64,000 nucleotides of DNA from Bacteroidales bacterium (lineage in GTDB: Bacteria > Bacteroidota > Bacteroidia > Bacteroidales > Tenuifilaceae), in the NCBI GenBank assembly GCA_016931855.1, contig JAFGDZ010000068.1, positions 124,001-188,000 of the forward strand. The letters are read 5' to 3'. Under the pieces are notes generated by a model. The model was not told the origin of the DNA and did not search any database. It was given only the letters and a program-made list of their open reading frames with translations. Both the position numbers and the translations under genes were made by a program. The stretch's first letter is position 1. Each line of letters opens with the position of its first letter. This document shows, in pieces, positions 1 to 64,000 of this stretch.

Positions 1-1379
1 CAGGAGAAACCAATGCTCCAGCCTACTTTGTTTTTGAAACGCTAAGTAGCAGCAAACAAAAAATGGGTAAAGCAGAAACAACCTCTATAAACATTACCCA
101 ATTCTGGAACTACTCTGCATTATCCTCATTTACTGGCAATATAGGTGTGGCGCTATACAATGAAAACGGAGACTTAACAAACTTATTAACACAAGATGAT
201 ATCACCAAACCTATTTTACCTGGATATGGAGCGAAAGAGTTCTCTTTTGACAACATTGCATTTACCAATGTAGCCAATGGGACATACCGTTTACACCTAA
301 TATCAAAGACAGAAAGCAGCAACACATGGACACAAATTAAAAGCCTTAACGCCATCACTAACTACATTACTGTTGAGGTAACTGATACAGAGATTATTTT
401 CGGTTCTCAATCAACCTCTTCTGCGCTCACCCTAGAAGGAACCATTGGCCTACCTGAAAAAGTTTACACAAACAAACCAGTAGAGGTAAGCATGACTTTA
501 AAGAATGACGGACAAACGGAATACTCTTCTTTTGTAGGAATAAGTGTTACACAAGAGAGTAAAGAAGAGGTTGTTATCTACGGAAAGGTTATAATTCCTG
601 TGGGAGCAACCCAAACATTCTACTTCACAGCTAGCTCTTTTACCGAAACTGCAGGAGAGGTTACCGTTAAAGCCCTTTACGATATATATAACGGAGCAAA
701 CAGCCTGGATACATTATCGGGGATACTTACGAGTAAGCAAGTTAACATACTTGCCAGTACTACCACCCAAGGATTAATGCCATCGGTAATATCATATACC
801 ATTGACAAAAATTCCGTTGCTGCAACAGAAGAATTCACTGTTACTGCAACACTTAAAAGTAACGATGCAACAAATCATTTTGACACACACCTTATGATTT
901 TTGTATTCAAAGGGAATAACCAAGCAGGAAGTTTTGGGTACACTCCTAATTTTAGTCTTGCTCCTTCCGAGGAAAAAACATTAACATTCAGAAGCAGTTT
1001 AACCCTTGCCCCTGGTGTTTACACGTTAATATTTGCCTTTTACAACCCAGAAGATGAAATGTTTAACAGATTCACCGGAGCACAAGACATTGACGTAACC
1101 CTTACTGAATACGCCAATCCAGTAACTGATCCTACTGAAGAACAAGCAGAACTTAGGGTGTACCCTAACCCTGCGTTGGATGTAATCTCAGTTAACGGAT
1201 TAGCCTCACAAGGTAATAGCCTAAAACTATTCAACATGCAGGGACAAATTACCCTTGATGAAAGGATTGAGAACAATAGCACTATAAACATTAGCCATTT
1301 ACCTAGTGGAGTTTACATTGCAGTTATTACTGACAAAAACGGAACGATTTCCAAAAAAGTTAAGGTTGTAAAACAATAA
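1..1379 (+). CDS. T9SS-secreted protein, C-terminal part (5' end outside window)
   Basis: The reading frame is open from the first full codon at position 3, with no stop before the window edge, so the N-terminus lies upstream. The visible part (about 458 residues) consists of beta-rich, Ser/Thr/Asn-rich segments. Two stretches resemble CARDB-like adhesion modules (a PVEVSMTLKNDGQT pattern, and later FTVTATLKSND). The last 75 residues are a typical type IX secretion sorting domain: the RVYPNPALD motif, then LKLFNMQGQ, LPSGVYIAVI and a basic C-terminal tail. Proteins with this signal are exported across the outer membrane by the PorSS machinery and released or anchored at the surface. The function of the missing N-terminal domain is unknown. 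A strong hairpin follows the stop. Confidence 0.85.
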   Translation, partial: GETNAPAYFVFETLSSSKQKMGKAETTSINITQFWNYSALSSFTGNIGVALYNENGDLTNLLTQDDITKPILPGYGAKEFSFDNIAFTNVANGTYRLHLISKTESSNTWTQIKSLNAITNYITVEVTDTEIIFGSQSTSSALTLEGTIGLPEKVYTNKPVEVSMTLKNDGQTEYSSFVGISVTQESKEEVVIYGKVIIPVGATQTFYFTASSFTETAGEVTVKALYDIYNGANSLDTLSGILTSKQVNILASTTTQGLMPSVISYTIDKNSVAATEEFTVTATLKSNDATNHFDTHLMIFVFKGNNQAGSFGYTPNFSLAPSEEKTLTFRSSLTLAPGVYTLIFAFYNPEDEMFNRFTGAQDIDVTLTEYANPVTDPTEEQAELRVYPNPALDVISVNGLASQGNSLKLFNMQGQITLDERIENNSTINISHLPSGVYIAVITDKNGTISKKVKVVKQ

Positions 1380-1387
1380 TAACATTT

Positions 1388-1441
1388 AACCCAGTGCTCA
1401 CACTAACGGGTACAGTAGTTAGTATGAAGCACTGGGTTTCT
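1388..1441 (+). terminator. Hairpin terminator after the T9SS protein
   Basis: AACCCAGTGCT (1388-1398) pairs with AGCACTGGGTT (1428-1438). An inner CTAAC/GTTAG pairing extends the structure, and a T-rich stretch follows. It starts 9 bp after the stop of the preceding gene. Confidence 0.6.
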
Positions 1442-1477
1442 TCTATTAACTTTTGGGTTCAGCAAAAAAAACCGCAA

Positions 1478-2044
1478 ATGAGAACAGTACAAATACTTGG
1501 GATAACAAGTATCTTGCTTTTTAGTATGTGCAAAGCGCCACAAAAAGCACAGAATGAAAACACAGAAACATCTTCATATTTGGATAAGAAAGAAGAACCC
1601 CTACTTAAGGGTAATCCTCCAAAAGCAATGGCGCAAGCCATTGTTTACAAAACCAGGAGCAGCTACAATAATTTAGTACCAGTAACCCTAAACGAGGCGC
1701 GTAACGCCATTGTGTCGTACCCTGCTCCTACCGACATTTACTACAAAGGAGAACTGGCCAAGCCAACAATACTTGCAAATGGCTACCTACTAGACAACAG
1801 AGGAGTAAACCCAAATACGGCATTCCTAGGTATTAGCTACGAAGAATACAGCAAACTTAGCGATATTACCTCCGAATTTCTTTGGCAAAACATAATTGAT
1901 GCAACTCCTTTGGTTGAGTTGTACCACTGTGGGAATCGTGCAGATTTTAGTAACGAGGTAGATGAGCTTAACGAAATAATACATGGTGGATTTAAAAATT
2001 GCAAAAAGATAGCAATACCGCCTACAGCAACACTAAAACTATAA
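1478..2044 (+). CDS. Small putative lipoprotein of unknown function
   Basis: This is a 188-residue protein if read from the ATG at 1478. An in-frame ATG at 1394 exists but lies inside the terminator hairpin of the upstream gene. The 1478 start gives a clean export signal: MRT, then a hydrophobic stretch ending LLFSMC, a plausible though imperfect lipobox with Cys at residue 17. The mature part is not a family I recognise. It contains a block rich in Tyr, Asn and Pro (YPAPTDIYYKGELAKPTILANGY is split around residue 85) and two Cys late in the chain. The gene converges on and overlaps the 3' end of the next gene by 6 bp. It is probably periplasmic-facing and membrane-anchored. Confidence 0.65.
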   Translation: MRTVQILGITSILLFSMCKAPQKAQNENTETSSYLDKKEEPLLKGNPPKAMAQAIVYKTRSSYNNLVPVTLNEARNAIVSYPAPTDIYYKGELAKPTILANGYLLDNRGVNPNTAFLGISYEEYSKLSDITSEFLWQNIIDATPLVELYHCGNRADFSNEVDELNEIIHGGFKNCKKIAIPPTATLKL

Positions 2045-3046
2045 AATTGGTAGCCTAGCCTCAAACATACCAGAAGCCTCAATAATTTGAGGCTTTTTTT
2101 GTATCAATAAATCATAGCGAGCCGATAAATTCTTAAGCCCAGTTCCAGTACCCTCTGGTTGCTCAACCCTAGGATTAATATTGTTACTTACCACTAGCAT
2201 ATTGTTTTTTACGGTAACACGTATTGTTAGCGGCGAAGAGGAGGTTACTACGTTGTGCTTAATGGCATTTTCAACCAGCATAAGCACACCCGATGAGGGT
2301 ATGCGCTTTAACAAGTAGCTGTGGGGCACACTCTGCTGGTAGATTAGGTTACCACTAAATCGGGTTTGCTGAAGGTAAATGTAGTCGCCTACCGATTTAA
2401 GCTCCCGCTCAATAGAAACAAGGTCGTTGTTGCTTATCTCTATTAGGAAACGATATAGCGATGATAACCTGCGAACAAACTCAACCGCCTCTGTAGGATT
2501 ATCCTCAATTAGAAAAACAAGAGAACCCAAGGCGTTGAATAAGAAGTGGGGTTTAATCTGATTCTTCAGATTCTCGAGCTGCGACAACAGCAGCTCTTTT
2601 TCTCTAATAGCGCTAATTAAGCGTAAATGTTCAGCCTCGCGCTCCAACTCGCGGTTTTTCTCACGTAGCCCAAGGCTCTCAAAAGCGTTCTCAAGCACAA
2701 GGGTAAGCGCATTAGTATTCCAGGGCTTTGATAAGTAGTAGTATATTTTGCCCTTGTTAACAGCATCTATAAGCGCATCAAAGTCGCTATACGCCGTAAG
2801 TAGGATCCGGATGGTATCAGGATAAAGCGCCTGTACCTGCTCTAGGAACTCCACCCCTGTTGTTTCGGGCATACGCTGATCAGAAATAACAACCTTTACG
2901 CCATGCTCCGCTAGCAGGGAAAGCGCCTCGGCTGCCGATTGAGCCGTATAAACCACAAAGTGCTCCCTAAAGGTTGCCTTAAATGCCAGTAGGTTATGCT
3001 TTTCGTCATCAACAAAAAGCACTGTTTTATTGTCATCTCCAAACAT
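2039..3046 (-). CDS. Receiver-LytS fusion: response regulator with C-terminal histidine kinase
   Basis: The 335-residue protein has an N-terminal CheY-type receiver with acidic D13, phospho-acceptor D56 in the motif ISDQRMP and conserved K107. A coiled-coil linker spans about 125-155. A LytS/YehU-type His_kinase domain follows, with phospho-acceptor H167 in the motif QIKPHFLFNAL, an N-box LVENAIKHN and a glycine box GTGTGLKNL near the C-terminus. No membrane segment is present, so it is cytosolic and would take phosphate from another kinase. It begins 3 bp after the stop of the Cache kinase and is clearly co-transcribed with it. Its 3' end overlaps the convergent lipoprotein gene and carries that gene's terminator. 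Confidence 0.88.
   Translation of the reverse strand: MFGDDNKTVLFVDDEKHNLLAFKATFREHFVVYTAQSAAEALSLLAEHGVKVVISDQRMPETTGVEFLEQVQALYPDTIRILLTAYSDFDALIDAVNKGKIYYYLSKPWNTNALTLVLENAFESLGLREKNRELEREAEHLRLISAIREKELLLSQLENLKNQIKPHFLFNALGSLVFLIEDNPTEAVEFVRRLSSLYRFLIEISNNDLVSIERELKSVGDYIYLQQTRFSGNLIYQQSVPHSYLLKRIPSSGVLMLVENAIKHNVVTSSSPLTIRVTVKNNMLVVSNNINPRVEQPEGTGTGLKNLSARYDLLIQKKPQIIEASGMFEARLPIL
2074..2100 (+). terminator. Rho-independent terminator inside the opposing gene's 3' end
   Basis: AAGCCTCAA (2074-2082) and TTGAGGCTT (2087-2095) form a 9-bp stem with a 4-nt loop, followed by a T run to 2100. It serves the plus-strand lipoprotein gene ending at 2044, but lies within the coding sequence of the minus-strand receiver-LytS gene. 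Confidence 0.8.
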
Positions 3047-3049
3047 AGC

Positions 3050-4843
3050 CTATTTTGTTTGCGATACGGGAAGGTAAAGCACAAACTCTGTACCGCTCCC
3101 CTTTACCGATGTTACCTCGATACGCCCCCTATGCTGCTGCACTATACCATAAACTATTGAGAGGCCAAGGCCCAATCCATCGCCAACCCGCTTTGTGGTA
3201 AAGAATGGATCGAATACCTTTTTCGCCACTTTTTTCTCCATTCCCACACCATTGTCGGACACCGTAACCCGAACCATCTCCCCCTCAGCCTTTGCTGTAA
3301 TAGAAATTAGCCCTTTGTGCGTTGGCTCCAGCAGCCGTCGCTCGTGAATGGCATGTAGCGCATTGTTAACTATGTTCATAAACACCTGGTGCAGCTTCCC
3401 TGGGATTGCATCAACCAGCGGAAGCCCCGCAAGGGATTGAACCACATCGGTTCCCAATTTTATTTTGTGGTTAAGTATCCGCAGGCTCTCCTCAACCACC
3501 TTTTCCACGCTGGTAGGAACAACCCCACTTGACTCCGACCGCGAGAACTGGTATAGCCCCTTAACAATTAACGAGGTGCGCTGTGCCCCCTCATCAATGC
3601 TATCAACCAAGTCTTCTATCTCCTTTAGCACAAAGCTGATATCGCTATTGCGGCGCTGATTGGCATTAGAGGATGAGAACTCGTTAAGGTAATCCTTAAT
3701 TCGCTGCACATCGCGTTTAAGTGGGCTCACATTGGCCAGAACAAAGTTCAGTGGGTTATTCATCTCGTGCGTTATGCCCGCCGTTAGCTCTCCCAACGAT
3801 GCCATTTTCTCGCTAAGGACCAACTTTTCCTGCATCTCGCGGAGCTTTTTATTGGCATCCTCGGCCTTTACCCTAAGGGTAATCTCGGCAATCCACTGGC
3901 GTAGCGATACCGTTAATACAAGAATGAGCACCAACGTTGCCGCAATACCTACTATTAGAGAGAAATCGTTAACCGTTTCTGATACTTTTAGTATCTCCTG
4001 AAAAGGCATGCTAACCATTATCACCCATGGTTTTTGGCTACGCGTTATAGCTAAAGGCATGTACAATCGGTACACTGGTATCTGAAGAAACTCAGACATC
4101 ACCTCGCGGGAATAACTCGTTTGGGTTCTAAGCACGGTATCGATGTACGATGCGCCATCAACCTCGGCATACTTTGTCCCAATTAAGCTAACCTCGGGGT
4201 GAGATAGGTACACACCCCCAGACGAAACAACCGATACATAACCGTACCCAAAGCTCTCTATTGATATAAACTTGGAGTGAATCCCCAGCAAATCGGTTTC
4301 AAGCAGAATTACGCCTTGCTCGCCATAAGCTGTATTAAAGGGCTTAACGGCGCAAACGTAAACAGAGGCATCGTTGCTGTAGCTATAAGGCTCAGACATT
4401 AGCTCCTCCTGCTGCCTTAGCCCTTGCACCGAGAGCAGCATTAGGTCGTCACCCAGCGTATCGGAAACGTGCGTTAAGGGGATAACGCGGGAAGGCTTTA
4501 GGTTCCCCTGAAACAGCACAATCCAGCCCTTGCCCAAGTATCCATCCAGGAGCTTACTTGTAGAAAGCATACCTTGCAGCTCTGCTACGGGCAATGACTT
4601 AGCAGTATCGGACTCAACAATGCTACAAAGCTGATCAAGCACCTTTGCTGGGCGCTCCGTCTCAACCTTAGCAATACGCGCATTCACCCGTCCAATAAGC
4701 TGCGCCATTCCTACGGCCGAATTATTAGCCACATTGCCCAGCCTATTCCCCATTACATACGACAGGATTGCAAACCCCACCACCATAAGTATTGCAAATC
4801 CAATTGCAGCTCTTTTTCCTATGCGCATCATGATTCCATCCAT
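3050..4843 (-). CDS. Membrane sensor histidine kinase with extracytoplasmic Cache-like domain
   Basis: The 597-residue protein has TM1 at about 13-31, a roughly 260-residue periplasmic sensing region of Cache type (35-290), and TM2 at about 294-314. A coiled coil then leads into HisKA with H359 in the motif GELTAGITHEMNNPLNFV. The HATPase_c domain is intact (N-box NIVNNALHAI; DNGVGM; DPFFTTK; GLGLGLSIVYGI). It should autophosphorylate on ligand binding and pass phosphate to a receiver. Its first 16 bp overlap the end of the LytTR regulator gene, which indicates translational coupling. The receiver-LytS gene follows 3 bp downstream. The ligand cannot be predicted. Confidence 0.9.
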   Translation of the reverse strand: MDGIMMRIGKRAAIGFAILMVVGFAILSYVMGNRLGNVANNSAVGMAQLIGRVNARIAKVETERPAKVLDQLCSIVESDTAKSLPVAELQGMLSTSKLLDGYLGKGWIVLFQGNLKPSRVIPLTHVSDTLGDDLMLLSVQGLRQQEELMSEPYSYSNDASVYVCAVKPFNTAYGEQGVILLETDLLGIHSKFISIESFGYGYVSVVSSGGVYLSHPEVSLIGTKYAEVDGASYIDTVLRTQTSYSREVMSEFLQIPVYRLYMPLAITRSQKPWVIMVSMPFQEILKVSETVNDFSLIVGIAATLVLILVLTVSLRQWIAEITLRVKAEDANKKLREMQEKLVLSEKMASLGELTAGITHEMNNPLNFVLANVSPLKRDVQRIKDYLNEFSSSNANQRRNSDISFVLKEIEDLVDSIDEGAQRTSLIVKGLYQFSRSESSGVVPTSVEKVVEESLRILNHKIKLGTDVVQSLAGLPLVDAIPGKLHQVFMNIVNNALHAIHERRLLEPTHKGLISITAKAEGEMVRVTVSDNGVGMEKKVAKKVFDPFFTTKRVGDGLGLGLSIVYGIVQQHRGRIEVTSVKGSGTEFVLYLPVSQTK

Positions 4844-5598
4844 TTTTTTAGCAGCGCACTTCGTTCTGCGCTAACATAAATATCGTCACCATCGGGAGGA
4901 ATAGGCTTAAGCACAACCTTGAGGCGACTCTTTGAAAGGGTAACTACCTCTACAATTGAGTCGATATGCGCTATAAACTTCCTATTGAGCCTAAAAAACT
5001 TTGAGGGGTTAACCGCAGGTTCAATCTCTGCAAGAGTAGAGCTGTAAAAGTAGCGACTACCGTTCCTGTCAAAAACCATAAGCAGCTTATCGTCGGCCAT
5101 AAAGTAGGCAATATCATCGTCGCGTAAGCTCCTTATTTTGGTACCAATAGTTACCATAAAGCGCTCCTTTAAGTTTTTAGGCGATGCGGCAGCAAGCATT
5201 TCTGCTACGCGTTGCACCATGCTACTAATATCGGAGGTATGGCCTTGTATTCGTTTAAACTTTGCTAGCGCACGGGTAACGCCAGCCTCATCAATTGGTT
5301 TCAGCAAATAATCAACGCTAAAGTGCGAAAAGGCTTTAAGCGCATACTCATCGTACGCCGTTGTGAACACAACAGGTGCCGACACATCAACCCTATCGAA
5401 AATGGCAAAGCTATTGCCATCGCCTAAATGTATATCCATAAAAATAAGATCGGGTGCGATATTGCTCCCTAACCAACACACCGAGTCCTCAACGCTCTCA
5501 AGCACAGCAAGTACCTCAATGCTAGCATCAACCCGTTGCAATACCTTTTGCAACTGCTTTGCCTGCAAGGGCTCATCCTCTATTATTACAACTCTCAT
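4828..5598 (-). CDS. LytTR-family response regulator
   Basis: The 256-residue protein has an N-terminal receiver (acidic E7/D8, phospho-acceptor D55 in MDIHLGD, K100 in DYLLKPID) and a C-terminal LytTR DNA-binding domain over about 150-255, with the typical FFRLNRKFIAHIDSI block. It is a transcription regulator of the AgrA/LytR type. It is first in an operon with a Cache histidine kinase (16-bp overlap) and a receiver-LytS fusion. That arrangement gives a self-contained signalling unit with two kinases and two receivers. Genes regulated by it are not evident nearby. Confidence 0.92.
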   Translation of the reverse strand: MRVVIIEDEPLQAKQLQKVLQRVDASIEVLAVLESVEDSVCWLGSNIAPDLIFMDIHLGDGNSFAIFDRVDVSAPVVFTTAYDEYALKAFSHFSVDYLLKPIDEAGVTRALAKFKRIQGHTSDISSMVQRVAEMLAAASPKNLKERFMVTIGTKIRSLRDDDIAYFMADDKLLMVFDRNGSRYFYSSTLAEIEPAVNPSKFFRLNRKFIAHIDSIVEVVTLSKSRLKVVLKPIPPDGDDIYVSAERSALLKKWMES

Positions 5599-5685
5599 AG
5601 ATATTGTATTACCCCATAAATGTAATGATTTGAATGAAGAAGTTAAATGTTAAGAGTGAAAAGTGAAAGGATTAAGATAGATGTT

Positions 5686-5771
5686 AGACGTGAATCGTGA
5701 GTCGTGAATCGTGAATCGTGAGAAGCAAAACACTAGATACCAAACACTATACACCAATCCCTAAACACCAA
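5686..5771. repeat. Low-complexity direct repeats (GTGAATCGTGA and AAACACCA types)
   Basis: The unit GTGAATCGTGA is repeated with variation over 5690-5722. CAAACACTA/AACACCAA-type units follow up to 5771. Related units in inverted orientation and mirrored order lie on the other side of ychF. Confidence 0.6.
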
Positions 5772-5773
5772 AC

Positions 5774-5800
5774 AAAAAGAGCGCAACTAGTGCGCTCTTT
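5774..5800 (-). terminator. Terminator of ychF
   Basis: AAAGAGCGCA (5776-5785) pairs with TGCGCTCTTT (5791-5800) around a 5-nt loop. Read on the minus strand, it ends in a T run. It lies 26 bp past the ychF stop. Confidence 0.8.
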
Positions 5801-5825
5801 GGGTGATTATGCTTACATGCGTTGG

Positions 5826-6929
5826 CTACACGTTAAAACGGAAGTGCATAATATCGCCATCCTGCACAACGTACTCCTTTCCCTCAACGGAGAGTTTGCC
5901 TGCTTCGCGGCAAGCGGAATCGGAGCCGTACTTAACAAAATCTTCGAGTTTAATAACCTCAGCACGAATAAACCCTTTCTCAAAATCGGAGTGTATAACA
6001 CCTGCTGCCTGTGGAGCCTTGGTTCCCTTAAGGTAGGTCCATGCGCGGGTTTCAACCTGCCCAGTAGTAAAGTATGTTTCAAGGTTAAGTAGGCGATAAG
6101 CCGATTGGATTAATCGGGCCACCCCTGATTCCTTAATACCAACCTCTTCAAGGAACATCTGGCGCTCCTCATAGGTTTCCAGCTCAGCAATTTCCGATTC
6201 GGTTTTAGCGGCCACAACAAGTATTTCGGCGTTCTCGTCCTTAACCGCTTCGCGAACAGCATCAACGTACTTATTACCAGCGGCTGCCGATGACTCGTCA
6301 ACATTGCAAACGTACATTATGGGCTTATCGGTTAGTAGGAAAAGCTCCTTGGCCAGCTTCTGATCCTCTTTGTTCTCAAACTCAACAGTACGAGCCGATT
6401 TTCCTGACTCTAGCACCGCTTTGTACTGAACTAGTATCTCGTGAAGCCTTTTAGCCAGCTTATCGCCCCCAGTTTGCGCCTGCTTTTGAACACGGGCAAT
6501 GCGCTGCTCAACGGTCTCAAGATCCTTAAGCTGCAGCTCGGTATCAATAATCTCCTTATCGCGAACAGGATTCACAGAACCATCAACATGGGTTACATTC
6601 TCATCGTCGAAACACCTAAGAACATGGATAATAGCATCGGTCTCCCTAATATTTGCAAGGAATTTATTACCAAGTCCCTCGCCCTTACTGGCACCCTTAA
6701 CCAATCCTGCTATATCAACAATCTCAATAGTTGTAGGAATAATACGCTGAGGTTTAGATATCTCAGCCAGCTTAATTAACCTTTCGTCGGGCACATTAAT
6801 TACACCCACGTTTGGCTCAATTGTGCAAAAAGGGAAGTTAGCCGCCTGAGCCCTTGCATTGCTCAAACAGTTAAAAAGGGTCGATTTCCCAACATTTGGC
6901 AACCCTACAATTCCGCATTGTAAACCCAT
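5826..6929 (-). CDS. ychF: Redox-regulated ATPase/GTPase YchF (Obg family)
   Basis: The 367-residue protein has the family's usual length. The N-terminal P-loop is GLPNVGKS (residues 9-16), followed by the Obg-type switch region and the G3 motif [18 protein letters not shown] helical coiled-coil domain follows, and a C-terminal TGS domain runs from about 283 to the end ([15 protein letters not shown]). YchF is a universally conserved ribosome-associated P-loop NTPase with a preference for ATP, linked to stress and oxidative responses. It is monocistronic: it has its own terminator downstream and a repeat-rich spacer upstream. Confidence 0.97.
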
Positions 6930-7004
6930 TAGTAGTTATTTATTTTTATTTCGGGTGCAAATTTAGGCTTTTTTATTAAGAATTAAGCGGGTGGAGGGAT
7001 TGGG

Positions 7005-7143
7005 GATTAGGAATTGGTGTTTAGTGTTTAGTGTTTAGTCGTTGAATCGTGAACCTTTAACTTTTTACCTTTAACTCTGACTGATATATAGACAAACTGC
7101 CTTACGCTTTTCGAATCACGATTCACGTCTCACGTTTCACGTT
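7005..7143. repeat. Low-complexity repeats upstream of ychF, inverse of the downstream set
   Basis: GGTGTTTAGTG-type units are tandemly repeated at 7016-7040, a GAATCGTGAACC unit follows at 7043, and CACGATTCACG/TCACGTTTCACG units lie at 7113-7141. The first and last sets are reverse complements of the units at 5686-5771. Confidence 0.55.
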
Positions 7144-7175
7144 TTTCTTACCTTAGCAGAACTAAAATCACCCTA

Positions 7176-8855
7176 ATGAAAACAATAATTACACTAATCC
7201 TTAGCATTGCTCTTTGTGGCTCCATTGCTGCGCAAAGCGAGTTTTATCACTTTAAGTTTACCGAAAAATCGAAGGAAAAGATCAATGGAATTATTACACA
7301 AACCATATCAATAGATAATATTATTGGCGATACCATTTACGCCTACGCAAATGCCCACGAGCTTGAACAGTTCAAAACCTTTGGCTACAAGTATCGGATA
7401 ATTCCACCGCAAGCACCCACCAAGGCTCTAACCATGGCAACCACCGTTGAGCAAATGGCCAACTGGGACAGGTACCCAACCTATGAGGTTTACCGCGCCT
7501 TAATGAAACAGTTTGAAGCCGACTACCCCAACCTGTGCAAGCTCGATACCATTGGCACATCTATAAACGGACGAAAGCTGTACGTGGTAAAAATATCGGG
7601 GAACGTAACCAGTGATGAGGCCGAGCCCGAAGTGTTCTACACCAGCACCATGCATGGCGACGAAACCACTGGGTACATACTAATGCTTAGGCTTATAAAC
7701 CACCTGTTAACCGAGTATGGCTCTAACCAGCGCATTACCGACATGGTAAACAACATGGCCATTTTCATTAACCCCAACGCCAACCCCGACGGCACCTACA
7801 AAAGCGGCAACAGCACTGTTTCTGGAGCCATTAGGTACAACGCCAACTACGTGGATCTTAACCGCAACTTCCCCGACCCACGGCGCGGCGACCACCCCGA
7901 TGGGAACAGCTGGCAGCCCGAGAACGTGGCCATGATGAGCTACGCTGCAAGCCGCAGGTTTGTGCTATCGGCCAACTTCCACGGGGGCATTGAGCTGGCC
8001 AACTACCCTTGGGATACATGGACATCGGCAACAAGAAGTCATGCCGACCAGAACTGGTACATCAACACAGCAAGGCAGTACGCCACACTTGCCCAAACCA
8101 ACAGCCCAAGCGGATACTTTACTGGCGAAAACAACGGCATTACCCACGGCGGCGACTGGTACGTTGTAGCGGGCGGCCGACAGGATTACATGAACTGGTG
8201 GCACCATTGCCGCGAGGTAACCTTTGAGATTTCAGACACTAAGCTTCTGCCTACAGAGCAGCTACCGGCCCTTTGGAACTACAATCGCGATGCGCTGCTA
8301 ACCTATCTTGAGCGCGCGCTTCTTGGATTTAACGGAACCATTAAAAACAGCAACGGAGAGCCCATTAAAGCTAAGATTTTTATTGAGAATCACGATAAAG
8401 ACAGTTCCCACGTATACTCCAACGCCCAGCATGGCACATTTTACCGCCTCATTGAACCTGGCACCTGGAAAGTTACCTTTTCTGCACCAGGCTACACCCC
8501 ACAAACACACACGCTTGAGGTTGATAGCTGGACATCATTAACCCAAATTAGCCTAAGCATTGTAATGAACCCAACGGGCATTACCACCAACAGCCTGCCC
8601 AATATCAACCTTTGGCCTAATCCCTTTTCCAACAAGGTGTACATTAACATTCCCAACCAGCTCACTAGTGTTAGGGTAAGCATTTACTCGCTTAGCGGAC
8701 AACTTGTAAAAGCAATACAAGCCGATGGTTCGGGCACAATTGTTTGGGATGGCAAAACCGATAACGGGCAAACTGCCAGCCCGGGGATTTACATCGTTAA
8801 AGCCGCCACCAACGGAGGAACGGCAACCACCAAGGTTATATTTAGCCCTAAGTAA
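7176..8855 (+). CDS. Secreted zinc carboxypeptidase (M14) with T9SS sorting domain
   Basis: The 559-residue protein has a signal peptide at 1-20 (ends SIAAQ). The M14 peptidase domain at about 90-380 shows the zinc-binding HxxE in STMHGDETTGY, NPNANPDGTY, the substrate-binding Arg in DLNRNFPD, the third zinc ligand His in ANFHGGIE, and the catalytic Glu in VTFEIS. All key residues are present, so it should be active. A carboxypeptidase-regulatory beta-sandwich follows at about 390-470. The C-terminus carries a T9SS sorting domain with WPNPFSNKVYI and a FlgD-like PGIYIVKA block. It is an exported peptidase that trims C-terminal residues. A TACCTTAG near 7152 could be a degenerate -7 element. 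Confidence 0.93.
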   Translation: MKTIITLILSIALCGSIAAQSEFYHFKFTEKSKEKINGIITQTISIDNIIGDTIYAYANAHELEQFKTFGYKYRIIPPQAPTKALTMATTVEQMANWDRYPTYEVYRALMKQFEADYPNLCKLDTIGTSINGRKLYVVKISGNVTSDEAEPEVFYTSTMHGDETTGYILMLRLINHLLTEYGSNQRITDMVNNMAIFINPNANPDGTYKSGNSTVSGAIRYNANYVDLNRNFPDPRRGDHPDGNSWQPENVAMMSYAASRRFVLSANFHGGIELANYPWDTWTSATRSHADQNWYINTARQYATLAQTNSPSGYFTGENNGITHGGDWYVVAGGRQDYMNWWHHCREVTFEISDTKLLPTEQLPALWNYNRDALLTYLERALLGFNGTIKNSNGEPIKAKIFIENHDKDSSHVYSNAQHGTFYRLIEPGTWKVTFSAPGYTPQTHTLEVDSWTSLTQISLSIVMNPTGITTNSLPNINLWPNPFSNKVYINIPNQLTSVRVSIYSLSGQLVKAIQADGSGTIVWDGKTDNGQTASPGIYIVKAATNGGTATTKVIFSPK

Positions 8856-8884
8856 GTAGCCGCTAAAACATTTTTATTCTGACA

Positions 8885-8923
8885 CCCATTGCCCCATTAA
8901 AACCAAACCAATGGGGCAATGGG
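8885..8923. repeat. Perfect 14-bp inverted repeat downstream of the carboxypeptidase gene
   Basis: CCCATTGCCCCATT (8885-8898) and AATGGGGCAATGGG (8910-8923) are perfect inverted repeats around an 11-nt loop. There is no T run on either strand, so it is either a weak or Rho-type terminator or a REP-like palindrome. The rest of 8856-9140 holds nothing recognisable except a promoter element near 9071. Confidence 0.6.
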
Positions 8924-9070
8924 CATCATAAAGCACTACACAAATTAGGCACACTCCCTGCAAAAGCGATTGCATTCAACACAGCCCCCCCTAAAAACGA
9001 AGCAACGCGCCATAAGCAGCAAAAGCAAACCGCAACGGGCATATCGGCCTCATCAATTCTATTTTTTTAA

Positions 9071-9078
9071 TACTTTTG
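9071..9078 (+). promoter_or_regulatory. Bacteroidota -7 element before the pseudo-phosphatase gene
   Basis: TACTTTTG fits TAnnTTTG exactly and lies 63 bp before the ATG. No clear TTTG lies at -33. Confidence 0.4.
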
Positions 9079-9140
9079 CCAAGGAATGCCACGCATCGTT
9101 ACAGCTAAGCATATCGTAAACCAGAAATCAACCCGCTTTT

Positions 9141-10799
9141 ATGTTTCAGTCAGCATTTAAACCCTTAGCCCTTGCGCTACTATTACTACTACAAATCAGC
9201 GCTGGCAAAGCGCAGCATAGCCTATCTATCCCACCCGAAAAACCAAAGCTTATAGTGCAAATTGTGGTTTCGCAAATGCGGCTCGACTACCTACAGCGCT
9301 ACGAGAGCAAGTTTACCTACAATGGGTTTAGGATGATTGCCAGCGAGGGTGCCTTTTGCAAGAATGCAAGGTACAACTACCTGCTTACCCAAGCCTACCC
9401 CGGACTAGCAACCATATCAACAGGAGGTAACCCCTCAACGCATGGCATTGTGTCCGACAAGTGGATTTCCAAGCTCACCAACGAGGAGATTAAGGCCGTT
9501 GCCGACGATAAGGCTGAAACCGTAGGCGGCAGCTTCTTCTCTGGGAAGTACTCGCCAAAAAACCTGGTAACCAGCACCCTTGGCGACGAGATACGCATAA
9601 GCAACCCCCGATCAAAAGTTATTGGCATATCAATGGATGCAGGCTCTGCCATCCTCTCAACGGGGCATAACGCCAATGGCGTTTACTGGTTCGACACCGA
9701 ACGCGGCTTCTGGGTAAGCAGCAGCCACTTCCTAAAGGCGGCTCCCGCTTGGGTTGATACGTTTAACACCAAGGGCTTTGCCCAGCTATATACCGAGAGG
9801 GAGTGGAATGCCCTTAACCCCATATCGCAGTACGAGGAGGCCGACACTGCCACCGTTAAAAACGAGGAGAGCAAAAAGCGCATAACGCAAAAGCTGAAGC
9901 TAATGCTTGCAGGCATTATCCAAGGAAAGAAGAGCAAAACCGACTTTGCCTCGCTAAACCAAACCCCCTTTGGAAACCTGCTAACCAAGGATTTTGCCAT
10001 AGCGGCCATTGTAGGCGAAGAGCTGGGAATGGACGACCACACCGACTTGCTTACCGTTACCTTCTCCCCCACCCGCAACATAAGCCAAAAGTACGGCCCG
10101 CACTCCATTGAGATTGAGGACACCTACCTTAAACTCGACAGGGAGATAGCGCACTTCCTACAGTTTATTAACGCCACCGTTGGTAAGGAGAACGTGCTTG
10201 TGGTGCTTACCTCCGACCAGGGAGTAGCCTCAACACCCGACCACATGGAGAAGGCAAAAATACCCGGTGGATACTTCGATCCCAACAAGGCCATGATGCT
10301 ACTTAGCAGCTACCTTAACATAACCTACGGAACAGGGAAATGGGTTGTGGCATTCCACGAAAAGCAGATTTACCTAAACCACAGGCTTATTGAGGACTCC
10401 AACCTGCAGCTAGCCGAGGTGCAACAGCGCATAGCCAACTTCATGATACAGTTTACGGGCGTGGCCAACGTATCAACCGGACAGGTGCTGCAAACCTCCA
10501 ACTTTACCAGCGGAATACTACAGAAGTTCCAGAACAGCTACAACCCCCGCCGATCGGGCGATATTATAATAAACCTTGAGCCCGGCTGGGTTGAAAAAAA
10601 CGGCACGGTAACCTCGGCCAACTCGCCCTACAGCTACGATGCCCACGTACCGCTTATTTGGTACGGCTGGAAAATTAAGCGCAAAGCGATACTAAACCCA
10701 GTATCCATGACCGACATTGCCCCAACCATATCCACACTAATAGGCATAACCTGGCCCAACGGCGCAACGGGAACCCCCATTAGGGAGATTATTGAGTAA
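9141..10799 (+). CDS. Alkaline-phosphatase-superfamily (PafA-like) protein, predicted inactive
   Basis: The 552-residue protein has a signal peptide at about 1-25 (ends AGKAQ). Its overall pattern is that of PafA/type I phosphodiesterase proteins of Bacteroidota: QMRLDYLQRY, PGLATISTG.NPSTHGI, YGPHSIEIEDTYLKLDREI and YDAHVPLIWYG. Family knowledge gives the metal ligands and nucleophile, and almost all are changed here. The Asp of VVDQMR is S44, the Thr nucleophile before PGH is A85, the GH His is L89, and the DxxxH pair is R312/Q316. The DH pair is D359/Q360, and the phosphate-contacting Lys and Arg of the KDR motif are D166/G168. Only D359 and H502 remain. It is probably a periplasmic pseudo-enzyme. 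A small gene follows after 17 bp. Confidence 0.85.
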   Translation: MFQSAFKPLALALLLLLQISAGKAQHSLSIPPEKPKLIVQIVVSQMRLDYLQRYESKFTYNGFRMIASEGAFCKNARYNYLLTQAYPGLATISTGGNPSTHGIVSDKWISKLTNEEIKAVADDKAETVGGSFFSGKYSPKNLVTSTLGDEIRISNPRSKVIGISMDAGSAILSTGHNANGVYWFDTERGFWVSSSHFLKAAPAWVDTFNTKGFAQLYTEREWNALNPISQYEEADTATVKNEESKKRITQKLKLMLAGIIQGKKSKTDFASLNQTPFGNLLTKDFAIAAIVGEELGMDDHTDLLTVTFSPTRNISQKYGPHSIEIEDTYLKLDREIAHFLQFINATVGKENVLVVLTSDQGVASTPDHMEKAKIPGGYFDPNKAMMLLSSYLNITYGTGKWVVAFHEKQIYLNHRLIEDSNLQLAEVQQRIANFMIQFTGVANVSTGQVLQTSNFTSGILQKFQNSYNPRRSGDIIINLEPGWVEKNGTVTSANSPYSYDAHVPLIWYGWKIKRKAILNPVSMTDIAPTISTLIGITWPNGATGTPIREIIE

Positions 10800-10816
10800 C
10801 CCCAAATAAATAAGCC

Positions 10817-11053
10817 ATGCTAATAAGAACACAAGACAAAAAGAGCATAGTAAACGCCATACACATATACGTTAGTCCGCAAATTGGCAGCAAAAAGCGC
10901 TACCTGTTTGGCAGGTACCATGGCGCCTCATTCCTTAACGACAACAGCACAACCCTTGGCGTTTACGAGAGCGACGATGCCGTGCTGCAGGAGCTCGATG
11001 CCATTGCTCTGTTCTTCGCCCAAAACCCCAACGGCATTTACCAAATGCGATAA
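10817..11053 (+). CDS. Small protein of unknown function (78 aa)
   Basis: The protein starts MLIRTQDKKSIVN and has alternating hydrophobic/charged stretches (IHIYVSPQIG, KRYLFGRYHGA), consistent with a small alpha/beta fold. It has no signal peptide and no Cys. The MLIRTQDKKSIVN opening resembles small uncharacterised proteins in many bacteria, but I cannot assign a function. It starts 17 bp after the pseudo-phosphatase gene and ends at a clear terminator just before the CRISPR array, so it is probably the last gene of a two-gene operon. Confidence 0.7.
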   Translation: MLIRTQDKKSIVNAIHIYVSPQIGSKKRYLFGRYHGASFLNDNSTTLGVYESDDAVLQELDAIALFFAQNPNGIYQMR

Positions 11054-11072
11054 TCAATAAGGCATACACATC

Positions 11073-11108
11073 AAAAGCCGCTGGTATATCAATGCTGGCG
11101 GCTTTTTT
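11073..11108 (+). terminator. Terminator between the small gene and the CRISPR array (possibly bidirectional)
   Basis: AAAAGCCGC (11073-11081) pairs with GCGGCTTTT (11098-11106), with T residues continuing. On the minus strand it also ends in four Ts, so it could stop the array transcript 10 bp after its last repeat. Confidence 0.75.
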
Positions 11109-11117
11109 ATTAAGGAA

Positions 11118-11540
11118 AGTCTAATTCCAGTGTGGTGCGATTGGAAGGATCCGCAAAAACAAGCGGCCCTGTTGGTTGCCAGTTTCAATTCCAGTGTGGT
11201 GCGATTGGAAGACTCCCCAATAGCGCCGATAGCAAAGGCGTTAAGGGTTTCAATTCCAGTATGGTGCGATTGGAAGTTCCTTATCGGCTTTTACGATTCG
11301 CAGGATCCAGAGAATTTCAATTCCAGTATGGTGCGATTGGAAGAGGGAAGGTCAACAGGCTATTCACCTCGCTTGTAAAATTTCAATTCCAGTATGGTGC
11401 GATTGGAAGAAGGTTAGCAACAACCTTAGCGATGTGGCAAATGCATTTCAATTCCAGTATGGTGCGATTGGAAGAGGAGCTACTCAATCAACCGTAACGG
11501 ACTTGCGCCGATTTCAATTCCAGTATGGTGCGATTGGAAG
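11118..11540 (-). CRISPR. Type I-B CRISPR array, 7 repeats of 30 bp and 6 spacers
   Basis: Repeats start at 11118, 11182, 11247, 11314, 11380, 11445 and 11511, each 30 bp. The spacers are 34, 35, 37, 36, 35 and 36 bp. On the minus strand the repeat starts CTTCCAATCG and ends GGAATTGAAA plus T or C, the ATTGAAA(N) 3' end typical of type I-B crRNA handles. TTCCA/TGGAA can form the short hairpin that Cas6 cuts. The repeat at 11118 is degenerate in its ATTGAAA end, marking it as the trailer end. The leader is therefore on the right, beside cas2, and the array is read leftwards. The two leftmost repeats carry GTG where the others have ATG. Spacer origins cannot be determined here. Confidence 0.97.
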
Positions 11541-11543
11541 CCG

Positions 11544-11551
11544 CAAAGATA
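11544..11551 (-). promoter_or_regulatory. Putative -7 promoter element at the array boundary
   Basis: The minus-strand sequence TATCTTTG fits the Bacteroidota TAnnTTTG consensus. Transcription would start in the first bases of the leader-proximal repeat. No TTTG is found at the expected -33 position. Confidence 0.4.
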
Positions 11552-11591
11552 GTTAAAAAAATATCCCGTTTTACGGGGGTTATATGATGAT

Positions 11592-11673
11592 TGGAATCGC
11601 AATTTTGGACGGCTGATGTTGTCGATCGCCAATAACGCATTTTTCCCTGCGGTTCGACAACATCAGCATTCCA
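11592..11673. repeat. Long inverted repeat in the CRISPR leader
   Basis: GCTGATGTTGTCGA (11612-11625) and TCGACAACATCAGC (11654-11667) are perfect 14-bp inverted repeats with a 28-nt centre. An outer TGGAAT (11592-11597)/ATTCCA (11668-11673) pairing adds six more pairs. There is no T run on either side. Confidence 0.7.
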
Positions 11674-11770
11674 TTCATTTTCAGTATGTCAAAGAACCTT
11701 TTACCTTTATACAACAAAAAATCCAGTGAAACGCTCTAGATGGGCGCCAACATCGACAACCCAAATGCAT

Positions 11771-12037
11771 CTACAGCATTGTATCTATGGAGCTGCGCTC
11801 CTTGCCTACAATCTCCTTTTCGAGCCACTTGCTGTCGCGACTTTTAAACACAATAAGGCTATCCTCCTCTTCGTCCATAATCTCCGATGCCCTATGATAA
11901 AGTTCCTTTAGCTTTACCTCAGTTATCTCGCCCTCAAAAACGGAGTTCTGTATCCAGTTTAGGTATTTCCGGCAAAGCTTTAGCATTTTGCCTGTGCGTT
12001 TCTGCCCAACATCGTAAACTAGTATTATGTACATCAA
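11771..12037 (-). CDS. cas2: CRISPR-associated endoribonuclease/adaptation protein Cas2
   Basis: The 88-residue protein has the usual Cas2 ferredoxin-like pattern. It starts MMYIILVYDV with the conserved Asp after beta-1, followed by GKMLKLCRKYLNWIQNSVFEG (a typical RRY..W.Q.SVFEG-like block) and a C-terminal VFKSRDSKWLEKEIVG strand region. Either of the first two Met codons could be the start; the second (12034) matches the family better. Cas2 dimers bridge two Cas1 dimers in the spacer-integration complex. It is the last cas gene before the leader, 70 bp downstream of cas1. Confidence 0.96.
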   Translation of the reverse strand: MMYIILVYDVGQKRTGKMLKLCRKYLNWIQNSVFEGEITEVKLKELYHRASEIMDEEEDSLIVFKSRDSKWLEKEIVGKERSSIDTML

Positions 12038-12107
12038 GCAATAGTTTTAGTAGTTCGCAATACACCAATTACTTGCCTATGGCAATGTGCAATTGGCAAT
12101 ATATTAG

Positions 12108-13112
12108 CTACCACCACATTTTAAATGGGCGGTACTCCTCTATCCCCAAAAGATGCTTGCTTAGCTTATAGCACTCCAGCTTCACTAGGTGCTTGTAGCT
12201 AACGCTGCGCTTGAGGGTTCGGTGCTGAATGGTTTCGCCAAGCCGCTCCTCAAAGGCCTTTACAAATATCTTTTTCCCCGATTCGTTTAATAGGCATCGG
12301 TTCAACGATTCGGCAAAATGCTTATCCTGAAGCTCTCGCTTATTAAGCACCTTGAAAATAACTCTATCAACAAGCAGGGGCTTAAATATTTCGGCAACAT
12401 CTAGCGCCAAGGAGTAGCGCCGCTCCCCAGGGGTATGCAAATACGATATGGTAGGATTTAGCTGCGTTTGATGTATTGCTCTTAGGCATTGGCTGTAGCA
12501 CATCATGTTACCAAATGATATTAGGGCATTAACGGGGTTCTGTGGAGGTTGCTTGGTTCTACCGCCCATTTCAAAATCGTTTATTATAAGATTAAACGCA
12601 TCGTAGTACGCCTGCCTTATATTCCCCTCAACTCCCATAAGCTCATCTATCTGCGTGGTTTGCGGCACCGATTGCTGAAGCTGCTCAATCCTTTCTATTG
12701 GGGCAGACAGGTCTTTTCCACGGCTATCGTAGTACCTCAAATTTTTAAGCATGTTGTGCGATGCCCCCTCTATAAACCGCTGCGCAATTACCATGCGCCG
12801 CTGCTTATTGGAGTAAAAGTTGGCCTGAGCCATAAGCATACGACCCGATAGCAGGCCATCCCTAGCCATAAACGAGCCTGTATAGTTCTCGTAGTAATCG
12901 AAAAAATGAACGCATATACCATTCTGCCCTAAGAAACTGTAAAGAGCGCTATTGGCATCAAGTGAACCAAAAACGTACATATCGTCAACGCTCTCCACGG
13001 GGATGTATCGTGGCTGTCCCTCTGTGCCGTTCTCATCAACAGGAACAAATTTCAGGGTATTGTCCTTTCGGCTCAACCGGCCGGGATTAAACAGATAGTA
13101 GGATTTTTTCAT
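12108..13112 (-). CDS. cas1: CRISPR integrase Cas1 (type I-B)
   Basis: The 334-residue protein has an N-terminal beta domain (MKKSYYLFNPGRLSRKDNTL) and a C-terminal helical catalytic domain. The metal-binding triad is visible: E162 in GVEGNIRQAYYD, H226 in YLHTPGERRYSLALDVAE, and D238. It integrates new spacers together with Cas2 and probably Cas4. Normally cas4 is immediately upstream in I-B loci. Here a RAYT transposase gene and two palindromes are wedged between them, so cas1 begins 12 bp from a strong 15-bp hairpin. Expression of cas1-cas2 may therefore depend on read-through. Confidence 0.97.
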   Translation of the reverse strand: MKKSYYLFNPGRLSRKDNTLKFVPVDENGTEGQPRYIPVESVDDMYVFGSLDANSALYSFLGQNGICVHFFDYYENYTGSFMARDGLLSGRMLMAQANFYSNKQRRMVIAQRFIEGASHNMLKNLRYYDSRGKDLSAPIERIEQLQQSVPQTTQIDELMGVEGNIRQAYYDAFNLIINDFEMGGRTKQPPQNPVNALISFGNMMCYSQCLRAIHQTQLNPTISYLHTPGERRYSLALDVAEIFKPLLVDRVIFKVLNKRELQDKHFAESLNRCLLNESGKKIFVKAFEERLGETIQHRTLKRSVSYKHLVKLECYKLSKHLLGIEEYRPFKMWW

Positions 13113-13124
13113 GTTTACTTATAT

Positions 13125-13157
13125 AAACCAGTCAGGTTTTTGAAACCTGACTGGTTT
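13125..13157. repeat. REP-like palindrome between RAYT and cas1
   Basis: AAACCAGTCAGGTTT (13125-13139) and AAACCTGACTGGTTT (13143-13157) form a 15-bp perfect stem with a 3-nt loop. It lies just past the RAYT stop and just before the cas1 start. The core CCTGAC/GTCAGG is shared with the palindromes at 13544 and 13837. Confidence 0.85.
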
Positions 13158-13165
13158 TATGACTA

Positions 13166-13819
13166 TTACTCTATTACCAAATGATCAATAAAATCAAAAT
13201 CAATTATTTGCCTATGCGTATCCACAAAATTGCCCTTTCCATCGAACCAGTCTAACACCTGATTGCGGTTAAGTTTTGTTGACTTAGCCGATACAATTGA
13301 ACCGTACGACGACCAAGGGTAGTCCTTGTAATTATCGGTAAATCCATGGTGCACAGGGTTTGAGTGGATATAAACAACCAGTTGGCGAAAGTACCGCTCA
13401 CTATCGACCAGCTTACGGCGGAATGGGCGTTCGAAAAGCGTTCCTTGGCGACCTCGCTGTTTGTTAAGGGCCTGAGCATATGCGTTGAATAAATTAGAAA
13501 AACTTTTCGATGCGAATTGGGAAAGTTTTTCGTCCTTCTCCACCCCTGACAGGGTTTGAAACCCTGTCAGGGCTTTTCTTCCTCGATTCGAAATTTCTTC
13601 AATTACTACCTCCTCCACCTCCTTAATGCGTACCAACAAATGAAAATGGTTGCCCAGCAAGCACCAAGCAAAGGTATCGGCAATGGGGTCGATATGCTCA
13701 TCGTACTTCCGCAAGAAATACTGGTAATTATCGGGACTATAAAACAAGTTTACCCCATTCACACCCTTGTTGTAAATGTGGTAGTAGTTGCCAGCAATTA
13801 GGGGTTGGATTGTGAACAT
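13166..13819 (-). CDS. REP-associated tyrosine transposase (IS200/Y1-like, RAYT)
   Basis: The protein is 217 residues from the ATG at 13819. A GTG codon at 13840 would add seven residues but lies inside a palindrome. The HUH motif is NHFHLLVRI (H58, H60), and the catalytic Tyr is probably Y113 in NAYAQALNKQ. The GTLFERPFRRKLV, YIHSNPVHHGF and YPWSSYG blocks are classic for the RAYT branch of Y1 transposases. RAYTs are single-copy, non-IS relatives that process REP palindromes. Three such palindromes are here: at each end of the gene and inside it. Residues 83-92 (ALTGFQTLSG) are encoded by the internal one. The gene splits cas4 from cas1 in the same transcription direction. Confidence 0.92.
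   Translation of the reverse strand: MFTIQPLIAGNYYHIYNKGVNGVNLFYSPDNYQYFLRKYDEHIDPIADTFAWCLLGNHFHLLVRIKEVEEVVIEEISNRGRKALTGFQTLSGVEKDEKLSQFASKSFSNLFNAYAQALNKQRGRQGTLFERPFRRKLVDSERYFRQLVVYIHSNPVHHGFTDNYKDYPWSSYGSIVSAKSTKLNRNQVLDWFDGKGNFVDTHRQIIDFDFIDHLVIE
13544..13572. repeat. REP-like palindrome inside the RAYT coding sequence
   Basis: CCCTGACAGGGTTT (13544-13557) and AAACCCTGTCAGGG (13559-13572) make a 14-bp perfect palindrome with a single central base. It is read through in frame by the transposase gene. Confidence 0.85.
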
Positions 13820-13836
13820 CTTCTTATTCTTTTTAA

Positions 13837-13873
13837 ACACACCTGACAGGTTTTAGAAACCTGTCAGGTGTGT
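13837..13873. repeat. REP-like palindrome between cas4 and RAYT
   Basis: ACACACCTGACAGGTTT (13837-13853) and AAACCTGTCAGGTGTGT (13857-13873) form a 17-bp perfect stem with a 3-nt loop, 7 bp past the cas4 stop. Its core is the same as in the other two palindromes. Confidence 0.85.
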
Positions 13874-13880
13874 ATTACTA

Positions 13881-14387
13881 TTACTCCTCCCCGCTCCAGC
13901 AGAAGTCGTTGTAGGAGCAGTTTCTGCATTTCGGGCTTTTTATTCTTGGAGGACAAGTATCTAATGATAATAGTTTGTTTACAGAATCAATAATTTCTCT
14001 TAATCGCTCTCTATCATCCTCGTTAAGTTCAACTTCTTCTGTTTTTCTTTCCTGCGGATACTCAAGAATACCGCTAACATTTTCCACTCCATTTCTTTCA
14101 AGTATTAATATGTAATACTTTAGTTGCCAAACATGTGTTTCATGGAACTTACTCGATTTTTTAATTTCATGAATTACTCTATTTTTAGCATCATAGAAAT
14201 CGATCTTTATGGGACCAAATGAAATCTGCTCATATTTACTTGAACGATGATTATAACTTGTTTCTTCAACAAATACACCCATTTCAACATCCTCGGATGT
14301 GTCCTCAAATCGAATACAGTTAGCATGCAGCCACATTCTTCTATGACAGTAAAGATAATAGGCTATTAATGTACCTGTAACATCCAT
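13881..14387 (-). CDS. cas4: CRISPR-associated exonuclease Cas4
   Basis: The 168-residue protein is a compact Cas4 of the RecB/PD-(D/E)XK type. It has an N-terminal Cys C14 (YYLYCHRRMWLH), a nuclease core with D63, E74-x-K76 (HEIKKS) and Q88..Y91 (QLKYY), and a C-terminal cluster C154/C157/C163, with C145 nearby. One N-terminal plus three C-terminal Cys is the arrangement for a 4Fe-4S cluster. Cas4 trims prespacers and selects PAM-proximal ends for Cas1-Cas2. Its start codon overlaps the cas3 stop by one base (both at 14387). The next gene downstream is the RAYT insertion rather than cas1. Confidence 0.95.
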   Translation of the reverse strand: MDVTGTLIAYYLYCHRRMWLHANCIRFEDTSEDVEMGVFVEETSYNHRSSKYEQISFGPIKIDFYDAKNRVIHEIKKSSKFHETHVWQLKYYILILERNGVENVSGILEYPQERKTEEVELNEDDRERLREIIDSVNKLLSLDTCPPRIKSPKCRNCSYNDFCWSGEE

Positions 14388-16813
14388 TATAGAAAGCAGT
14401 TTTCAACATTATTAACTATAAGGCCAGTTTTGGAAGAATAATTAGTATGGCTAATAAACTTAATTCCCATGATTTCGTAAACGAAGTTATCTATAGGATA
14501 CTGCGATTTATTGTATTTATTCAGCCTTACATTAAGAATCCTGCCATTAAGTTTTTTTTGAAAAGAACTTAACTTAATTCTAAGTTCTTGCCTTTCAGTA
14601 AACGTCTTCGATGCAGAAAGTTTTGCTAAAAGCAATTCTAAATCTTCGTAAACAAAGTCGTTTTCATCCTTTAAAATGTAAAATTGTATTTGCTCACCAA
14701 CATTCTGGTTAATAAGTTTAAAACGCCCCAATGTTTCAAACCTTGCCCTTTTTACACATTCAACCATATTAACTCGGCTTTCATGACCCGAAATAAAGTC
14801 GCCAATACTAAGATTGTCTTTTATATACTCAAAGAATTTCGATTGCACGCCGAACAGTTCCTTCTCATGTATTCCGCTCTTTAGTTCTTTAATACAAAAA
14901 TCGAGAAAAACTTTTGCTTCATCACGATAAATAAGTGATGCCCTAGACCTTCCTTTATCATTTATAAGTTGAAGAAAGAATACTTGACCAAGTTCTATTT
15001 TTTTATTACGGTTGCACCTACCTGCACTCTGGATTAAACTTGGCAAAGGACATAAGTCTCTGTAAACAATGGGAAAATCAATATCAACACCCGCCTCAAT
15101 AAGTTGAGTAGATATTAATACAACCCTAATGTTGGCCGCCAATTTTGCTTTAATCTCATCAATTATCCTACTCCTGTCATCGGGTATGAAATGTGTATTT
15201 AGAAGGAACAAATTCTCACACCGATATTCGAGTTTATCATATAGCGCCTTAGTGTCTGCGATTGTATTCAGAATTACTAGGCTGGAATTTTCTTGTTTAA
15301 GGATATGCTCCGCCAATTCATCAACATTACACTTATCAGTCAGTATATCTATTCTATATCTATTAAAAGTATCCTCACTGAAATATTTTGCTGCATCAAT
15401 CAACTCCTTAGGCGGAGAGTAATCTACAAAAAGTAAATCAGCTCGCAATTCCTCATTAGCGCTAGTCTTTATAGGAATTTCCATTTTGGGCATAGTTGCA
15501 GTGGAAAGAACTGCGAAAGAATTATTCCTTCTACAAAACTCTTGGAGCCAAGCTGTAAAGAATATGTATAAACGAGGGGGCAACGCTTGCACTTCGTCGA
15601 TAAGAATAATACGATTAGCAAAATTTGGCAGTTTTAGAAGAGTAGAGTTTCTGTTGCTAACAAGAGTTTCAAATAGTTGAACAAACGTTGTGATTATAAA
15701 GGGATGATCAAAAGTGTTCTGAACAAAATCCTCTTTTAAAATCTTATTCAAATTCTCAGGAGTTTGCTCATTTTCGTATAGTTGTTGAGCTCTTTCTATC
15801 CTATCATTTTCTGCCTTTGAGTTAATTGCAAGCACATCTTCAAGTAAAGTTTTTGCAATATCTTCAACCTGCTCTGTAATTGAAAGAAAAGGCAAGGCGT
15901 AAATAATACCTAATTCCCCCTTTACCCTCCTAATCTCATTGGCTATAGCTAGTAATGAGAATGTTTTCCCCGCTCCAGTAGGCGCTGTAAGCGTAAAAAT
16001 GCGCTCCTCCCTTTGCATAGCTTTTCTTACACCCTGTACAGCTTCGACTCTAATAGCTGTTCTCAGTCTGTTTAGGCTAGAAATACTTGAGGAATCATCG
16101 AATAATTCAAATTTTGAAGTCAACGAACTACGTAAACTATCAACGTTTTGGGTTACTGATGTTTTAAAGTAAAAGTCAACATTACTGCCTGCATCCCTTT
16201 TATCTGCTTCTATTAAAGCAGAAAATGCAGACTGAGTATCCATAAAATATCTAAGTGGATTTTTCTTCCAAGCACTCTTGTGAATTCTATCCGTGAATGT
16301 TAGGATTATGTCAGTTTTTTTGTTTAGCGCAAGAGAGAAATCTTCAGATGGTAGATTAAGCCTTTTCTCAATGAATTCTTGAATAGGTAAAACATCCGCA
16401 TTTTCTTGAAAAAACGCATAGGCTGTTATGAGTTCTTCTGAACTTGGGGAGAAATTCTCAAGATCAGGAAGGTTTCCGTGGTGTTTGCCAATTATAACAG
16501 ATACCAACAAGACAAATAAAGCAAACTCCTCATTGCTTTCAACATTGCACTTTTCTTTTAGCAAATCAATATTTGCTAATGCAAAATTCGTAAAGGCAAG
16601 CAATGATAGGTAAGAGTGATTACTATATCCTCCAGTGGCTTCCCCCTTCAACTTTGCTTGGAAATTAGGGTTCATCTTCCCAATATCGTGAAAAAGTGCA
16701 GCCCAATACACAAATGGGCTAGAGGAGCGGTGTAGGGTTAACTCCACCACTCCTTTAATATGCTCCTCCAACTTTTTATTTGGATGAGATTCAAACTCTA
16801 AATCAAGCACCAT
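14387..16813 (-). CDS. cas3: CRISPR-associated helicase-nuclease Cas3 (HD-fused)
   Basis: The 808-residue protein has an N-terminal HD nuclease domain (H42-D43 in ALFHDIGKM; H111/H112 in IGKHHGN). An SF2 helicase follows, with Walker A TAPTGAGKT (276-284), Walker B DEVQ (406-409), motif III STATMP and motif VI QSAGRCNRN (about 595-603). It unwinds and degrades the DNA strand displaced by Cascade. The start overlaps the end of cas5 by 16 bp and the stop overlaps the cas4 start, so translational coupling is likely. The catalytic residues look intact. Confidence 0.97.
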   Translation of the reverse strand: MVLDLEFESHPNKKLEEHIKGVVELTLHRSSSPFVYWAALFHDIGKMNPNFQAKLKGEATGGYSNHSYLSLLAFTNFALANIDLLKEKCNVESNEEFALFVLLVSVIIGKHHGNLPDLENFSPSSEELITAYAFFQENADVLPIQEFIEKRLNLPSEDFSLALNKKTDIILTFTDRIHKSAWKKNPLRYFMDTQSAFSALIEADKRDAGSNVDFYFKTSVTQNVDSLRSSLTSKFELFDDSSSISSLNRLRTAIRVEAVQGVRKAMQREERIFTLTAPTGAGKTFSLLAIANEIRRVKGELGIIYALPFLSITEQVEDIAKTLLEDVLAINSKAENDRIERAQQLYENEQTPENLNKILKEDFVQNTFDHPFIITTFVQLFETLVSNRNSTLLKLPNFANRIILIDEVQALPPRLYIFFTAWLQEFCRRNNSFAVLSTATMPKMEIPIKTSANEELRADLLFVDYSPPKELIDAAKYFSEDTFNRYRIDILTDKCNVDELAEHILKQENSSLVILNTIADTKALYDKLEYRCENLFLLNTHFIPDDRSRIIDEIKAKLAANIRVVLISTQLIEAGVDIDFPIVYRDLCPLPSLIQSAGRCNRNKKIELGQVFFLQLINDKGRSRASLIYRDEAKVFLDFCIKELKSGIHEKELFGVQSKFFEYIKDNLSIGDFISGHESRVNMVECVKRARFETLGRFKLINQNVGEQIQFYILKDENDFVYEDLELLLAKLSASKTFTERQELRIKLSSFQKKLNGRILNVRLNKYNKSQYPIDNFVYEIMGIKFISHTNYSSKTGLIVNNVENCFL

Positions 16814-17493
16814 CTTGTTTGGTCGTTAAACTCATAGTATGCCCCTTGCACTTTAATCCTAGACTGATTAGACGGATAAACAACAGATACGTATCGCTCA
16901 GGAATATTCCAAAAGTCGTTATTTTGATACGTTGGAATCTTATCAAATCCTATTCTAAAAGTTGTGAGTTCATCCATCATCGGCTTATAATTATCAGTAA
17001 CAAAACCAAGTGTTTCAAAAACACCCTCCTTTTCAGCTAGGCTTCCTGTTTCTATAAAAGAAATATCCGCAGGACAATTATGCAAACCAAGTACTGGAGA
17101 ATAGCAGGCTTTACCTTGCTGACAATGCGATTTGAATTTTTCAAAGAGTTCAGCACAGGCGTTGTCTTTCAAACCACAAATAATTGTGTAGTCTGGATTT
17201 TTAATAAACTCCATCTGTTTAGGCGACTTATCCCAACTGTTTGAAACGCTCCGTAAAGTGAAACCCCAAGATTGTTTTACTACTGCGTTATTAACCTGTA
17301 GCCCAAAAAGCAAACCATCGCAAAGCAAGGGGAATTGGTCTCTCATATCTTCACGATTAATTCCTATAACTGCACCTATTAGTCCTACAAATGCCGTTTT
17401 GGTCATAAAGTCGTGCGACAAGGGGTTATTATTGGTTTCAGCCTTTCGGAACTGCGCCCAATTGCCATTTACCCTAATTTTTACTGCATCCAT
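16798..17493 (-). CDS. cas5: Cascade subunit Cas5 (type I-B)
   Basis: The 231-residue RAMP protein starts MDAVKIRVNGNWAQFRKAETN, the usual N-terminal beta strand plus W.(H/Q)FR pattern of Cas5. KTAFVGLIGAVIGI, the glycine-containing helix typical of the family, follows. Cas5 caps the 5' handle of the crRNA in Cascade and contacts Cas8. It sits between cas7 (1 bp gap) and cas3 (16 bp overlap). Identification rests on motif pattern plus position; the I-B subtype follows from the neighbours. Confidence 0.92.
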   Translation of the reverse strand: MDAVKIRVNGNWAQFRKAETNNNPLSHDFMTKTAFVGLIGAVIGINREDMRDQFPLLCDGLLFGLQVNNAVVKQSWGFTLRSVSNSWDKSPKQMEFIKNPDYTIICGLKDNACAELFEKFKSHCQQGKACYSPVLGLHNCPADISFIETGSLAEKEGVFETLGFVTDNYKPMMDELTTFRIGFDKIPTYQNNDFWNIPERYVSVVYPSNQSRIKVQGAYYEFNDQTRWCLI

Positions 17494-17494
17494 A

Positions 17495-18505
17495 TTAAAA
17501 GCTCATTTCTGTGAACTTTGAACCAAGTTTTGAAATAGTTTCTTTTACCTCAGGAATTTCAGTGTAATATCTAATTGCCTTTATTTTAGTTGACTCCGCA
17601 ATTTCTTTTAACCTCGAAAAGTTGAACGTGTAGTCGTCCATCGAACGAATTTGCTCGTCTTCTTTGCTCGATTCAATCGTTATTAACTTATCTGTTCCGT
17701 AAAGTTTATCGTTTGGCTCATTGTAAACTATTTGGATTAGCAATACAGAACTTTGGTTTGACTTGCTTCTAGTATTAATATTATTAATGCTTTTCCACAT
17801 AGCACTAAAAAGTTCCTTTATATCATCATTGCTAAGGTCTGTTTGAATTGCCGAGTAGGGATTAATCCAACCGTGTATTTGGTTTATTGCGTATGGCACC
17901 ACTGTGGTTGTTCCAATTGCTCCTCTGGATTTCTCTGCACTAGATGAGAAAACCGAAGTGTTCTGATGTATTCTAAGGTCGCTTTTATTAAGGGAAGGAT
18001 TTAGCAGAGCAAATTGAACAGGACCTGTAAGGTTTACTGCGGCTTCAGCTTCTGTTGAAATACCTCCAAATAATCTAACATCTATACAATTCTTTAAAAG
18101 GCTGAGAGCAGTTTCGAAGATTCTCTTTTCCTTTTTGAGTTTATCAAAGAAATCTTTTTTCCCTTTTTTTAAATCAGCCTCACTTAATTGTTTGTCCTTA
18201 AGTTGATCGTTCAGATACTTTTCCCAAAGTGATTTCATCCTTGCAGAAGAGCCAGACTCTGTACTTCCTTCAGCAACCTGCGATTTATCATTAAAAACAT
18301 AAACCTCGTAATTTGTATTACCATTTAAAAGATTCTGTTCAATAAAAAAATCTCTCACGTAGCGTTTTATTCTTACATCAGAAACCAGCACGCGCTTAGT
18401 TTCCTCATCGTATCTTTGCTCACCTGTAAAGGGGTCGCCATTAGGAATAGTGTATTTGCTCTCAAATAGGAACAAAATTTCTGATTTGTCAACAGTATTA
18501 ACCAT
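17495..18505 (-). CDS. cas7: Cascade backbone subunit Cas7 (Csh2 type, I-B)
   Basis: The 336-residue protein shows the Csh2/DevR features. Its N-terminus, SEILFLFESKYTIPNGDPFTGEQRYDEETKRVLVSDVRIKRYVRD split into strands, has the conserved NGDP and SDVRIKRYVRDF blocks. A central RLFGG and TGPVQFALLNPSLNKS segment follows. Six or so Cas7 copies coat the crRNA spacer. The gene lies 19 bp downstream of cas8b and 1 bp upstream of cas5. Confidence 0.94.
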   Translation of the reverse strand: MVNTVDKSEILFLFESKYTIPNGDPFTGEQRYDEETKRVLVSDVRIKRYVRDFFIEQNLLNGNTNYEVYVFNDKSQVAEGSTESGSSARMKSLWEKYLNDQLKDKQLSEADLKKGKKDFFDKLKKEKRIFETALSLLKNCIDVRLFGGISTEAEAAVNLTGPVQFALLNPSLNKSDLRIHQNTSVFSSSAEKSRGAIGTTTVVPYAINQIHGWINPYSAIQTDLSNDDIKELFSAMWKSINNINTRSKSNQSSVLLIQIVYNEPNDKLYGTDKLITIESSKEDEQIRSMDDYTFNFSRLKEIAESTKIKAIRYYTEIPEVKETISKLGSKFTEMSF

Positions 18506-18524
18506 AATAGTATTTTTTAAGGGT

Positions 18525-20288
18525 TTAATTATCTAAACTACTTTCAACTTGATTCTCATTTTTCTTGCCACTGGCATAGTAGGTTTCAAAGAATCCAAGG
18601 GCGCAATTATGCTTGCTGTATTTTTCTCCTTTAAACTCTTTAACTAGTCCCACTAATTCTAGGTAAGCATTTTTCACATCTGGGTATAGCCTCTCGTGAA
18701 TGACTAATTTCTCATTAATAAATCCTGAAAACTTTACCAGTTCATCAATTGAACTTATGCGGCGTGATAGATTTCCTACATAAGATTTTTCGAACGATTT
18801 TATTGGACAATCGTTTCGCCAAGCAGCGAATTGCCTTGCCATTATGCCTAGGTTACGCCCTAGCTCATAACTCTTTGTTTGGGTTATTTCCATAAGATTG
18901 TTTTTTTTCTGAATGCTCATTAAAAAGTAAAAGTCGTATTTAAGGGTTGTAAAAGAAGGATTCCCCTCTCGTATATTATATTCAACCTTATCGATAAAGG
19001 TAGGTAAGAGTAGGGGGTCGTTGTAATAGGTGTCAGTATAAATTTGAGGTATCACTTTAAGTAGATGAAACTGAAACTTCTTTTTATCCTTAGTAACATC
19101 ACCAAGAATATTCAAAAAGCTTTTCCTGATAGAAAAGGTTGGATTATTTAGGGTTGATAATTCCGTTTTTAACTGTGCAATGATTTTTCTTTTCACAGCA
19201 TCAATCTGGTTGTGAATATAAACTAATAGGCTTTTTTCTACGTTTGAAACTTCTATTAAATCGCAATAGACACCCGCAGGCGATTTTGGGATACTTGAGA
19301 AGATAATGTCAAACTTAACCCTTTCGTTAAACGGATTATTAATAGCCTCACCAAAGAGGTCATCTATATTTATTCCAACTTCTGTAACAAGGCTTTCCTC
19401 ACCATGTCTAGCTTCGTCAACTGATACCGTCTTCTTTTCAAAAAAAGTTACAATATCCTGCGAAGTCAACTGGTCAGAATGAGGGAGAAGTATTATACCA
19501 ATATCATTAATTCTTACTTTAGGCTGCTGGTATGCTTCAGTTGCATACATAATACTTATAATATCATCGCTCGTGAAAACCTTATTTTTGTATTTGTATT
19601 TTTCATCAAATCCAGGTGTAATTCCTCCTAGTGTTTTATACAAGTACTTATCTAGAACCAAATGACCTGTTTCGGGATCTTTTACAACAAGGTTTTGAGT
19701 AATAATTTCATCAATAGCAATTAGCAATCCATCAACCTCAAACCAACTGAGACCGATAAAACTAAAATGAAGTACAACAGATAGCTTTGATTTAATAAGT
19801 TCTTCAAGTTCTAACTTCTTCTTTCTGTATTCATCCCTAAACTTATGAATAAACAGATTTTCCATTGTTTTCGCTATCTCTTCGGCTCCGTCAAATGAAG
19901 AACGTTTTTCCCATTTCCCAAACAAGCGGTAGTTTCCAAACTCTTGCAAATCACCTTTCTTATCAAAAAAGTGGCTATAACAAATATCGCCAAGCAGATA
20001 ACGCTTTTCTGCATCCTTTTTAGAGGTTTTAAAATTTAAGTAGTAAAGGCTTTTCTTTTTATCTTCATCCTCAATAGTTCTTAAATTATCAAGGTCAAAC
20101 AAAAAAGAATCACCCTTGTCTATAACAGGAACTTCATAAAATGTAGTTTCTATAGGATTCCCATCTTTATCCTTATTTTTTCTAAGAGCCTCCACATCTT
20201 TTACAACCGAATTAACCTGCTCGTGATATATGTGTGCATTGGGCGCTTGGCGGTATAGTTTACCAATTTTTATTACGGTGTCAAGCAT
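18525..20288 (-). CDS. cas8b: Cascade large subunit Cas8b (Csh1 type)
   Basis: The 587-residue protein is in the position and size class of I-B large subunits. It lacks any enzyme motif and is rich in Lys/Glu and aromatic residues. The C-terminal 130 residues are mostly helical (YELGRNLGIMARQFAAW, then long amphipathic helices), like a small subunit Cas11 fused to the end. An ATG at 18920, which encodes Met457 at the start of MSIQKKNN, could serve as an internal start. Cas8b recognises the PAM. Some Csh1 proteins have Cys-rich zinc motifs; none is obvious here. The assignment depends on both locus position and general pattern. Confidence 0.88.
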   Translation of the reverse strand: MLDTVIKIGKLYRQAPNAHIYHEQVNSVVKDVEALRKNKDKDGNPIETTFYEVPVIDKGDSFLFDLDNLRTIEDEDKKKSLYYLNFKTSKKDAEKRYLLGDICYSHFFDKKGDLQEFGNYRLFGKWEKRSSFDGAEEIAKTMENLFIHKFRDEYRKKKLELEELIKSKLSVVLHFSFIGLSWFEVDGLLIAIDEIITQNLVVKDPETGHLVLDKYLYKTLGGITPGFDEKYKYKNKVFTSDDIISIMYATEAYQQPKVRINDIGIILLPHSDQLTSQDIVTFFEKKTVSVDEARHGEESLVTEVGINIDDLFGEAINNPFNERVKFDIIFSSIPKSPAGVYCDLIEVSNVEKSLLVYIHNQIDAVKRKIIAQLKTELSTLNNPTFSIRKSFLNILGDVTKDKKKFQFHLLKVIPQIYTDTYYNDPLLLPTFIDKVEYNIREGNPSFTTLKYDFYFLMSIQKKNNLMEITQTKSYELGRNLGIMARQFAAWRNDCPIKSFEKSYVGNLSRRISSIDELVKFSGFINEKLVIHERLYPDVKNAYLELVGLVKEFKGEKYSKHNCALGFFETYYASGKKNENQVESSLDN

Positions 20289-20325
20289 AATATTTATTTT
20301 TAGTTTTTATCTTTTACTAAACCTA

Positions 20326-21096
20326 TCAGGTTCTCCCCCCAACACATCCAAACCCCATACTATTCTCCTCGCCAAATCCACCTACGTAGCCTAAGCGCAT
20401 AATCTCGGGCGAAGCCGTAATTCGGAAACGGAAACGATAGCCAATAACCTTAACAGGGCGTACCAAATCCTTTTTCTGCATCAGAACGCCCTTTAGCTTA
20501 GGCTCATCAATTAGCTCAAACTGCTCATTGGGTAATCGGGCGGGATCGTTGCCATAGTAAACTTGGTGCTTCCGCACCAAATTATCTATAATGGCCTTTG
20601 CGTAGCGCGCATCGGTAGGCGAAAGGTACTCCTTGGTACCATCGGGACGCTTAGCCGAAACCACTACGGGCGAAAGGCTTTCAAACTCCATTGTTTCGGG
20701 GTAAGCGGGTTCTGGAACCATCTCAATAGAGGCCACATTAAATGAAGCCCTACTAATGCTATCACCTATTGTTGCACGCTGCTGTGCAAATACACCTTTC
20801 ACAAACTCCTCGGTAGAGCGTTCGGGTAAAAACGACAAAAGAAAAGTAACTGGCTCAGCAGATAGAATAAGCCTGTCGCCATTCACCCTTGCACGGGGAG
20901 TTGTAAGGTTCGAAAAGCAGAAAAACTTAAACCTTTTACTCCCATCGGCAAATCCATTGGCATGTAGCCACTCGGCATAACTCCTATCGCCATTTGCTAT
21001 GGTTTTGTAAACCCACGATGCCAATGGGTACTGATAATTAATGGGTAAAAGGTTCTCTTTTGTACTATCAGGAATAAGGGTAATCTTAAATCTCAT
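20326..21096 (-). CDS. cas6: crRNA-processing endoribonuclease Cas6
   Basis: The protein is 256 residues from the ATG at 21096. An in-frame upstream codon at 21135 would add MRLVPCSTIILLV, which does not fit the family, whereas MRFKITLIPD is a typical Cas6 first strand. The glycine-rich loop close to the C-terminus (GGFGEENSMGFGCVGG) is the Cas6 signature for binding the repeat hairpin. Cas6 cuts the repeat to leave the 8-nt ATTGAAA(N)-type handle. It is the first gene of the cas operon; a candidate promoter lies about 130 bp upstream. Confidence 0.93.
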   Translation of the reverse strand: MRFKITLIPDSTKENLLPINYQYPLASWVYKTIANGDRSYAEWLHANGFADGSKRFKFFCFSNLTTPRARVNGDRLILSAEPVTFLLSFLPERSTEEFVKGVFAQQRATIGDSISRASFNVASIEMVPEPAYPETMEFESLSPVVVSAKRPDGTKEYLSPTDARYAKAIIDNLVRKHQVYYGNDPARLPNEQFELIDEPKLKGVLMQKKDLVRPVKVIGYRFRFRITASPEIMRLGYVGGFGEENSMGFGCVGGRT

Positions 21097-21485
21097 GACC
21101 AATAATATTATAGTAGAGCACGGCACTAACCGCACCAGTTATTTAAAAAGACATTGGAGCTAATAATGAGAAGTAAACCACTAGGAGTAGTAACCATATA
21201 CTGCTCTTTTATATTTTTTTTTGCAAAGTACATTGCCGTTGTGTCAACCTATGACAATGCACTAACTTTTTTTCTTTTTTATCCTATCCTTTTTGCAGCA
21301 GATGCCGAATAATTGCTATTAAATCCTTTTTATCCCTTTCTTCTATCCTTTTCAACCATAAACCATAGCAGTAGCGGCTCTATAAAAGTAGAAACACTTT
21401 TTATAGATTACAAGTAAAGTTCTCCTAAAAAATGAGAAACCCAACAGGCGGCCGAGACCTGTCAGGCGTTTATTGATTTACACCC
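21097..21485. promoter_or_regulatory. Non-coding region upstream of the cas operon
   Basis: No gene is seen in this 389-bp AT-rich stretch. On the minus strand, TTGTC (21253-21257) and TACTTTG (21230-21224) form a weak Bacteroidota-type promoter pair facing cas6. An imperfect REP-like hairpin lies at 21436-21470, and a CTATAAAA/TTTTATAG pairing lies at 21381-21407. Confidence 0.35.
21436..21470. repeat. Imperfect REP-like hairpin remnant
   Basis: ACAGG (21444-21448) and CCTGT (21458-21462) pair, with partly matching AAACCC/GGCGTT arms. It contains CCTGTCAGG, the same core as the palindromes around the RAYT gene about 8 kb away. Confidence 0.5.
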
Positions 21486-22208
21486 CTACCTTGCCCCAAA
21501 CTCCAACAGCAGCTCAGGATTTTGCTCTAGGGCGTTGCCCACAACTACCATGGTGGCACCGGCTTGGTAAGCTGCTTGCAGCTGCTTTGCGGAGCGGATA
21601 CCTCCGCCAACAATTACAGGAATGGTTACGTTACGGCACACTACCGCAATAAGTTCATGCGGAACGGGGTTTGCTGCGCCACTACCCGCCTCAAGGTAAA
21701 TGGCTTTTAGCCCTAGCTGCTCGCCAGCAAGGGCTGTAGCTACGGCAATATCTGTTTTGGCAGAGGGAATGGGCATGGTGTTGCTCATGTACTGCACCGA
21801 TGTTGCTACGCCACCATCAATAAGCATGTAGCCAACGGGTATTACCTCTATACCGCTGCGCTTAAGCGCTCCTGCAACGTGCACATGATTACCTATAAGG
21901 AAGTCGGGATTGCGCCCCGATATAAGCGATAAAAGGAAAATGGCATCGGCACTGGGCGCAAAGTGCATAGCGTTGCCAGGGAATAACACTACAGGAATGT
22001 GGGTTTGCTCCTTTACTAACCTAACAGCAGCATCGGTATCGCCATCAACAAGGCTACCCCCAACCATTACAATGTTTGCCTTTGCCCTAGTGGCATTGGC
22101 AAGCGTAAGGGTTAGCGTTTGCGCATTAATTTTGTCGGGATCAATAAGCACTGCAAGCAGTCGCTCGCCATTGCTATATCCTTCCTGTAGCTGTTGTAAA
22201 AGAGACAT
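21486..22208 (-). CDS. Geranylgeranylglyceryl/heptaprenylglyceryl phosphate synthase family protein
   Basis: The 240-residue TIM-barrel protein of the PcrB/GGGPS family shows LLAVLIDPDK (phosphate-side Asp), IVMVGGSLVDG, PVVLFPGNAMHF, YLEAGSGA and PVIVGGGIRS, with the phosphate-binding glycines at the C-terminal ends of the strands. The family couples a polyprenyl diphosphate to sn-glycerol-1-phosphate, making an ether lipid precursor. Bacteroidota homologues are known biochemically as GGGP synthases, but their physiological role is unclear. It is followed by an acyl-carrier-type phosphopantetheinyl transferase and gldD/gldE on the same strand, separated by a 212-bp repeat-rich spacer. Confidence 0.93.
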   Translation of the reverse strand: MSLLQQLQEGYSNGERLLAVLIDPDKINAQTLTLTLANATRAKANIVMVGGSLVDGDTDAAVRLVKEQTHIPVVLFPGNAMHFAPSADAIFLLSLISGRNPDFLIGNHVHVAGALKRSGIEVIPVGYMLIDGGVATSVQYMSNTMPIPSAKTDIAVATALAGEQLGLKAIYLEAGSGAANPVPHELIAVVCRNVTIPVIVGGGIRSAKQLQAAYQAGATMVVVGNALEQNPELLLEFGAR

Positions 22209-22210
22209 TT

Positions 22211-22428
22211 TTAATAGTTAAAAGATGAAGAAGTTAAAAGTTAAAAGATGAAAAAAATTAGTTAAAAGATGAAGGATAAAAAAAGCTAAAGGATGATCCA
22301 TGTGCACTGCCATCTCTATGTAACCCGTAACTAGTAACCTGTCACCAAACTATCACCAATCAGTCATTAGCCATTAGCCAAAGATATCACCACCAAACAC
22401 TAAACACCAGACACCAAACACTAAACAC
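22211..22428. repeat. Low-complexity intergenic repeats
   Basis: TTAAAAGATGAA-type units occur at 22218-22285, then GTAAC(C/T)-type units, then CACCAAACACTAAACACC units at 22388-22428. The last type also occurs beside ychF. No gene or stable structure is seen. Confidence 0.5.
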
Positions 22429-23053
22429 CCCTATATGCCAGAACAAGGCAATAATCATTAAAAAACTTGTAATAGATGCTCACTGGCATCCACTGCCCGT
22501 TATCCTCTACATGGGCAATGGTTTCACCTTCTTGCATCAATGGGCTAACCTGTTGCAGGTTCATTTGTGTGGCAAAAACCTTCCCCGTGTTGCCCTGCAT
22601 TTTATAAATAGCCTCCTTGGCGCACCACACAAGTGCCATTTGCTGCTGGTTCTGGGGGTTCACCCACTCAAGTTCCTGCTCCGATGCGTACCTCCCAAGT
22701 ACCTTAGCAAAGGTACGCTTTAGCTGCTCAACATCAATACCCAATGTAAGCGTTGCGCTCTTAGCAACAGCCACCGCTCCCGTGGTGTGCGAGAACGAGA
22801 TACGGGTATCGGAGTTTTGCAGCATTGGCTCGCCATGTTGGCTGTAAACAATATCGCCACTAACACCCATTTGTCGGGCAAGGATACGCGTGGCCAACCA
22901 CTCCGATCGCCTAACGGAGTTAGAGTAGCCTTTGCACTCCAGCATCATCCTATCGGGTTCGCTGGCCATTGCCAGCAGCTCCGCCTCCGACTGGGAGTAG
23001 AACCATAGCCCAACATCGCACCCATTAATGGTAAATCGGCAATGAGAGCTCAT
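22421..23053 (-). CDS. 4'-phosphopantetheinyl transferase superfamily protein
   Basis: The 210-residue protein is of the Sfp/Gsp type. SFSHT (86-90), GIDVE (105-109, magnesium-binding) and WCAKEAIYK (143-151) are the three family motifs and are intact. It transfers the phosphopantetheine arm from CoA to a carrier protein Ser. No dedicated polyketide or peptide synthase is nearby, so a general acyl-carrier substrate is likely. It starts 2 bp before the gldD stop region and is probably co-transcribed with gldE-gldD. This pairing is common in Bacteroidota. Confidence 0.93.
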   Translation of the reverse strand: MSSHCRFTINGCDVGLWFYSQSEAELLAMASEPDRMMLECKGYSNSVRRSEWLATRILARQMGVSGDIVYSQHGEPMLQNSDTRISFSHTTGAVAVAKSATLTLGIDVEQLKRTFAKVLGRYASEQELEWVNPQNQQQMALVWCAKEAIYKMQGNTGKVFATQMNLQQVSPLMQEGETIAHVEDNGQWMPVSIYYKFFNDYCLVLAYRGV

Positions 23054-23055
23054 AC

Positions 23056-23637
23056 TTACTTCCAGCTAAGGGTTTCAATAAAGCGTACAACATCCTGACT
23101 AAAAAAACGGATGGCAGGATCCAGTGAGTCCTTATTGGGCTCCACATTAAAGTAAAGTGCACCACGCAAAAAGTGGTGGGTGGAGTCGGTTACAAAGAAC
23201 TGCATTGGGCTGGCTGCATCGCCCTTAATCTGGTACAACATGCCATAAACGCGCCGTTCGGGGTTACTGTAAAACTGCTCGGTAATGGCATCGGCCTTTA
23301 CTGTATGCTTGTAAACCAGCTCACGTCCATCCTCTAAAAGCATATCGGCATTGCCCTTTATGGGCTTGTAGCTTATGTGCACCTGCGCTTTATACCCCTC
23401 AAAAACAAGGTTAAACCAGTATGGCTCGGCACCAGGCTCGGTGTCGGGAACAAATGTTGCGTAGGTTGGGTACTCAAAGCTAAAGGGATATGTAGAGTCA
23501 AACTGCTGGTAGTTTTTTTCAGGGAAATCAATTCGGAAATACCCCCGTGGCTTTGGCACAGGAGTAGAATCGCATCCAGATAAAAAGAGCAAGAGGAGCG
23601 CCCATACGGACAAAATCATCAATCGCTTCAAAATCAT
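23056..23637 (-). CDS. gldD: Gliding motility lipoprotein GldD
   Basis: The 193-residue protein has a lipoprotein signal peptide ending LFLSGC (Cys22). A PKPRGYFRIDFPEK block, the hallmark of GldD, and a FEGYKAQVHISYKPI core follow. GldD is an outer-membrane-associated lipoprotein needed for gliding and T9SS function in Flavobacterium. In non-gliders the gene is retained with the secretion system. It lies 5 bp downstream of gldE, in the standard gldE-gldD order. Confidence 0.95.
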   Translation of the reverse strand: MILKRLMILSVWALLLLFLSGCDSTPVPKPRGYFRIDFPEKNYQQFDSTYPFSFEYPTYATFVPDTEPGAEPYWFNLVFEGYKAQVHISYKPIKGNADMLLEDGRELVYKHTVKADAITEQFYSNPERRVYGMLYQIKGDAASPMQFFVTDSTHHFLRGALYFNVEPNKDSLDPAIRFFSQDVVRFIETLSWK

Positions 23638-23642
23638 CTATA

Positions 23643-24965
23643 CTAGTTTTGTCTATCAATGGTAACCTTAACCTTACGGATACGCCTGTTGTCAACAGCA
23701 TCAATCTTAAAGCTAAACTGTTTATGGCTAACAACTGCATTTTTTGGGGGGATTTGCCCCGTTATTTCAAGAATAAGACCAGCAAGAGTTTCTGCATCGC
23801 CGCGCACATCATCAAAAATTTCATCGTCGCAGTTAACCACCTTACAAAAGTCGTTAAGCAGGATTTTACCCTCAAACAAATAGTTAGCCTCATCTATTTT
23901 GCTGTAAAGCGCTACGTCCTCATCGGACTCGTCGGATATCTCGCCCACAATCTCCTCAAGAATATCCTCAAGGGTAACAATACCGCAGGTTCCGCCGTAC
24001 TCATCAACCACAATGGCAAGGTGAATGCGCTGCGATTGGAACTCGGCCAGTAGATCCGATATCTTTTTGCTCTCGGGCACATAGTAGGGCTTACGCATAA
24101 GTTCCTGCCAGTTAAAGGTGTCGGCTTTTTCTATGTGCGGAAGCAAATCCTTTACGTAAAGTATTCCCTTTACGTCATCAAACGTTTCGTCGTAAACGGG
24201 GATTCGGCTGTAGCCCGACTCTACCACAATGGACTTAAGCTTATCGAATCCTGTTTCAACATCAACGGCAACCACATCAAGGCGTGCCTTCATTATCTCC
24301 CTAACCTCGGTATTTCCGAAGGCGATAATGCCCTTAAGTATTTTTCTATCCTCAGGATGCTGTCCGGAGCTCATTTCAATGGCATCGCTAAGCTCATCAA
24401 TAGATATGTTTCTGCGCTGCACAAGGCGCTTGCTAATGTTAGCGGGGCTAACCTCGAACAGGGAAACAAGCGGCTTAAACACTTTCTCAAGAATCCAAAC
24501 TGGGTAAACCGCAAAGCGTGCAAAACCAACGGAGCGTGCCGACGCCAGTATTTTCGGGATTATTTCGCCAGCAAACAGCACTACAAACATGGCAATAAAC
24601 ACCACCACCACATTGGCTGCAGTAGTCCAAGAACGCTGGGCTACAAGCAAATGGTAGAGCGTAAAGAACAGCACCACAAATAGTACGTTTAGCATAATGC
24701 TAATTACTCTTATTGATGCAAACAGGCGCTCGGGGCGCTCAAGGAGAGTTTCTACTAACCGGTTGGTGCGAGGATATTTCTCGCTAAGCCTAGCGGAATC
24801 GGACTGGGAGAGAGAGAATAGGGCTACTTCGCCACCAGAAATAACTGCAGAAAGGAATAGTAAGGCGAGTAGAGAAATGAGTAGCAGGACTGCTTCAGCG
24901 CTAATAGGGTTGAATTGCAGAGCCTGCACAAGCGGGTCGGCTGTTGACGAAAGAGATGGTTCCAA
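23643..24965 (-). CDS. gldE: Gliding motility-associated protein GldE (CNNM/CorC-like)
   Basis: The 440-residue protein has an N-terminal CNNM/DUF21 membrane domain with about three to four TM segments (LLLISLLALLFLSAVISGGE; LNVLFVVLFFTLYHLL; VVVFIAMFVVLFAGEIIPK). Two CBS domains follow (SRIPVYDETFDDVKGILYVKD; RIHLAIVVDEYGGTCGIVTLED), then a C-terminal CorC/HlyC transporter-associated domain. It is related to magnesium and cobalt efflux proteins. The name GldE rests on its position beside gldD and the conserved ssb-mutY cluster upstream. Confidence 0.93.
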   Translation of the reverse strand: MEPSLSSTADPLVQALQFNPISAEAVLLLISLLALLFLSAVISGGEVALFSLSQSDSARLSEKYPRTNRLVETLLERPERLFASIRVISIMLNVLFVVLFFTLYHLLVAQRSWTTAANVVVVFIAMFVVLFAGEIIPKILASARSVGFARFAVYPVWILEKVFKPLVSLFEVSPANISKRLVQRRNISIDELSDAIEMSSGQHPEDRKILKGIIAFGNTEVREIMKARLDVVAVDVETGFDKLKSIVVESGYSRIPVYDETFDDVKGILYVKDLLPHIEKADTFNWQELMRKPYYVPESKKISDLLAEFQSQRIHLAIVVDEYGGTCGIVTLEDILEEIVGEISDESDEDVALYSKIDEANYLFEGKILLNDFCKVVNCDDEIFDDVRGDAETLAGLILEITGQIPPKNAVVSHKQFSFKIDAVDNRRIRKVKVTIDRQN

Positions 24966-25118
24966 AATTTTATAAGTTAATTAACACTAATGTGACTTGT
25001 AAAAGTGCTTCAATCTAAACAAAAGAGAACTTTTATGCAAGTCGTACTAACCAATTGCCCCAGCTAGCAATACACCAGCTGAGGCATAATGGGTTAGTAT
25101 TGCTATGCAAATGTAATA

Positions 25119-25556
25119 CTAAAATGGCAAATCATCGGGTTCTGGCATTGGAGCTTCTGGTGCGCTAGACGCTCCGGGTGCATACGCTTCCCTGCTTTGC
25201 GAACCAGAATCGCCAGCCGATGCACCCGGAGGAGGCCCTAGGAAACGGAAGTTCTGAGCATCAATCTCGGTAATATAGCGCTTATTTCCGTCCTTATCAT
25301 CGTAGGAGCGGGTTCTAATTTTACCCTCCACAAATAGCAGCGAACCTTTTTTTACGTACTTCTCGGCAATATCGGCTAAGCCGCGCCAAACAACCACATT
25401 ATGCCACTCCGTAAGGGTTTGCTTATTTCCACTTTTATCGGTATAAGATTCATTTGTTGCTAAAGGGAAACTGGCTACGGTAGCCCCATTATCAAGGTGG
25501 CGCACATCGGGATCCTTACCAACGTTTCCTACTAAAATAACTTTATTTACTGACAT
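25119..25556 (-). CDS. ssb: Single-stranded DNA-binding protein
   Basis: The 145-residue protein has an N-terminal OB fold (MSVNKVILVGNVGKDPDVR, TEWHNVVVWRGLADIAEKYVKKGSLLFVEGKIRTRSY), a short Gly/Ser/Pro-rich linker and the acidic tip PEPDDLPF, which recruits partner proteins. It acts in replication, recombination and repair. It sits between mutY and gldE on the same strand. The spacer downstream (24966-25118) holds a TAGCAATAC/GTATTGCTA pairing that could help termination. Confidence 0.96.
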   Translation of the reverse strand: MSVNKVILVGNVGKDPDVRHLDNGATVASFPLATNESYTDKSGNKQTLTEWHNVVVWRGLADIAEKYVKKGSLLFVEGKIRTRSYDDKDGNKRYITEIDAQNFRFLGPPPGASAGDSGSQSREAYAPGASSAPEAPMPEPDDLPF

Positions 25557-25698
25557 TTTTATAAGGTTTTAAGTTAGTACTCAATAAATATACAACGAAA
25601 CACAATACGGCGCAAGTTGCAAAAAGGCAAATACAGCACATTTGGCCAGCACATTACGGCAGTGCAAGCCTTTTGCCCCTTACAGGTAAAAGGCAATA

Positions 25699-26784
25699 CT
25701 AGCTACTGCCCTTTTGCCCGTGAAAATACACACTTGCGGGTTCTGCTGCAAGAAATGAATCAATTAATCTAGGCGTAGAAATACTGGAGAGGTTCCCAAT
25801 TGGAATCCTAGTAAAGTTGTCTGCAAGCGTATATGGTATTGCGCTTACCTCCACAATAAAAAACCTTGCATAAATGGTTTGATGGCTTAGCTTATGCTTA
25901 AAAACTTCCGAAATGTACTTAACAAAAACGCCATTGCTCCCAACAACAGCTGCCCACTCAGGCAAGGACATCAAAGCCTCTGGCTCCAGCATACCATCCG
26001 TTTCAACAAGAGGAAACTCGTAAAGCGAGTTCCAAATATCGCTACCCTCACGCCTATTAATATAGGTGCTACCCGCATGCCGCACCATAATGTAGTTAAA
26101 GAACCTATCCCTCGGCACAATCTTTTTCCCCTTAACGGGCAGCTGGTGTATAAGGTTATTCCTGTAAGCGTAGCAAATACCCACAAAAGGGCACGCAGAA
26201 CAGCTTGGGCTGCGCGGCACACATTGCAGGGCACCAAAGTCTAGCAATGCTTGATTAAAGGTGTCGGGAGCCGATTTATCCATTAGCTCCATAACCAGCA
26301 GGTGAAACTCCTTTTTGCCGCCAGCGGTAAAGGGCGAAGCAAATACCCCAAAAATACGGGCCAGTATGCGGTACACGTTACCATCAATGGCGGGAACCTG
26401 CTGCTTAAAGGCAAAAGAAGCAATGGCCCCAGCAGAGTATGGGCCCAGCCCCTTAATGGTAATTAGCTCATCGTACGTACTAGGTAGCTTGCCGTTAAAG
26501 CGCTCCACTACCATTTGTGCACCAGCCTGCAAATTTCGGGCACGAGAGTAGTAACCTAGCCCCTGCCACACCTTCATAAGGTCATCTAAAGGCGCTTGGG
26601 CAAGTGACTTAATAGTAGGAAACGCATTGATAAACCGCAAGTAGTAGCTTAACCCCTGCGCCACGCGGGTTTGCTGCAGAATTACCTCCGATACCCAAAT
26701 GTGGTATGGATCAGTAGTTTGGCGCCAAGGCAGCTCACGGGCATTGTGCCCATACCATTTAATAAGGATGCTCTTAAAATCCAT
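25699..26784 (-). CDS. mutY: A/G-specific adenine glycosylase MutY
   Basis: The 361-residue protein has an HhH-GPD fold with catalytic E33 (VSEVILQQT) and D134 in PAIDGNVYRI after the helix-hairpin-helix KGLGPYSAGA. The FeS cluster loop is C188-x6-C195-x2-C198-x5-C204. A C-terminal NUDIX-like domain that reads 8-oxoG follows from about 225. It removes A mispaired with 8-oxoguanine. It diverges from the HU gene with a 137-bp spacer between them. Confidence 0.96.
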   Translation of the reverse strand: MDFKSILIKWYGHNARELPWRQTTDPYHIWVSEVILQQTRVAQGLSYYLRFINAFPTIKSLAQAPLDDLMKVWQGLGYYSRARNLQAGAQMVVERFNGKLPSTYDELITIKGLGPYSAGAIASFAFKQQVPAIDGNVYRILARIFGVFASPFTAGGKKEFHLLVMELMDKSAPDTFNQALLDFGALQCVPRSPSCSACPFVGICYAYRNNLIHQLPVKGKKIVPRDRFFNYIMVRHAGSTYINRREGSDIWNSLYEFPLVETDGMLEPEALMSLPEWAAVVGSNGVFVKYISEVFKHKLSHQTIYARFFIVEVSAIPYTLADNFTRIPIGNLSSISTPRLIDSFLAAEPASVYFHGQKGSS

Positions 26785-26830
26785 AGAATCAAAACTAAGC
26801 GATGCTTCAATTGCTCAAAAATAATCTAAA

Positions 26831-26866
26831 CCTTTTTCTTTTATAATGAGAAAACAGTTATATTTG
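26831..26866 (+). promoter_or_regulatory. Promoter of the HU gene
   Basis: TATATTTG (26859-26866) matches TAnnTTTG. A TTTT-rich segment lies about 20 bp upstream at the -33 position. It is 56 bp before the ATG. Confidence 0.6.
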
Positions 26867-26921
26867 CAGTCCGAATTTCAGAATTCAACTCTAATCATTT
26901 GATAATTAAAGATTTTTAAAA

Positions 26922-27209
26922 ATGACAAAGGCAGATATCGTTAACGAGATTTCCAAGAATACCGGAATCGAGAAAGTTACTGTTCAGAAAACCGTTGAGG
27001 CTTTCATGGAAACCGTAAAGGACTCTCTTGTAAAGGAGAAAAACGTTTATCTAAGGGGTTTCGGTAGTTTTATCGTGAAGAAGCGTGCAAAGAAAACCGC
27101 TCGTAACATTTCAAAGAACACCACTATCATCATCCCTGAGCATTTTATTCCTTCTTTCAAGCCTGCTAAAACCTTTGTAAACAAGGTTAAATCGCACATT
27201 AAGAAGTAA
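26922..27209 (+). CDS. HU/IHF-family DNA-binding protein
   Basis: The 95-residue protein is of standard HU length. It starts MTKADIVNEISKNTGIEKVTVQKTVEAF (read in parts) and has the RGFGSFIVKKRAKKTARNI beta-arm region with the DNA-intercalating arm, and the C-terminal PSFKPAKTFVNKVK helix. It bends and compacts DNA. It is upstream of a 30-residue basic protein and RNase E/G, a conserved order in this phylum. Confidence 0.95.
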   Translation: MTKADIVNEISKNTGIEKVTVQKTVEAFMETVKDSLVKEKNVYLRGFGSFIVKKRAKKTARNISKNTTIIIPEHFIPSFKPAKTFVNKVKSHIKK

Positions 27210-27249
27210 TTTAGGAAACCCATATTTTAATACTTAAAACATTACAATC

Positions 27250-27342
27250 ATGCCAAGCGGAAAGAAAAGAAAGAGGCATAAAATGGCTACCCACAAGCGT
27301 AAAAAACGTCTTCGTAAAAATCGCCATAAAAAGAAAAAATAG
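27250..27342 (+). CDS. Very small basic protein (AURKAIP1/COX24-like, 30 aa)
   Basis: The reading frame from ATG to TAG encodes MPSGKKRKRH, then KMATHKRKKR, then LRKNRHKKKK. It is nearly all Lys, Arg and His. This matches the tiny COX24-domain proteins annotated in Bacteroidota next to HU and RNase E/G. By composition it is probably a ribosome-associated protein, comparable to bTHX/mS38. The gene lies 40 bp after HU and is closed by a strong hairpin at 27380-27413. Confidence 0.85.
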   Translation: MPSGKKRKRHKMATHKRKKRLRKNRHKKKK

Positions 27343-27379
27343 TCCTGTATTAACCTACAGGTACATAGTCTAACCACTG

Positions 27380-27420
27380 CCAACCTAAAGACCCATGCGG
27401 TTCTTTAGGTTGGTGTGTTT
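27380..27420 (+). terminator. Hairpin after the HU/COX24-like genes
   Basis: CCAACCTAAAG (27380-27390) and CTTTAGGTTGG (27403-27413) form an 11-bp stem with a 12-nt loop, then TGTGTTTGT. It separates HU from the RNase gene. Confidence 0.65.
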
Positions 27421-27462
27421 GTAGTAAACCTACCTTACACGTAAATTCAAAACCACGTAGTA

Positions 27463-29010
27463 GTGAATATTGAACTGGTAATTGATGTCCGAACATCTGA
27501 AATTGCGCTTGCTCTGTTGGAAAACAAGCAGCTTGTTGAGCTCAACAAGGAACGCAACAATGTTCAGTTTTCGGTTGGCGACATCTATCTCGGTAAGGTA
27601 AAAAAAATTATGCCCGGGCTAAACGCAGCCTTTATTGACGTTGGGTACGAGAAGGATGCATTTTTGCACTACTTAGACCTAGGGCCCCAATTCCAATCGT
27701 TTAACAAATCGCTACAAGCCGCCCTTTCAAAAAAAGGGAAAGTAGTGCCCGTTTACAAGTCGAAACTTGAGCCTGATATAGACAAGAACGGGAAAATTAG
27801 CAACATTCTTACAACGGGGCAGCCTATTCTGGTACAGATAGCGAAGGAGCCTATCTCAACTAAGGGGCCAAGGCTTAGCTCCGAAATTTCCATTGCTGGC
27901 CGCAATATTGTTCTTCTCCCCTACTCCGACAAGGTATCGATATCGCAAAAAATCGCATCGCAAGAGGAGCGCAAGCGCCTTAAGCGCCTAATGGAGAGCA
28001 TCATCCCCAAAAACTACGGGGTTATTGTTAGAACTGCAGCCGAAGGGAAAAAAGTAGCTGTGCTAGATGCAGAGCTCAGAGGCCTCATAAAAAAGTGGGA
28101 AACCGCTACAGAAAAAATTAAAGGCTCACCAATTCCTGGGCTCCTAGTTAGCGAGCTCAAACGTACATCGGCAATTCTTAGGGATATGCTTAACGTATCG
28201 TTTAACAGCATTCATGTTAACGACGAAAGCATTTACAACGAGGTACGCGACTACATTAACACAATTGCTCCTGAGAAGGAGAAAATTGTTAAGCTGTACA
28301 CAGGCAACGTTCCTATTTTTGACAACTTTGGTATTGAGAAGCAAATTAAAAGCGCCTTTGGCAAAACCGTTTCCTTTAAAAGCGGCGCTTACCTAATTGT
28401 AGAACACACCGAAGCGCTTCATGTTATTGACGTGAACAGCGGAAACCGGTCAAAAGCAGGTAACGACCAGGAAACCAACGCCCTTGAAGTTAACATGGCT
28501 GCTTGCGACGAAATTGCAAGGCAGCTAAGGCTTCGCGATATGGGAGGTATTATTGTTGTGGATTTCATCGACATGCACCAGGCCGAAAACAAGCAAATGG
28601 TGTTTGATAAGATGAAAGAGGTTATGAGTAACGACAGAACCAAACACAATATACTACCTCTTAGTAAATTTGGGCTTATGCAGATTACTCGCCAGCGCGT
28701 TAGACCCGAAATGCACATTAACACCCTTGAGAAGTGCCCAACATGCAAGGGTTCTGGCGAGGTTAGTCCAACAGTGTTACTCGATGAGCTCGTCGAGAAC
28801 CAGCTAAGCTTCATTGTTAGGGAGAAGGGTATTGGTAACGTTACCATTAAACTTCACCCATACATTGCCGCTTACTTAAACAAGGGATTCATTTCCCGCC
28901 GAATTAAGTGGATGTTCCGCTACAAGTGTAAACTTAGGGTTGTACCTATATCATCGTACAGCTTCTTAGAATATCACTTTTTCGACAACCACGATAACGA
29001 GATAGAATAA
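27463..29010 (+). CDS. rng: Ribonuclease E/G family protein
   Basis: The 515-residue protein starts with GTG. The N-terminus NIELVIDVRTSEIALALLE matches family members exactly at this point, and no ATG fits. An S1 RNA-binding domain lies at about 36-130, with GLNAAFIDVGYEKDAFLHYLDLG. The catalytic metal ligands are D323 (VIDVNSGN) and D367 (VVDFIDM). The Zn-link C425-P-T-C428 (CPTCKGSGEV) joins subunits. It has RNase G-like length without the RNase E scaffold tail. It processes rRNA and mRNA. A strong terminator follows. Confidence 0.95.
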   Translation: MNIELVIDVRTSEIALALLENKQLVELNKERNNVQFSVGDIYLGKVKKIMPGLNAAFIDVGYEKDAFLHYLDLGPQFQSFNKSLQAALSKKGKVVPVYKSKLEPDIDKNGKISNILTTGQPILVQIAKEPISTKGPRLSSEISIAGRNIVLLPYSDKVSISQKIASQEERKRLKRLMESIIPKNYGVIVRTAAEGKKVAVLDAELRGLIKKWETATEKIKGSPIPGLLVSELKRTSAILRDMLNVSFNSIHVNDESIYNEVRDYINTIAPEKEKIVKLYTGNVPIFDNFGIEKQIKSAFGKTVSFKSGAYLIVEHTEALHVIDVNSGNRSKAGNDQETNALEVNMAACDEIARQLRLRDMGGIIVVDFIDMHQAENKQMVFDKMKEVMSNDRTKHNILPLSKFGLMQITRQRVRPEMHINTLEKCPTCKGSGEVSPTVLLDELVENQLSFIVREKGIGNVTIKLHPYIAAYLNKGFISRRIKWMFRYKCKLRVVPISSYSFLEYHFFDNHDNEIE

Positions 29011-29018
29011 GCCAACCG

Positions 29019-29050
29019 AATCCCGCTGCCAGGCAGCGGGATTTTTTTTG
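29019..29050 (+). terminator. Terminator of the RNase E/G gene
   Basis: AATCCCGCTGCC (29019-29030) and GGCAGCGGGATT (29032-29043), then a T run to 29049. It is a GC-rich stem, followed by eight Ts. Confidence 0.9.
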
Positions 29051-29343
29051 CCCTGCAGCTCCCCTTTTTAAACCATTTTAACAAAAACGGCTCTATGCAT
29101 TAGCCAAACATTGAATTATTTGCATAATACCATACATTGCGCGTAATTTGCACCGATACTCTAAGCAAACGCAGCAGCACTAACCGCCTCAAAATGAACT
29201 AAGCACAACGCAAAGCCCCCAAAATAATGGTGTGAAACATTTTTTTGCCAGTAGTGTTATTCCCTTTGGAATAATAAATTTGTGGGGCACCTTAATCGAT
29301 TTAGGAATTAATAACAATTAAATAGTAACCAAACAAAACCGAA
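29051..29343. promoter_or_regulatory. Intergenic region before dsbD
   Basis: No gene is seen. TAAATTTG at 29275-29282 matches the -7 consensus TAnnTTTG and lies 62 bp before the dsbD ATG. The -33 element is not clear. Confidence 0.4.
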
Positions 29344-31335
29344 ATGAAACTAGTATCACGAGTAATTCTAGGGTTATTCCTTGCTCTGTTTGCCTGGCAA
29401 ACAGCTAGTGCTCAGGTTATGGACCCAATTCGTTGGAAGTTTGAGGCCAAGAAGATTGACAACAACAAGTACGAGGTTATCTTTAAAGCCACCATTGATG
29501 CTGGATGGCACCTCTACTCCACAACCCTTCCCGAGGGTGGCCCCATTCCCACATCGTTTAACTTTAGCAACCCACAGGGCTACCAAGTTGTTGGCTCAAT
29601 AAAAGAGCTAGACAAGGCTAAAAAAGAGCACGATGAGATTTTCAACATGGATGTTACCTATTTTGATGGCACAGCCACCTTTGTACAAGAGGTTGAGCTT
29701 ACTGCAGAGGCTAACACAACCGCATCGGGAACCGTTGAGTACCAAGCCTGCTTTGAGGACAAATGCCTTTTCCTTGAGAAGGATTTTAGCGTGGATTTGG
29801 GCGACTTTAAAGCTGCTGCCGTAGTAGCGGAAAAGCCTGTTGAAAAAGCCAAAGAACCCGCAAAGGAAGAGGAAGGCTCATCGCTACTTGTGTTCTTCTT
29901 TATCTCGTTTGCAGCGGGACTGGCCGGACTGCTTACCCCTTGCGTTTTTCCAATGATACCCATGACCGTATCGTTCTTTATGAACAAGCAAGGCAATAAG
30001 TTCAATGCCATTGTAAATGCGCTGGTATTTGGGCTATCAATTATTGTAATCTATACTGGTATTGGATTCTTAGTGTCGCTTACCAGCATGGGCGCTAGCT
30101 TTGCCAACGATATTACCTCGCACTGGATTACCAATGCTATATTCTTTACGCTATTTGTAGTATTTGCCGCATCGTTCTTTGGCCTTTTCGAGATTGTGCT
30201 ACCCGGCAACCTCGCAAACAAAACCGATAGCAAAGCGGATAGGGGCGGGTTTATTGGCTCGTTCTTTATGGCGCTAACCACGGTTATTGTTAGCCTATCG
30301 TGCGTTGGCCCAATTGTAGGGTCAATACTTGTTGAGGCAGCATCGGGCATTGGAGCAAAGCCAATTATAGGGATGTTTGGCTTCTCACTAGCCTTCTCTA
30401 TTCCATTCACGCTATTCGCCATATTCCCATCGTGGCTAAATGCTCTTCCTAAATCGGGCGGATGGATGAACTCTGTAAAAGTGGTCCTAGGCTTTGTTGT
30501 ACTTGCCTTCTCGCTTAAGTTCTTAATGGTTATAGACCAAAACTACCACTGGGGATTCCTAACCCGCGAGGTGTACCTTTCAATTTGGATTGCCATATTC
30601 CTGCTACTAGGTCTATACCTATTAGGCAAAATTAGGTTCGAGATGGACTCTGAGGTTAAGCACATAGGTTTCTTTAGAATGCTTATGGCAATGGCCTCTT
30701 TCTCATTTATGATTTACCTTGTACCCGGGCTGTTTGGCGCACCCCTATCGGGAATATCGGGGCTACTGCCTTCACGCTCAAGCCACAAGTTTGACCTTGC
30801 TACAATGATTAGCCAAGCAAGCCTTAACTCGGGCAAGGTAAGCGATAAAAAGGCACTCTGCGAAGAGCCTAAGTATGCCGATTTCCTTCACCTACCCCAC
30901 GGACTCCAAGGCTACTTTGACTACGACCAGGCATTAGCTTGTGCTCGCGAGCAGAAAAAACCTCTATTTATTGATTTTGTTGGGCACTCATGCTCAAACT
31001 GTAAGGAGATGGAAGAGAAAGTTTGGAGCGACCCTCGGGTACTTGAGAGGCTTCGTAACGACTTTATTGTTGTTGCCCTTTACGTTGACGAGCGTTACGA
31101 ACTTCCAGAAAATGAATGGATAACATCATCCATTGATGGAAAGATTAAGAAAACCATTGGCAAAAAGAACTCCGACTTTCAAATTTCCCGCTTTAACATG
31201 AACGGGCAGCCATACTATGTAATACTTGGCAGCGGGGAGCAGGTTCTTACCGAGCCTTTTGGCTACAAAACCGATGTTGATGCATTTATTGAGTTCCTAG
31301 ACAAAGGGAAAGCCGCTTTTAAACCTGGTTTATAA
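29344..31335 (+). CDS. dsbD: Thiol:disulfide interchange protein DsbD-like
   Basis: The 663-residue protein has a signal peptide at 1-24. An N-terminal DsbD-alpha domain has Cys pair C136/C141 (CFEDKC). The CcdA-type membrane domain (about 180-465, eight TMs) has the Cys pair C200 (LTPCVFPMIPMT) and C320 (VSLSCVGP). A C-terminal thioredoxin domain carries the CSNC motif (C550, C553). All six redox Cys are there, so electrons can pass from cytosolic thioredoxin to periplasmic acceptors. It stands alone between terminators. Confidence 0.95.
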   Translation: MKLVSRVILGLFLALFAWQTASAQVMDPIRWKFEAKKIDNNKYEVIFKATIDAGWHLYSTTLPEGGPIPTSFNFSNPQGYQVVGSIKELDKAKKEHDEIFNMDVTYFDGTATFVQEVELTAEANTTASGTVEYQACFEDKCLFLEKDFSVDLGDFKAAAVVAEKPVEKAKEPAKEEEGSSLLVFFFISFAAGLAGLLTPCVFPMIPMTVSFFMNKQGNKFNAIVNALVFGLSIIVIYTGIGFLVSLTSMGASFANDITSHWITNAIFFTLFVVFAASFFGLFEIVLPGNLANKTDSKADRGGFIGSFFMALTTVIVSLSCVGPIVGSILVEAASGIGAKPIIGMFGFSLAFSIPFTLFAIFPSWLNALPKSGGWMNSVKVVLGFVVLAFSLKFLMVIDQNYHWGFLTREVYLSIWIAIFLLLGLYLLGKIRFEMDSEVKHIGFFRMLMAMASFSFMIYLVPGLFGAPLSGISGLLPSRSSHKFDLATMISQASLNSGKVSDKKALCEEPKYADFLHLPHGLQGYFDYDQALACAREQKKPLFIDFVGHSCSNCKEMEEKVWSDPRVLERLRNDFIVVALYVDERYELPENEWITSSIDGKIKKTIGKKNSDFQISRFNMNGQPYYVILGSGEQVLTEPFGYKTDVDAFIEFLDKGKAAFKPGL

Positions 31336-31352
31336 TAACATACCTCAATAGG

Positions 31353-31390
31353 AAAAGGGTGTCCAAAATACAGTGGACACCCTTTTCTTT
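31353..31390 (+). terminator. Terminator of dsbD
   Basis: AAAAGGGTGTCCA (31353-31365) and TGGACACCCTTTT (31374-31386) form a 13-bp stem with an 8-nt loop, followed by CTTTTG. A symmetric A-tract may let it also act on the minus strand for lnt. Confidence 0.85.
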
Positions 31391-31525
31391 TGTTTTTATA
31401 TAGCTCTAAAACAGCGTTACCCCAAAAGAGTAATGCTTTGCAACAACTAATCATCAACAAAAAGCAATAAGCAATAAAAAGTTAGGGCACCTTAAAAATC
31501 AAGAGAAAACGCCATTGGTAAAACC

Positions 31526-33127
31526 CTAACCCTTTTTTCTCATCAATGCTTTAGATAGCAGTAGTAGCAGAAACAGCGCCGAAACAAGCGAAGCAATTCT
31601 GCCCACAAAATCACCAGAAACAGCATAAAGCGTTAGCGCGTTATTTGCTCTAATTGAGCCTACAATACTTCCACGCTTCCACCAGCCAAGAGAATCAAGC
31701 ACATCGCCACGCTGATTAATGAGCGCCGAAATTCCAGTATTAGCAGAACGGGCAATAGCCCTACGCTGCTCAATAGCTCTAATGCGGCTGTAAGAGAGAT
31801 GCTGACGGTAACCTGGGGTATCCTTCCACCATCCATCGTTTGTAACTACAAATATTAGGTTGGCTCCATTACGGGTATAGCCCGAGAGGTACTCGCCAAA
31901 CACAGACTCGTAGCATATTACTGGAGCAACAGCAAAACGTCTATCCTGCGAGTAAAAAACGCCTCTACTACGCTGCGTACCTAGACTTCCAACAATGCCT
32001 CCCAAATCAATAGAGATTTTTTCAAGCATTCTGAAGTACTTTGGATACGGCATCATTTCTACCCCAACAACCAGCTTTGATTTATGGTAAATAGGGTAAT
32101 TCCCTGATGTATCAATCTGAAAGGCAGAGTTGAACCTATCGTAAACATACTCCTTCTGCATTGAAAATCGGCGCGAGGTAGGGGGTACAGTATCCCTAAC
32201 ATCGTAAAGTTTAAGAGTTGTAGCACCCGAGATCCACTTAGCACGAGGATAGGAATCAACAAAATCGCGCAGCCTATTTACACTATAATTCTGGGTTATG
32301 GAGTGCTCCCAAATCCTATCATCAATAGATGTTTCGGGGGTAACAACGTAATCAACATCGGGAGTAATTCCTTGCAAAGCGATATCGAGCATAAGCTCAA
32401 CCTGCTGGTCGTTGGTTAGCCCAGAAAACTTCTCGCCGTAAGGGTCAACATTAGGCTGCACCACCAGCACATTAGCCGTTTCGCCTTTCTCATGGTAGCC
32501 ATTATACAAGCTATAGGAGTAGGCTGTTGGCAGCGCAAGTAGCAGCACAAAGAATGTAGCATAAGAAACCCCTAATTTTAATTGCCTTTTTATAAACGCG
32601 TTAACGGAATAGTAAACAGCAATGTTCCCAACTAACACCCACAACGAACCGCCAAGCACGCCCGTAAACTCGTACCACTGAATAACCTTTACCTCGTTAC
32701 CAAAGGCGTTTCCAAGGGTTAGCCAAGGCCATGCAACCTCAGAGTTATGAAAGAACTGCTCATAGGCAATCCAAATTGCCACAAAGGCAATAAGCCCCAT
32801 TCTATCGCCAAACCTTTTGCGCACGCCATGCGATAGCTGAAACGTGATAGCCATTAGAAAGGCGGTAACTAAAAAAGCAAAAATGCCTCCGCCAACTGTA
32901 GCGTGGCAAAGCCACCATGTAGCAATGGCCGACCATACAAAAAACGTCAGGAATACGGAAAAGAAGGTGTAGCGCCATCCCCTCCCCTCGTCAATCCACT
33001 TCTTGCCAAGGAGAAGCAAAGGAAAAAAGCCCACAAAAAGAGGCCAAGCGGGAACCAACTCGTACCAAGGCAAAGCCAGTATAACCCCTGCCAGTACTAA
33101 TATCAAAATACGTATTGCTTTATGCAT
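31526..33127 (-). CDS. lnt: Apolipoprotein N-acyltransferase
   Basis: The protein is 533 residues from the ATG at 33127. An upstream in-frame Met at 33163 would put charged residues in front of the first TM. About seven hydrophobic segments occupy 1-205, and a nitrilase domain starts near 217 (NVLVVQPNVDPYGEK). The catalytic triad E265 (TPETS), K349 (YHKSKLV) and C405 (VICYESVFGEYL) is intact. It N-acylates the Cys of lipoproteins in the inner membrane, the last step of maturation for proteins such as GldD. A short TM is present at the C-terminus. Confidence 0.94.
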   Translation of the reverse strand: MHKAIRILILVLAGVILALPWYELVPAWPLFVGFFPLLLLGKKWIDEGRGWRYTFFSVFLTFFVWSAIATWWLCHATVGGGIFAFLVTAFLMAITFQLSHGVRKRFGDRMGLIAFVAIWIAYEQFFHNSEVAWPWLTLGNAFGNEVKVIQWYEFTGVLGGSLWVLVGNIAVYYSVNAFIKRQLKLGVSYATFFVLLLALPTAYSYSLYNGYHEKGETANVLVVQPNVDPYGEKFSGLTNDQQVELMLDIALQGITPDVDYVVTPETSIDDRIWEHSITQNYSVNRLRDFVDSYPRAKWISGATTLKLYDVRDTVPPTSRRFSMQKEYVYDRFNSAFQIDTSGNYPIYHKSKLVVGVEMMPYPKYFRMLEKISIDLGGIVGSLGTQRSRGVFYSQDRRFAVAPVICYESVFGEYLSGYTRNGANLIFVVTNDGWWKDTPGYRQHLSYSRIRAIEQRRAIARSANTGISALINQRGDVLDSLGWWKRGSIVGSIRANNALTLYAVSGDFVGRIASLVSALFLLLLLSKALMRKKG

Positions 33128-33380
33128 CAAAAAAAAATTTCGGGTTGGTAATTCGAGGGTCAAATATAACCCAATAACAAATTAAGTGTGCTAAAGGAAT
33201 GTTAATTGTCCACTTTTGCGCAACCTCCAATCCACAAAAAAACGCGAATAAGAGGCTCTTAGTGTTTAACTTTAACCGAAAGCCAATAAACTTACTCTTA
33301 AAATTACTTAAAGAACGTGGAGAGGATAACATCAATTATTATCTTTACAGCTTGTACAAAAAATGGGCAACAAGTAACTC

Positions 33381-34019
33381 ATGGCTTTAACACTTCTTAT
33401 TAAAGGGATAATTGTAGGGCTATTAGCATCAATTCCACTAGGACCAATTGGGGTAATTTGCATACAGCGAACAATTAATAAAGGACGAATAAGCGGCTTC
33501 TTCTCCGGTATTGGAGCAGCCACGGCCGACACAATATTTGCCGCAATTGCTGGCTTTAGCCTCTCGTTTGTTATCTCTTTTATTGAAGAGAAGCAGCTCT
33601 ATTTCCAGATTATTGGGGGTGCACTAGTAATTTTTTTAGGCATTAAGATTTTTTATACAAACCCCATACAGCAGCTTCGTAGGCACAAGAAAAAGAAGAA
33701 CAACTTGCTAGAAGATTTCCTTTCGGTACTCCTGCTAACCATAACCAACCCACTTGCCGTGTTCCTTTTCATAGCGCTGTTTGCAACGCTTAAAATTGTA
33801 AACGACAGCAGCAACATGGTTCACTCAACCATAGTGTTGGGCGGTGTTTTCCTAGGTGCTAGCCTATGGTGGTACACGCTAAGCTCCCTTGTTAATATGT
33901 TTAGGGCAAAGTTCCGCCTAAAGCAGCTTTGGTGGATAAACAAAATTGCAGGCGGAGTTATATTTGTACTGGGCATTGTTGCTATAATAGACGTAATAAA
34001 GAATATTTACTTTAGTTAG
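33381..34019 (+). CDS. LysE/RhtB-family amino-acid exporter
   Basis: The 212-residue membrane protein has about six TM segments. The N-terminal LLASIPLGPIGVICIQRTINKG with the conserved GP pair and the GIGAATADTIFA helix are the family marks. A basic cytosolic loop RRHKKKKNN lies near the middle. Members export amino acids such as lysine, threonine or homoserine; the substrate cannot be told here. It starts 253 bp from the divergent lnt gene. Confidence 0.9.
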   Translation: MALTLLIKGIIVGLLASIPLGPIGVICIQRTINKGRISGFFSGIGAATADTIFAAIAGFSLSFVISFIEEKQLYFQIIGGALVIFLGIKIFYTNPIQQLRRHKKKKNNLLEDFLSVLLLTITNPLAVFLFIALFATLKIVNDSSNMVHSTIVLGGVFLGASLWWYTLSSLVNMFRAKFRLKQLWWINKIAGGVIFVLGIVAIIDVIKNIYFS

Positions 34020-34191
34020 GGATTTTAATCCACGAAAACTTCGGGTTTGGCCATCTTCTTATATTCATTTTTCCTATATTTAGGATTGGTATAAATTTGA
34101 CCGTTACGCAAGCACTATTTGCCGTCGAATCTATATACCAATAAGTTACAAAAACCAAACAGAGAGTACTAATTACTAAATATTCAATGCC

Positions 34192-35979
34192 ATGAAACTG
34201 GCCAACCAAGTTCTTAAGTTTTGTTGTTTTAGAGGCGATTTTACCGACAAGGAAAAACTGGTGAAACTAGTGATGCTAAACCTGATGAACATTACCATGT
34301 TTGTCTTTTTTGTATCGCAAGCTATCATTCTTGTTATTAACTCCGAGAGCCTTGCCGTTGCTGTAGCCTACTTTGCTTCGGCCATTTTCTTGTTAGCGTC
34401 GTACTTTTTAGCCTCAATGCAAAAGCAAACCGCTGGCTTTAGCTTCGCATCAATAGTTATTGTAGCGCTAATGCTGCTTGGTGGATTAACCGTAGGGTCA
34501 GTAGGCGGCTTTGGCGCATTAATGCTTGGCCTATTCCCCATTTTTATTATTGGCATTCTTGGCATGGGGACCGGAAGCCTCCTGTTTATAGTGGGCTTCC
34601 TGCTACTTGCGTCTATGCTTTTGTTTATTCCGCTTGAACCCCTAATTAACTTCAACACTCCGTTATCCAGCAAGCTCATTTTTGTACTTACCTATGCAAT
34701 AGCTGCATTTGTGGCCATAATAATTGAGTCGCTTCGCCAGCGAATCCTTTCAGAGGTTGAGCGAAAAATGCTAGACCAAAAAAACTCGAATAGGCTAAAA
34801 GAAGAGTTTATTGCCAAGCTATCTCACCAAATTAGAACTCCGCTAAATAACATCATGGTTATTGCCAATATCCTTAGCAACTCAGAACTAGATGACAAGC
34901 AGCGAGACATGATTGATACCATACACGCCTCTACCAACAACTTGGTTAACGTGGTTAACAGCATGGTTGAGATATCTAATGTTGATTTGCGCGAAAGCGG
35001 ATCGTACAGTATAAACTTTAACCTAAACAGCACTATACAAAGCACGCTTAAGCTATTCACCGCACAAAATTCTAATACTGTAGCCTTTAGCTTAAGAATA
35101 GATGAGAGCATCCCTAAAACACTTAACGGCGACCCAGTTAAGATTAAGCAGATATTCCTTAACCTAGTAGAGAACATACTTAAGAACAAAAGCAGCAACA
35201 AAACGGCCATTGAGATTAAGGTGACCAAAACAAAAGAATCTGCCGATAACATTGAGCTCTACTTTGAAATCCGCAGTAACAGAGCCATTTTACTCCCTGT
35301 TGACCAAGAGCATAACCAGTTTATAACCAATGAAACAACATACTCATCGGCATCAACACAAATTTACATTGAGCTGCTAGAGCTAAACATTACACAGAAG
35401 CTTATTGAGAGCAACGGAGGTAAGCTAAGCATCAATCTGTCGCAGGACAATGCCCTATTCTCCTTCCCTTTCACCTTGAAAAAGGTGTACAGCAGCATTG
35501 CAGAGCCCGTATCGGGGCCCACCAATGAGGACAAGGAGCAGCAATCATCGCAGGTTAAAACCGAAAGAGGAAAGCCCGCGTCAACAATTAACCTTGAAAA
35601 TGCTAATGTTCTACTTGTTGAGGATAATTTGATAAACCAAAAAATTGTGGTTCTTAGCCTCAAGAAGATTGTAAAGAACATTGAAATTGCCAATAATGGG
35701 AAAGAGGCGCTTGACAAGTTTGGTACAAGCAAGTACGATATAATTCTAATGGATATTCAAATGCCCATAATGAATGGTATTGTAACTACTAAAAAGATTC
35801 GCGAGATAGAATCGAGTACCAATAGCCATACTCCAATTATTGCAATTACAGCAAACGCATTGCTTGGCGATAGAGAAGAGTGCCTTGCTGCTGGAATGGA
35901 CGACTATATTAGCAAACCCTTCCAAATTGAGGTTCTTATTCAGAAGATGAGAAACCTACTTAAAATAAACGAGAACTAG
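34192..35979 (+). CDS. Hybrid histidine kinase with a degenerate ATPase domain
   Basis: The 595-residue protein has six or so TM segments at 27-180 of 7TM/MASE-like arrangement without a periplasmic domain. A HisKA domain follows, with H212 in AKLSHQIRTPLN, then a HATPase-like region (about 310-430), a linker, and a C-terminal receiver with D521 (MDIQMPIMNG) and a YISKPF Lys. The ATPase part keeps an N-box-like QIFLNLVEN, but the DxGxG box is replaced by EIRSNRAIL and the GxGLGL lid by SASTQIYIELLEL. ATP binding is therefore doubtful. Monocistronic; a strong hairpin follows at 36156. Confidence 0.85.
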   Translation: MKLANQVLKFCCFRGDFTDKEKLVKLVMLNLMNITMFVFFVSQAIILVINSESLAVAVAYFASAIFLLASYFLASMQKQTAGFSFASIVIVALMLLGGLTVGSVGGFGALMLGLFPIFIIGILGMGTGSLLFIVGFLLLASMLLFIPLEPLINFNTPLSSKLIFVLTYAIAAFVAIIIESLRQRILSEVERKMLDQKNSNRLKEEFIAKLSHQIRTPLNNIMVIANILSNSELDDKQRDMIDTIHASTNNLVNVVNSMVEISNVDLRESGSYSINFNLNSTIQSTLKLFTAQNSNTVAFSLRIDESIPKTLNGDPVKIKQIFLNLVENILKNKSSNKTAIEIKVTKTKESADNIELYFEIRSNRAILLPVDQEHNQFITNETTYSSASTQIYIELLELNITQKLIESNGGKLSINLSQDNALFSFPFTLKKVYSSIAEPVSGPTNEDKEQQSSQVKTERGKPASTINLENANVLLVEDNLINQKIVVLSLKKIVKNIEIANNGKEALDKFGTSKYDIILMDIQMPIMNGIVTTKKIREIESSTNSHTPIIAITANALLGDREECLAAGMDDYISKPFQIEVLIQKMRNLLKINEN

Positions 35980-36155
35980 GGAATTAGCAACTCGCAGTAT
36001 ATTTGATATTCAAGGTTTTTATTCTGCAATAGGTTAACAGCTGCCCTCTACATTTTAAAAGCAGAAGCCGCTGCATAGAAATTAAGGAAATTTCTTTTGC
36101 TGGCAAGAATGAATATTGCGCAGTAGCGGTTGGAAATAAAACCATAAGGAGTTAC

Positions 36156-36193
36156 AAAAAAAGTTTATTGAAGCTATTCAATAAACTTTTTTT
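36156..36193. terminator. Bidirectional terminator between convergent signalling genes
   Basis: Seven A then GTTTATTGAA (36156-36172) pairs with TTCAATAAAC then seven T (36177-36193): 17 bp with a 4-nt loop. It has T runs on both strands. The rest of 35980-36255 shows no gene. Confidence 0.85.
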
Positions 36194-36255
36194 TGTCGAT
36201 AAACAAAAGCGTATATGCCGATATGTTGAATTACTACATGAGGCAATTAACCGTT

Positions 36256-39200
36256 CTACTCAACAGTATGATCCCCGTTAACCTCTGCCCCCTGCTGCAC
36301 CCGGTGGGTTACACCACAAGTTAAATCGGGACGTAGCCCTACAATTAAAATATCATCTACCTGCTCAAGGTTACCACGCCACTCATTTATACTCTCGTAC
36401 AAAATTTGCCGCTGCTGCTCAACGGGAAGCGTGTGTATATTTAGCAACAGGTGCCTAAATCGCCTAAACTTATACTTCTTCCCTTCGGGACCACCAAACT
36501 GATCAACATAGCCATCGGTAAAGATGTAAAGCATATCATCGGGCTCAATCTGAATAATATTATTGGTAAAATTCTGGGTTTCAGGATCGGTTCCCATACC
36601 AACAGAGCAACGATCCCCCTTTATTTCAACCAGTTTGCTATGCCTAATCATGTACAGATTACTGAATGCACCGGCAAACTGCAGAGTCTTCTGCTCCTTA
36701 TCTATTACGCAAAAAGAGACATCCATCCCATCCTTAACCTTTACATCATCGTCATTTGCACTTTTCAGGAAGGTATCATTCACCCCTTTATTAAGATGAT
36801 TGAGAACTTCGGCAGCATCAGAAATTCCCTGAACACTAATAATATTCCTAAGCAACTCTACGCCTATAATTGACATGAACGCACCAGGAACACCATGACC
36901 CGTACAGTCAACAACGGCTATAAAAATCTTGTTATCTACCTCGTTAATCCAGTAAAAATCGCCGCTAACAATATCTTTAGGGTTATAAAAAACGAACGAG
37001 CTTGGAACTATTCGCTTAAAATGAACAAGCGATGGCATAATGGCCTCTTGAATACGCTTTGCGTAGTTTATGCTATCTGTAATATTCTTATTCTTAAGCA
37101 TTAGCTCCTCCTTCTGAAGCTCAACCTCGGCCATTACCTGTTCGCGCTCATGAAGCAAGCGCCTAGTTCTTCTCAAATTTTGGGTACGAGCCCTTAAGTA
37201 AAGGGTAACCGATAGCGCAAACGCAAGGGCATAAATAATGTATGCAACCCTGCTATCCCAAAAGCTGGTTCTAACAATAATCTTTAGAGCGCTACCTGTA
37301 TTGTTCCAAACGCCATCGCCATTAGCCCCTCTAACCCATAGCGTATAGCTGCCTTCCCTAAGGTTAGAGAATGTAGCATAGCGTTTACCGCCTATATCAA
37401 CCCATTGATCCTGAACCCCAATCAGCTTATAGGCGTAAATATTTTTTTCGGGACGAGAAAAGTCTAGTGCCGAGAACTCTATGGTAAAGAGGTTAAAACC
37501 AGAAGGAATAACAACCTCAGATTTGCCATCCAGGGGCATCTCTAGCTTCCCCTCGGGGCCAATAACCTCTAATGTGGTAAATACGATGGGCGGAATGGCA
37601 GTATTAACGGCAATGGAATCAGGAATAAAAGAGTTCAGTCCAGAAACCCCTCCAAAAAAGATCTCCCCTTGGGGCGATTGATAGCTTGCCCCAATATTAT
37701 ACTCATAACCTTGCAATCCATCAAAAACGCCAAATGGGGTAACCTGCCATGAGGTTGTATCTATTTTTGCAATACCCCAGTTTGTGCTCACCCAAATGCC
37801 CGCATTGTTATCGGGCTCAATAGCGTATATTAGGTTGTTTGGAAGTCCATCTTTTTCTGAAAGATGAATAATGCTTCCTGTACTTTTATTGAGCCTATGA
37901 ACACCGGAACTTGTACCAACCCACACAAAGCCCTTACCATCCTGTGCTAACGATACTACGTCGTTAGATAATAGCTGATGCGAAGCCTCTTCGGCTCCCC
38001 TCATGTATCGAGTTACACTAAAATCGGTGGCCGAGAGCCTATTTAACCCATTAATGGTACCTATCCATATATCGCCTGAGGAATCGATAAGGAGGCTATA
38101 TATCTCACTTGATGATATTGAGTTAGCATTATCAGCATCATGATAGAACGAGAGTAGCTTATTCTCATCAACAGCATAAAGGCCTAGTCGTGTGGCAAAC
38201 CATATGCGTCCATTTTTATCTTCAGCTATATCGTAAACCCTATTCTTGCTAAAGGCGCCATGATCATCTACTCTTCGCAACGAGAAAAAGTTAACAAACC
38301 GATCCTCCTTGGGTAGGTATTGCAGAACCCCATCACGAGTGCCAATAATAATTTGTCCGTTTCGTGTCTTTAGTATCGCATGAACATAATCGTTGGTAAT
38401 ACCTTTACGATTATCGCCAGTATAGTATCTAGTAGCGATTTGGCGTTTTCTGTCGTACCTAAAAATGCCAGCCCCCCAGGTTCCAACCCAAATTACCTCA
38501 TCGGAACTTTGTGTAATGGATGCAACAAAGTTATTCTCGAACAAAGGGTTACCGTTTCTACCCGTGGTATAAGTTCTGAATTTTTGGGATTTTTGATCCC
38601 ACTTTATCAGCCCTTGAAGCGACCCTATCCACATTATCTTATTATCGTCCTGAACCAGAGAAGTTACAGGGGTTTGAATTACCTTATTTTCCTGATTATA
38701 CAATCCGGAAAATAGGCTAAACTTGTTTGTGGTTAAGTTTAAATAACAAAGCCCCCTATCGGTTCCTAGCCATATTTGGTCATTGATGTCCTGACCAATG
38801 GTATTCACAACGTTCTCCTGCGCTACCGCACCTTGTAGGCCAGAGTAGTAGAACCTAGTAAAACTATCAGCAGAAGGATTATACCTATTAAGTCCATTCT
38901 CAGTTCCAATCCATATTATTCCCTGAGAGTCCTCAAAAAGGGACTTAACCTGATTATTCGACAGGGATGTAGTATTCTTACTATCAAACTGGTATCGCTT
39001 AAACATTTGTAGGGCTCTATCAAAATAAAGCAGCCCATCCTTTGTGCCAACCCAAAGGCGACCGCGAGAATCCTCTAGTATGCCAAAGGAGTTATTCTCG
39101 GAGGGGAATGTAAAGTAGTCGTTAAAATGGCTGTAACGAATAACCTGACCAGTTCGTATATCCAACCTATCTAATGATTCCAACGTTTTAGCCCAGATGT

Positions 39201-39639
39201 AGCCCTGCCTATCCTGCATAACGTTAAAAACCCTATTCGAACTTAGGGTGTTAACCTTATCAATACTGCTAATGTATGTTTTAAAGCGACCTTTCTCTCT
39301 AACAAAACAGCTTAACCCTTGAGCAGTAGCCACCCAAATATTTCTATCGGAATCCTCGCAAAGGCTATAAATGTAGTTACTTGAAATAGTGGTGGAGTCG
39401 AGCGGCTGATGCCTATAGGACTTAAAACCATACCCATCGTACCGGTTTAACCCATCCTGTGTTCCCACCCACATAAAGCCGTAGGAGTCTATAAGTACAT
39501 CGGTAATAGTAGTTTGCGATAATCCTTCGTTAACAGATATGAGTTGAGCATTAACAATACCATCTGCATTCTGAGCCGAAGCACAAAACGCAAAGGGCAG
39601 CAAGAATGCGATTAGTATAATTCTGGTAAATGTTCTCAT
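36256..39639 (-). CDS. Propeller-domain sensor with SpoIIE-type protein phosphatase output
   Basis: The 1127-residue protein has a signal peptide at about 1-23. Some fourteen Reg_prop repeats (motifs such as DSYGFMWVGTQDGLNRYDG) form two seven-bladed propellers in the periplasm. A Y_Y_Y beta domain follows (YAYKLIGVQDQWVD, then the LREGSYTLWVRGANGDG end). One TM lies near 790, then a coiled coil and a PP2C/SpoIIE domain from 878 with the metal Asp D911 (VVDCTGHGVPGAFMS), DGYVDQFGG and the terminal VDDILIVGL. It is built like a hybrid two-component sensor, but with a Ser/Thr phosphatase output. It probably controls an anti-sigma partner switch; no partner is encoded nearby. Confidence 0.93.
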   Translation of the reverse strand: MRTFTRIILIAFLLPFAFCASAQNADGIVNAQLISVNEGLSQTTITDVLIDSYGFMWVGTQDGLNRYDGYGFKSYRHQPLDSTTISSNYIYSLCEDSDRNIWVATAQGLSCFVREKGRFKTYISSIDKVNTLSSNRVFNVMQDRQGYIWAKTLESLDRLDIRTGQVIRYSHFNDYFTFPSENNSFGILEDSRGRLWVGTKDGLLYFDRALQMFKRYQFDSKNTTSLSNNQVKSLFEDSQGIIWIGTENGLNRYNPSADSFTRFYYSGLQGAVAQENVVNTIGQDINDQIWLGTDRGLCYLNLTTNKFSLFSGLYNQENKVIQTPVTSLVQDDNKIMWIGSLQGLIKWDQKSQKFRTYTTGRNGNPLFENNFVASITQSSDEVIWVGTWGAGIFRYDRKRQIATRYYTGDNRKGITNDYVHAILKTRNGQIIIGTRDGVLQYLPKEDRFVNFFSLRRVDDHGAFSKNRVYDIAEDKNGRIWFATRLGLYAVDENKLLSFYHDADNANSISSSEIYSLLIDSSGDIWIGTINGLNRLSATDFSVTRYMRGAEEASHQLLSNDVVSLAQDGKGFVWVGTSSGVHRLNKSTGSIIHLSEKDGLPNNLIYAIEPDNNAGIWVSTNWGIAKIDTTSWQVTPFGVFDGLQGYEYNIGASYQSPQGEIFFGGVSGLNSFIPDSIAVNTAIPPIVFTTLEVIGPEGKLEMPLDGKSEVVIPSGFNLFTIEFSALDFSRPEKNIYAYKLIGVQDQWVDIGGKRYATFSNLREGSYTLWVRGANGDGVWNNTGSALKIIVRTSFWDSRVAYIIYALAFALSVTLYLRARTQNLRRTRRLLHEREQVMAEVELQKEELMLKNKNITDSINYAKRIQEAIMPSLVHFKRIVPSSFVFYNPKDIVSGDFYWINEVDNKIFIAVVDCTGHGVPGAFMSIIGVELLRNIISVQGISDAAEVLNHLNKGVNDTFLKSANDDDVKVKDGMDVSFCVIDKEQKTLQFAGAFSNLYMIRHSKLVEIKGDRCSVGMGTDPETQNFTNNIIQIEPDDMLYIFTDGYVDQFGGPEGKKYKFRRFRHLLLNIHTLPVEQQRQILYESINEWRGNLEQVDDILIVGLRPDLTCGVTHRVQQGAEVNGDHTVE

Positions 39640-39693
39640 CGACTAGCTAAAATATAAAAAACCAAGGGATTATACGCCGGTTTAACGATGAGA

Positions 39694-41583
39694 TTAATCA
39701 ACTACATCAGCCCCCTCACCAACTTTTAACCGCGATATATGGATTGACGGTGATTCAATGAAAGAACCCAGCCCCAATCTATCCCACTTCGCGTCAACAG
39801 CACAAACCGTTTTCGCATCCATTGTTACTACATTGGGCCATATATTAGGATTCTTAGGATCGGTTATACGCTTTCGGCTTCCGTTAACTATTAGCGTACC
39901 GCTGCTGGAAATAACGCAATCGCGTATGGGATCGGTATTATTCATGGCGTACCAAAGAATTGTGGACCAATCACCAAGGGGAAGGGTGTCGTCAACAACA
40001 AGCAAGAGTTTTAAAGAATCAGCACCTACTCTCTCTACCCATTCTGTTAATTGCAGCAAAGCGTTGCCCTCCTTAGGCTGGGCTGCTGTTGCAACAACAA
40101 AACCATACCCCTTATCAAGCAAAGAAAAATCGATACTGGTAATAAAATTGGGATGCTCCTGCATTTTCCCTTTAAGGCTTGGGGCATCAAGCACCACGCT
40201 TGAGCCAAAACCATATTCCCCATCAACCTTTTGAGTGGCGTCTATAAAGATTTTCCCGCCCATACCAACGGTACCCGACGAGTGATCCAGTACATCCAGG
40301 ATTCCTCGGGTAATAAAAACATCACTTTTTACAGTAACATTTTCCCATATTGCCCTTATAACTTGGGGTACATCATGAACATCTATATCGCCATTTACGG
40401 CAACAAGAATTTTATTGAACATCATTTGCCCTGCTCCCCAAAGGCCATTCATCACTTTTGATGCGTGGCCAGGGTAATCCTTTTGGATTTTTGCTATAAC
40501 CAGGTTGTGGGCAACACCCTCCGTTGGCATAAACAGATCCTGAACTTCGGGCAAAAGGGTTAGCTTAATGGGCTCTAAAAAGATTCTCTCGGTAGCCTTT
40601 GCGATGTAAGCATCTTCCATAGGCGGAACACCAACTATTGTTGCAGGGTAAATTGCCCCTTTCCGGTGAGTAATGCACGTAACCCTGAACCTAGGGTACC
40701 AATCGGCAAGAGAATAGAATCCGGTATGATCGCCAAAAGGGCCTTCCCAAGTTAGCTCCTCCGACGTGTCAACATAGCCTTCAATAACAAAATCCACATC
40801 TTCAGGAACAAACAAGTCATTAGTTAAGCATCTTACCAAGCGCACCTTCTTTTTGCGAAGAAAGCCCGCAAGCATGTACTCATCAATATTGTCGGGTAGC
40901 GGAGCTGTTGCGGAATAGGTGTACGCGGGATCGCCACCCAGAGTAACCGTAACGGGCATTGGCTTGCCCATTTTTTTGTACTCAGCGTAGTGCCGTGCAC
41001 CAACCTTATGCTTATGCCAGTGCATGCCCGTGCTCTGCGAATTGTACACCTGCATACGGTACATACCCACGTTGCGAATGCTGGTGTAAGGATCAACCGT
41101 ATTAACCATTGGCAGGGTAACAAAAGGCCCCCCATCGTTTGGCCAGGTCTTCAGAACTGGCAGCAGGCCTAAATCAGGGTTTTGCATCACAACCTCCTGA
41201 CAATCCCCTCTACCCGAGAGTATTGAGGGCATCCAACTGGATACTTTACCCAGTAATGGCAGCATCTTCATCTTGTCTATCGCCCCTTTTTTTGGCGAAG
41301 CAACACTTTTAAACAGGGCCGATATTTCTTCACCAATCTCATCAAGGGAATCTACACCAAGAGCCATACACATGCGCTTATCGGAGCCAAATGCATTCAT
41401 CAGCACAGGGAAATCAGTACCTGTATTCTCAAACAGCAATGCCTTTCCTCCGTTAGGCTGCTTTGAGAACCTATCGGTAATCTCGCTTATCTCCAAAACG
41501 GGATCTACAAACTCCTTTACACGAATTATCTCGTCTTCCTGCTCTAAGCGAAGCACAAACTCCATAAGGTTCTTATAAGCCAT
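39694..41583 (-). CDS. UbiD-family decarboxylase (menaquinone biosynthesis type)
   Basis: The 629-residue protein carries the UbiD signatures. The N-terminus MEFVLRLEQEDEIIRV, GMHWHKHKVGARHYAEY for prenyl-FMN/substrate contacts, and WEGPFGDHTGFYSLADWYP with the catalytic acidic residues are all present. UbiD enzymes use prenylated FMN to decarboxylate aromatic acids. In Bacteroidota this long form is generally annotated in menaquinone synthesis. It needs a UbiX-type prenyl transferase, which is not in this window. Confidence 0.9.
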   Translation of the reverse strand: MAYKNLMEFVLRLEQEDEIIRVKEFVDPVLEISEITDRFSKQPNGGKALLFENTGTDFPVLMNAFGSDKRMCMALGVDSLDEIGEEISALFKSVASPKKGAIDKMKMLPLLGKVSSWMPSILSGRGDCQEVVMQNPDLGLLPVLKTWPNDGGPFVTLPMVNTVDPYTSIRNVGMYRMQVYNSQSTGMHWHKHKVGARHYAEYKKMGKPMPVTVTLGGDPAYTYSATAPLPDNIDEYMLAGFLRKKKVRLVRCLTNDLFVPEDVDFVIEGYVDTSEELTWEGPFGDHTGFYSLADWYPRFRVTCITHRKGAIYPATIVGVPPMEDAYIAKATERIFLEPIKLTLLPEVQDLFMPTEGVAHNLVIAKIQKDYPGHASKVMNGLWGAGQMMFNKILVAVNGDIDVHDVPQVIRAIWENVTVKSDVFITRGILDVLDHSSGTVGMGGKIFIDATQKVDGEYGFGSSVVLDAPSLKGKMQEHPNFITSIDFSLLDKGYGFVVATAAQPKEGNALLQLTEWVERVGADSLKLLLVVDDTLPLGDWSTILWYAMNNTDPIRDCVISSSGTLIVNGSRKRITDPKNPNIWPNVVTMDAKTVCAVDAKWDRLGLGSFIESPSIHISRLKVGEGADVVD

Positions 41584-41765
41584 ATATGTATTTCAAAACA
41601 TTAAACGTAGAGCACTAGCCACCAGCAAGATAAATTTCCTACCTCAACAATTTAACCAAAGCCTAAAATAACCACATTGAGCATCTAATGCAAACTTCAA
41701 CACACAATAAGTACGCACTCCATACCCCTTGGCCCCCTTCCTTACATTAGGAGACTACTTGTAAG

Positions 41766-41795
41766 CATAAAAAAAGGGAGCCTTTTGGCTCCCTT
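41766..41795 (-). terminator. Terminator of enolase
   Basis: AAGGGAGCC (41774-41782) and GGCTCCCTT (41787-41795) around TTTT. On the minus strand it is followed by a T run. It is 20 bp past the eno stop. Confidence 0.9.
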
Positions 41796-41814
41796 ATGTA
41801 AGGCATTTTATGGC

Positions 41815-43192
<1,378 letters not shown>

Positions 43193-43217
43193 TAATCAAT
43201 ATCAAAGAGTATCTGAC

Positions 43218-43709
43218 TTATTCTGCCTTTTCCTCTACTTCTGGTGTTGCATCATCAGCTTTAGGTGCGTCAACACCTTCCACTTTTTTGCTACCACGAC
43301 GGGTACGCTTAGCTGCTGGCTTAGCAGTTTCAGTTTCCTTAACGTAGGTAGTGTTGTAATCAACTAGTTCAATGATACACATCTCAGCATTGTCACCAAT
43401 ACGAGAGCCAGTCTTAAGGATACGAGTGTATCCTCCAGGACGACTTGCCACTTTCCCAGCAACATCGCGGAAAAGTTCAGTAACAGCAAACTTATCTTTT
43501 AGATAGCTAAATACAATACGACGTGAGTGTGTTGTATCTTCTTTGCTCCTAGTGATAAGAGGCTCTACGTACATTCTTAAAGCTTTTGCCTTAGCAACCG
43601 TGGTACGAATTCTCTTATGCATGATAAGAGACGATGCAAGGTTAGCCATTAAAGCTTTACGGTGAGAGCTAGTCCTACTCAGATGATTAACTTTCTTATT
43701 ATGCCTCAT
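43218..43709 (-). CDS. rplQ: 50S ribosomal protein L17
   Basis: The 163-residue protein has the L17 core at 1-120 ([46 protein letters not shown]). An acidic/basic low-complexity tail ([20 protein letters not shown]) follows, as usual in Bacteroidota. It binds near the peptide exit tunnel. It is the last gene of the long operon, 5 bp after rpoA. Confidence 0.98.
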
Positions 43710-43714
43710 CGCAA

Positions 43715-44707
43715 TTATTCCTTGTCAAGTTTATACTTAGTAATGTCCATGCCAAAAGACAAGCTCATTGCCTCTAGCAGGTCTTCAAGTTCAGTAAGCG
43801 ACTTTTTACCAAAGTTACGGAACTTTAATAGGTCGTTCTTATTGAACTTAACTAAATCTCCAAGTGTATCAACGTCAGCAGCCTTGAGGCAGTTCAACGC
43901 ACGAACCGATAGATCCATGTCAACTAACTTGGTTTTAAGAAGTTGGCGCATATGTAGCACCTCCTCATCAAATTCATCGTTAGAGAACTTGTCGTCAGAA
44001 TCAAGCGTGATCTTCTCATCGGAGAACAGCATGAAATGATAAATGAGAATTTTAGCAGCCTCTTTAAGCGCATCCTTAGGATGGATAGAACCATCGGTTT
44101 GGATCTCAAGAAGCAGCTTCTCATAGTCAGTCTTCTGCTCTACACGGTAGTTTTCTACAGCGTACTTAACGTTCTTAATTGGAGTATGGATGGAATCCAC
44201 GGCAATTACCCCGAATTCGGCATCCTCAGGCTTATTTTCTTCGGCTGGGATATAACCGCGGCCTTTGCTGATGTTAACTTCAATTTCAAGTTTAACGTCT
44301 GGCTCCATTCTGCAAATAACTAGTTCAGGGTTTAGCACCTTAAAGCTAGTTAGGAAGTTAGACAGGTAACCTGCCTTAAATTCATTTTGCCCAGTAATGG
44401 TTATGGTAACCTTCTCGCTATCTATTCCATCAGCAATACGCTTAAACCTTACCTGTTTCAGGTTAAGGATTATCTCTGTCAAATCCTCAAGAACACCGGT
44501 AATGGTTGAAAACTCGTGGTCAACACCTGAAATTTTTATGCTAGAAATAGCAAAACCTTCAAGCGACGACAGGAGGATTCTCCTAAGCGCGTTGCCCACC
44601 GTAATACCATAGCCTGGCTCAAGAGGACGAAACTCGAACTTTCCGAATGTTTCGGAGGCCTCGAGCATAATAACCTTATCGGGTTTTTGAAATGCCAGAA
44701 TTGCCAT
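43715..44707 (-). CDS. rpoA: DNA-directed RNA polymerase subunit alpha
   Basis: The 330-residue protein has an N-terminal assembly domain ([26 protein letters not shown] in parts) and a C-terminal alpha-CTD ([25 protein letters not shown] type, ending in [14 protein letters not shown]). It dimerises to nucleate the polymerase and touches upstream DNA and regulators. It lies between rpsD and rplQ, in the standard alpha operon position. Confidence 0.99.
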
Positions 44708-44722
44708 ATGGTATAGGTATTA

Positions 44723-45331
44723 TTACTTAGAGTAAAGTTCAACAATTAATTGCTCCTTAATATTCTCTGGGATTTCAGAACGTTCAGGCACGTTTAAAAA
44801 CTTACCTAAGAATTGGTTCTTGTCCCAATCTAACCAAGAGTACTTTACAGAACGGTTAGATGCTAAAGAGTCGGTAATGGCCTCAAGAGATTTTGACTTC
44901 TCTCTAACACCAACAACATCTCCAGACTTAAGAGTATATGAAGGGATATTTACAAGGTTACCGTTAACAGTAATGTGACGGTGACCAACCAACTGGCGTG
45001 CTGCTGCGCGAGTAGGTGCAATACCTAAACGGAACACTACATTGTCAAGCCTAGACTCTAACAACTGTAGTAACACTTCACCTGTTGGCTCTTTACTACG
45101 AGAAGCTTTCTCAAAAGTAGTAGCAAACTGACGCTCCAAAAGTCCGTATGTAAATTTGGCTTTCTGCTTCTCCTGAAGCTGAACACCATACTCCGATAAC
45201 TTCTTGCGTTTCTTATTAATACCGTGCATTCCCGGAGGATAGTTCTTTTTCTCAAAAGTAGCATCCGGTCCGAAGATGGGTTCTCCAAACTTACGGGCAA
45301 TCTTGGTCTTTGGTCCAATATATCTAGCCAT
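44723..45331 (-). CDS. rpsD: 30S ribosomal protein S4
   Basis: The 202-residue protein reads [21 protein letters not shown] and ends with the S4 RNA-binding domain ([29 protein letters not shown]). It is a primary 16S rRNA binder, and in many bacteria a translational repressor of the alpha operon. No CxxC zinc motif is in the N-terminus. Confidence 0.98.
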
Positions 45332-45374
45332 TCCTACGTAATGTTAATTTTCAACATAATTATAACCACACGTA

Positions 45375-45764
45375 CTATACCCTACGACGTTTTGGAGGGC
45401 GGCATCCGTTGTGAGGAAGTGGTGTAACATCTACAATCTCACTAACCTCTATTCCTGAGGAATGAATGGTACGTACAGCTGATTCACGACCTGCTCCAGG
45501 TCCTTTAACAAAAACTTTCACCTTTCTTAAGCCAAGGTCAAATGCTACTTTAGCGCAATCAGAGGCTGCAGTTTGTGCTGCATATGGGGTGTTCTTTTTA
45601 GAACCCTTGAAGCCCATTTTACCAGCTGAAGACCAAGAGATAACTTGTCCTGTGCTGTTGGTTAAGGAGATAATTAAATTGTTGAAGGACGAATGAATGT
45701 GTGCATGTCCTACTGGATCAACTTTTACTACCTTTTTCTTTACGTTTCCAGTCTTTTTAGCCAT
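45375..45764 (-). CDS. rpsK: 30S ribosomal protein S11
   Basis: The 129-residue protein has the signature [14 protein letters not shown] and [19 protein letters not shown], ending [15 protein letters not shown]. It sits at the platform of the small subunit near the mRNA exit. It follows rpsM by 11 bp. Confidence 0.99.
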
Positions 45765-45775
45765 AGCCTTACTTA

Positions 45776-46153
45776 CTATTTAGTAGCTTTTTTCTTATTG
45801 GCAACAGTTTTCTTCTTACCCTTACGTGTACGAGCGTTATTCTTGGTGCTTTGACCTCTCACAGGTAAACCAAGACGGTGGCGTACACCACGGTAACAAC
45901 CGATGTCCATTAGGCGCTTAATATTCAACTGAATAGACGAACGAAGTTCACCTTCAACCTTGAAATTTTCACCTATAATTGTACGTATTGAAGTAACCTG
46001 TTCGTCACTCCAATCCTTTACCTTCACATCATAGTCCACCCCGGCTTTACTAAGAATAGTCCGGGCATTGCTACGGCCTATTCCGTAAACGTAGGTAAGG
46101 GCGATTTCGCCTCTTTTGTTTTTAGGTAAGTCAACACCTACTATTCTTGCCAT
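45776..46153 (-). CDS. rpsM: 30S ribosomal protein S13
   Basis: The 125-residue protein starts [21 protein letters not shown]. It has [24 protein letters not shown], which contacts the P-site tRNA and subunit bridge, and a Lys-rich tail. Confidence 0.99.
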
Positions 46154-46192
46154 ATGTTCTCTTTAAAAATTGAGGGTACAAAGTTAATTAAA

Positions 46193-46309
46193 TTATCCTT
46201 GGCGTTGTTTAAACTTCGGATTTTTTTTGTTAATCACGTACAAACGTCCTTTACGCTTTACGATTTTGCAATCGTCACTGCGCTTTTTAATGGATGCTCT
46301 TACTTTCAT
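46193..46309 (-). CDS. rpmJ: 50S ribosomal protein L36 (zinc-free form)
   Basis: The 38-codon gene lies between infA and rps[21 protein letters not shown], then [18 protein letters not shown]. Of the usual three Cys and one His of the L36 zinc ribbon, only Cys14 remains; the others are Ser, Asn/Lys and Phe. It is thus the zinc-independent type, as is common in this phylum. Confidence 0.97.
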
Positions 46310-46332
46310 TGCTCAATTTGTTTTCAAAATGA

Positions 46333-46551
46333 TTACTTATACCTGAAGGTTATCCGACCTTTCGACAAATCGTAAGGCGACATCTCTACCTTTACCTTAT
46401 CTCCTGGAAGAATTTTGATGTAGTGCATCCTCATTTTTCCAGAGATGTGTGCTGTAATAACGTGTCCATTATCAAGTTCTACCCTGAACATTGCGTTCGA
46501 TAGTGCCTCAATAATAGTTCCGTCTTTCTCAATTGCAGCTTGCTTTGACAT
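46333..46551 (-). CDS. infA: Translation initiation factor IF-1
   Basis: The 72-residue OB-fold protein shows [21 protein letters not shown], the [16 protein letters not shown] block and the RITFRYK end. It blocks the A site during initiation. It lies 8 bp after map and 23 bp before rpmJ. Confidence 0.99.
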
Positions 46552-46559
46552 TCGCTCTC

Positions 46560-47336
46560 CTACTTTACTTTAAGAACTTCATCAATATACTTGAAAGTTG
46601 AAAGCGTTTCCGCTTTGCCCTTTCTTACAACAACGGCTAACTCAAAGTGAGCCGAAGGTTTGCCGTCCCGGGTTCGGATTGTCCAACCGTCGCGCTCCTG
46701 ATATATCTCCTTAGCGCCCATGTTTACCATGGGTTCTATGCAAATTACCATTCCTTCAACCAGTTTTGGGCCTCTATTCTTGTACCCGTAGTTAGGAACC
46801 TCTGGACGCTCATGCATCTTCCGCCCTAACCCGTGGCCAACTAGTTCCCGAACAACCGAAAATCCATTTGCCTCAGCACATTGCTGGACAGCATATGAAA
46901 CATCACCTACCCTCAAGCCATCAAGGGCTTTCTCAATGCCCAACTCAAGCGATCTCTTGGTTACTTCCATCAGCCGCTGCACTTCGGGAGCTACTTCCCC
47001 TACTGGGAAAGTATATGCTGAATCTCCATAATACCCATGCATGAAAGTACCACAATCTACGGAAACAATGTCTCCTTCCTTAAGTTGATAACCTGAAGGG
47101 ATCCCATGCACAACTGCGTCATTAACAGAGATACACAGGGTGTTAGGATAACCATTATATCCAAGGAAACCAGGCTCTGCCCCATTATCCCGAATAAACT
47201 CCTCTGCCCTTTTATCAAGTTCGAGGGTGGTAATCCCTGGTCGGATTATTTTGGCTACTTCGGCTAAAGTACGCGACACTAAGTCGTTATTTAACCGAAG
47301 CAGGTCAATTTCTTCTTCCGTTTTAGACAATTGCAT
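46560..47336 (-). CDS. map: Methionine aminopeptidase, type I
   Basis: The 258-residue pita-bread fold has metal ligands in [20 protein letters not shown] (two Asp), [12 protein letters not shown] (His), and Glu residues in CIEPMV and FELAVVV. It removes the initiator Met. It lies between secY and infA; adk, often found here in other bacteria, is absent. Confidence 0.98.
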
Positions 47337-47354
47337 TATCTAAAGAACTCTTTA

Positions 47355-48680
47355 TTAATAACCAGACTTACCTTTAATACGTCCAGTCTTCATTAATCCG
47401 TCGTAATGCCTCATTAACAGGTGGCTCTCCACTTGCTGAAGTGTGTCAAGCACAACACCAACAAGAATTAGAAGAGATGTACCGCCAAAGAACTGAGCAA
47501 ACTGGTTGTTAATCCCCAATATCATAGCAAAAGCAGGCAAGATGGCTACCAAAGCAAGGAAGATTGAACCAGGCAGAGTTATTCGAGACATAACTGTATC
47601 TAAGAATTCAACGGTTTTCTTTCCGGGTTTAACCCCAGGGATAAATCCGCCATTCTTCTTCATATCCTCAGCCATTTGGTTAGGATTGATAGTAATTGCA
47701 GTATAGAAATATGTAAAAGCAATAATTAGAATGGCAAAGGTGAAGTTATACCAAAAACCAGTGAAATCAGAAAATGCAGCCGCAATACCTGTTGTTGTCT
47801 CGGTATCGAAGCGCGAAAGCATCATTGGGATAAACATTAGCGCTTGGGCAAAGATAATTGGCATTACACCTGCAGCATTAACCTTTAAAGGGATATACTG
47901 CCTTACGCCACCGTACTGTTTGTTTCCAACAATTCTTTTGGCATACTGAACAGGAATCTTACGCGTACCCTGAACAAGTAGAATGGAGAACATGAACACT
48001 ACAAATAGTATTATAAGTTCTACCAAGAACATTACTAGTCCACCCCCTAGCTCGTCGAAACGAGAGAAGAACTCTGCGGTAAGGGCAAAGGGCAAACGAG
48101 CAATGATACCTATCATAATAATTAGGGAAATACCGTTACCAATACCTTTATCGGTAATCTTTTCGCCAAGCCACATAATAAACATGGTTCCTGCAATAAG
48201 AATAATGGTAGAGGAAATGGTAAAGTAGATACCCTGAAGTGCAAATGCTGTTTCGGGAAGCTGTACGTGAAGGTTTGCTAGGTAAGCTGGGCCTTGGAAT
48301 ACAAGAATAATTACAGTTAGGTAACGTGTAATTTGGTTGATTTTACGGCGACCACTCTCACCCTCGCGTTGTAGCCTTTGGAAGTATGGGATAGCAATAC
48401 CAAGTAGCTGCACAACAATAGATGCAGAGATGTAGGGCATAATACCTAATGCAAAAATGGATGCATTAGAAAACGCACCTCCCGAAAACATGTCAAGCAG
48501 CCCCATGATACCATCGGCTGTTTGAGTTTTAAGAGCACCCAGTTGGGCTGGGTCAATACCAGGTAATACGATAAAACTACCTAATCGATAAATGAGCAGA
48601 ATACCCAAGGTATAGAGAATCCGCTGACGCAGATCCTCTATCTTGAATATATTCTTTAGGGTTTCAAAGAAAGCTTTCAT
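47355..48680 (-). CDS. secY: Protein translocase subunit SecY
   Basis: The 441-residue protein has ten TM segments. Typical blocks are GIMPYISASIVVQLL, ERITDKGIGNGISLIIMIGI-like EKITDKGIGNGIS, and GGVRQYIPLKVNAAGVMPIIFA. It forms the channel of the Sec translocon in the inner membrane. It follows rplO by 4 bp. Confidence 0.99.
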   Translation of the reverse strand: MKAFFETLKNIFKIEDLRQRILYTLGILLIYRLGSFIVLPGIDPAQLGALKTQTADGIMGLLDMFSGGAFSNASIFALGIMPYISASIVVQLLGIAIPYFQRLQREGESGRRKINQITRYLTVIILVFQGPAYLANLHVQLPETAFALQGIYFTISSTIILIAGTMFIMWLGEKITDKGIGNGISLIIMIGIIARLPFALTAEFFSRFDELGGGLVMFLVELIILFVVFMFSILLVQGTRKIPVQYAKRIVGNKQYGGVRQYIPLKVNAAGVMPIIFAQALMFIPMMLSRFDTETTTGIAAAFSDFTGFWYNFTFAILIIAFTYFYTAITINPNQMAEDMKKNGGFIPGVKPGKKTVEFLDTVMSRITLPGSIFLALVAILPAFAMILGINNQFAQFFGGTSLLILVGVVLDTLQQVESHLLMRHYDGLMKTGRIKGKSGY

Positions 48681-48684
48681 TAAA

Positions 48685-49131
48685 CTAAAGTTTTACGGCT
48701 GTTCCTTTTTGTGCTTCGATAGCCTCAATGGCCTTTTTAGAAAAGGCATGAGCTTTAACATCAAGTCTAGCGGTTAGCGTACCATTGCCAAGAATCTTAA
48801 TGATATCGTTCTTGGATGCGTAACCAGCAGTTACTAGAGTTTGCTCATCAATTGAAGTTACGCCAAGCTTTTCGGAAAGCATTTGTAAAACATCAATATT
48901 AATCGCTTTATACTCCTTACGGAAATGATTCTTAAACCCGAACTTGGGAAGACGGCGCTGAATGGGCATCTGACCTCCCTCAAAACCTACCTTCTGAGAG
49001 TATCCAGAGCGAGATTTTGCTCCTTTGTGTCCCCTTGTGGAGGTTCCGCCATGCCCTGAACCAGCACCACGACCAATACGTTTCTCTTTGTGGGTGGATC
49101 CCTGAGCGGGTTTTAAATTATTCAAATTCAT
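48685..49131 (-). CDS. rplO: 50S ribosomal protein L15
   Basis: The 148-residue protein has the basic Gly-rich N-terminus RIGRGAGSGHGGTSTRGHKG and GFEGGQMPIQRRLPKFGF, and a globular C-terminal domain. It is a late assembly protein of the large subunit. Confidence 0.99.
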   Translation of the reverse strand: MNLNNLKPAQGSTHKEKRIGRGAGSGHGGTSTRGHKGAKSRSGYSQKVGFEGGQMPIQRRLPKFGFKNHFRKEYKAINIDVLQMLSEKLGVTSIDEQTLVTAGYASKNDIIKILGNGTLTARLDVKAHAFSKKAIEAIEAQKGTAVKL

Positions 49132-49159
49132 AGCTTACTATGCTTAAGTAGGTTAGCAA

Positions 49160-49336
49160 CTATTCTTCTACACGAACTAGGTGTTTAACTTTCTCTATCA
49201 TACCTTGAGTAATAGGAGTTACCTCTACTTCTACGGTATGATGGATTCTGCGTAGACCCAGTGCGGCAAGGTTTTTCCTTTGCCTTTCGGTACTCCCAAT
49301 CTTACTTTTGATTTGGGTGATTTTCACTTTAGCCAT
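49160..49336 (-). CDS. rpmD: 50S ribosomal protein L30
   Basis: The 58-codon gene encodes MAKVKITQIKSKIGSTERQR, then KNLAALGLRRIHHTVEVEV and a short helix. It is the standard bacterial short L30. It fills the gap between rpsE (12 bp away) and rplO. Confidence 0.98.
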   Translation of the reverse strand: MAKVKITQIKSKIGSTERQRKNLAALGLRRIHHTVEVEVTPITQGMIEKVKHLVRVEE

Positions 49337-49347
49337 AACTCAGATTT

Positions 49348-49869
49348 CTATCCGTTAAACACTTTTGTTAGGGAGATACCACGGTGCGCTGCAATATCCT
49401 GAGCATCTCTAAGCTCAAGAAGTGCGTTTACAGTGGCCTTTACTAGGTTGTGAGGGTTAGATGACCCCTTGCTCTTTGCAAGCACGTCGGTAACACCTAC
49501 GCTCTCAAGAACCGCACGCATCGCACCACCAGCTTTTACACCAGTACCGTGAATAGCAGGTTTAATGAAAACGCGAGCACCACCAAACTTAGCAATTTGC
49601 TCGTGAGGAATTGTACCCTTAAAGACAGGAACCTTAACAAGGTTCTTCTTTGCATCCTCAATGCCCTTTGCTATAGCGGTTGTAACCTCACTTGCTTTGC
49701 CTAGGCCGTAACCTACGATTCCGTTTTCGTTACCAACTACTACAATTGCAGAGAAGCTGAAGGTACGTCCACCCTTGGTAACCTTAGTTACACGTTGGAT
49801 GCTAACCAAACGATCTTTTAGCTCAAGATCGCTGGCCTTTACTCGTCTAATGTTAGTATTTGCTGACAT
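49348..49869 (-). CDS. rpsE: 30S ribosomal protein S5
   Basis: The 173-residue protein has the double-stranded RNA-binding-like N domain ([32 protein letters not shown]) and the C-terminal domain GAGVRAVLE-like [20 protein letters not shown]. It affects decoding accuracy. Confidence 0.99.
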
Positions 49870-49875
49870 ATCTTC

Positions 49876-50235
49876 TTAGAATTTTAGTCCGCCTTCACGT
49901 GCAGCATCAGCAAGAGCCTTGATGCGACCATGATACAGATATCCATTACGGTCAAAAACAACCTCATTAACACCCTTCTCAAGGGCACGTTTGGCAGCTA
50001 GCTGTCCAACAAGACGAGCTTGCTCAGTCTTGTTTACATTGCTATTCTCGGCAATCTCTTTAATGCGAGATGAAGCAGAAGCTAAGGTTACACCCTTTAG
50101 GTCGTCGATTACCTGAACGTATATTTGCTTGTTGCTTCTAAAAACCGTCATTCTAGGTTTTTCACTAGTGCCAAGAACTCTTTTGCGTATTCTCCTTTTA
50201 ATTCGGAGCCTTCTTTCTTGCTTAACTAAAGCCAT
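49876..50235 (-). CDS. rplR: 50S ribosomal protein L18
   Basis: The 119-residue protein shows [22 protein letters not shown] at the N-terminus and [24 protein letters not shown] at the C-terminus. It binds 5S rRNA. Confidence 0.98.
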
Positions 50236-50255
50236 ATCCTATTAGTTTAAAAGGG

Positions 50256-50813
50256 TTACTTTACACCAGCTGATTTACCAGCTTTTCTTCTAACCACTTC
50301 GCCAACAAAGCGAATACCTTTACCTTTGTATGGTTCTGGTTTTCTTAGCGAGCGAATTTTGGCTGCAACAATACCTAATAGCTGCTTATCAGCGCTACGT
50401 AGAGTAATTGTTGGGTTACCCTTACGTTCGGTTTTCGCTTCAACCTTTACTTCAGCAGGAATTAGGAAGTGAATGTCGTGAGAAAATCCTAGACTTAGTT
50501 CAAGTACCTGACCTTTTGCTTCGGCCTTGTAACCAACCCCAACAAGTTCTTGCTGAAGTTCCCAACCAGTGGAAACTCCAACAACCATGTTATTAATTAG
50601 GGCGCGGTATAGACCATGCATAGAACGATGGCGCTTCTGATCTGTTGGTCTCGTAAGAACAACAGTGTTCCCCTCAACTTCGATGGTGATATCTGGGTCC
50701 ACTTTTTGGGACAGCTCACCTAGAGGGCCTTTTACGCTCACCACATTATCGGCAGCAACTTTAATAGTCACCCCCTGTGGTAAGTTTACAGGTTTTTTTC
50801 CGATCCTAGACAT
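50256..50813 (-). CDS. rplF: 50S ribosomal protein L6
   Basis: The 185-residue protein with two repeated domains starts MSRIGKKPVNLPQGVTI and ends with EPYKGKGIRFVGEVVRRKAGKS, the family signature. It lies near the sarcin-ricin loop and factor-binding site. Confidence 0.99.
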   Translation of the reverse strand: MSRIGKKPVNLPQGVTIKVAADNVVSVKGPLGELSQKVDPDITIEVEGNTVVLTRPTDQKRHRSMHGLYRALINNMVVGVSTGWELQQELVGVGYKAEAKGQVLELSLGFSHDIHFLIPAEVKVEAKTERKGNPTITLRSADKQLLGIVAAKIRSLRKPEPYKGKGIRFVGEVVRRKAGKSAGVK

Positions 50814-50832
50814 TGGATAGTGTTGTTAATAA

Positions 50833-51231
50833 TTAGTATACGTAGCAGATAACTTCTCCGCCAATCTTTTTAACCTTTGCTTCCTTATCTGTCATTACGC
50901 CCTGTGAGGTGCTGATGATAGCAATACCTAGTCCGTTAAGAACCCTTGGAAGGTTCTCTGAGTCAACGTAACGACGCAGACCTGGCTTGCTCACACGCTC
51001 AATGTGCTTAATGGCATTCTTCTTAGTCTCAGGATGGTACTTTAGCGCAATCTTAATAACGCCTTGCTTTCCATCATCCTCAAACTTATAGTTAAGGATG
51101 TATCCTTTTTCAAAAAGGATACGTGAAATATCACGTTTGATATTTGATGCAGGAACCTCAACAACCCTGTGGTTAGCCATAATGGCATTGCGTACTCGGG
51201 TTAGATAGTCTGCTATTGGGTCGGTAATCAT
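50833..51231 (-). CDS. rpsH: 30S ribosomal protein S8
   Basis: The 132-residue protein starts [16 protein letters not shown] and has [30 protein letters not shown] at the C-terminus. It is a central-domain 16S rRNA binder and, by analogy, the feedback repressor of spc operon translation. Confidence 0.99.
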
Positions 51232-51252
51232 TTTATGAAACTTTTTAAGGTT

Positions 51253-51522
51253 TTACCAACTTGCTTTCTTAACACCAGGAATAAGACCCTGTGATGCCAT
51301 CTCCCTAAAAGTGATCCTGCTTATCCCGAACTGACGCATATAACCTCTTGGTCTTCCTGTAATAAGGCAGCGATTACGCAAACGGATAGGGTTAGAGTTG
51401 CGAGGCAACTTTTGTAACCCAACATAGTCACCATCGGCTTTTAGCTGAGCACGCTTCGCAGCGTACTTTTCAACAAGTTTAGCGCGCTTTACCTCGCGGG
51501 CTTTCATTGATTCTTTTGCCAT
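51253..51522 (-). CDS. rpsN: 30S ribosomal protein S14 (zinc-free form)
   Basis: The 89-residue protein has [21 protein letters not shown] near the C-terminus. The CxxC pairs of the zinc type are absent; it has the intermediate length typical of Bacteroidota S14. Confidence 0.98.
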
Positions 51523-51525
51523 ATG

Positions 51526-52083
51526 CTACTCCTTTTTTGCATTTTTAAACGGAATACCGAACGAACGGAGCAGTGCGTAAGCCTCTTCGTCGGTATTGGC
51601 AGAGGTTACGAAGGTAATTTCCATACCTAAGATCTTGTTGATCTTGTCGATGTCAATTTCAGGGAAAATAATTTGCTCCTGAATACCCAACGTGTAGTTA
51701 CCACGTCCATCTAGCTTCTCATTAATTCCTTTAAAGTCACGGATACGAGGTAGAGAGATGTTGATAAGCCTCTCTAGAAACTCGTACATTCTCTCGCGCC
51801 TAAGGGTTACCTTAAGACCGATTGGAACGTGCTTACGAAGTTTGAAGTTAGAAATATCTTTGCGTGATAGCGATTGAACGGGCCTTTGACCAGCAATTTG
51901 AGCCAGCTCTAGAGCTGCTTGCTCAATAATTTTCTTGTCGGCTACAGCCTGTCCAACACCTTGGTTGATCACAATCTTCTGAAGTTTTGGCGCCTGCATT
52001 ACGCTAGTGTAGCCAAACTCTTTCATCAGCGAGGGAATGATTTCCTCTTTGTACTTCTTGCTTAGTGTAGGTACGTATTCCAT
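51526..52083 (-). CDS. rplE: 50S ribosomal protein L5
   Basis: The 185-residue protein shows [39 protein letters not shown], and [19 protein letters not shown]. It binds 5S rRNA and the P-site tRNA. It overlaps the stop of rplX by one base. Confidence 0.99.
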
Positions 52084-52403
52084 TACTTAATCTCCTCTCC
52101 TGATTTTTTAGAATAACGCACTAATTTACCATTCTCATTACGCCGGCGCCCGATTCGGGTCGGCTTTCCGGTTGCGGGGTCAATCAGCATCAGGTTTGAG
52201 ATGTGAATAGGAGCCTCCATTTTAATGATGCCTCCTTGAGGGTGCTGAGCGTTAGGCTTGGTGTGCTTAGACACCATGTTAACGCCCTCTACAATTGCTC
52301 GTTGTTTTTCAACGAAAACTTGTAGTACTTTACCCTGCTGACCTTTAGATTCGCCAGCGTTGACGAAAACTAGATCCCCTTTCTTTATGTGTAACTTACC
52401 CAT
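52083..52403 (-). CDS. rplX: 50S ribosomal protein L24
   Basis: The 106-residue protein has a KOW motif ([22 protein letters not shown]) and the block [20 protein letters not shown]. It initiates large-subunit assembly. Confidence 0.98.
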
Positions 52404-52424
52404 CGGTTAGAACATTTTTGCTGG

Positions 52425-52790
52425 TTACAATACCTCTGGTGCCAGAGAAACTATCTTCATATAGTTATCACGAAGTTCCCTGGCTACAGGGCCAAATATA
52501 CGTGTACCGCGAATTTCACCTTGGTTGTTTAGAAGCACACAGGCATTGTCGTCGAAACGGATGTATGAACCATCTGCACGGCGAATTTCCTTCTTTGTGC
52601 GAACTACAACGGCTTTGGCAACGGTACCTTTCTTAACGTCGCCACCAGGAATTGCGCTCTTAACAGAAACAACAATTTTATCCCCAATGCTGGCGTAACG
52701 TCTTGCAGTACCACCTAGTACACGGATGCAAAGAACCTCTTTTGCACCGCTGTTATCAGCTACAGCTAGTCTACTCTCTTGTTGTATCAT
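52425..52790 (-). CDS. rplN: 50S ribosomal protein L14
   Basis: The 121-residue protein starts [19 protein letters not shown] and has [13 protein letters not shown] at the C-terminus. It forms part of the subunit interface. Confidence 0.99.
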
Positions 52791-52792
52791 GG

Positions 52793-53053
52793 CTACTTAG
52801 CTCTTTCAATGATTTCTACTAACCTCCAGCACTTGTTTTTGCTTAAAGGCCGTGTTTCCATAATCCGAACGACGTCGCCTAAATTGCAAGTGTTTTCCTC
52901 GTCGTGCGCGTAGAACTTGGTAGTACGGTTTACGAACTTACCATAGATAGGGTGCTTTACTTTACGCTTCACAGCAACAACAATAGATTTTTGCATCTTG
53001 TTGCTAACAACCACCCCTACTCTCTCTTTGCGAAGATTTCTAGTGTTTTCCAT
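52793..53053 (-). CDS. rpsQ: 30S ribosomal protein S17
   Basis: The 86-residue OB-fold protein shows [21 protein letters not shown] and [22 protein letters not shown]. It is a primary binder of helix 11 in 16S rRNA. Confidence 0.98.
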
Positions 53054-53060
53054 TGCTCAC

Positions 53061-53273
53061 TTAACTTTTCTTGTTCTCAGTTTCTGCCTGTTTCCGTTCG
53101 CTGAGAATGGTTTTCAACCTTGCAATATTCTTGCGAGCCTCTTTGATTTTCATTGGATTATCCAGAGGAGTAATGCTGTGTCCCATCGTTAGCTTCAACA
53201 GCTGAGTTTGCTCAACATCAATGCGCTCCTCAATCTCCTTAATAGTAAGCTCTCTTATTTCTGAGGTCTTCAT
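53061..53273 (-). CDS. rpmC: 50S ribosomal protein L29
   Basis: The 70-residue helical hairpin shows REL..KEIEERIDVEQTQLLKL and KEARKNIARLKTILSER. It lies at the exit tunnel. Confidence 0.97.
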   Translation of the reverse strand: MKTSEIRELTIKEIEERIDVEQTQLLKLTMGHSITPLDNPMKIKEARKNIARLKTILSERKQAETENKKS

Positions 53274-53280
53274 GGCTCAA

Positions 53281-53709
53281 TTAGTTTGAAGATTCAACGT
53301 AATCGTGGCGAACCACAAACTTTGTAGTAATGGGTAGCTTTTGAGCGGCAAGACGTAGTGCCTCTTTTGCTACCTCATAAGGTACCCCTTCTGCCTCAAT
53401 AAGCATGCGGCCGGGGGTAACTGGAGCCACAAATCCCTCAGGAGCACCCTTACCTTTACCCATACGAACCTCTGCAGGCTTCTTGGTTATGGGCTTATCG
53501 GGGAAAATCCTGATCCAAATTTGACCTTCACGTTTCATGTAACGGGTCACGGCCTGACGTGCAGCTTCTATTTGGCGGCCGGTAATCCAGCACGACTCAA
53601 GGGCTTTAATGCCGAAGGATCCAAACGCTAGCTGGTTTCCCCTTTGCGCTATGCCCTTCATGCGGCCCTTTTGCTGCCTCCTGAACTTGGTTTTCTTTGG
53701 CTGTAACAT
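53281..53709 (-). CDS. rplP: 50S ribosomal protein L16
   Basis: The 142-residue protein has [19 protein letters not shown] at the N-terminus, [19 protein letters not shown] and [16 protein letters not shown]. It helps position A-site tRNA. Confidence 0.99.
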
Positions 53710-53734
53710 TTCCTGAGAATCCTTTTAATCTTTA

Positions 53735-54463
53735 CTATTTACGTTTCTTCCTCATACCACCACCACGAGGCTTGTTGCTACCTGGTGCAGGAGCGTTTGC
53801 TGGAGCGCTTAAGCCTAGGTTTGGCGATAAATCGCGTTTACCATAAACTAGCCCGTTGCAAACCCATACCTTAATACCTATCAAGCCAACTTTGGTTAGA
53901 GCTTCGCCTAGGGCGTAGTCTATATCAGCACGGATAGTGTGTAGAGGAATACGGCCTTCCTTATAGGTCTCAGAGCGTGCCATTTCGGCACCGCCCAAGC
54001 GGCCGGAAATTTGTACCTTAATGCCCTCTGCTCCCATGCGCATTGTAGAGGCAACAGCCATCTTAATTGCGCGACGGTAAGAGATACGGCCTTCTAGCTG
54101 ACGAGCTATGTTGTTGGCAACAATTGTCGCATCGAGCTCAGGGCGTTTTACCTCAAAGATGTTAATCTGAACCTCTTTTTGGGTAATCTTCTTTAGCTCT
54201 TCCTTTAGCTTGTCAACCTCTTGCCCGCCTTTTCCAATAATAATACCTGGACGTGCTGTGTGAACAGTAACGGTGATCAACTTCAGCGTACGTTCTATAA
54301 CTATTTTGGAAACGCTGGCTTTAGCAAGCCTTGCGTTAAGGTACTTACGGATCTTGTTGTCCTCAACCAGCTTCTGAGCATAGCTATTTCCACCGTACCA
54401 GTTGGAATCCCATCCTTTGATGATTCCTAATCTGTTTCCTATTGGATTAACTTTCTGTCCCAT
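53735..54463 (-). CDS. rpsC: 30S ribosomal protein S3
   Basis: The 242-residue protein starts [20 protein letters not shown] and has a KH domain ([18 protein letters not shown]). A C-terminal Gly/Arg/Lys-rich tail ([12 protein letters not shown]) follows. It forms the mRNA entry pore. Confidence 0.99.
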
Positions 54464-54470
54464 CTAGCTG

Positions 54471-54887
54471 TTATTTATTTTGAGAATCATTAGTAACTGC
54501 ACTATCTACAACAACCGTTACATGGTTGGAACGCTTGCGGATACGGTGAGCGCGACCCTGAGGGGCAGTCCTGATACGCTTTAAAGAGCTACCTTCGTCA
54601 ACGAAGATCTCTTTTACGTATAGGTTTGCATCTTCAAGGCGTACGCCTTCGTTCTTTACTTGCCAGTTAGCTACTGCAGACATGATGAGTTTCTCAACTC
54701 TGCTTGATGCTTCCTTCGAAGAGAACTTTAGTATATCCAGAGCGGTTTTTACCTCTTTGCCGCGGACCATGTCAACTACTAAGCGCATTTTCCGGGGAGA
54801 GGTAGGAACGTCGCGCAGAATGGCAAATGCCCTCTGGCGCTTCGCTGCCTTTATTTCTTCGGCTTTTAAACGTTTTCTTGCACCCAT
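54471..54887 (-). CDS. rplV: 50S ribosomal protein L22
   Basis: The 138-residue protein shows [20 protein letters not shown] and the tunnel-lining loop region [22 protein letters not shown] short C-terminal extension is present. Confidence 0.99.
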
Positions 54888-54918
54888 TATTAAAATTCCT
54901 TTAATTGATCAGATTCAC

Positions 54919-55188
54919 TTATTTCTTCTTATTACCTGCATGACCACGGAAGGTGCGGGTGGGAGAAAATTCACCAAGCTTGTGACCAACCATGTTTTCG
55001 GTAACATATACGGGAATAAACTTATTCCCGTTGTGAACTGCTACGGTGTGACCAACAAAGTCAGGTGAGATCATAGACCTTCTCGACCAGGTTTTTAAAA
55101 CCTGCTTCTTGCTGGAAGTGTTCATTTCGATGATTCGCTTCTCTAGCTTATAATCGATGAAGGGACCTTTTTTAAGAGACCTACTCAT
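54919..55188 (-). CDS. rpsS: 30S ribosomal protein S19
   Basis: The 89-residue protein starts [19 protein letters not shown] and has [18 protein letters not shown], the family signature. Confidence 0.99.
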
Positions 55189-55207
55189 ACCTTTAGACTT
55201 TTTCTAA

Positions 55208-56032
55208 TTACTTTTTCCTGCGTTCAATAATAAACTTGTTGGACTGGTTCTTCTTAGAACGAGTCTTGTAACCCTTAGCTGGGATACCCTTACGTGTGCG
55301 TGGGTGACCTCCAGATTGACGGCCTTCACCACCACCCATTGGGTGATCTACTGGGTTCATGGAAACACCTCTATTACGAGGGCGACGGCCTAACCAACGG
55401 GTACGGCCAGCCTTTCCAGATCTCTCCAGTGCATGATCAGAGTTAGAAACAGTACCAACAGTTGCTTTGCAGCTGGTCAACACCATACGGGTTTCACCGC
55501 TAGGAAGCTTAATCACAGCGTACTTTCCCTCGCGGGCAAGTAGTTGAGCGTAAGAACCGGCGCTACGGGCCATAATGGCACCTTGCCCTGGGCGAAGCTC
55601 AATGTTGTGGATTAGAGTACCTAGTGGAATCTCCGATAGGAATAACGAGTTGCCTACTTCGGGGGCAACGCCCATACCAGACATAATGGTCTGACCTACT
55701 TGGAGGCCAGTTGGTGCAACGATGTAACGTTTTTCACCGTCTTCATACTGAACCAACGCGATGCGTGCGGTACGGTTTGGATCGTACTCAATGGTTTTCA
55801 CCTCTGCCGCCACTCCGTCGCGATCGCGGGTAAAGTCAATTACCCTGTATCTACGTTTATGGCCACCCCCTATATATCTCATGGTCATTTTACCAGTGTT
55901 ATTTCTACCACCGGTCTTTTTCAGGGGGCGTAGCAACGATTTCTCAGGTGTTGAAGTCGTAATATCGTCAAATACACCTATAATTTTATGCCTCTGTCCT
56001 GGTGTAACAGGTTTTAATTTCCTTACAGCCAT
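55208..56032 (-). CDS. rplB: 50S ribosomal protein L2
   Basis: The 274-residue protein has the usual length. [16 protein letters not shown] at the start, [20 protein letters not shown] and the functionally key [12 protein letters not shown] region near the C-terminus are present. It is essential for peptidyl transferase assembly. Confidence 0.99.
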
Positions 56033-56037
56033 TGTCG

Positions 56038-56328
56038 TTAGATGTTGCTATAAAAATCAATCTTATCACCTTCTTTTAGCGTCACGATAGCCTTCTTGTA
56101 GCTGTTTGTGCGGCCAACGATAACCCCAGCACGTGTATAGCGGGATTTCCATTTTCCTCCGTAACGCATGGTATTAACCGAATCAACGGTTACTCCGTAC
56201 AGCTCTTCTACGGCCTTCTTAATTTGGAACCGATTGGCTGTCTTTTCTACAATAAAGCCATAACGGCTAAGCTTCTCGCTTACCCGTTCCATTTTCTCGG
56301 TTACAACTGGCCTAATTAAAATGTTCAT
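56038..56328 (-). CDS. rplW: 50S ribosomal protein L23
   Basis: The 96-residue protein starts [15 protein letters not shown] and has [22 protein letters not shown]. It docks trigger factor and SRP at the exit tunnel. Confidence 0.98.
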
Positions 56329-56339
56329 CGCTACAGGGT

Positions 56340-56972
56340 TTATAATACTTGAAACATTTTATGCAAAACGTCAACTGAGCTCTCTACTAGTACAAGAGCC
56401 GATGAATCAACTATCTCATATGTATTTAAATTAGAGGCAGTTGCGACTTTTTGCTTCTGTAAATTCCTGGATGACAAATATATATTTTTATTTGGTTCGC
56501 TAAGCACCAAAATTGACTTTTTGTCAACTAAGTTTAAGTTCTTTAGGATGTTGATATACTCCTTGGTTCTTGGAGTCTCAAGACTGAAGTCCTCAAGAAC
56601 GTAAATGGCGTTAGTGCGAGCCTTATATGTAAGAGCACTCTTACGAGCTAATTGCTTAAGCTTTTTGTTAAGCTTGAAACTATAGTCGCGGGGAACTGGA
56701 CCAAATACGCGACCACCTCCACGGAAAAGTGGCGATTTAATGCTACCTGCACGAGCGGTACCGGTACCCTTTTGCTTTTTAAGCTTACGGGTGCTACCTG
56801 ATACTTCGTTCCTCTGTTTTGACTTATGAGTACCTTGACGCTGGTTAGCCAAGTACTGCTTAACATCGAGGTAGATAGCGTGATCGTTAGGCTCAATACC
56901 AAAAATAGCATCGTTGAGCTCGATCTTACGCCCGGTTTCCTTTCCAGCTATATTAAGTACGTTGATTTCCAT
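56340..56972 (-). CDS. rplD: 50S ribosomal protein L4
   Basis: The 210-residue protein has the tunnel loop [20 protein letters not shown] and the [13 protein letters not shown] motif. Its start overlaps the rplC stop by one base. Confidence 0.99.
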
Positions 56973-57592
56973 TATTTCTCAATAATTAAGTATGAACCTT
57001 TGGCACCTGGAATAGAACCTTTAACGAGAATAAGATTATTCTCTGGTAGCACCTTCAGAATGCGTAGGTTAACAATTTTAACCTGATCGCCACCAGTGCG
57101 TCCAGCCAACCTTTTGCCTTTAAATACGCGGCTTGGGTACGATGAAGCACCCATAGAACCTGGCGCACGAAGACGGTTGTGCTGACCGTGGGTTTGTCCT
57201 CCCACTCCACCGAAACCATGGCGTTTTACAACACCTTGGAATCCTTTACCTTTAGAGATACCGGTTACGTCAACCCATTTATCTTCATCGTTGAAGATGT
57301 CAACGGTAACAGTATCGCCAAGGCTGTACTGGTGTTCCCAATCTTTGAACTCAACTACTTTACGCTTTGGGGTAGTGTTAGCCTTTTTGAAGTGACCTAA
57401 CAGCGCGTTGCTGGTATGCTTCTCCTTTTTGTCGTCAAACGCAAGCTGAATGGCATCGTAGCCATCCACGTCTTGGTTTTTAATTTGAGTAACAACGCAG
57501 GGACCAGCTTCAATCACGGTGCATGGTATATTCTTACCATCAGCACCAAACACGGAAGTCATTCCGATTTTACGTCCAATTAATCCTGGCAT
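56972..57592 (-). CDS. rplC: 50S ribosomal protein L3
   Basis: The 206-residue protein starts [16 protein letters not shown], followed by the signature [16 protein letters not shown] and [15 protein letters not shown]. It is near the peptidyl transferase centre. Confidence 0.99.
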
Positions 57593-57617
57593 TTTTCTTA
57601 GTATTAACTAATCACAC

Positions 57618-57923
57618 TCATACTTTAATTTCTACTTCGACTCCACTAGGCAGCTCAAGTTTCATGAGCGCGTCAATTGTCTTTGGTGTGGAGCTGTAGA
57701 TGTCGAGTAATCTCTTGAAAGAGCAAAGTTGGAACTGCTCTCTCGATTTCTTGTTCACAAAGGTAGCACGGTTTACGGTAAAAATCCGCTTGTGTGTAGG
57801 TAGCGGAATTGGACCACTCACCACTGCTCCGGTGGCTTTTACGGTTTTCACGATTTTCTCGGCCGATTTGTCCACCAGGTTGTGATCGTACGATTTCAAC
57901 TTGATTCGAATCTTCTGGCTCAT
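57618..57923 (-). CDS. rpsJ: 30S ribosomal protein S10
   Basis: The 101-residue protein starts [20 protein letters not shown], with [19 protein letters not shown]. It lies directly after fusA. The tuf gene that often separates them in other phyla is absent. Confidence 0.99.
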
Positions 57924-57944
57924 TTGTTTACAAAAGGTAAATGG

Positions 57945-60059
57945 TTAATCTTCCTTTACGGCTTTTCCTTGCGATTTCTCAATAATCTCCTTGGCCAGGT
58001 TGGCAGGAACCTCAGCATAGTGAGAGAACTCCATTGTTGAGGTAGCCCTTCCGGAGGTAAGGGTACGAAGTACGGTAACATATCCAAACATTTCGGATAG
58101 GGGCACTTTAGACTTAACTACACGTGCACCACCTTTAGACTCCATACCGGTAATTTGTCCGCGGCGTTTGTTGAAATCGCCAATTACATCACCCATGTAA
58201 TCTTCTGGAGTTACAACCTCTACAGCCATGATTGGCTCGAGGATAATGGGTTTCGCCTTTGGACATGCATGTCTGAACGCTTGCCTTGCAGCAATCTCGA
58301 ATGAAAGAGCGTCAGAGTCAACTGGATGAAATGAACCATCCTTAAGGGTAACTTTAAGGCTAGGCATTGCAAATCCGGCCAATGGGCCATTTTTAAGTGC
58401 CTCCTGGAAGCCTTTAGCAACCGATGGGATAAACTCGCGAGGTACGTTACCACCTTTAACCTCATCAACGAACTGAAGTCCAGTTACGCCTTCTGGGGCT
58501 GGTTCAATGGTAATCACGATATCAGCAAACTTACCACGACCACCAGACTGTTTCTTGAACACCTCGCGGTGATCTACAGAGCCAGTAATAGCCTCACGGT
58601 AAGCTACCTGTGGCGCACCTTGGTTGATATCTACGTTAAACTCTCTACGAAGACGGTCAACAATAATTTCAAGGTGAAGCTCGCCCATACCGCTAATCAC
58701 GGTTTGTCCGCTTTCTTCATCAGTTTTAACACGGAAAGTTGGATCCTCTTCAGATAGTTTGCCAAGGGCCATACCTAGCTTATCAAGATCTTTCTGTGTC
58801 TTAGGTTCAATAGCCAAACCAATAACTGGTTCGGGGAAGGTCATAGACTCAAGTGCAATTGGGTTCTTCTCCTCGCAAACGGTATCGCCAGTACGAAGGT
58901 CTTTAAAACCTACCGCTGCACAGATATCACCTGCTTCGCAGAACTCAATTGGGTTTTGCTTATTTGCGTGCATTTGGTAAAGACGGCTGATACGCTCTTT
59001 TTTACCGCTACGGGTATTGAAGATGTAGCTACCGCTTTCTAGTTTACCAGAATAAACACGGATGAATGCAAGGCGACCTACGTATGGGTCGGTTGCAATT
59101 TTGAATGCCAATCCGCAGAATGGTTCTGAAGAATCAGCATTACGAACAGCCTCTTCGCCTGAATCTGGGTTAGTACCGGTTACAGCACCAATGTCCATAG
59201 GGCTAGGAAGGAAGGCAATAACTGCATCAAGAAGTCGCTGTACACCTTTGTTCTTAAAGGCAGAGCCACAAAGAACGGGTACAATAGACATATCGATAGT
59301 AGCCTTACGGATAGTTTCGATAATCTCGTCAGCGGTTATTGAGTTTGGATCCTCAAAGAAGCGCTCCATCAGGTCTTCGTTGTATGAAGCAACCGCTTCA
59401 ACCAACTTCTCGCGCCATTCAGCAACTTCTGCTTCCATTGCTGCAGGAACGTCCTCAAGGCGGTAGTTTACCTCTTTAGATCCTGGCTCTTCGTACCATA
59501 CAACTGCCTTGTTCTCAATTAGGTCAACAACACCTTTAAAGGTATCTTCTGCCCCAATAGGAAGTTGTACGGGAATAGCGTTAGCACCTAGCCTATCTCT
59601 AATCTGTCCAACAACAGAAAGGAAATCGGCACCAGTACGATCCATTTTGTTAACGAAGGCCATTTTTGGAACACGATACTTATCGGCTTGGCGCCAAACA
59701 GTTTCGCTTTGTGGCTCAACACCACCAACAGCGCAGAATACAGCAACAGCGCCATCGAGTACCCTTAGCGAGCGCTCTACCTCTACGGTAAAGTCAACGT
59801 GGCCCGGGGTATCAATAACGTTAATCTGGTACTGCTTCTCGTTATATTTCCAGAAAGTTGTAGTTGCAGCAGAAGTAATGGTAATACCCCTCTCCTGCTC
59901 CTGCACCATCCAGTCCATGGTAGCACCACCTTCGTGTACTTCACCAATCTTGTGAGTTTTACCCGTATAATAAAGAATACGCTCGGAAGTAGTAGTCTTT
60001 CCGGCGTCGATGTGCGCCATGATTCCTATATTACGGGTAAATCTTAAATCTCTTGCCAT
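57945..60059 (-). CDS. fusA: Elongation factor G
   Basis: The 704-residue protein has GTPase motifs AHIDAGKTT (G1), QERGIT (switch I), DTPGHVDF with the catalytic His, and NKMDRTGAD, followed by domains II-V (typical [24 protein letters not shown]). It drives translocation with GTP hydrolysis. It is the housekeeping copy, in contrast with the divergent paralogue at 61420. It is in the str operon 37 bp after rpsG. Confidence 0.99.
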
Positions 60060-60096
60060 TAATTGATTCCTTTAACTTTACTGTGAACTACAACTA

Positions 60097-60573
60097 TTAA
60101 AAACGGAAGTGTGCAAATGCCTTGTTAGCTTCGGCCATTTTGTGCATATCTTCTTTTCGCTTATATGCACCACCTTCTTCGTTGTAAGCGGCGATGATCT
60201 CAGAAGCCAGCTTCTCACTCATACCCTTACCGGTACGCTTGCGAGAGTAAAGGATCATGTTCTTAATAGAAAGGGCTACTTTGCGGTCGGTACGAACTTC
60301 CATTGGAACCTGGAATGTTGCACCACCCACGCGGCGGCTTTTTACCTCAACCTGAGGAGTAATGTTCTCAAGGGCTTTTTTCCAGATCTCAAGAGGAGTC
60401 TTCTCAGAATCCTTCACTCTTTCGCTAACTAGCTCAAGAGCATCATAGAAAATATTGAAAGCCACGCTCTTCTTGCCATCGTACATTAGGTTATTCACGA
60501 AACGTGTAACTAGAACGTCGTGAAACTTAGGGTCCGGCAAGAGAATTCTTTTCTTTGGTTTAGCTTTTCTCAT
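60097..60573 (-). CDS. rpsG: 30S ribosomal protein S7
   Basis: The 158-residue protein shows [34 protein letters not shown] and the C-terminal [15 protein letters not shown]. It nucleates the head of the 30S subunit. Confidence 0.99.
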
Positions 60574-60599
60574 TGTAGTAAAGCTTCTGTCGAATTAAC

Positions 60600-60977
60600 T
60601 TATTTTTTCTTAGGTCTCTTTGTGCCATACTTAGAACGGCGCTGGTTACGTCCCTCAACACCAGATGCGTCGAGCGCACCACGAATGATGTGGTAACGAA
60701 CACCGGGTAAATCTTTTACCCTTCCTCCACGGATTAACACAATGGAGTGTTCTTGTAGGTTGTGACCCTCTCCAGGGATGTAGGCATTAACCTCTTTCTG
60801 GTTAGTGAGCCTAACCCTGGCAACTTTTCTCATAGCCGAATTTGGCTTCTTAGGAGTAGTGGTGTACACACGTACACATACCCCGCGGCGCTGTGGACAC
60901 GCATCAAGAGCAGGAGATTTACTCTTCTCCTCTAGATTTGTCCGGCCTTTTCTTACTAGCTGCTGAATTGTAGGCAT
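60600..60977 (-). CDS. rpsL: 30S ribosomal protein S12
   Basis: The 125-residue protein starts [20 protein letters not shown] and has the decoding loop [19 protein letters not shown] with the streptomycin-related Lys in its wild-type form. It is the first gene of the roughly 17.8-kb operon. Confidence 0.99.
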
Positions 60978-61021
60978 ATATACAATCTAGATTAATTAAA
61001 AAAACTTCGTAAAACGGGTTG

Positions 61022-61052
61022 CAAAGGTATTCTTTTTTTGCAAACTGCACAA
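61022..61052 (-). promoter_or_regulatory. Promoter of the ribosomal operon
   Basis: On the minus strand, TTGTG (61052-61048) and TACCTTTG (61029-61022) with an 18-bp spacer match the Bacteroidota consensus. The -7 element ends 44 bp before the rpsL ATG. Confidence 0.75.
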
Positions 61053-61211
61053 TCTAGAACACCTTTTTTACTGCCAATTAGCTAATTACACTATCCCAGC
61101 TAAAGGCGGCGCAAAAGTAGTGCTTTTATTTTAATCTACAAGCCTTTTTTACAAACAGTTACTTAACGTTCAACATTTTATTGCGGGGGCTGTAGGTAAT
61201 TGCTCAAAAAA

Positions 61212-61241
61212 TTTGTTTGCAACAAAATTTTACTATTTTTG
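61212..61241 (+). promoter_or_regulatory. Promoter of fusA2
   Basis: TTTG (61212-61215), an 18-bp spacer and TATTTTTG (61234-61241). A leader of about 170 nt then precedes the ATG. Confidence 0.6.
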
Positions 61242-61247
61242 AGAAAT

Positions 61248-61419
61248 TCAAACGAGAGTTGGTCTTTTACACTTCGGCAAGTTCAATCCTATACCGTTAT
61301 TATATATAGTATAGCTCATTGATGAGACGAATCCAGATTCTTCTGGACAAAGAAAACTAGTACACTAATAATATAGTTTTTGACCCGTAATTGTTAAACA
61401 GCACTAAAGCGTTTGTTAC
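61248..61419 (+). promoter_or_regulatory. Long 5' leader of fusA2
   Basis: The untranslated stretch holds two small pairings: CTATAC (61289-61294)/GTATAG (61309-61314), and TCCAGA (61332-61337)/TCTGGA (61342-61347). No known riboswitch is recognised and no upstream reading frame stands out. Confidence 0.35.
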
Positions 61420-63576
61420 ATGAAAACCTACCAAACTAATCAGATCAAGAACATTGCCCTCCTTGGAAATACCGGATCGGGGAAAACCCTCTTAGCAGAG
61501 TCCATGCTATTTGAGGGTAAGGTAATAGAACGTAAAGGAACGATTGAAGGAAAAAACACTGTATCGGACTACACCGACATTGAGCAGCAAAACCTTCGCT
61601 CGATATTCTCAACCATCCTTTACACAGAGTTCAAGGACAACAAGTTAAACATTATAGACACTCCGGGTTCCGATGATTTTGTTGGAGCTGTTATAACTTC
61701 TCTTAGAGCTGCAGATATTGGGGTAATGACCATTAACGCGCAGTATGGCGTTGAAGTGGCTACTGAAATATTTAACCGCTACGCCGAGCACATGCATAAG
61801 CCTCTGATTTTTGCCATTACCCAGCTAGACCACGAAAAGGCTAACTACGATCAGGCTATTGAATCGCTAAAGCAAAGTTTTGGAAAAAAGGTTATTCAAA
61901 TTCAGTACCCCGTTGCTACTGGAAGCGGTTTCGACACCTTTATTGATGTACTACTAATGAAGATGTACAAGTTCTCTGGTGATACAGGCCAACGCGAAGA
62001 ACTTGACATCCCTGCTTCGGAACTAGAGAAAGCCAACGAGCTTCATAATGCCCTTGTTGAAGCTGCTGCCGAAAACGATGAGTCCCTTATGGAGAAGTAC
62101 TTTGAGCAAGGCTCTCTAACCGAGGACGAGATGCGTAGAGGAATTAGGGTTGGTCTTAGCAACAGGAGCCTATTCCCCGTATTCTGCACTTCGGCAAAGA
62201 AAAATATTGGTACCAAACGTTTAATGGAGTTCATTATAAACGTTGCCCCAGATCCTTCAAGAGTACCACTTCTTCCTACAGTTGAAGAGAAAGAGGTGAA
62301 ATGTGACGCAAACGCACCCACATCCATATTTGTTTTTAAAACAGCAATAGAATCCCATATAGGCGAGATTAACTACTTTAAAGTAATGTCGGGCAAGGTT
62401 ACCGAAGGAATGGACTTAGTTAACTCTAAAAACGACACAAAGGAACGCTTATCCCAGCTATATGTTGTTGCGGGCAAAAACAGGGTAAAAGTATCAGAGC
62501 TTGTTGCTGGTGACATTGGAGCTACTGTTAAGCTAAAAAGCACCAAAACCAACCATACCCTTTGCGGAACGGGCATTGAGGTTAACTACATCCCCATTAA
62601 ATTCCCAGAGCCTAAATTTAGAACGGCCATAAGAGCAAAGAACGAGTCCGACACAGAGAAGATGGGCGAGCTACTACACCGTGCGCACCAAGAAGACCTT
62701 ACAATTCTTGTTGAGCACTCCAAAGAGCTTAAACAGATTATTGTATCGGGACAAGGGGAGCACCATCTAAATATTTTAAAATGGCACTTAACCAACATCC
62801 ACAAAATAGATGTTGAGTTTATATCGCCCCGTATTCCTTACCGCGAAACAATTACCAAGGTTGCACTGGCAGACTATAGGCACAAGAAGCAGTCGGGCGG
62901 ATCGGGGCAGTTTGGCGAAGTGCACATTATTATTGAGCCATACACCGAAGGCAGCCCAGAGCCAAGCAAATACAAGGTTGCCGGAAAAGAGATAGCCCTA
63001 AACGTTAAGGGCAAGGAAGAAGTAAGCCTTGAGTGGGGTGGCAAATTGATATTCTACAACTGTATTGTAGGTGGTGCAATTGACACCCGATTCCTTCCAG
63101 CCATTCTAAAAGGGATAATGGAAAAGATGGAAGAAGGGCCACTTACCGGCTCATACGCCCGCGACATCCGCGTTGCTGTGTACGATGGGAAGATGCACCC
63201 CGTTGATTCCAACGAGATTTCCTTTAAACTGGCGGGCCGAAATGCATTTAAAACGGCCTTTAAGGAAGCGGGGCCAAAGATTATGGAGCCAGTTTACGAC
63301 GTAGAGGTACTTGTACCCAGCGACAAAATGGGTGACGTAATGAGTGACCTACAGAACCGCCGCGCGATGATACTTGGAATGGGAAGCGACAAGGGATTTG
63401 AGAAGATCAACGCAAAGGTTCCTCTAGCAGAACTTAATAAGTACTCAACTGCACTATCGTCGCTAACCAGCGGCAGGGCAACATACACCATGAAGTTTGC
63501 AAACTACGAGCAGGTACCATCGGATGTTCAGGACAAGCTACTTAAGGCATACGATGCCGACCAAGATGAGGAATAG
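61420..63576 (+). CDS. fusA2: EF-G paralogue (EF-G2) lacking catalytic His
   Basis: The 718-residue protein has full EF-G domain order. The P-loop GNTGSGKT (16-23) is intact. The G3 motif is DTPGS (residues 80-84) instead of DTPGH, removing the catalytic His. The G4 motif is TQLD (134-137) in place of NKMD, and switch I lacks the ERGIT Thr. Domain IV tip and C-terminal features are retained (GQFGEVHIIIEPY, SFKLAGRNAF). This is the class of Bacteroides EF-G2 reported to translocate without GTP hydrolysis in starvation. It has its own promoter and terminator and diverges from the ribosomal operon. Confidence 0.93.
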   Translation: MKTYQTNQIKNIALLGNTGSGKTLLAESMLFEGKVIERKGTIEGKNTVSDYTDIEQQNLRSIFSTILYTEFKDNKLNIIDTPGSDDFVGAVITSLRAADIGVMTINAQYGVEVATEIFNRYAEHMHKPLIFAITQLDHEKANYDQAIESLKQSFGKKVIQIQYPVATGSGFDTFIDVLLMKMYKFSGDTGQREELDIPASELEKANELHNALVEAAAENDESLMEKYFEQGSLTEDEMRRGIRVGLSNRSLFPVFCTSAKKNIGTKRLMEFIINVAPDPSRVPLLPTVEEKEVKCDANAPTSIFVFKTAIESHIGEINYFKVMSGKVTEGMDLVNSKNDTKERLSQLYVVAGKNRVKVSELVAGDIGATVKLKSTKTNHTLCGTGIEVNYIPIKFPEPKFRTAIRAKNESDTEKMGELLHRAHQEDLTILVEHSKELKQIIVSGQGEHHLNILKWHLTNIHKIDVEFISPRIPYRETITKVALADYRHKKQSGGSGQFGEVHIIIEPYTEGSPEPSKYKVAGKEIALNVKGKEEVSLEWGGKLIFYNCIVGGAIDTRFLPAILKGIMEKMEEGPLTGSYARDIRVAVYDGKMHPVDSNEISFKLAGRNAFKTAFKEAGPKIMEPVYDVEVLVPSDKMGDVMSDLQNRRAMILGMGSDKGFEKINAKVPLAELNKYSTALSSLTSGRATYTMKFANYEQVPSDVQDKLLKAYDADQDEE

Positions 63577-63599
63577 CTCACTTTATACTTTTTTGCGCG

Positions 63600-63632
63600 A
63601 AGGGGATTCCATTTGGAGTCCCCTTTGTTTTT
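63600..63632 (+). terminator. Terminator of fusA2
   Basis: AAGGGGA (63600-63606) pairs with TCCCCTT (63619-63625), an inner TCC/GGA pairs, and GTTTTT follows. It lies 24 bp past the stop. Confidence 0.8.
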
Positions 63633-63799
63633 AGCAACCGATTGAAACCCCCACGTACTGTTACTCTTATAACAACCAGACGAACAAAACAGACAAAGCT
63701 GTGTTGTAGGGCATATCAACAACCACAGAATAATACAATTAGAATTTGTAGCATTGCAAAACAACCGACCCCAAAACACATTCGAAAACCCTCTACTCA

Positions 63800-63821
63800 C
63801 CAAGAGCCTCACCGCTCTTGG
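63800..63821. other. Hairpin before the last gene
   Basis: CCAAGAGC (63800-63807) and GCTCTTGG (63814-63821) with a 6-nt loop, 32 bp upstream of the ATG at 63854. No T run is present, so a role in the 5' leader is possible. Confidence 0.4.
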
Positions 63822-63853
63822 AAAGAATGTTGCATGCTAAAACACAGAAGACC

Positions 63854-64000
63854 ATGGAACTAAAGTACAACTACCACACCACAAACCGTGTGGCATCAAA
63901 AAGGCGGAAGGATGTAATACGTTACATCAACATGAAGCTCGCATCAATGGGGCAACCCATTTTTGAGGGGATAGCGCTTACCGAAGATGATGGGCTTACA
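63854..64000 (+). CDS. Unrecognised protein, N-terminal part (cut by window edge)
   Basis: An open frame of 49 codons starts at ATG, with no stop before the window end: MELKYNYHTT, NRVASKRRKD, then VIRYINMKLASMGQP and FEGIALTEDDGL. There is no signal peptide, and a basic helix is followed by an acidic patch. It is probably a cytosolic protein. I cannot name the family from this part. Confidence 0.6.
   Translation, partial: MELKYNYHTTNRVASKRRKDVIRYINMKLASMGQPIFEGIALTEDDGLT

What the first reader, a model, noticed from the sequence alone, without database searches (positions are those of the whole stretch)
9141..10799. Secreted PafA-like alkaline phosphatase that has lost its metal site and nucleophile
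The fold markers of the family are well conserved, while the residues that define activity are nearly all replaced: first Asp to Ser44, nucleophile Thr to Ala85, Asp/His of DxxxH to Arg312/Gln316, DH to D359/Q360, and the phosphate-contacting Lys/Arg to Asp166/Gly168. Only D359 and H502 of the ligand set remain. The intact long frame, signal peptide and promoter argue against decay. A conserved pseudo-enzyme with a new binding role, or a substrate scaffold, fits better.
Basis: partly seen in the sequence, partly recalled or inferred. Interest (0 to 1): 0.7.

Follow-up and report, generated by a model that had tools for sequence, protein, structure and literature searches.

The report
Inactivated phosphatase kept across Bacteroidales
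A secreted protein with the fold of the alkaline phosphatase PafA has lost nearly its whole catalytic and zinc site, and the same gene is inactivated but strictly kept across most of the bacterial order Bacteroidales, where selection appears to have moved from the active site to another part of the protein.

Summary
The 552-aa ORF at 9141-10799 is a full-length PafA homologue (fold of PDB 5tj3, TM 0.86-0.91) in which 9 of 10 catalytic and metal positions are replaced. It is not decay: 22 family relatives at 63-68% identity share the altered site, dN/dS is 0.04-0.065, and gene order is conserved. The state is order-wide: 161 of 184 collected sequences, almost all Bacteroidales, are degenerate in many different combinations, while 49 of 49 sampled homologues outside the order keep all ten residues. 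At equal overall divergence, conservation of the ten sites falls from 0.99 to 0.19, while a contiguous subdomain (376-475) becomes about twice as conserved. That second constraint is already present in eight still-canonical in-order sequences, which suggests a second, non-catalytic role that outlived the phosphatase. The old pocket varies, so ligand binding there is unlikely. I favour a periplasmic protein-binding scaffold acting through 376-475; its partner is unknown (T9SS M14 carboxypeptidase upstream in this family; Lnb and SecA neighbours in others).

The parts
9141..10799 (+). PafA-like pseudo-phosphatase gene, 552 aa, degenerate active site
   Evidence: ORF; NF042991/PF01663 hits; 5tj3 homology and fold; active-site columns
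9141..9214 (+). putative Sec signal peptide, about residues 1-24 (hydrophobic helix then GKAQ/HS)
   Evidence: read from the sequence; helix 6-24 in the model; no signal-peptide predictor available
9270..9272 (+). S44, in place of metal ligand D38
9393..9395 (+). A85, in place of nucleophile T79
9636..9644 (+). D166 and G168, in place of phosphate-binding K162 and R164
10074..10088 (+). R312 and Q316, in place of metal ligands D305 and H309
10215..10220 (+). D359 (the only ligand kept) and Q360 in place of H353
10617..10619 (+). A493, in place of metal ligand H486
10266..10565 (+). subdomain residues 376-475: raised conservation in the order; proposed interaction surface
7176..8855 (+). M14 zinc carboxypeptidase with T9SS sorting tail; immediate upstream neighbour throughout this family
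   Evidence: family; same strand; gaps of -13 to 77 bp in 20 relatives, 289 bp here
8885..8923 (.). 14-bp perfect inverted repeat (CCCATTGCCCCATT / AATGGGGCAATGGG) between the M14 and PafA-like genes
   Evidence: read from the sequence printed

Best explanation
This is the vertically inherited pafA orthologue of Bacteroidales, turned into a non-catalytic exported protein. The ancestral in-order PafA probably had two jobs: phosphomonoester hydrolysis at the zinc site, and a second, non-catalytic job carried by the alpha/beta subdomain at 376-475 (PafA 369-467). The phosphatase job was given up over most of the order, by erosion of different ligands in different lineages, while the fold and the second job stayed under purifying selection. 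Most likely mechanism: the protein is exported by Sec to the periplasm and acts as a scaffold or chaperone-like binder of another envelope or secreted protein through the 376-475 surface. Shown: loss of the site, conservation, selection, predicted fold, constraint shift, synteny. Inferred: export, absence of phosphatase activity, protein binding, and that 376-475 is the interface. The partner is unknown; the co-directional M14 carboxypeptidase is the first candidate in this family.
For: Site loss. Of 26 other genomes of the same family, 22 have the orthologue at 63-68% identity and 2 a diverged copy at 46%; all are degenerate, and the 2 without are incomplete assemblies. Fold kept: AF2 pLDDT 91.2, pTM 0.89, 5tj3 TM 0.86/0.91; a member of the most diverged branch is also PafA-fold (pLDDT 89.1, TM 0.81/0.86). 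Purifying selection: dN/dS 0.043-0.065 for nine close pairs. Order-restricted: 49/49 out-of-order homologues canonical against 161/184 degenerate in the collected set. Constraint shift at matched divergence (mean identity 0.363 and 0.376): ten sites 0.99 to 0.19, 25-residue windows of 376-475 from 0.19-0.25 to 0.35-0.42. Ratio of 376-475 to the rest: 0.52 canonical outside, 1.00 canonical inside, 1.10 this family, 1.23 the lnb-secA branch, robust to separate realignment. Orthologous locus: YchF > M14 > PafA-like, convergent with PcrB/PPTase/GldD/GldE/SSB in many families; canonical loci L043, L237 and L239 share parts of it.
Against: No biochemistry. Higher relative conservation of 376-475 could reflect stability or oligomerisation rather than a partner. 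Canonical in-order rows are only eight and share ancestry, so the order of events rests on them. Trees do not settle the number of losses: a single degenerate clade is not rejected (AU p 0.22 and 0.14). The neighbour is not constant across the order, so the partner is a guess.
Confidence: 0.6

Rival explanations
1. Catalytically dead protein whose old pocket now binds a small ligand (a sensor or binding protein).
For: S44, D359 and Q360 are invariant among the 23 close family members and R/K312 is kept, so part of the pocket is constrained.
Against: Positions 85, 168, 316 and 493 are more variable than about 70-97% of the protein within the same family, and the ten sites average 0.19-0.22 conservation over the order. 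Loss of two zincs, Lys and Arg plus gain of D166 removes the anion site.
Confidence: 0.15
2. Still an enzyme: a changed, one-metal or metal-free hydrolase using other residues.
For: Some relatives (Salinivirgaceae-type, E38/T79/D352/H353 kept, zinc-1 ligands gone) keep a plausible single-metal site. D359 is invariant in this family.
Against: In the window protein's family the nucleophile position is Ala, Ser or Pro, and no new invariant His, Cys or Asp ligand is seen; three of the four zinc-2-site residues are gone.
Confidence: 0.1
3. Pseudogene or relaxed gene on the way out.
For: Two distant loci (L088, L094) carry an internal stop in the matched stretch.
Against: Full-length frames in this family, dN/dS about 0.05, and presence in most genomes of the order with fold residues mostly kept at 80-100%.
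Confidence: 0.03
4. A part of, or dedicated helper for, the type IX secretion system.
For: Operon-like spacing with a T9SS-tailed M14 carboxypeptidase in the family and convergent gldD/gldE nearby in many genomes; the own genome has SprA.
Against: The degenerate orthologue is present in genomes without a SprA match (G082, G109, G132, G173, G215), and PafA-like is absent from several SprA-positive genomes (for example G027, G029, G090, G101, G107). The gldD/gldE block is on the opposite strand.
Confidence: 0.12

Closest known systems
PafA alkaline phosphatase of Elizabethkingia meningoseptica (PDB 5tj3), NCBIfam NF042991
   Same: Full-length homology (36% identity), same fold, similar length
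   Different: Nine of ten catalytic or metal residues replaced; below the family cut-off (549.9 against 650 bits); has a conserved 376-475 signature that PafA outside the order lacks
PhoK/SPAP of Sphingomonas (PDB 3q3q, 5xwk) and NPP/ENPP enzymes (PF01663)
   Same: Alkaline phosphatase superfamily core fold
   Different: Much more distant (23% and about 12% identity); those are active zinc enzymes
Degenerate PafA orthologues in other Bacteroidales (for example the lnb-X-secA gene of L226 and L228)
   Same: Same predicted fold, same loss of the site, same conserved 379-434 signature
   Different: About 30% identity; different residues in the old site; different neighbours (Lnb, SecA)

Membership tests
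PafA alkaline phosphatases (NF042991) | Score above the curated equivalog cut-off (650 bits) | tested here: not met
   549.9 bits
PafA alkaline phosphatases (NF042991) | Nucleophile T79 | tested here: not met
   A85
PafA alkaline phosphatases (NF042991) | Zinc ligands D38, D305, H309, D352, H353, H486 | tested here: not met
   only D352 kept, as D359
PafA alkaline phosphatases (NF042991) | Phosphate-binding N100, K162, R164 | tested here: not met
   D106, D166, G168
PafA alkaline phosphatases (NF042991) | PafA fold over the whole length | tested here: met
   predicted model, TM 0.86/0.91 to 5tj3
PafA alkaline phosphatases (NF042991) | Phosphomonoesterase activity | not testable with these tools
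   needs an assay
Alkaline phosphatase superfamily, PF01663 | Sequence match over the Pfam cut-off | tested here: met
   114 bits against 23
Pseudoenzyme (conserved, catalytically dead homologue) | Catalytic residues lost while the gene stays under purifying selection | tested here: met
Pseudoenzyme (conserved, catalytically dead homologue) | No catalysis in vitro | not testable with these tools
   needs an assay
T9SS cargo | C-terminal sorting domain (Por_Secre_tail) | tested here: not met
   no such Pfam or NCBIfam hit on this protein; its neighbour at 7176 has one

The most novel reading that the evidence does not exclude
PafA in the ancestor of Bacteroidales was a two-function protein. A conserved envelope function located in subdomain 376-475 is the reason the gene is kept across the order, and the phosphatase site eroded piecemeal in many lineages, leaving a large unnamed pseudoenzyme family that in Bacteroides-type genomes sits between the lipoprotein acyltransferase gene lnb and secA.
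Probability: 0.45. Interest if true: 0.75.

Novelty: new variant of a known kind. Interest (0 to 1): 0.6.

Why it matters
PafA is a marker gene for phosphorus cycling and a model enzyme for mechanism; a 2022 survey discarded every homologue with changed key residues (PMC8812569), so this branch went unstudied. It means that pafA counts from gut and anaerobic Bacteroidales need an active-site check. It also offers a natural experiment: an enzyme scaffold kept under strong selection after its catalysis was lost, with an identifiable region that gained constraint and in-order relatives that still have the full active site for comparison. If the second function is an envelope one, it would be a conserved, untested component in common gut bacteria.

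Tried and rejected
(1) Single versus multiple losses: trees put canonical sequences inside the degenerate set (three all-degenerate clades in the 87-row tree; several in the 31-row tree), but AU tests do not reject one degenerate clade (p 0.22, 0.14). The residue tables argue independently for separate erosion: some lineages keep zinc-1 ligands without the nucleophile (L034, L112, L173, L176), others keep the nucleophile and zinc-2 site without zinc-1 (Salinivirgaceae-type). (3) T9SS requirement: argued against by SprA-negative carriers. (4) Lnb partnership as a general rule: the window genome and most close relatives tested have no Lnb match. (5) A canonical PafA elsewhere in the own genome: none found, so a pseudo-subunit of an active PafA is unlikely here; some other genomes do carry a degenerate and a canonical copy (G149: L235 and L194; G086: L098 and L200). 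(6) Literature: no paper found on pseudo-PafA.

Full report
WHAT IS THERE. The ORF at 9141-10799 (+) is intact, 552 aa. It matches NCBIfam PafA over residues 15-552 at 549.9 bits, below that equivalog's 650-bit cut-off, and Pfam PF01663. The best solved relative is PafA 5tj3 (E 5e-100). AlphaFold2 with 60 homologues gives pLDDT 91.2 and pTM 0.89, and Foldseek returns 5tj3 first (TM 0.86/0.91, 34% identity).

THE ACTIVE SITE. Roles of PafA residues are from established knowledge: zinc 1 D305, H309, H486; zinc 2 D38, T79, D352, H353; phosphate contacts N100, K162, R164. At these places the window protein reads R312, Q316, A493; S44, A85, D359, Q360; D106, D166, G168. Nine of ten are replaced. 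Among 57 columns invariant in canonical sequences, this family keeps most non-catalytic ones at 90-100%, and of the ten catalytic ones only D352. So the loss is targeted at the catalytic centre.

NOT DECAY. Of 26 other genomes of the same family, 22 have a single open-frame orthologue at 63-68% identity, two have a diverged copy at 46%, and two incomplete assemblies have none. All copies are degenerate: S44, D359 and Q360 are invariant in the 23 close members, and the nucleophile position is Ser, Ala or Pro. dN/dS for the nine closest pairs (dS up to 1.5) is 0.043-0.065.

HOW WIDE. Of 184 distinct homologues collected, 161 are degenerate, most keeping two or fewer of the six metal ligands; 23 are canonical. 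Ten of the 23 (PafA, L064, L065, L072-L075, L077, L078, L083) come from or group with other lineages; five (L190, L194, L200, L201, L202) are copies in genomes of the order that group with outside PafAs; eight (L043, L086, L091, L092, L097, L101, L113, L148) fall inside the order's clade. By contrast, 49 of 49 homologues taken from an even sample of other orders and classes of the phylum carry all ten residues unchanged. In the order sample, about 180 of 295 genomes have a convincing PafA-like match (my count from the table, E below 1e-50). The order is taken to be Bacteroidales because identical sequences are held under records titled 'Bacteroidales bacterium' (L035, L036, L079, L082).

HOW IT ERODED. 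Lineages lost different parts. Salinivirgaceae-type sequences keep E38/T79/D352/H353 and lose every zinc-1 ligand; L034, L112, L173 and L176 keep D305/H309/H486 and lose T79 and D352 (cross table). One nested series of losses cannot produce both, so much of the erosion was independent, although the trees alone do not reject a single degenerate clade (AU p 0.22 and 0.14).

THE SAME LOCUS. Across many families the gene sits after YchF and a T9SS-tailed M14 carboxypeptidase and is convergent with PcrB, a phosphopantetheinyl transferase, GldD, GldE and SSB. Three loci that carry canonical sequences share parts of this arrangement (L043 and L237: YchF, M14; L239: S8 peptidase, PcrB, PPTase, GldD, GldE, SSB). 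So degenerate and canonical forms look like orthologues at one ancestral locus. In this family the M14 gene lies immediately upstream on the same strand in all 20 relatives read, with gaps of -13 to 77 bp; in the window the gap is 289 bp and contains a 14-bp inverted repeat. In a diverged branch the gene lies between the lipoprotein N-acyltransferase gene lnb and secA; a model of a member of this branch still has the PafA fold (pLDDT 89.1; 5tj3 TM 0.81/0.86).

CONSTRAINT HAS MOVED. Degenerate (75) and outside canonical (39) sequences, thinned to the same diversity (mean pairwise identity 0.363 and 0.376), were compared column by column. The ten sites drop from 0.99 to 0.19, their sequence neighbours from 0.56 to 0.36. 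Residues 376-475 rise, from 0.19-0.25 to 0.35-0.42 per 25-residue window; no other window rises by more than 0.06. Relative conservation of 376-475 is 0.52 in canonical sequences outside the order, 1.00 in the eight canonical sequences inside it, 1.10 in this family, 1.05 in the Salinivirgaceae-type and 1.23 in the lnb-secA branch. Separate realignment of the outside and degenerate sets gives 0.53 and 1.00. Marker residues F379, L387, Y396, W401, L416, I417 and F434 are 8/8 in the in-order canonical set. The second constraint therefore appears to predate the loss of the active site, as expected if a second function existed before catalysis was dropped.

MECHANISM. Shown: site loss, retention, selection, predicted fold, shift of constraint. 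Inferred: Sec export, no phosphatase activity, and a protein-binding role through 376-475. The old pocket is not a conserved binding site: positions 85, 168, 316 and 493 lie at the 70th-97th entropy percentile within this family. A T9SS-only role is unlikely since SprA-negative genomes keep the gene. An Lnb-only role is unlikely since the window genome has no Lnb match. A helper of an active PafA is unlikely here because the genome has no other PafA.

RELATION TO THE LITERATURE. A 2022 PafA survey kept only sequences with all key residues and removed any with a point mutation at those sites (PMC8812569), so it implies that such sequences exist without studying them. I found no paper that describes this branch; the library lacks most subscription papers.

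LIMITS. No assay, no coordinates for the pocket, few in-order canonical sequences, naive gene calling for neighbours, metagenome-assembled genomes for much of the sample, and residue roles of PafA taken from established knowledge.

Noticed in passing
window 11117-21135: Type I-B CRISPR-Cas locus directly downstream: 7 repeats, then (minus strand) cas2, cas1, a REP-associated tyrosine transposase-like gene (13166-13840) lying between cas1 and cas4, cas3, cas5, cas7, an unrecognised large gene (18525-20288, in the place of cas8) and cas6.
   Followed up: partly
L224-L235 (about 10 loci): The degenerate PafA orthologue lies between lnb (lipoprotein N-acyltransferase) and secA in many Bacteroides-type genomes; function untested.
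   Followed up: partly
L030, L038, L042, L045-L049, L051-L053, L055, L076: Salinivirgaceae-type sequences keep nucleophile and zinc-2 residues (E/T/D/H) but no zinc-1 ligand: a possible natural one-metal form.
   Followed up: no
L235 with L194 (G149); L098 with L200 (G086): Some genomes carry both a degenerate orthologue and a separate canonical PafA that groups with outside sequences, as if the phosphatase had been acquired again.
   Followed up: partly
L088, L094: Homologous stretches with one in-frame stop codon each; L094 is a degenerate sequence that groups with canonical L086 and L043.
   Followed up: no
window 8885-8923: Perfect 14-bp inverted repeat with an 11-nt loop between the M14 and PafA-like genes, where relatives have gaps of only -13 to 77 bp.
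   Followed up: no

Follow-up and report, generated by a model that had tools for sequence, protein, structure and literature searches.

A REP-associated tyrosine transposase (RAYT) gene, encoding an HUH nuclease, occupies the same slot directly ahead of the adaptation genes in many Bacteroidales CRISPR systems, which suggests a link to the recording of infections. The gene was found in a 64,000-nucleotide stretch of the genome of a Bacteroidales bacterium of the family Tenuifilaceae (hereafter, the window). At the level of sequence, the arrangement recurs across the order and is specific as to slot and strand, the active site is intact and under purifying selection, the occupant of the slot is swapped between loci, and the RAYTs have cognate palindromes. 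We are highly confident that the association of RAYT with cas1 in these sequences is non-random. That the RAYT has been co-opted in adaptation, as an adaptation-linked HUH nickase, is our preferred reading, to which we would give not quite an even chance.

The type I-B locus of the window is complete and lies on the minus strand (Pfam, NCBIfam and PADLOC), in the order cas6-cas8b-cas7-cas5-cas3-cas4-RAYT-cas1-cas2-CRISPR array. Its features are as follows:

21439-21467, minus strand: imperfect REP-like hairpin upstream of cas6, with one CCTGACAGG inside
20326-21135, minus strand: cas6 (Pfam, NCBIfam)
18525-20288, minus strand: cas8b (PADLOC, as Cas8b1)
17495-18505, minus strand: cas7 (Pfam, NCBIfam)
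16798-17493, minus strand: cas5 (Pfam, NCBIfam)
14387-16813, minus strand: cas3 (Pfam, NCBIfam)
13881-14387, minus strand: cas4 (Pfam, NCBIfam)
13837-13873: REP-like palindrome in the cas4/RAYT gap, 17-bp perfect arms (13837-13853/13857-13873)
13166-13840, minus strand: RAYT (NCBIfam, alignment, AlphaFold, PDB match)
13544-13572: in-frame palindrome within RAYT, 14-bp perfect arms (13544-13557/13559-13572)
13125-13157: REP-like palindrome in the RAYT/cas1 gap, CCAGTCAGG variant, 15-bp perfect arms (13125-13139/13143-13157)
12108-13112, minus strand: cas1, I-B type (Pfam, NCBIfam, PADLOC)
11771-12037, minus strand: cas2 (Pfam, NCBIfam)
11117-11544, minus strand: CRISPR array of 7 repeats, adjoining cas2

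The initial annotation had described an intact RAYT separating cas4 from cas1-cas2, with palindromes at both ends and inside, and this description held in full, with perfect arms of 15, 14 and 17 bp. No known RNA families were found in positions 10500-22500 of the window. In the second CRISPR locus of the same genome, of type II, cas9 and cas1 overlap and RAYT is absent, which counts against co-option.

The RAYT ORF spans 13166-13840 when read from a GTG and 13166-13819 when read from an ATG. The ATG is likely the true start, since the start of the homologue in Perlabentimonas gracilis, a member of the same family, matches it. The NCBIfam model REP_Tyr_transpos matched the protein at E=2.7e-15 with 56.5 bits, under its curated cut-off of 80; among 14 control genomes, one gave a score above that cut-off. 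A Pfam search returned no match, and a PHROGs search returned weak matches to one unnamed family and nothing else. The AlphaFold model (pLDDT 89) had as its top PDB match 4er8, the complex of a RAYT with a REP hairpin (E=3.6e-8), and residues H65, H67 and Y157 were invariant across 32 aligned relatives. The window gene thus combines an HUH motif with a single catalytic Tyr in a Y1 fold, as is required of a RAYT. Among 46 cas-linked RAYTs, the HUH motif was recognised in 45 and the Tyr motif in 42, with NHFH paired with YIHSNP, YIHQNP or YIHNNP. The residues encoded by the inner palindrome fall where the model is least certain, in a predicted loop from the HUH strand to the next long helix. At E<=0.001 the genome holds one RAYT, the low copy number of a RAYT rather than that of a multicopy IS. 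Two further RAYT-like ORFs, on contigs C1 and C78, are distant in sequence, and local paralogy was ruled out on that ground. Both of these ORFs (L014, 1708-1757; L016, 1724-1750) contain an in-frame inverted repeat shortly past the HUH motif, of a sequence unlike that in the window.

The palindromes are not confined to the RAYT. CCTGACAGG occurs five times in the window, against 0.27 copies expected from shuffles, and the strict palindrome pattern occurs nine times in the 4.08-Mb genome (G000), with two copies at the RAYT and one variant copy beside it. The gene is therefore flanked by REP-type palindromes that also have copies elsewhere in the genome. REPs of the canonical subclasses begin their 5′ foot with GT[AG]G; by eye, the three window copies lack it there. 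Five of the nine strict copies lie on one 41.7-kb contig (C77; L018, L019), one of them at each contig end.

In P. gracilis (G021) the order is cas6-cas5-cas3-cas8-cas7-cas4-RAYT-cas1-cas2, the effector gene names and an I-C-like reading having been assigned by eye. Identity to the window is 87% for RAYT, 84% for cas1 and 89% for cas2, compared with just 48% for cas4, indicating that a RAYT-cas1-cas2 block stands behind a different effector set. In a second member of the family (G018), cas4-RAYT is followed by the contig end. The observation that would have counted against a link, namely close relatives with cas4 and cas1 joined and RAYT elsewhere, was thus not made. Five further genomes of the family (G002, G003, G005, G016 and G017) carry cas9-RAYT-cas1 with window-like RAYTs, G006 and G021 carry cas9-RAYT-cas1-cas2 with a distant RAYT (~29% identical), and G004 has a RAYT of the distant type upstream of cas1. 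The II-C locus of G006 (L063:2922-12744) contains RAYTs of both deep clades, the distant one in the cas9/cas1 gap and, ~1.3 kb upstream of cas9, another that is window-like (79%). The latter, which looks like a remnant of a replaced locus, adjoins a gene that by eye resembles menaquinone-type radical SAM genes, and the same radical SAM-like gene lies upstream of the I-C-like locus of G018.

Across the order, cas1 (PF01867) is present in 204 of 392 genomes. We searched 100 cas1 neighbourhoods with a RAYT profile; these loci were chosen among ~157 matches listed, down to E ~7e-30. The sample excluded most of the matches at E ~1e-68 to 1e-39, which were mostly other type I/III cas1, as well as G268 and the loci examined separately (G000 twice, G042, G031, G049, G051, G056, G005 and G017), G051 being represented by its second cas1 only. 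RAYT was present in 17 of the 100 neighbourhoods, and all 17 copies shared the strand of the cas genes and immediately preceded the adaptation genes; the 1,012,802 bases searched contained none in any other place, be it the cas1/cas2 gap, the far side of cas2 or the antisense strand. By locus type, RAYT was found in 15 of 33 cas9 loci (in the cas9/cas1 gap), 2 of 56 type I-like loci and none of 11 others. Its absence from 18 of the 33 cas9 loci counts against co-option. Assuming independence, 0.04-0.43 RAYTs would be expected by chance in 100 slots at 1-10 RAYTs per genome, although the counts are not independent events, because the loci are related. The initial annotation had proposed a search for cas4-RAYT-cas1 in other lineages; recurrence proved wider than it had guessed, the slot being reused in type I-B and I-C-like loci and most of all in those of type II-C. 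RAYT is thus linked to cas1 repeatedly, across lineages and beyond chance, as expected of an accessory adaptation gene.

A survey centred on RAYT gave a complementary picture. Among the best 80 of 464 named RAYT loci, 12 were cas loci (7 cas9/cas1, 1 cas4/cas1, 2 cas7/cas4 and 2 beside cas6); the other 68 were outside cas loci, which counts against co-option. With the distant RAYT as query, CRISPR loci made up 14 of 30 among the matches listed. The nearest cas genes on both sides of all 46 cas-linked RAYTs are on the same strand as the RAYT, and in 41 of them the first cas gene downstream is cas1 or cas4. The exceptions, also counting against co-option, include two RAYTs beside cas6 and two with cas9 nearest downstream. 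In a set of 141 RAYTs, which is non-random in that 17 were drawn from the cas1 searches, the downstream neighbour was co-directional in 45/45 cas-linked cases vs 48/86 others (p=2.9e-9), and the upstream neighbour in 43/45 vs 68/89. Among the Pfam-scanned neighbours of non-CRISPR RAYTs (48 of the 63 found upstream and 48 of the 62 found downstream), no family exceeded 4/48 on either side. The idea that these RAYTs habitually adjoin other defence genes was rejected for want of a dominant family by Pfam, and by PADLOC on the upstream set. One RT/Cas1_IIIb-like PADLOC match to an upstream neighbour is most likely a YMDD-bearing ORF (L127:1113-2111) in which BLAST found no similarity to Cas1, and we therefore left it out of the CRISPR count.

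Judged from pN/pS, the RAYT is under purifying selection: between the window and P. gracilis the ratio is 0.16, compared with 0.13 for cas1 and 0.11 for cas2. A fixed slot and strand, an intact active site and purifying selection together argue for an enzyme in use rather than a decaying insertion. The suggestion in the initial annotation of a domesticated HUH endonuclease carried in the adaptation operon is partly supported by recurrence, slot and strand; the gene probably serves the host.

In the reading that we prefer, a catalytically intact RAYT-REP element would have been recruited repeatedly, in the same place and direction, ahead of the adaptation genes of Bacteroidales. The RAYT would be co-transcribed with cas1-cas2 and assist adaptation as an HUH nuclease that nicks single-stranded DNA able to form hairpins, at replication forks or in invading DNA, and such nicking may supply ends or fragments to Cas1-Cas2. 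The palindromes in and around the gene would be its recognition sites and may regulate it too. More specifically, and more tentatively, RAYT could be a bona fide accessory adaptation gene, passing to Cas1-Cas2 the single-stranded ends that it derives from hairpins, while its exchangeable centre and cognate palindromes set what is cut; such an HUH nuclease would have been acquired many times at cas9/cas1 and cas4/cas1 borders.

The history of the slot bears on this reading and on its strongest rival. In a tree of 140 RAYTs (one short ORF of the 141 was left out), the CRISPR label changes 21 times, at least 7 of them forced by starred branches, and cas-linked RAYTs are scattered, each of two deep clades holding 23. 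In a tree of 57 type II cas1 genes, the RAYT label changes 9 times, 5 of them forced; L071 was labelled 'none' there yet has a RAYT, as its RAYT duplicates that of L080, and the count is thus 34/57, not 33. Identity between RAYTs correlates weakly with identity between their cas1 genes (Mantel r=0.30, p=0.001), which counts against co-option. Cas1 pairs that are 71-72% identical have RAYTs from the two deep clades that are 28-30% identical, so that the slot persists while its occupant is exchanged. Between G003 and G016, identity is 99% for Cas1 and 74% for RAYT. When the window is compared with P. gracilis, pS is lower for RAYT (0.47) than for cas1 (0.82), which probably reflects a more recent exchange or conversion of the RAYT. 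Evolution is faster in several slot RAYTs than in cas1, with pN/pS reaching 0.49 vs 0.10 in some II-C pairs, a further point against co-option.

Exchange may also act within the gene. In three of four pairs, the end segments of RAYT mostly have 75-96% DNA identity, compared with <65% in the centre, a stretch that starts past the HUH motif and takes in the inner palindrome; the fourth pair, L072/L074, has a conserved centre. We read the centre as an exchangeable segment, although a loop that changes rapidly would give the same picture. The RAYTs of L072/L070 and of L071/L073 have like ends around a centre that looks unrelated, as though a segment for specificity had been swapped.

The patchy presence, fast evolution and swapping of these RAYTs suggest that their role is non-essential or partly selfish. 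It is a real possibility, though one that we hold well below even, that RAYT is a selfish hitchhiker, lodging at the effector/adaptation border of CRISPR loci that are often transferred. RAYTs spread poorly alone, so lineages lodged at this border would survive, and the border would tolerate them because interference is unharmed. The patchy distribution on the cas1 tree, the replaced and mosaic RAYTs and the majority of RAYTs outside CRISPR loci all fit this explanation, as does the RAYT-cas1-cas2 of P. gracilis, joined to its dissimilar cas4 as if moved as a unit. However, tolerance alone leaves the same strand and single slot of 17/17 RAYTs unaccounted for, and likewise the purifying selection.

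The distribution of palindromes bears on another explanation, in which hairpins at gene junctions set mRNA stability or the dose of cas1-cas2 and RAYT is kept as their maintainer. The initial annotation had raised the possibility that the hairpins reduce cas1-cas2 expression. Six of the 11 genomic copies of the cognate palindrome in P. gracilis lie in one cas operon, five intergenic (in the cas6/cas5, cas7/cas4, cas4/RAYT, RAYT/cas1 and cas1/cas2 gaps) and one within RAYT. Both genomic copies in G018 lie in the cas locus, and G031 (1/1 copies) and G051 (4/29) have palindromes between genes of their cas contigs, despite having no RAYT at E<=1e-10. The four in G051 are at L067:678-704, 5515-5541, 6163-6189 and 6353-6379. 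These placements at cas genes favour regulation by REPs. Against it, a search in the sense (minus) direction found nothing terminator-like at the window palindromes, on which ground intrinsic terminators were rejected, and many cas-linked RAYTs lack flanking palindromes, which are scarcer at them than at others (upstream 15/45 vs 36/93; downstream 9/45 vs 40/93; 3 of the 141 RAYTs, lacking a recognisable HUH motif, are outside this count). We consider this explanation unlikely. Perfect stems of at least 9 bp between the HUH motif and ~60 residues on are found in 21/45 cas-linked vs 13/93 other RAYTs. Palindrome sequences vary from RAYT to RAYT and by eye are usually alike within one.

A single chance insertion in this lineage, without wider meaning, which the initial annotation had entertained, would fit the RAYT-free cas4/cas1 gap of five more distant relatives with similar Cas1 (G049, G031, G051, G056 and G042, the gap in G042 being ~200 bp), but it is contradicted by the recurrence in every survey, and we reject it as highly improbable.

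The RAYT resembles E. coli TnpAREP (PDB 4er8) in its fold, HUH motif with single Tyr, flanking palindromes and small number per genome, and differs in being an operon partner of cas genes, in its longer protein and in palindromes whose 5′ foot lacks GT[AG]G. In the classification of Quentin et al. 2018 (PMC6006769), subclass 2.4 has in-frame REPs inserted between HUH and Tyr and subclass 2.6, from Bacteroidetes, has palindromes of an atypical kind; the motifs here match neither of these rows exactly, and the main text of that paper contains no mention of CRISPR. The 2023 FLSHclust survey lists 'Y1 Tpase' under 'Putative CRISPR auxiliary genes' in the legend of its Fig. 6D (PMC10910872), likewise a Y1 transposase flagged by CRISPR linkage. 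Other transposases beside CRISPR loci of Bacteroides fragilis have been called unexplained (PMC5704556). In the literature on RAYT, Y1 or HUH enzymes with CRISPR adaptation, mostly outside subscription journals, we found no description of the present arrangement. RAYT classes and in-gene REPs were already known.

Cas4, Csn2 and RT-Cas1 are accessory adaptation genes that adjoin cas1-cas2 and encode nucleic-acid enzymes or binders. Compared with these, the RAYT is of a different fold, is not obligatory in these loci and in type I occurs alongside Cas4. Domesticated transposases of the RAYT kind are widespread, and we know of no benefit that they bring to the host; to our knowledge, II-C systems have neither Cas4 nor Csn2. 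The presence of RAYT ahead of cas1 in many II-C loci of Bacteroidales joins these two questions, that of the benefit of RAYTs and that of the accessory genes of II-C adaptation, and the cultured carriers Gaoshiqia sediminis and P. gracilis allow a direct test. If the RAYT is instead selfish, these loci would illustrate how a transposase that is not autonomous can endure, namely by settling in operons of immunity.
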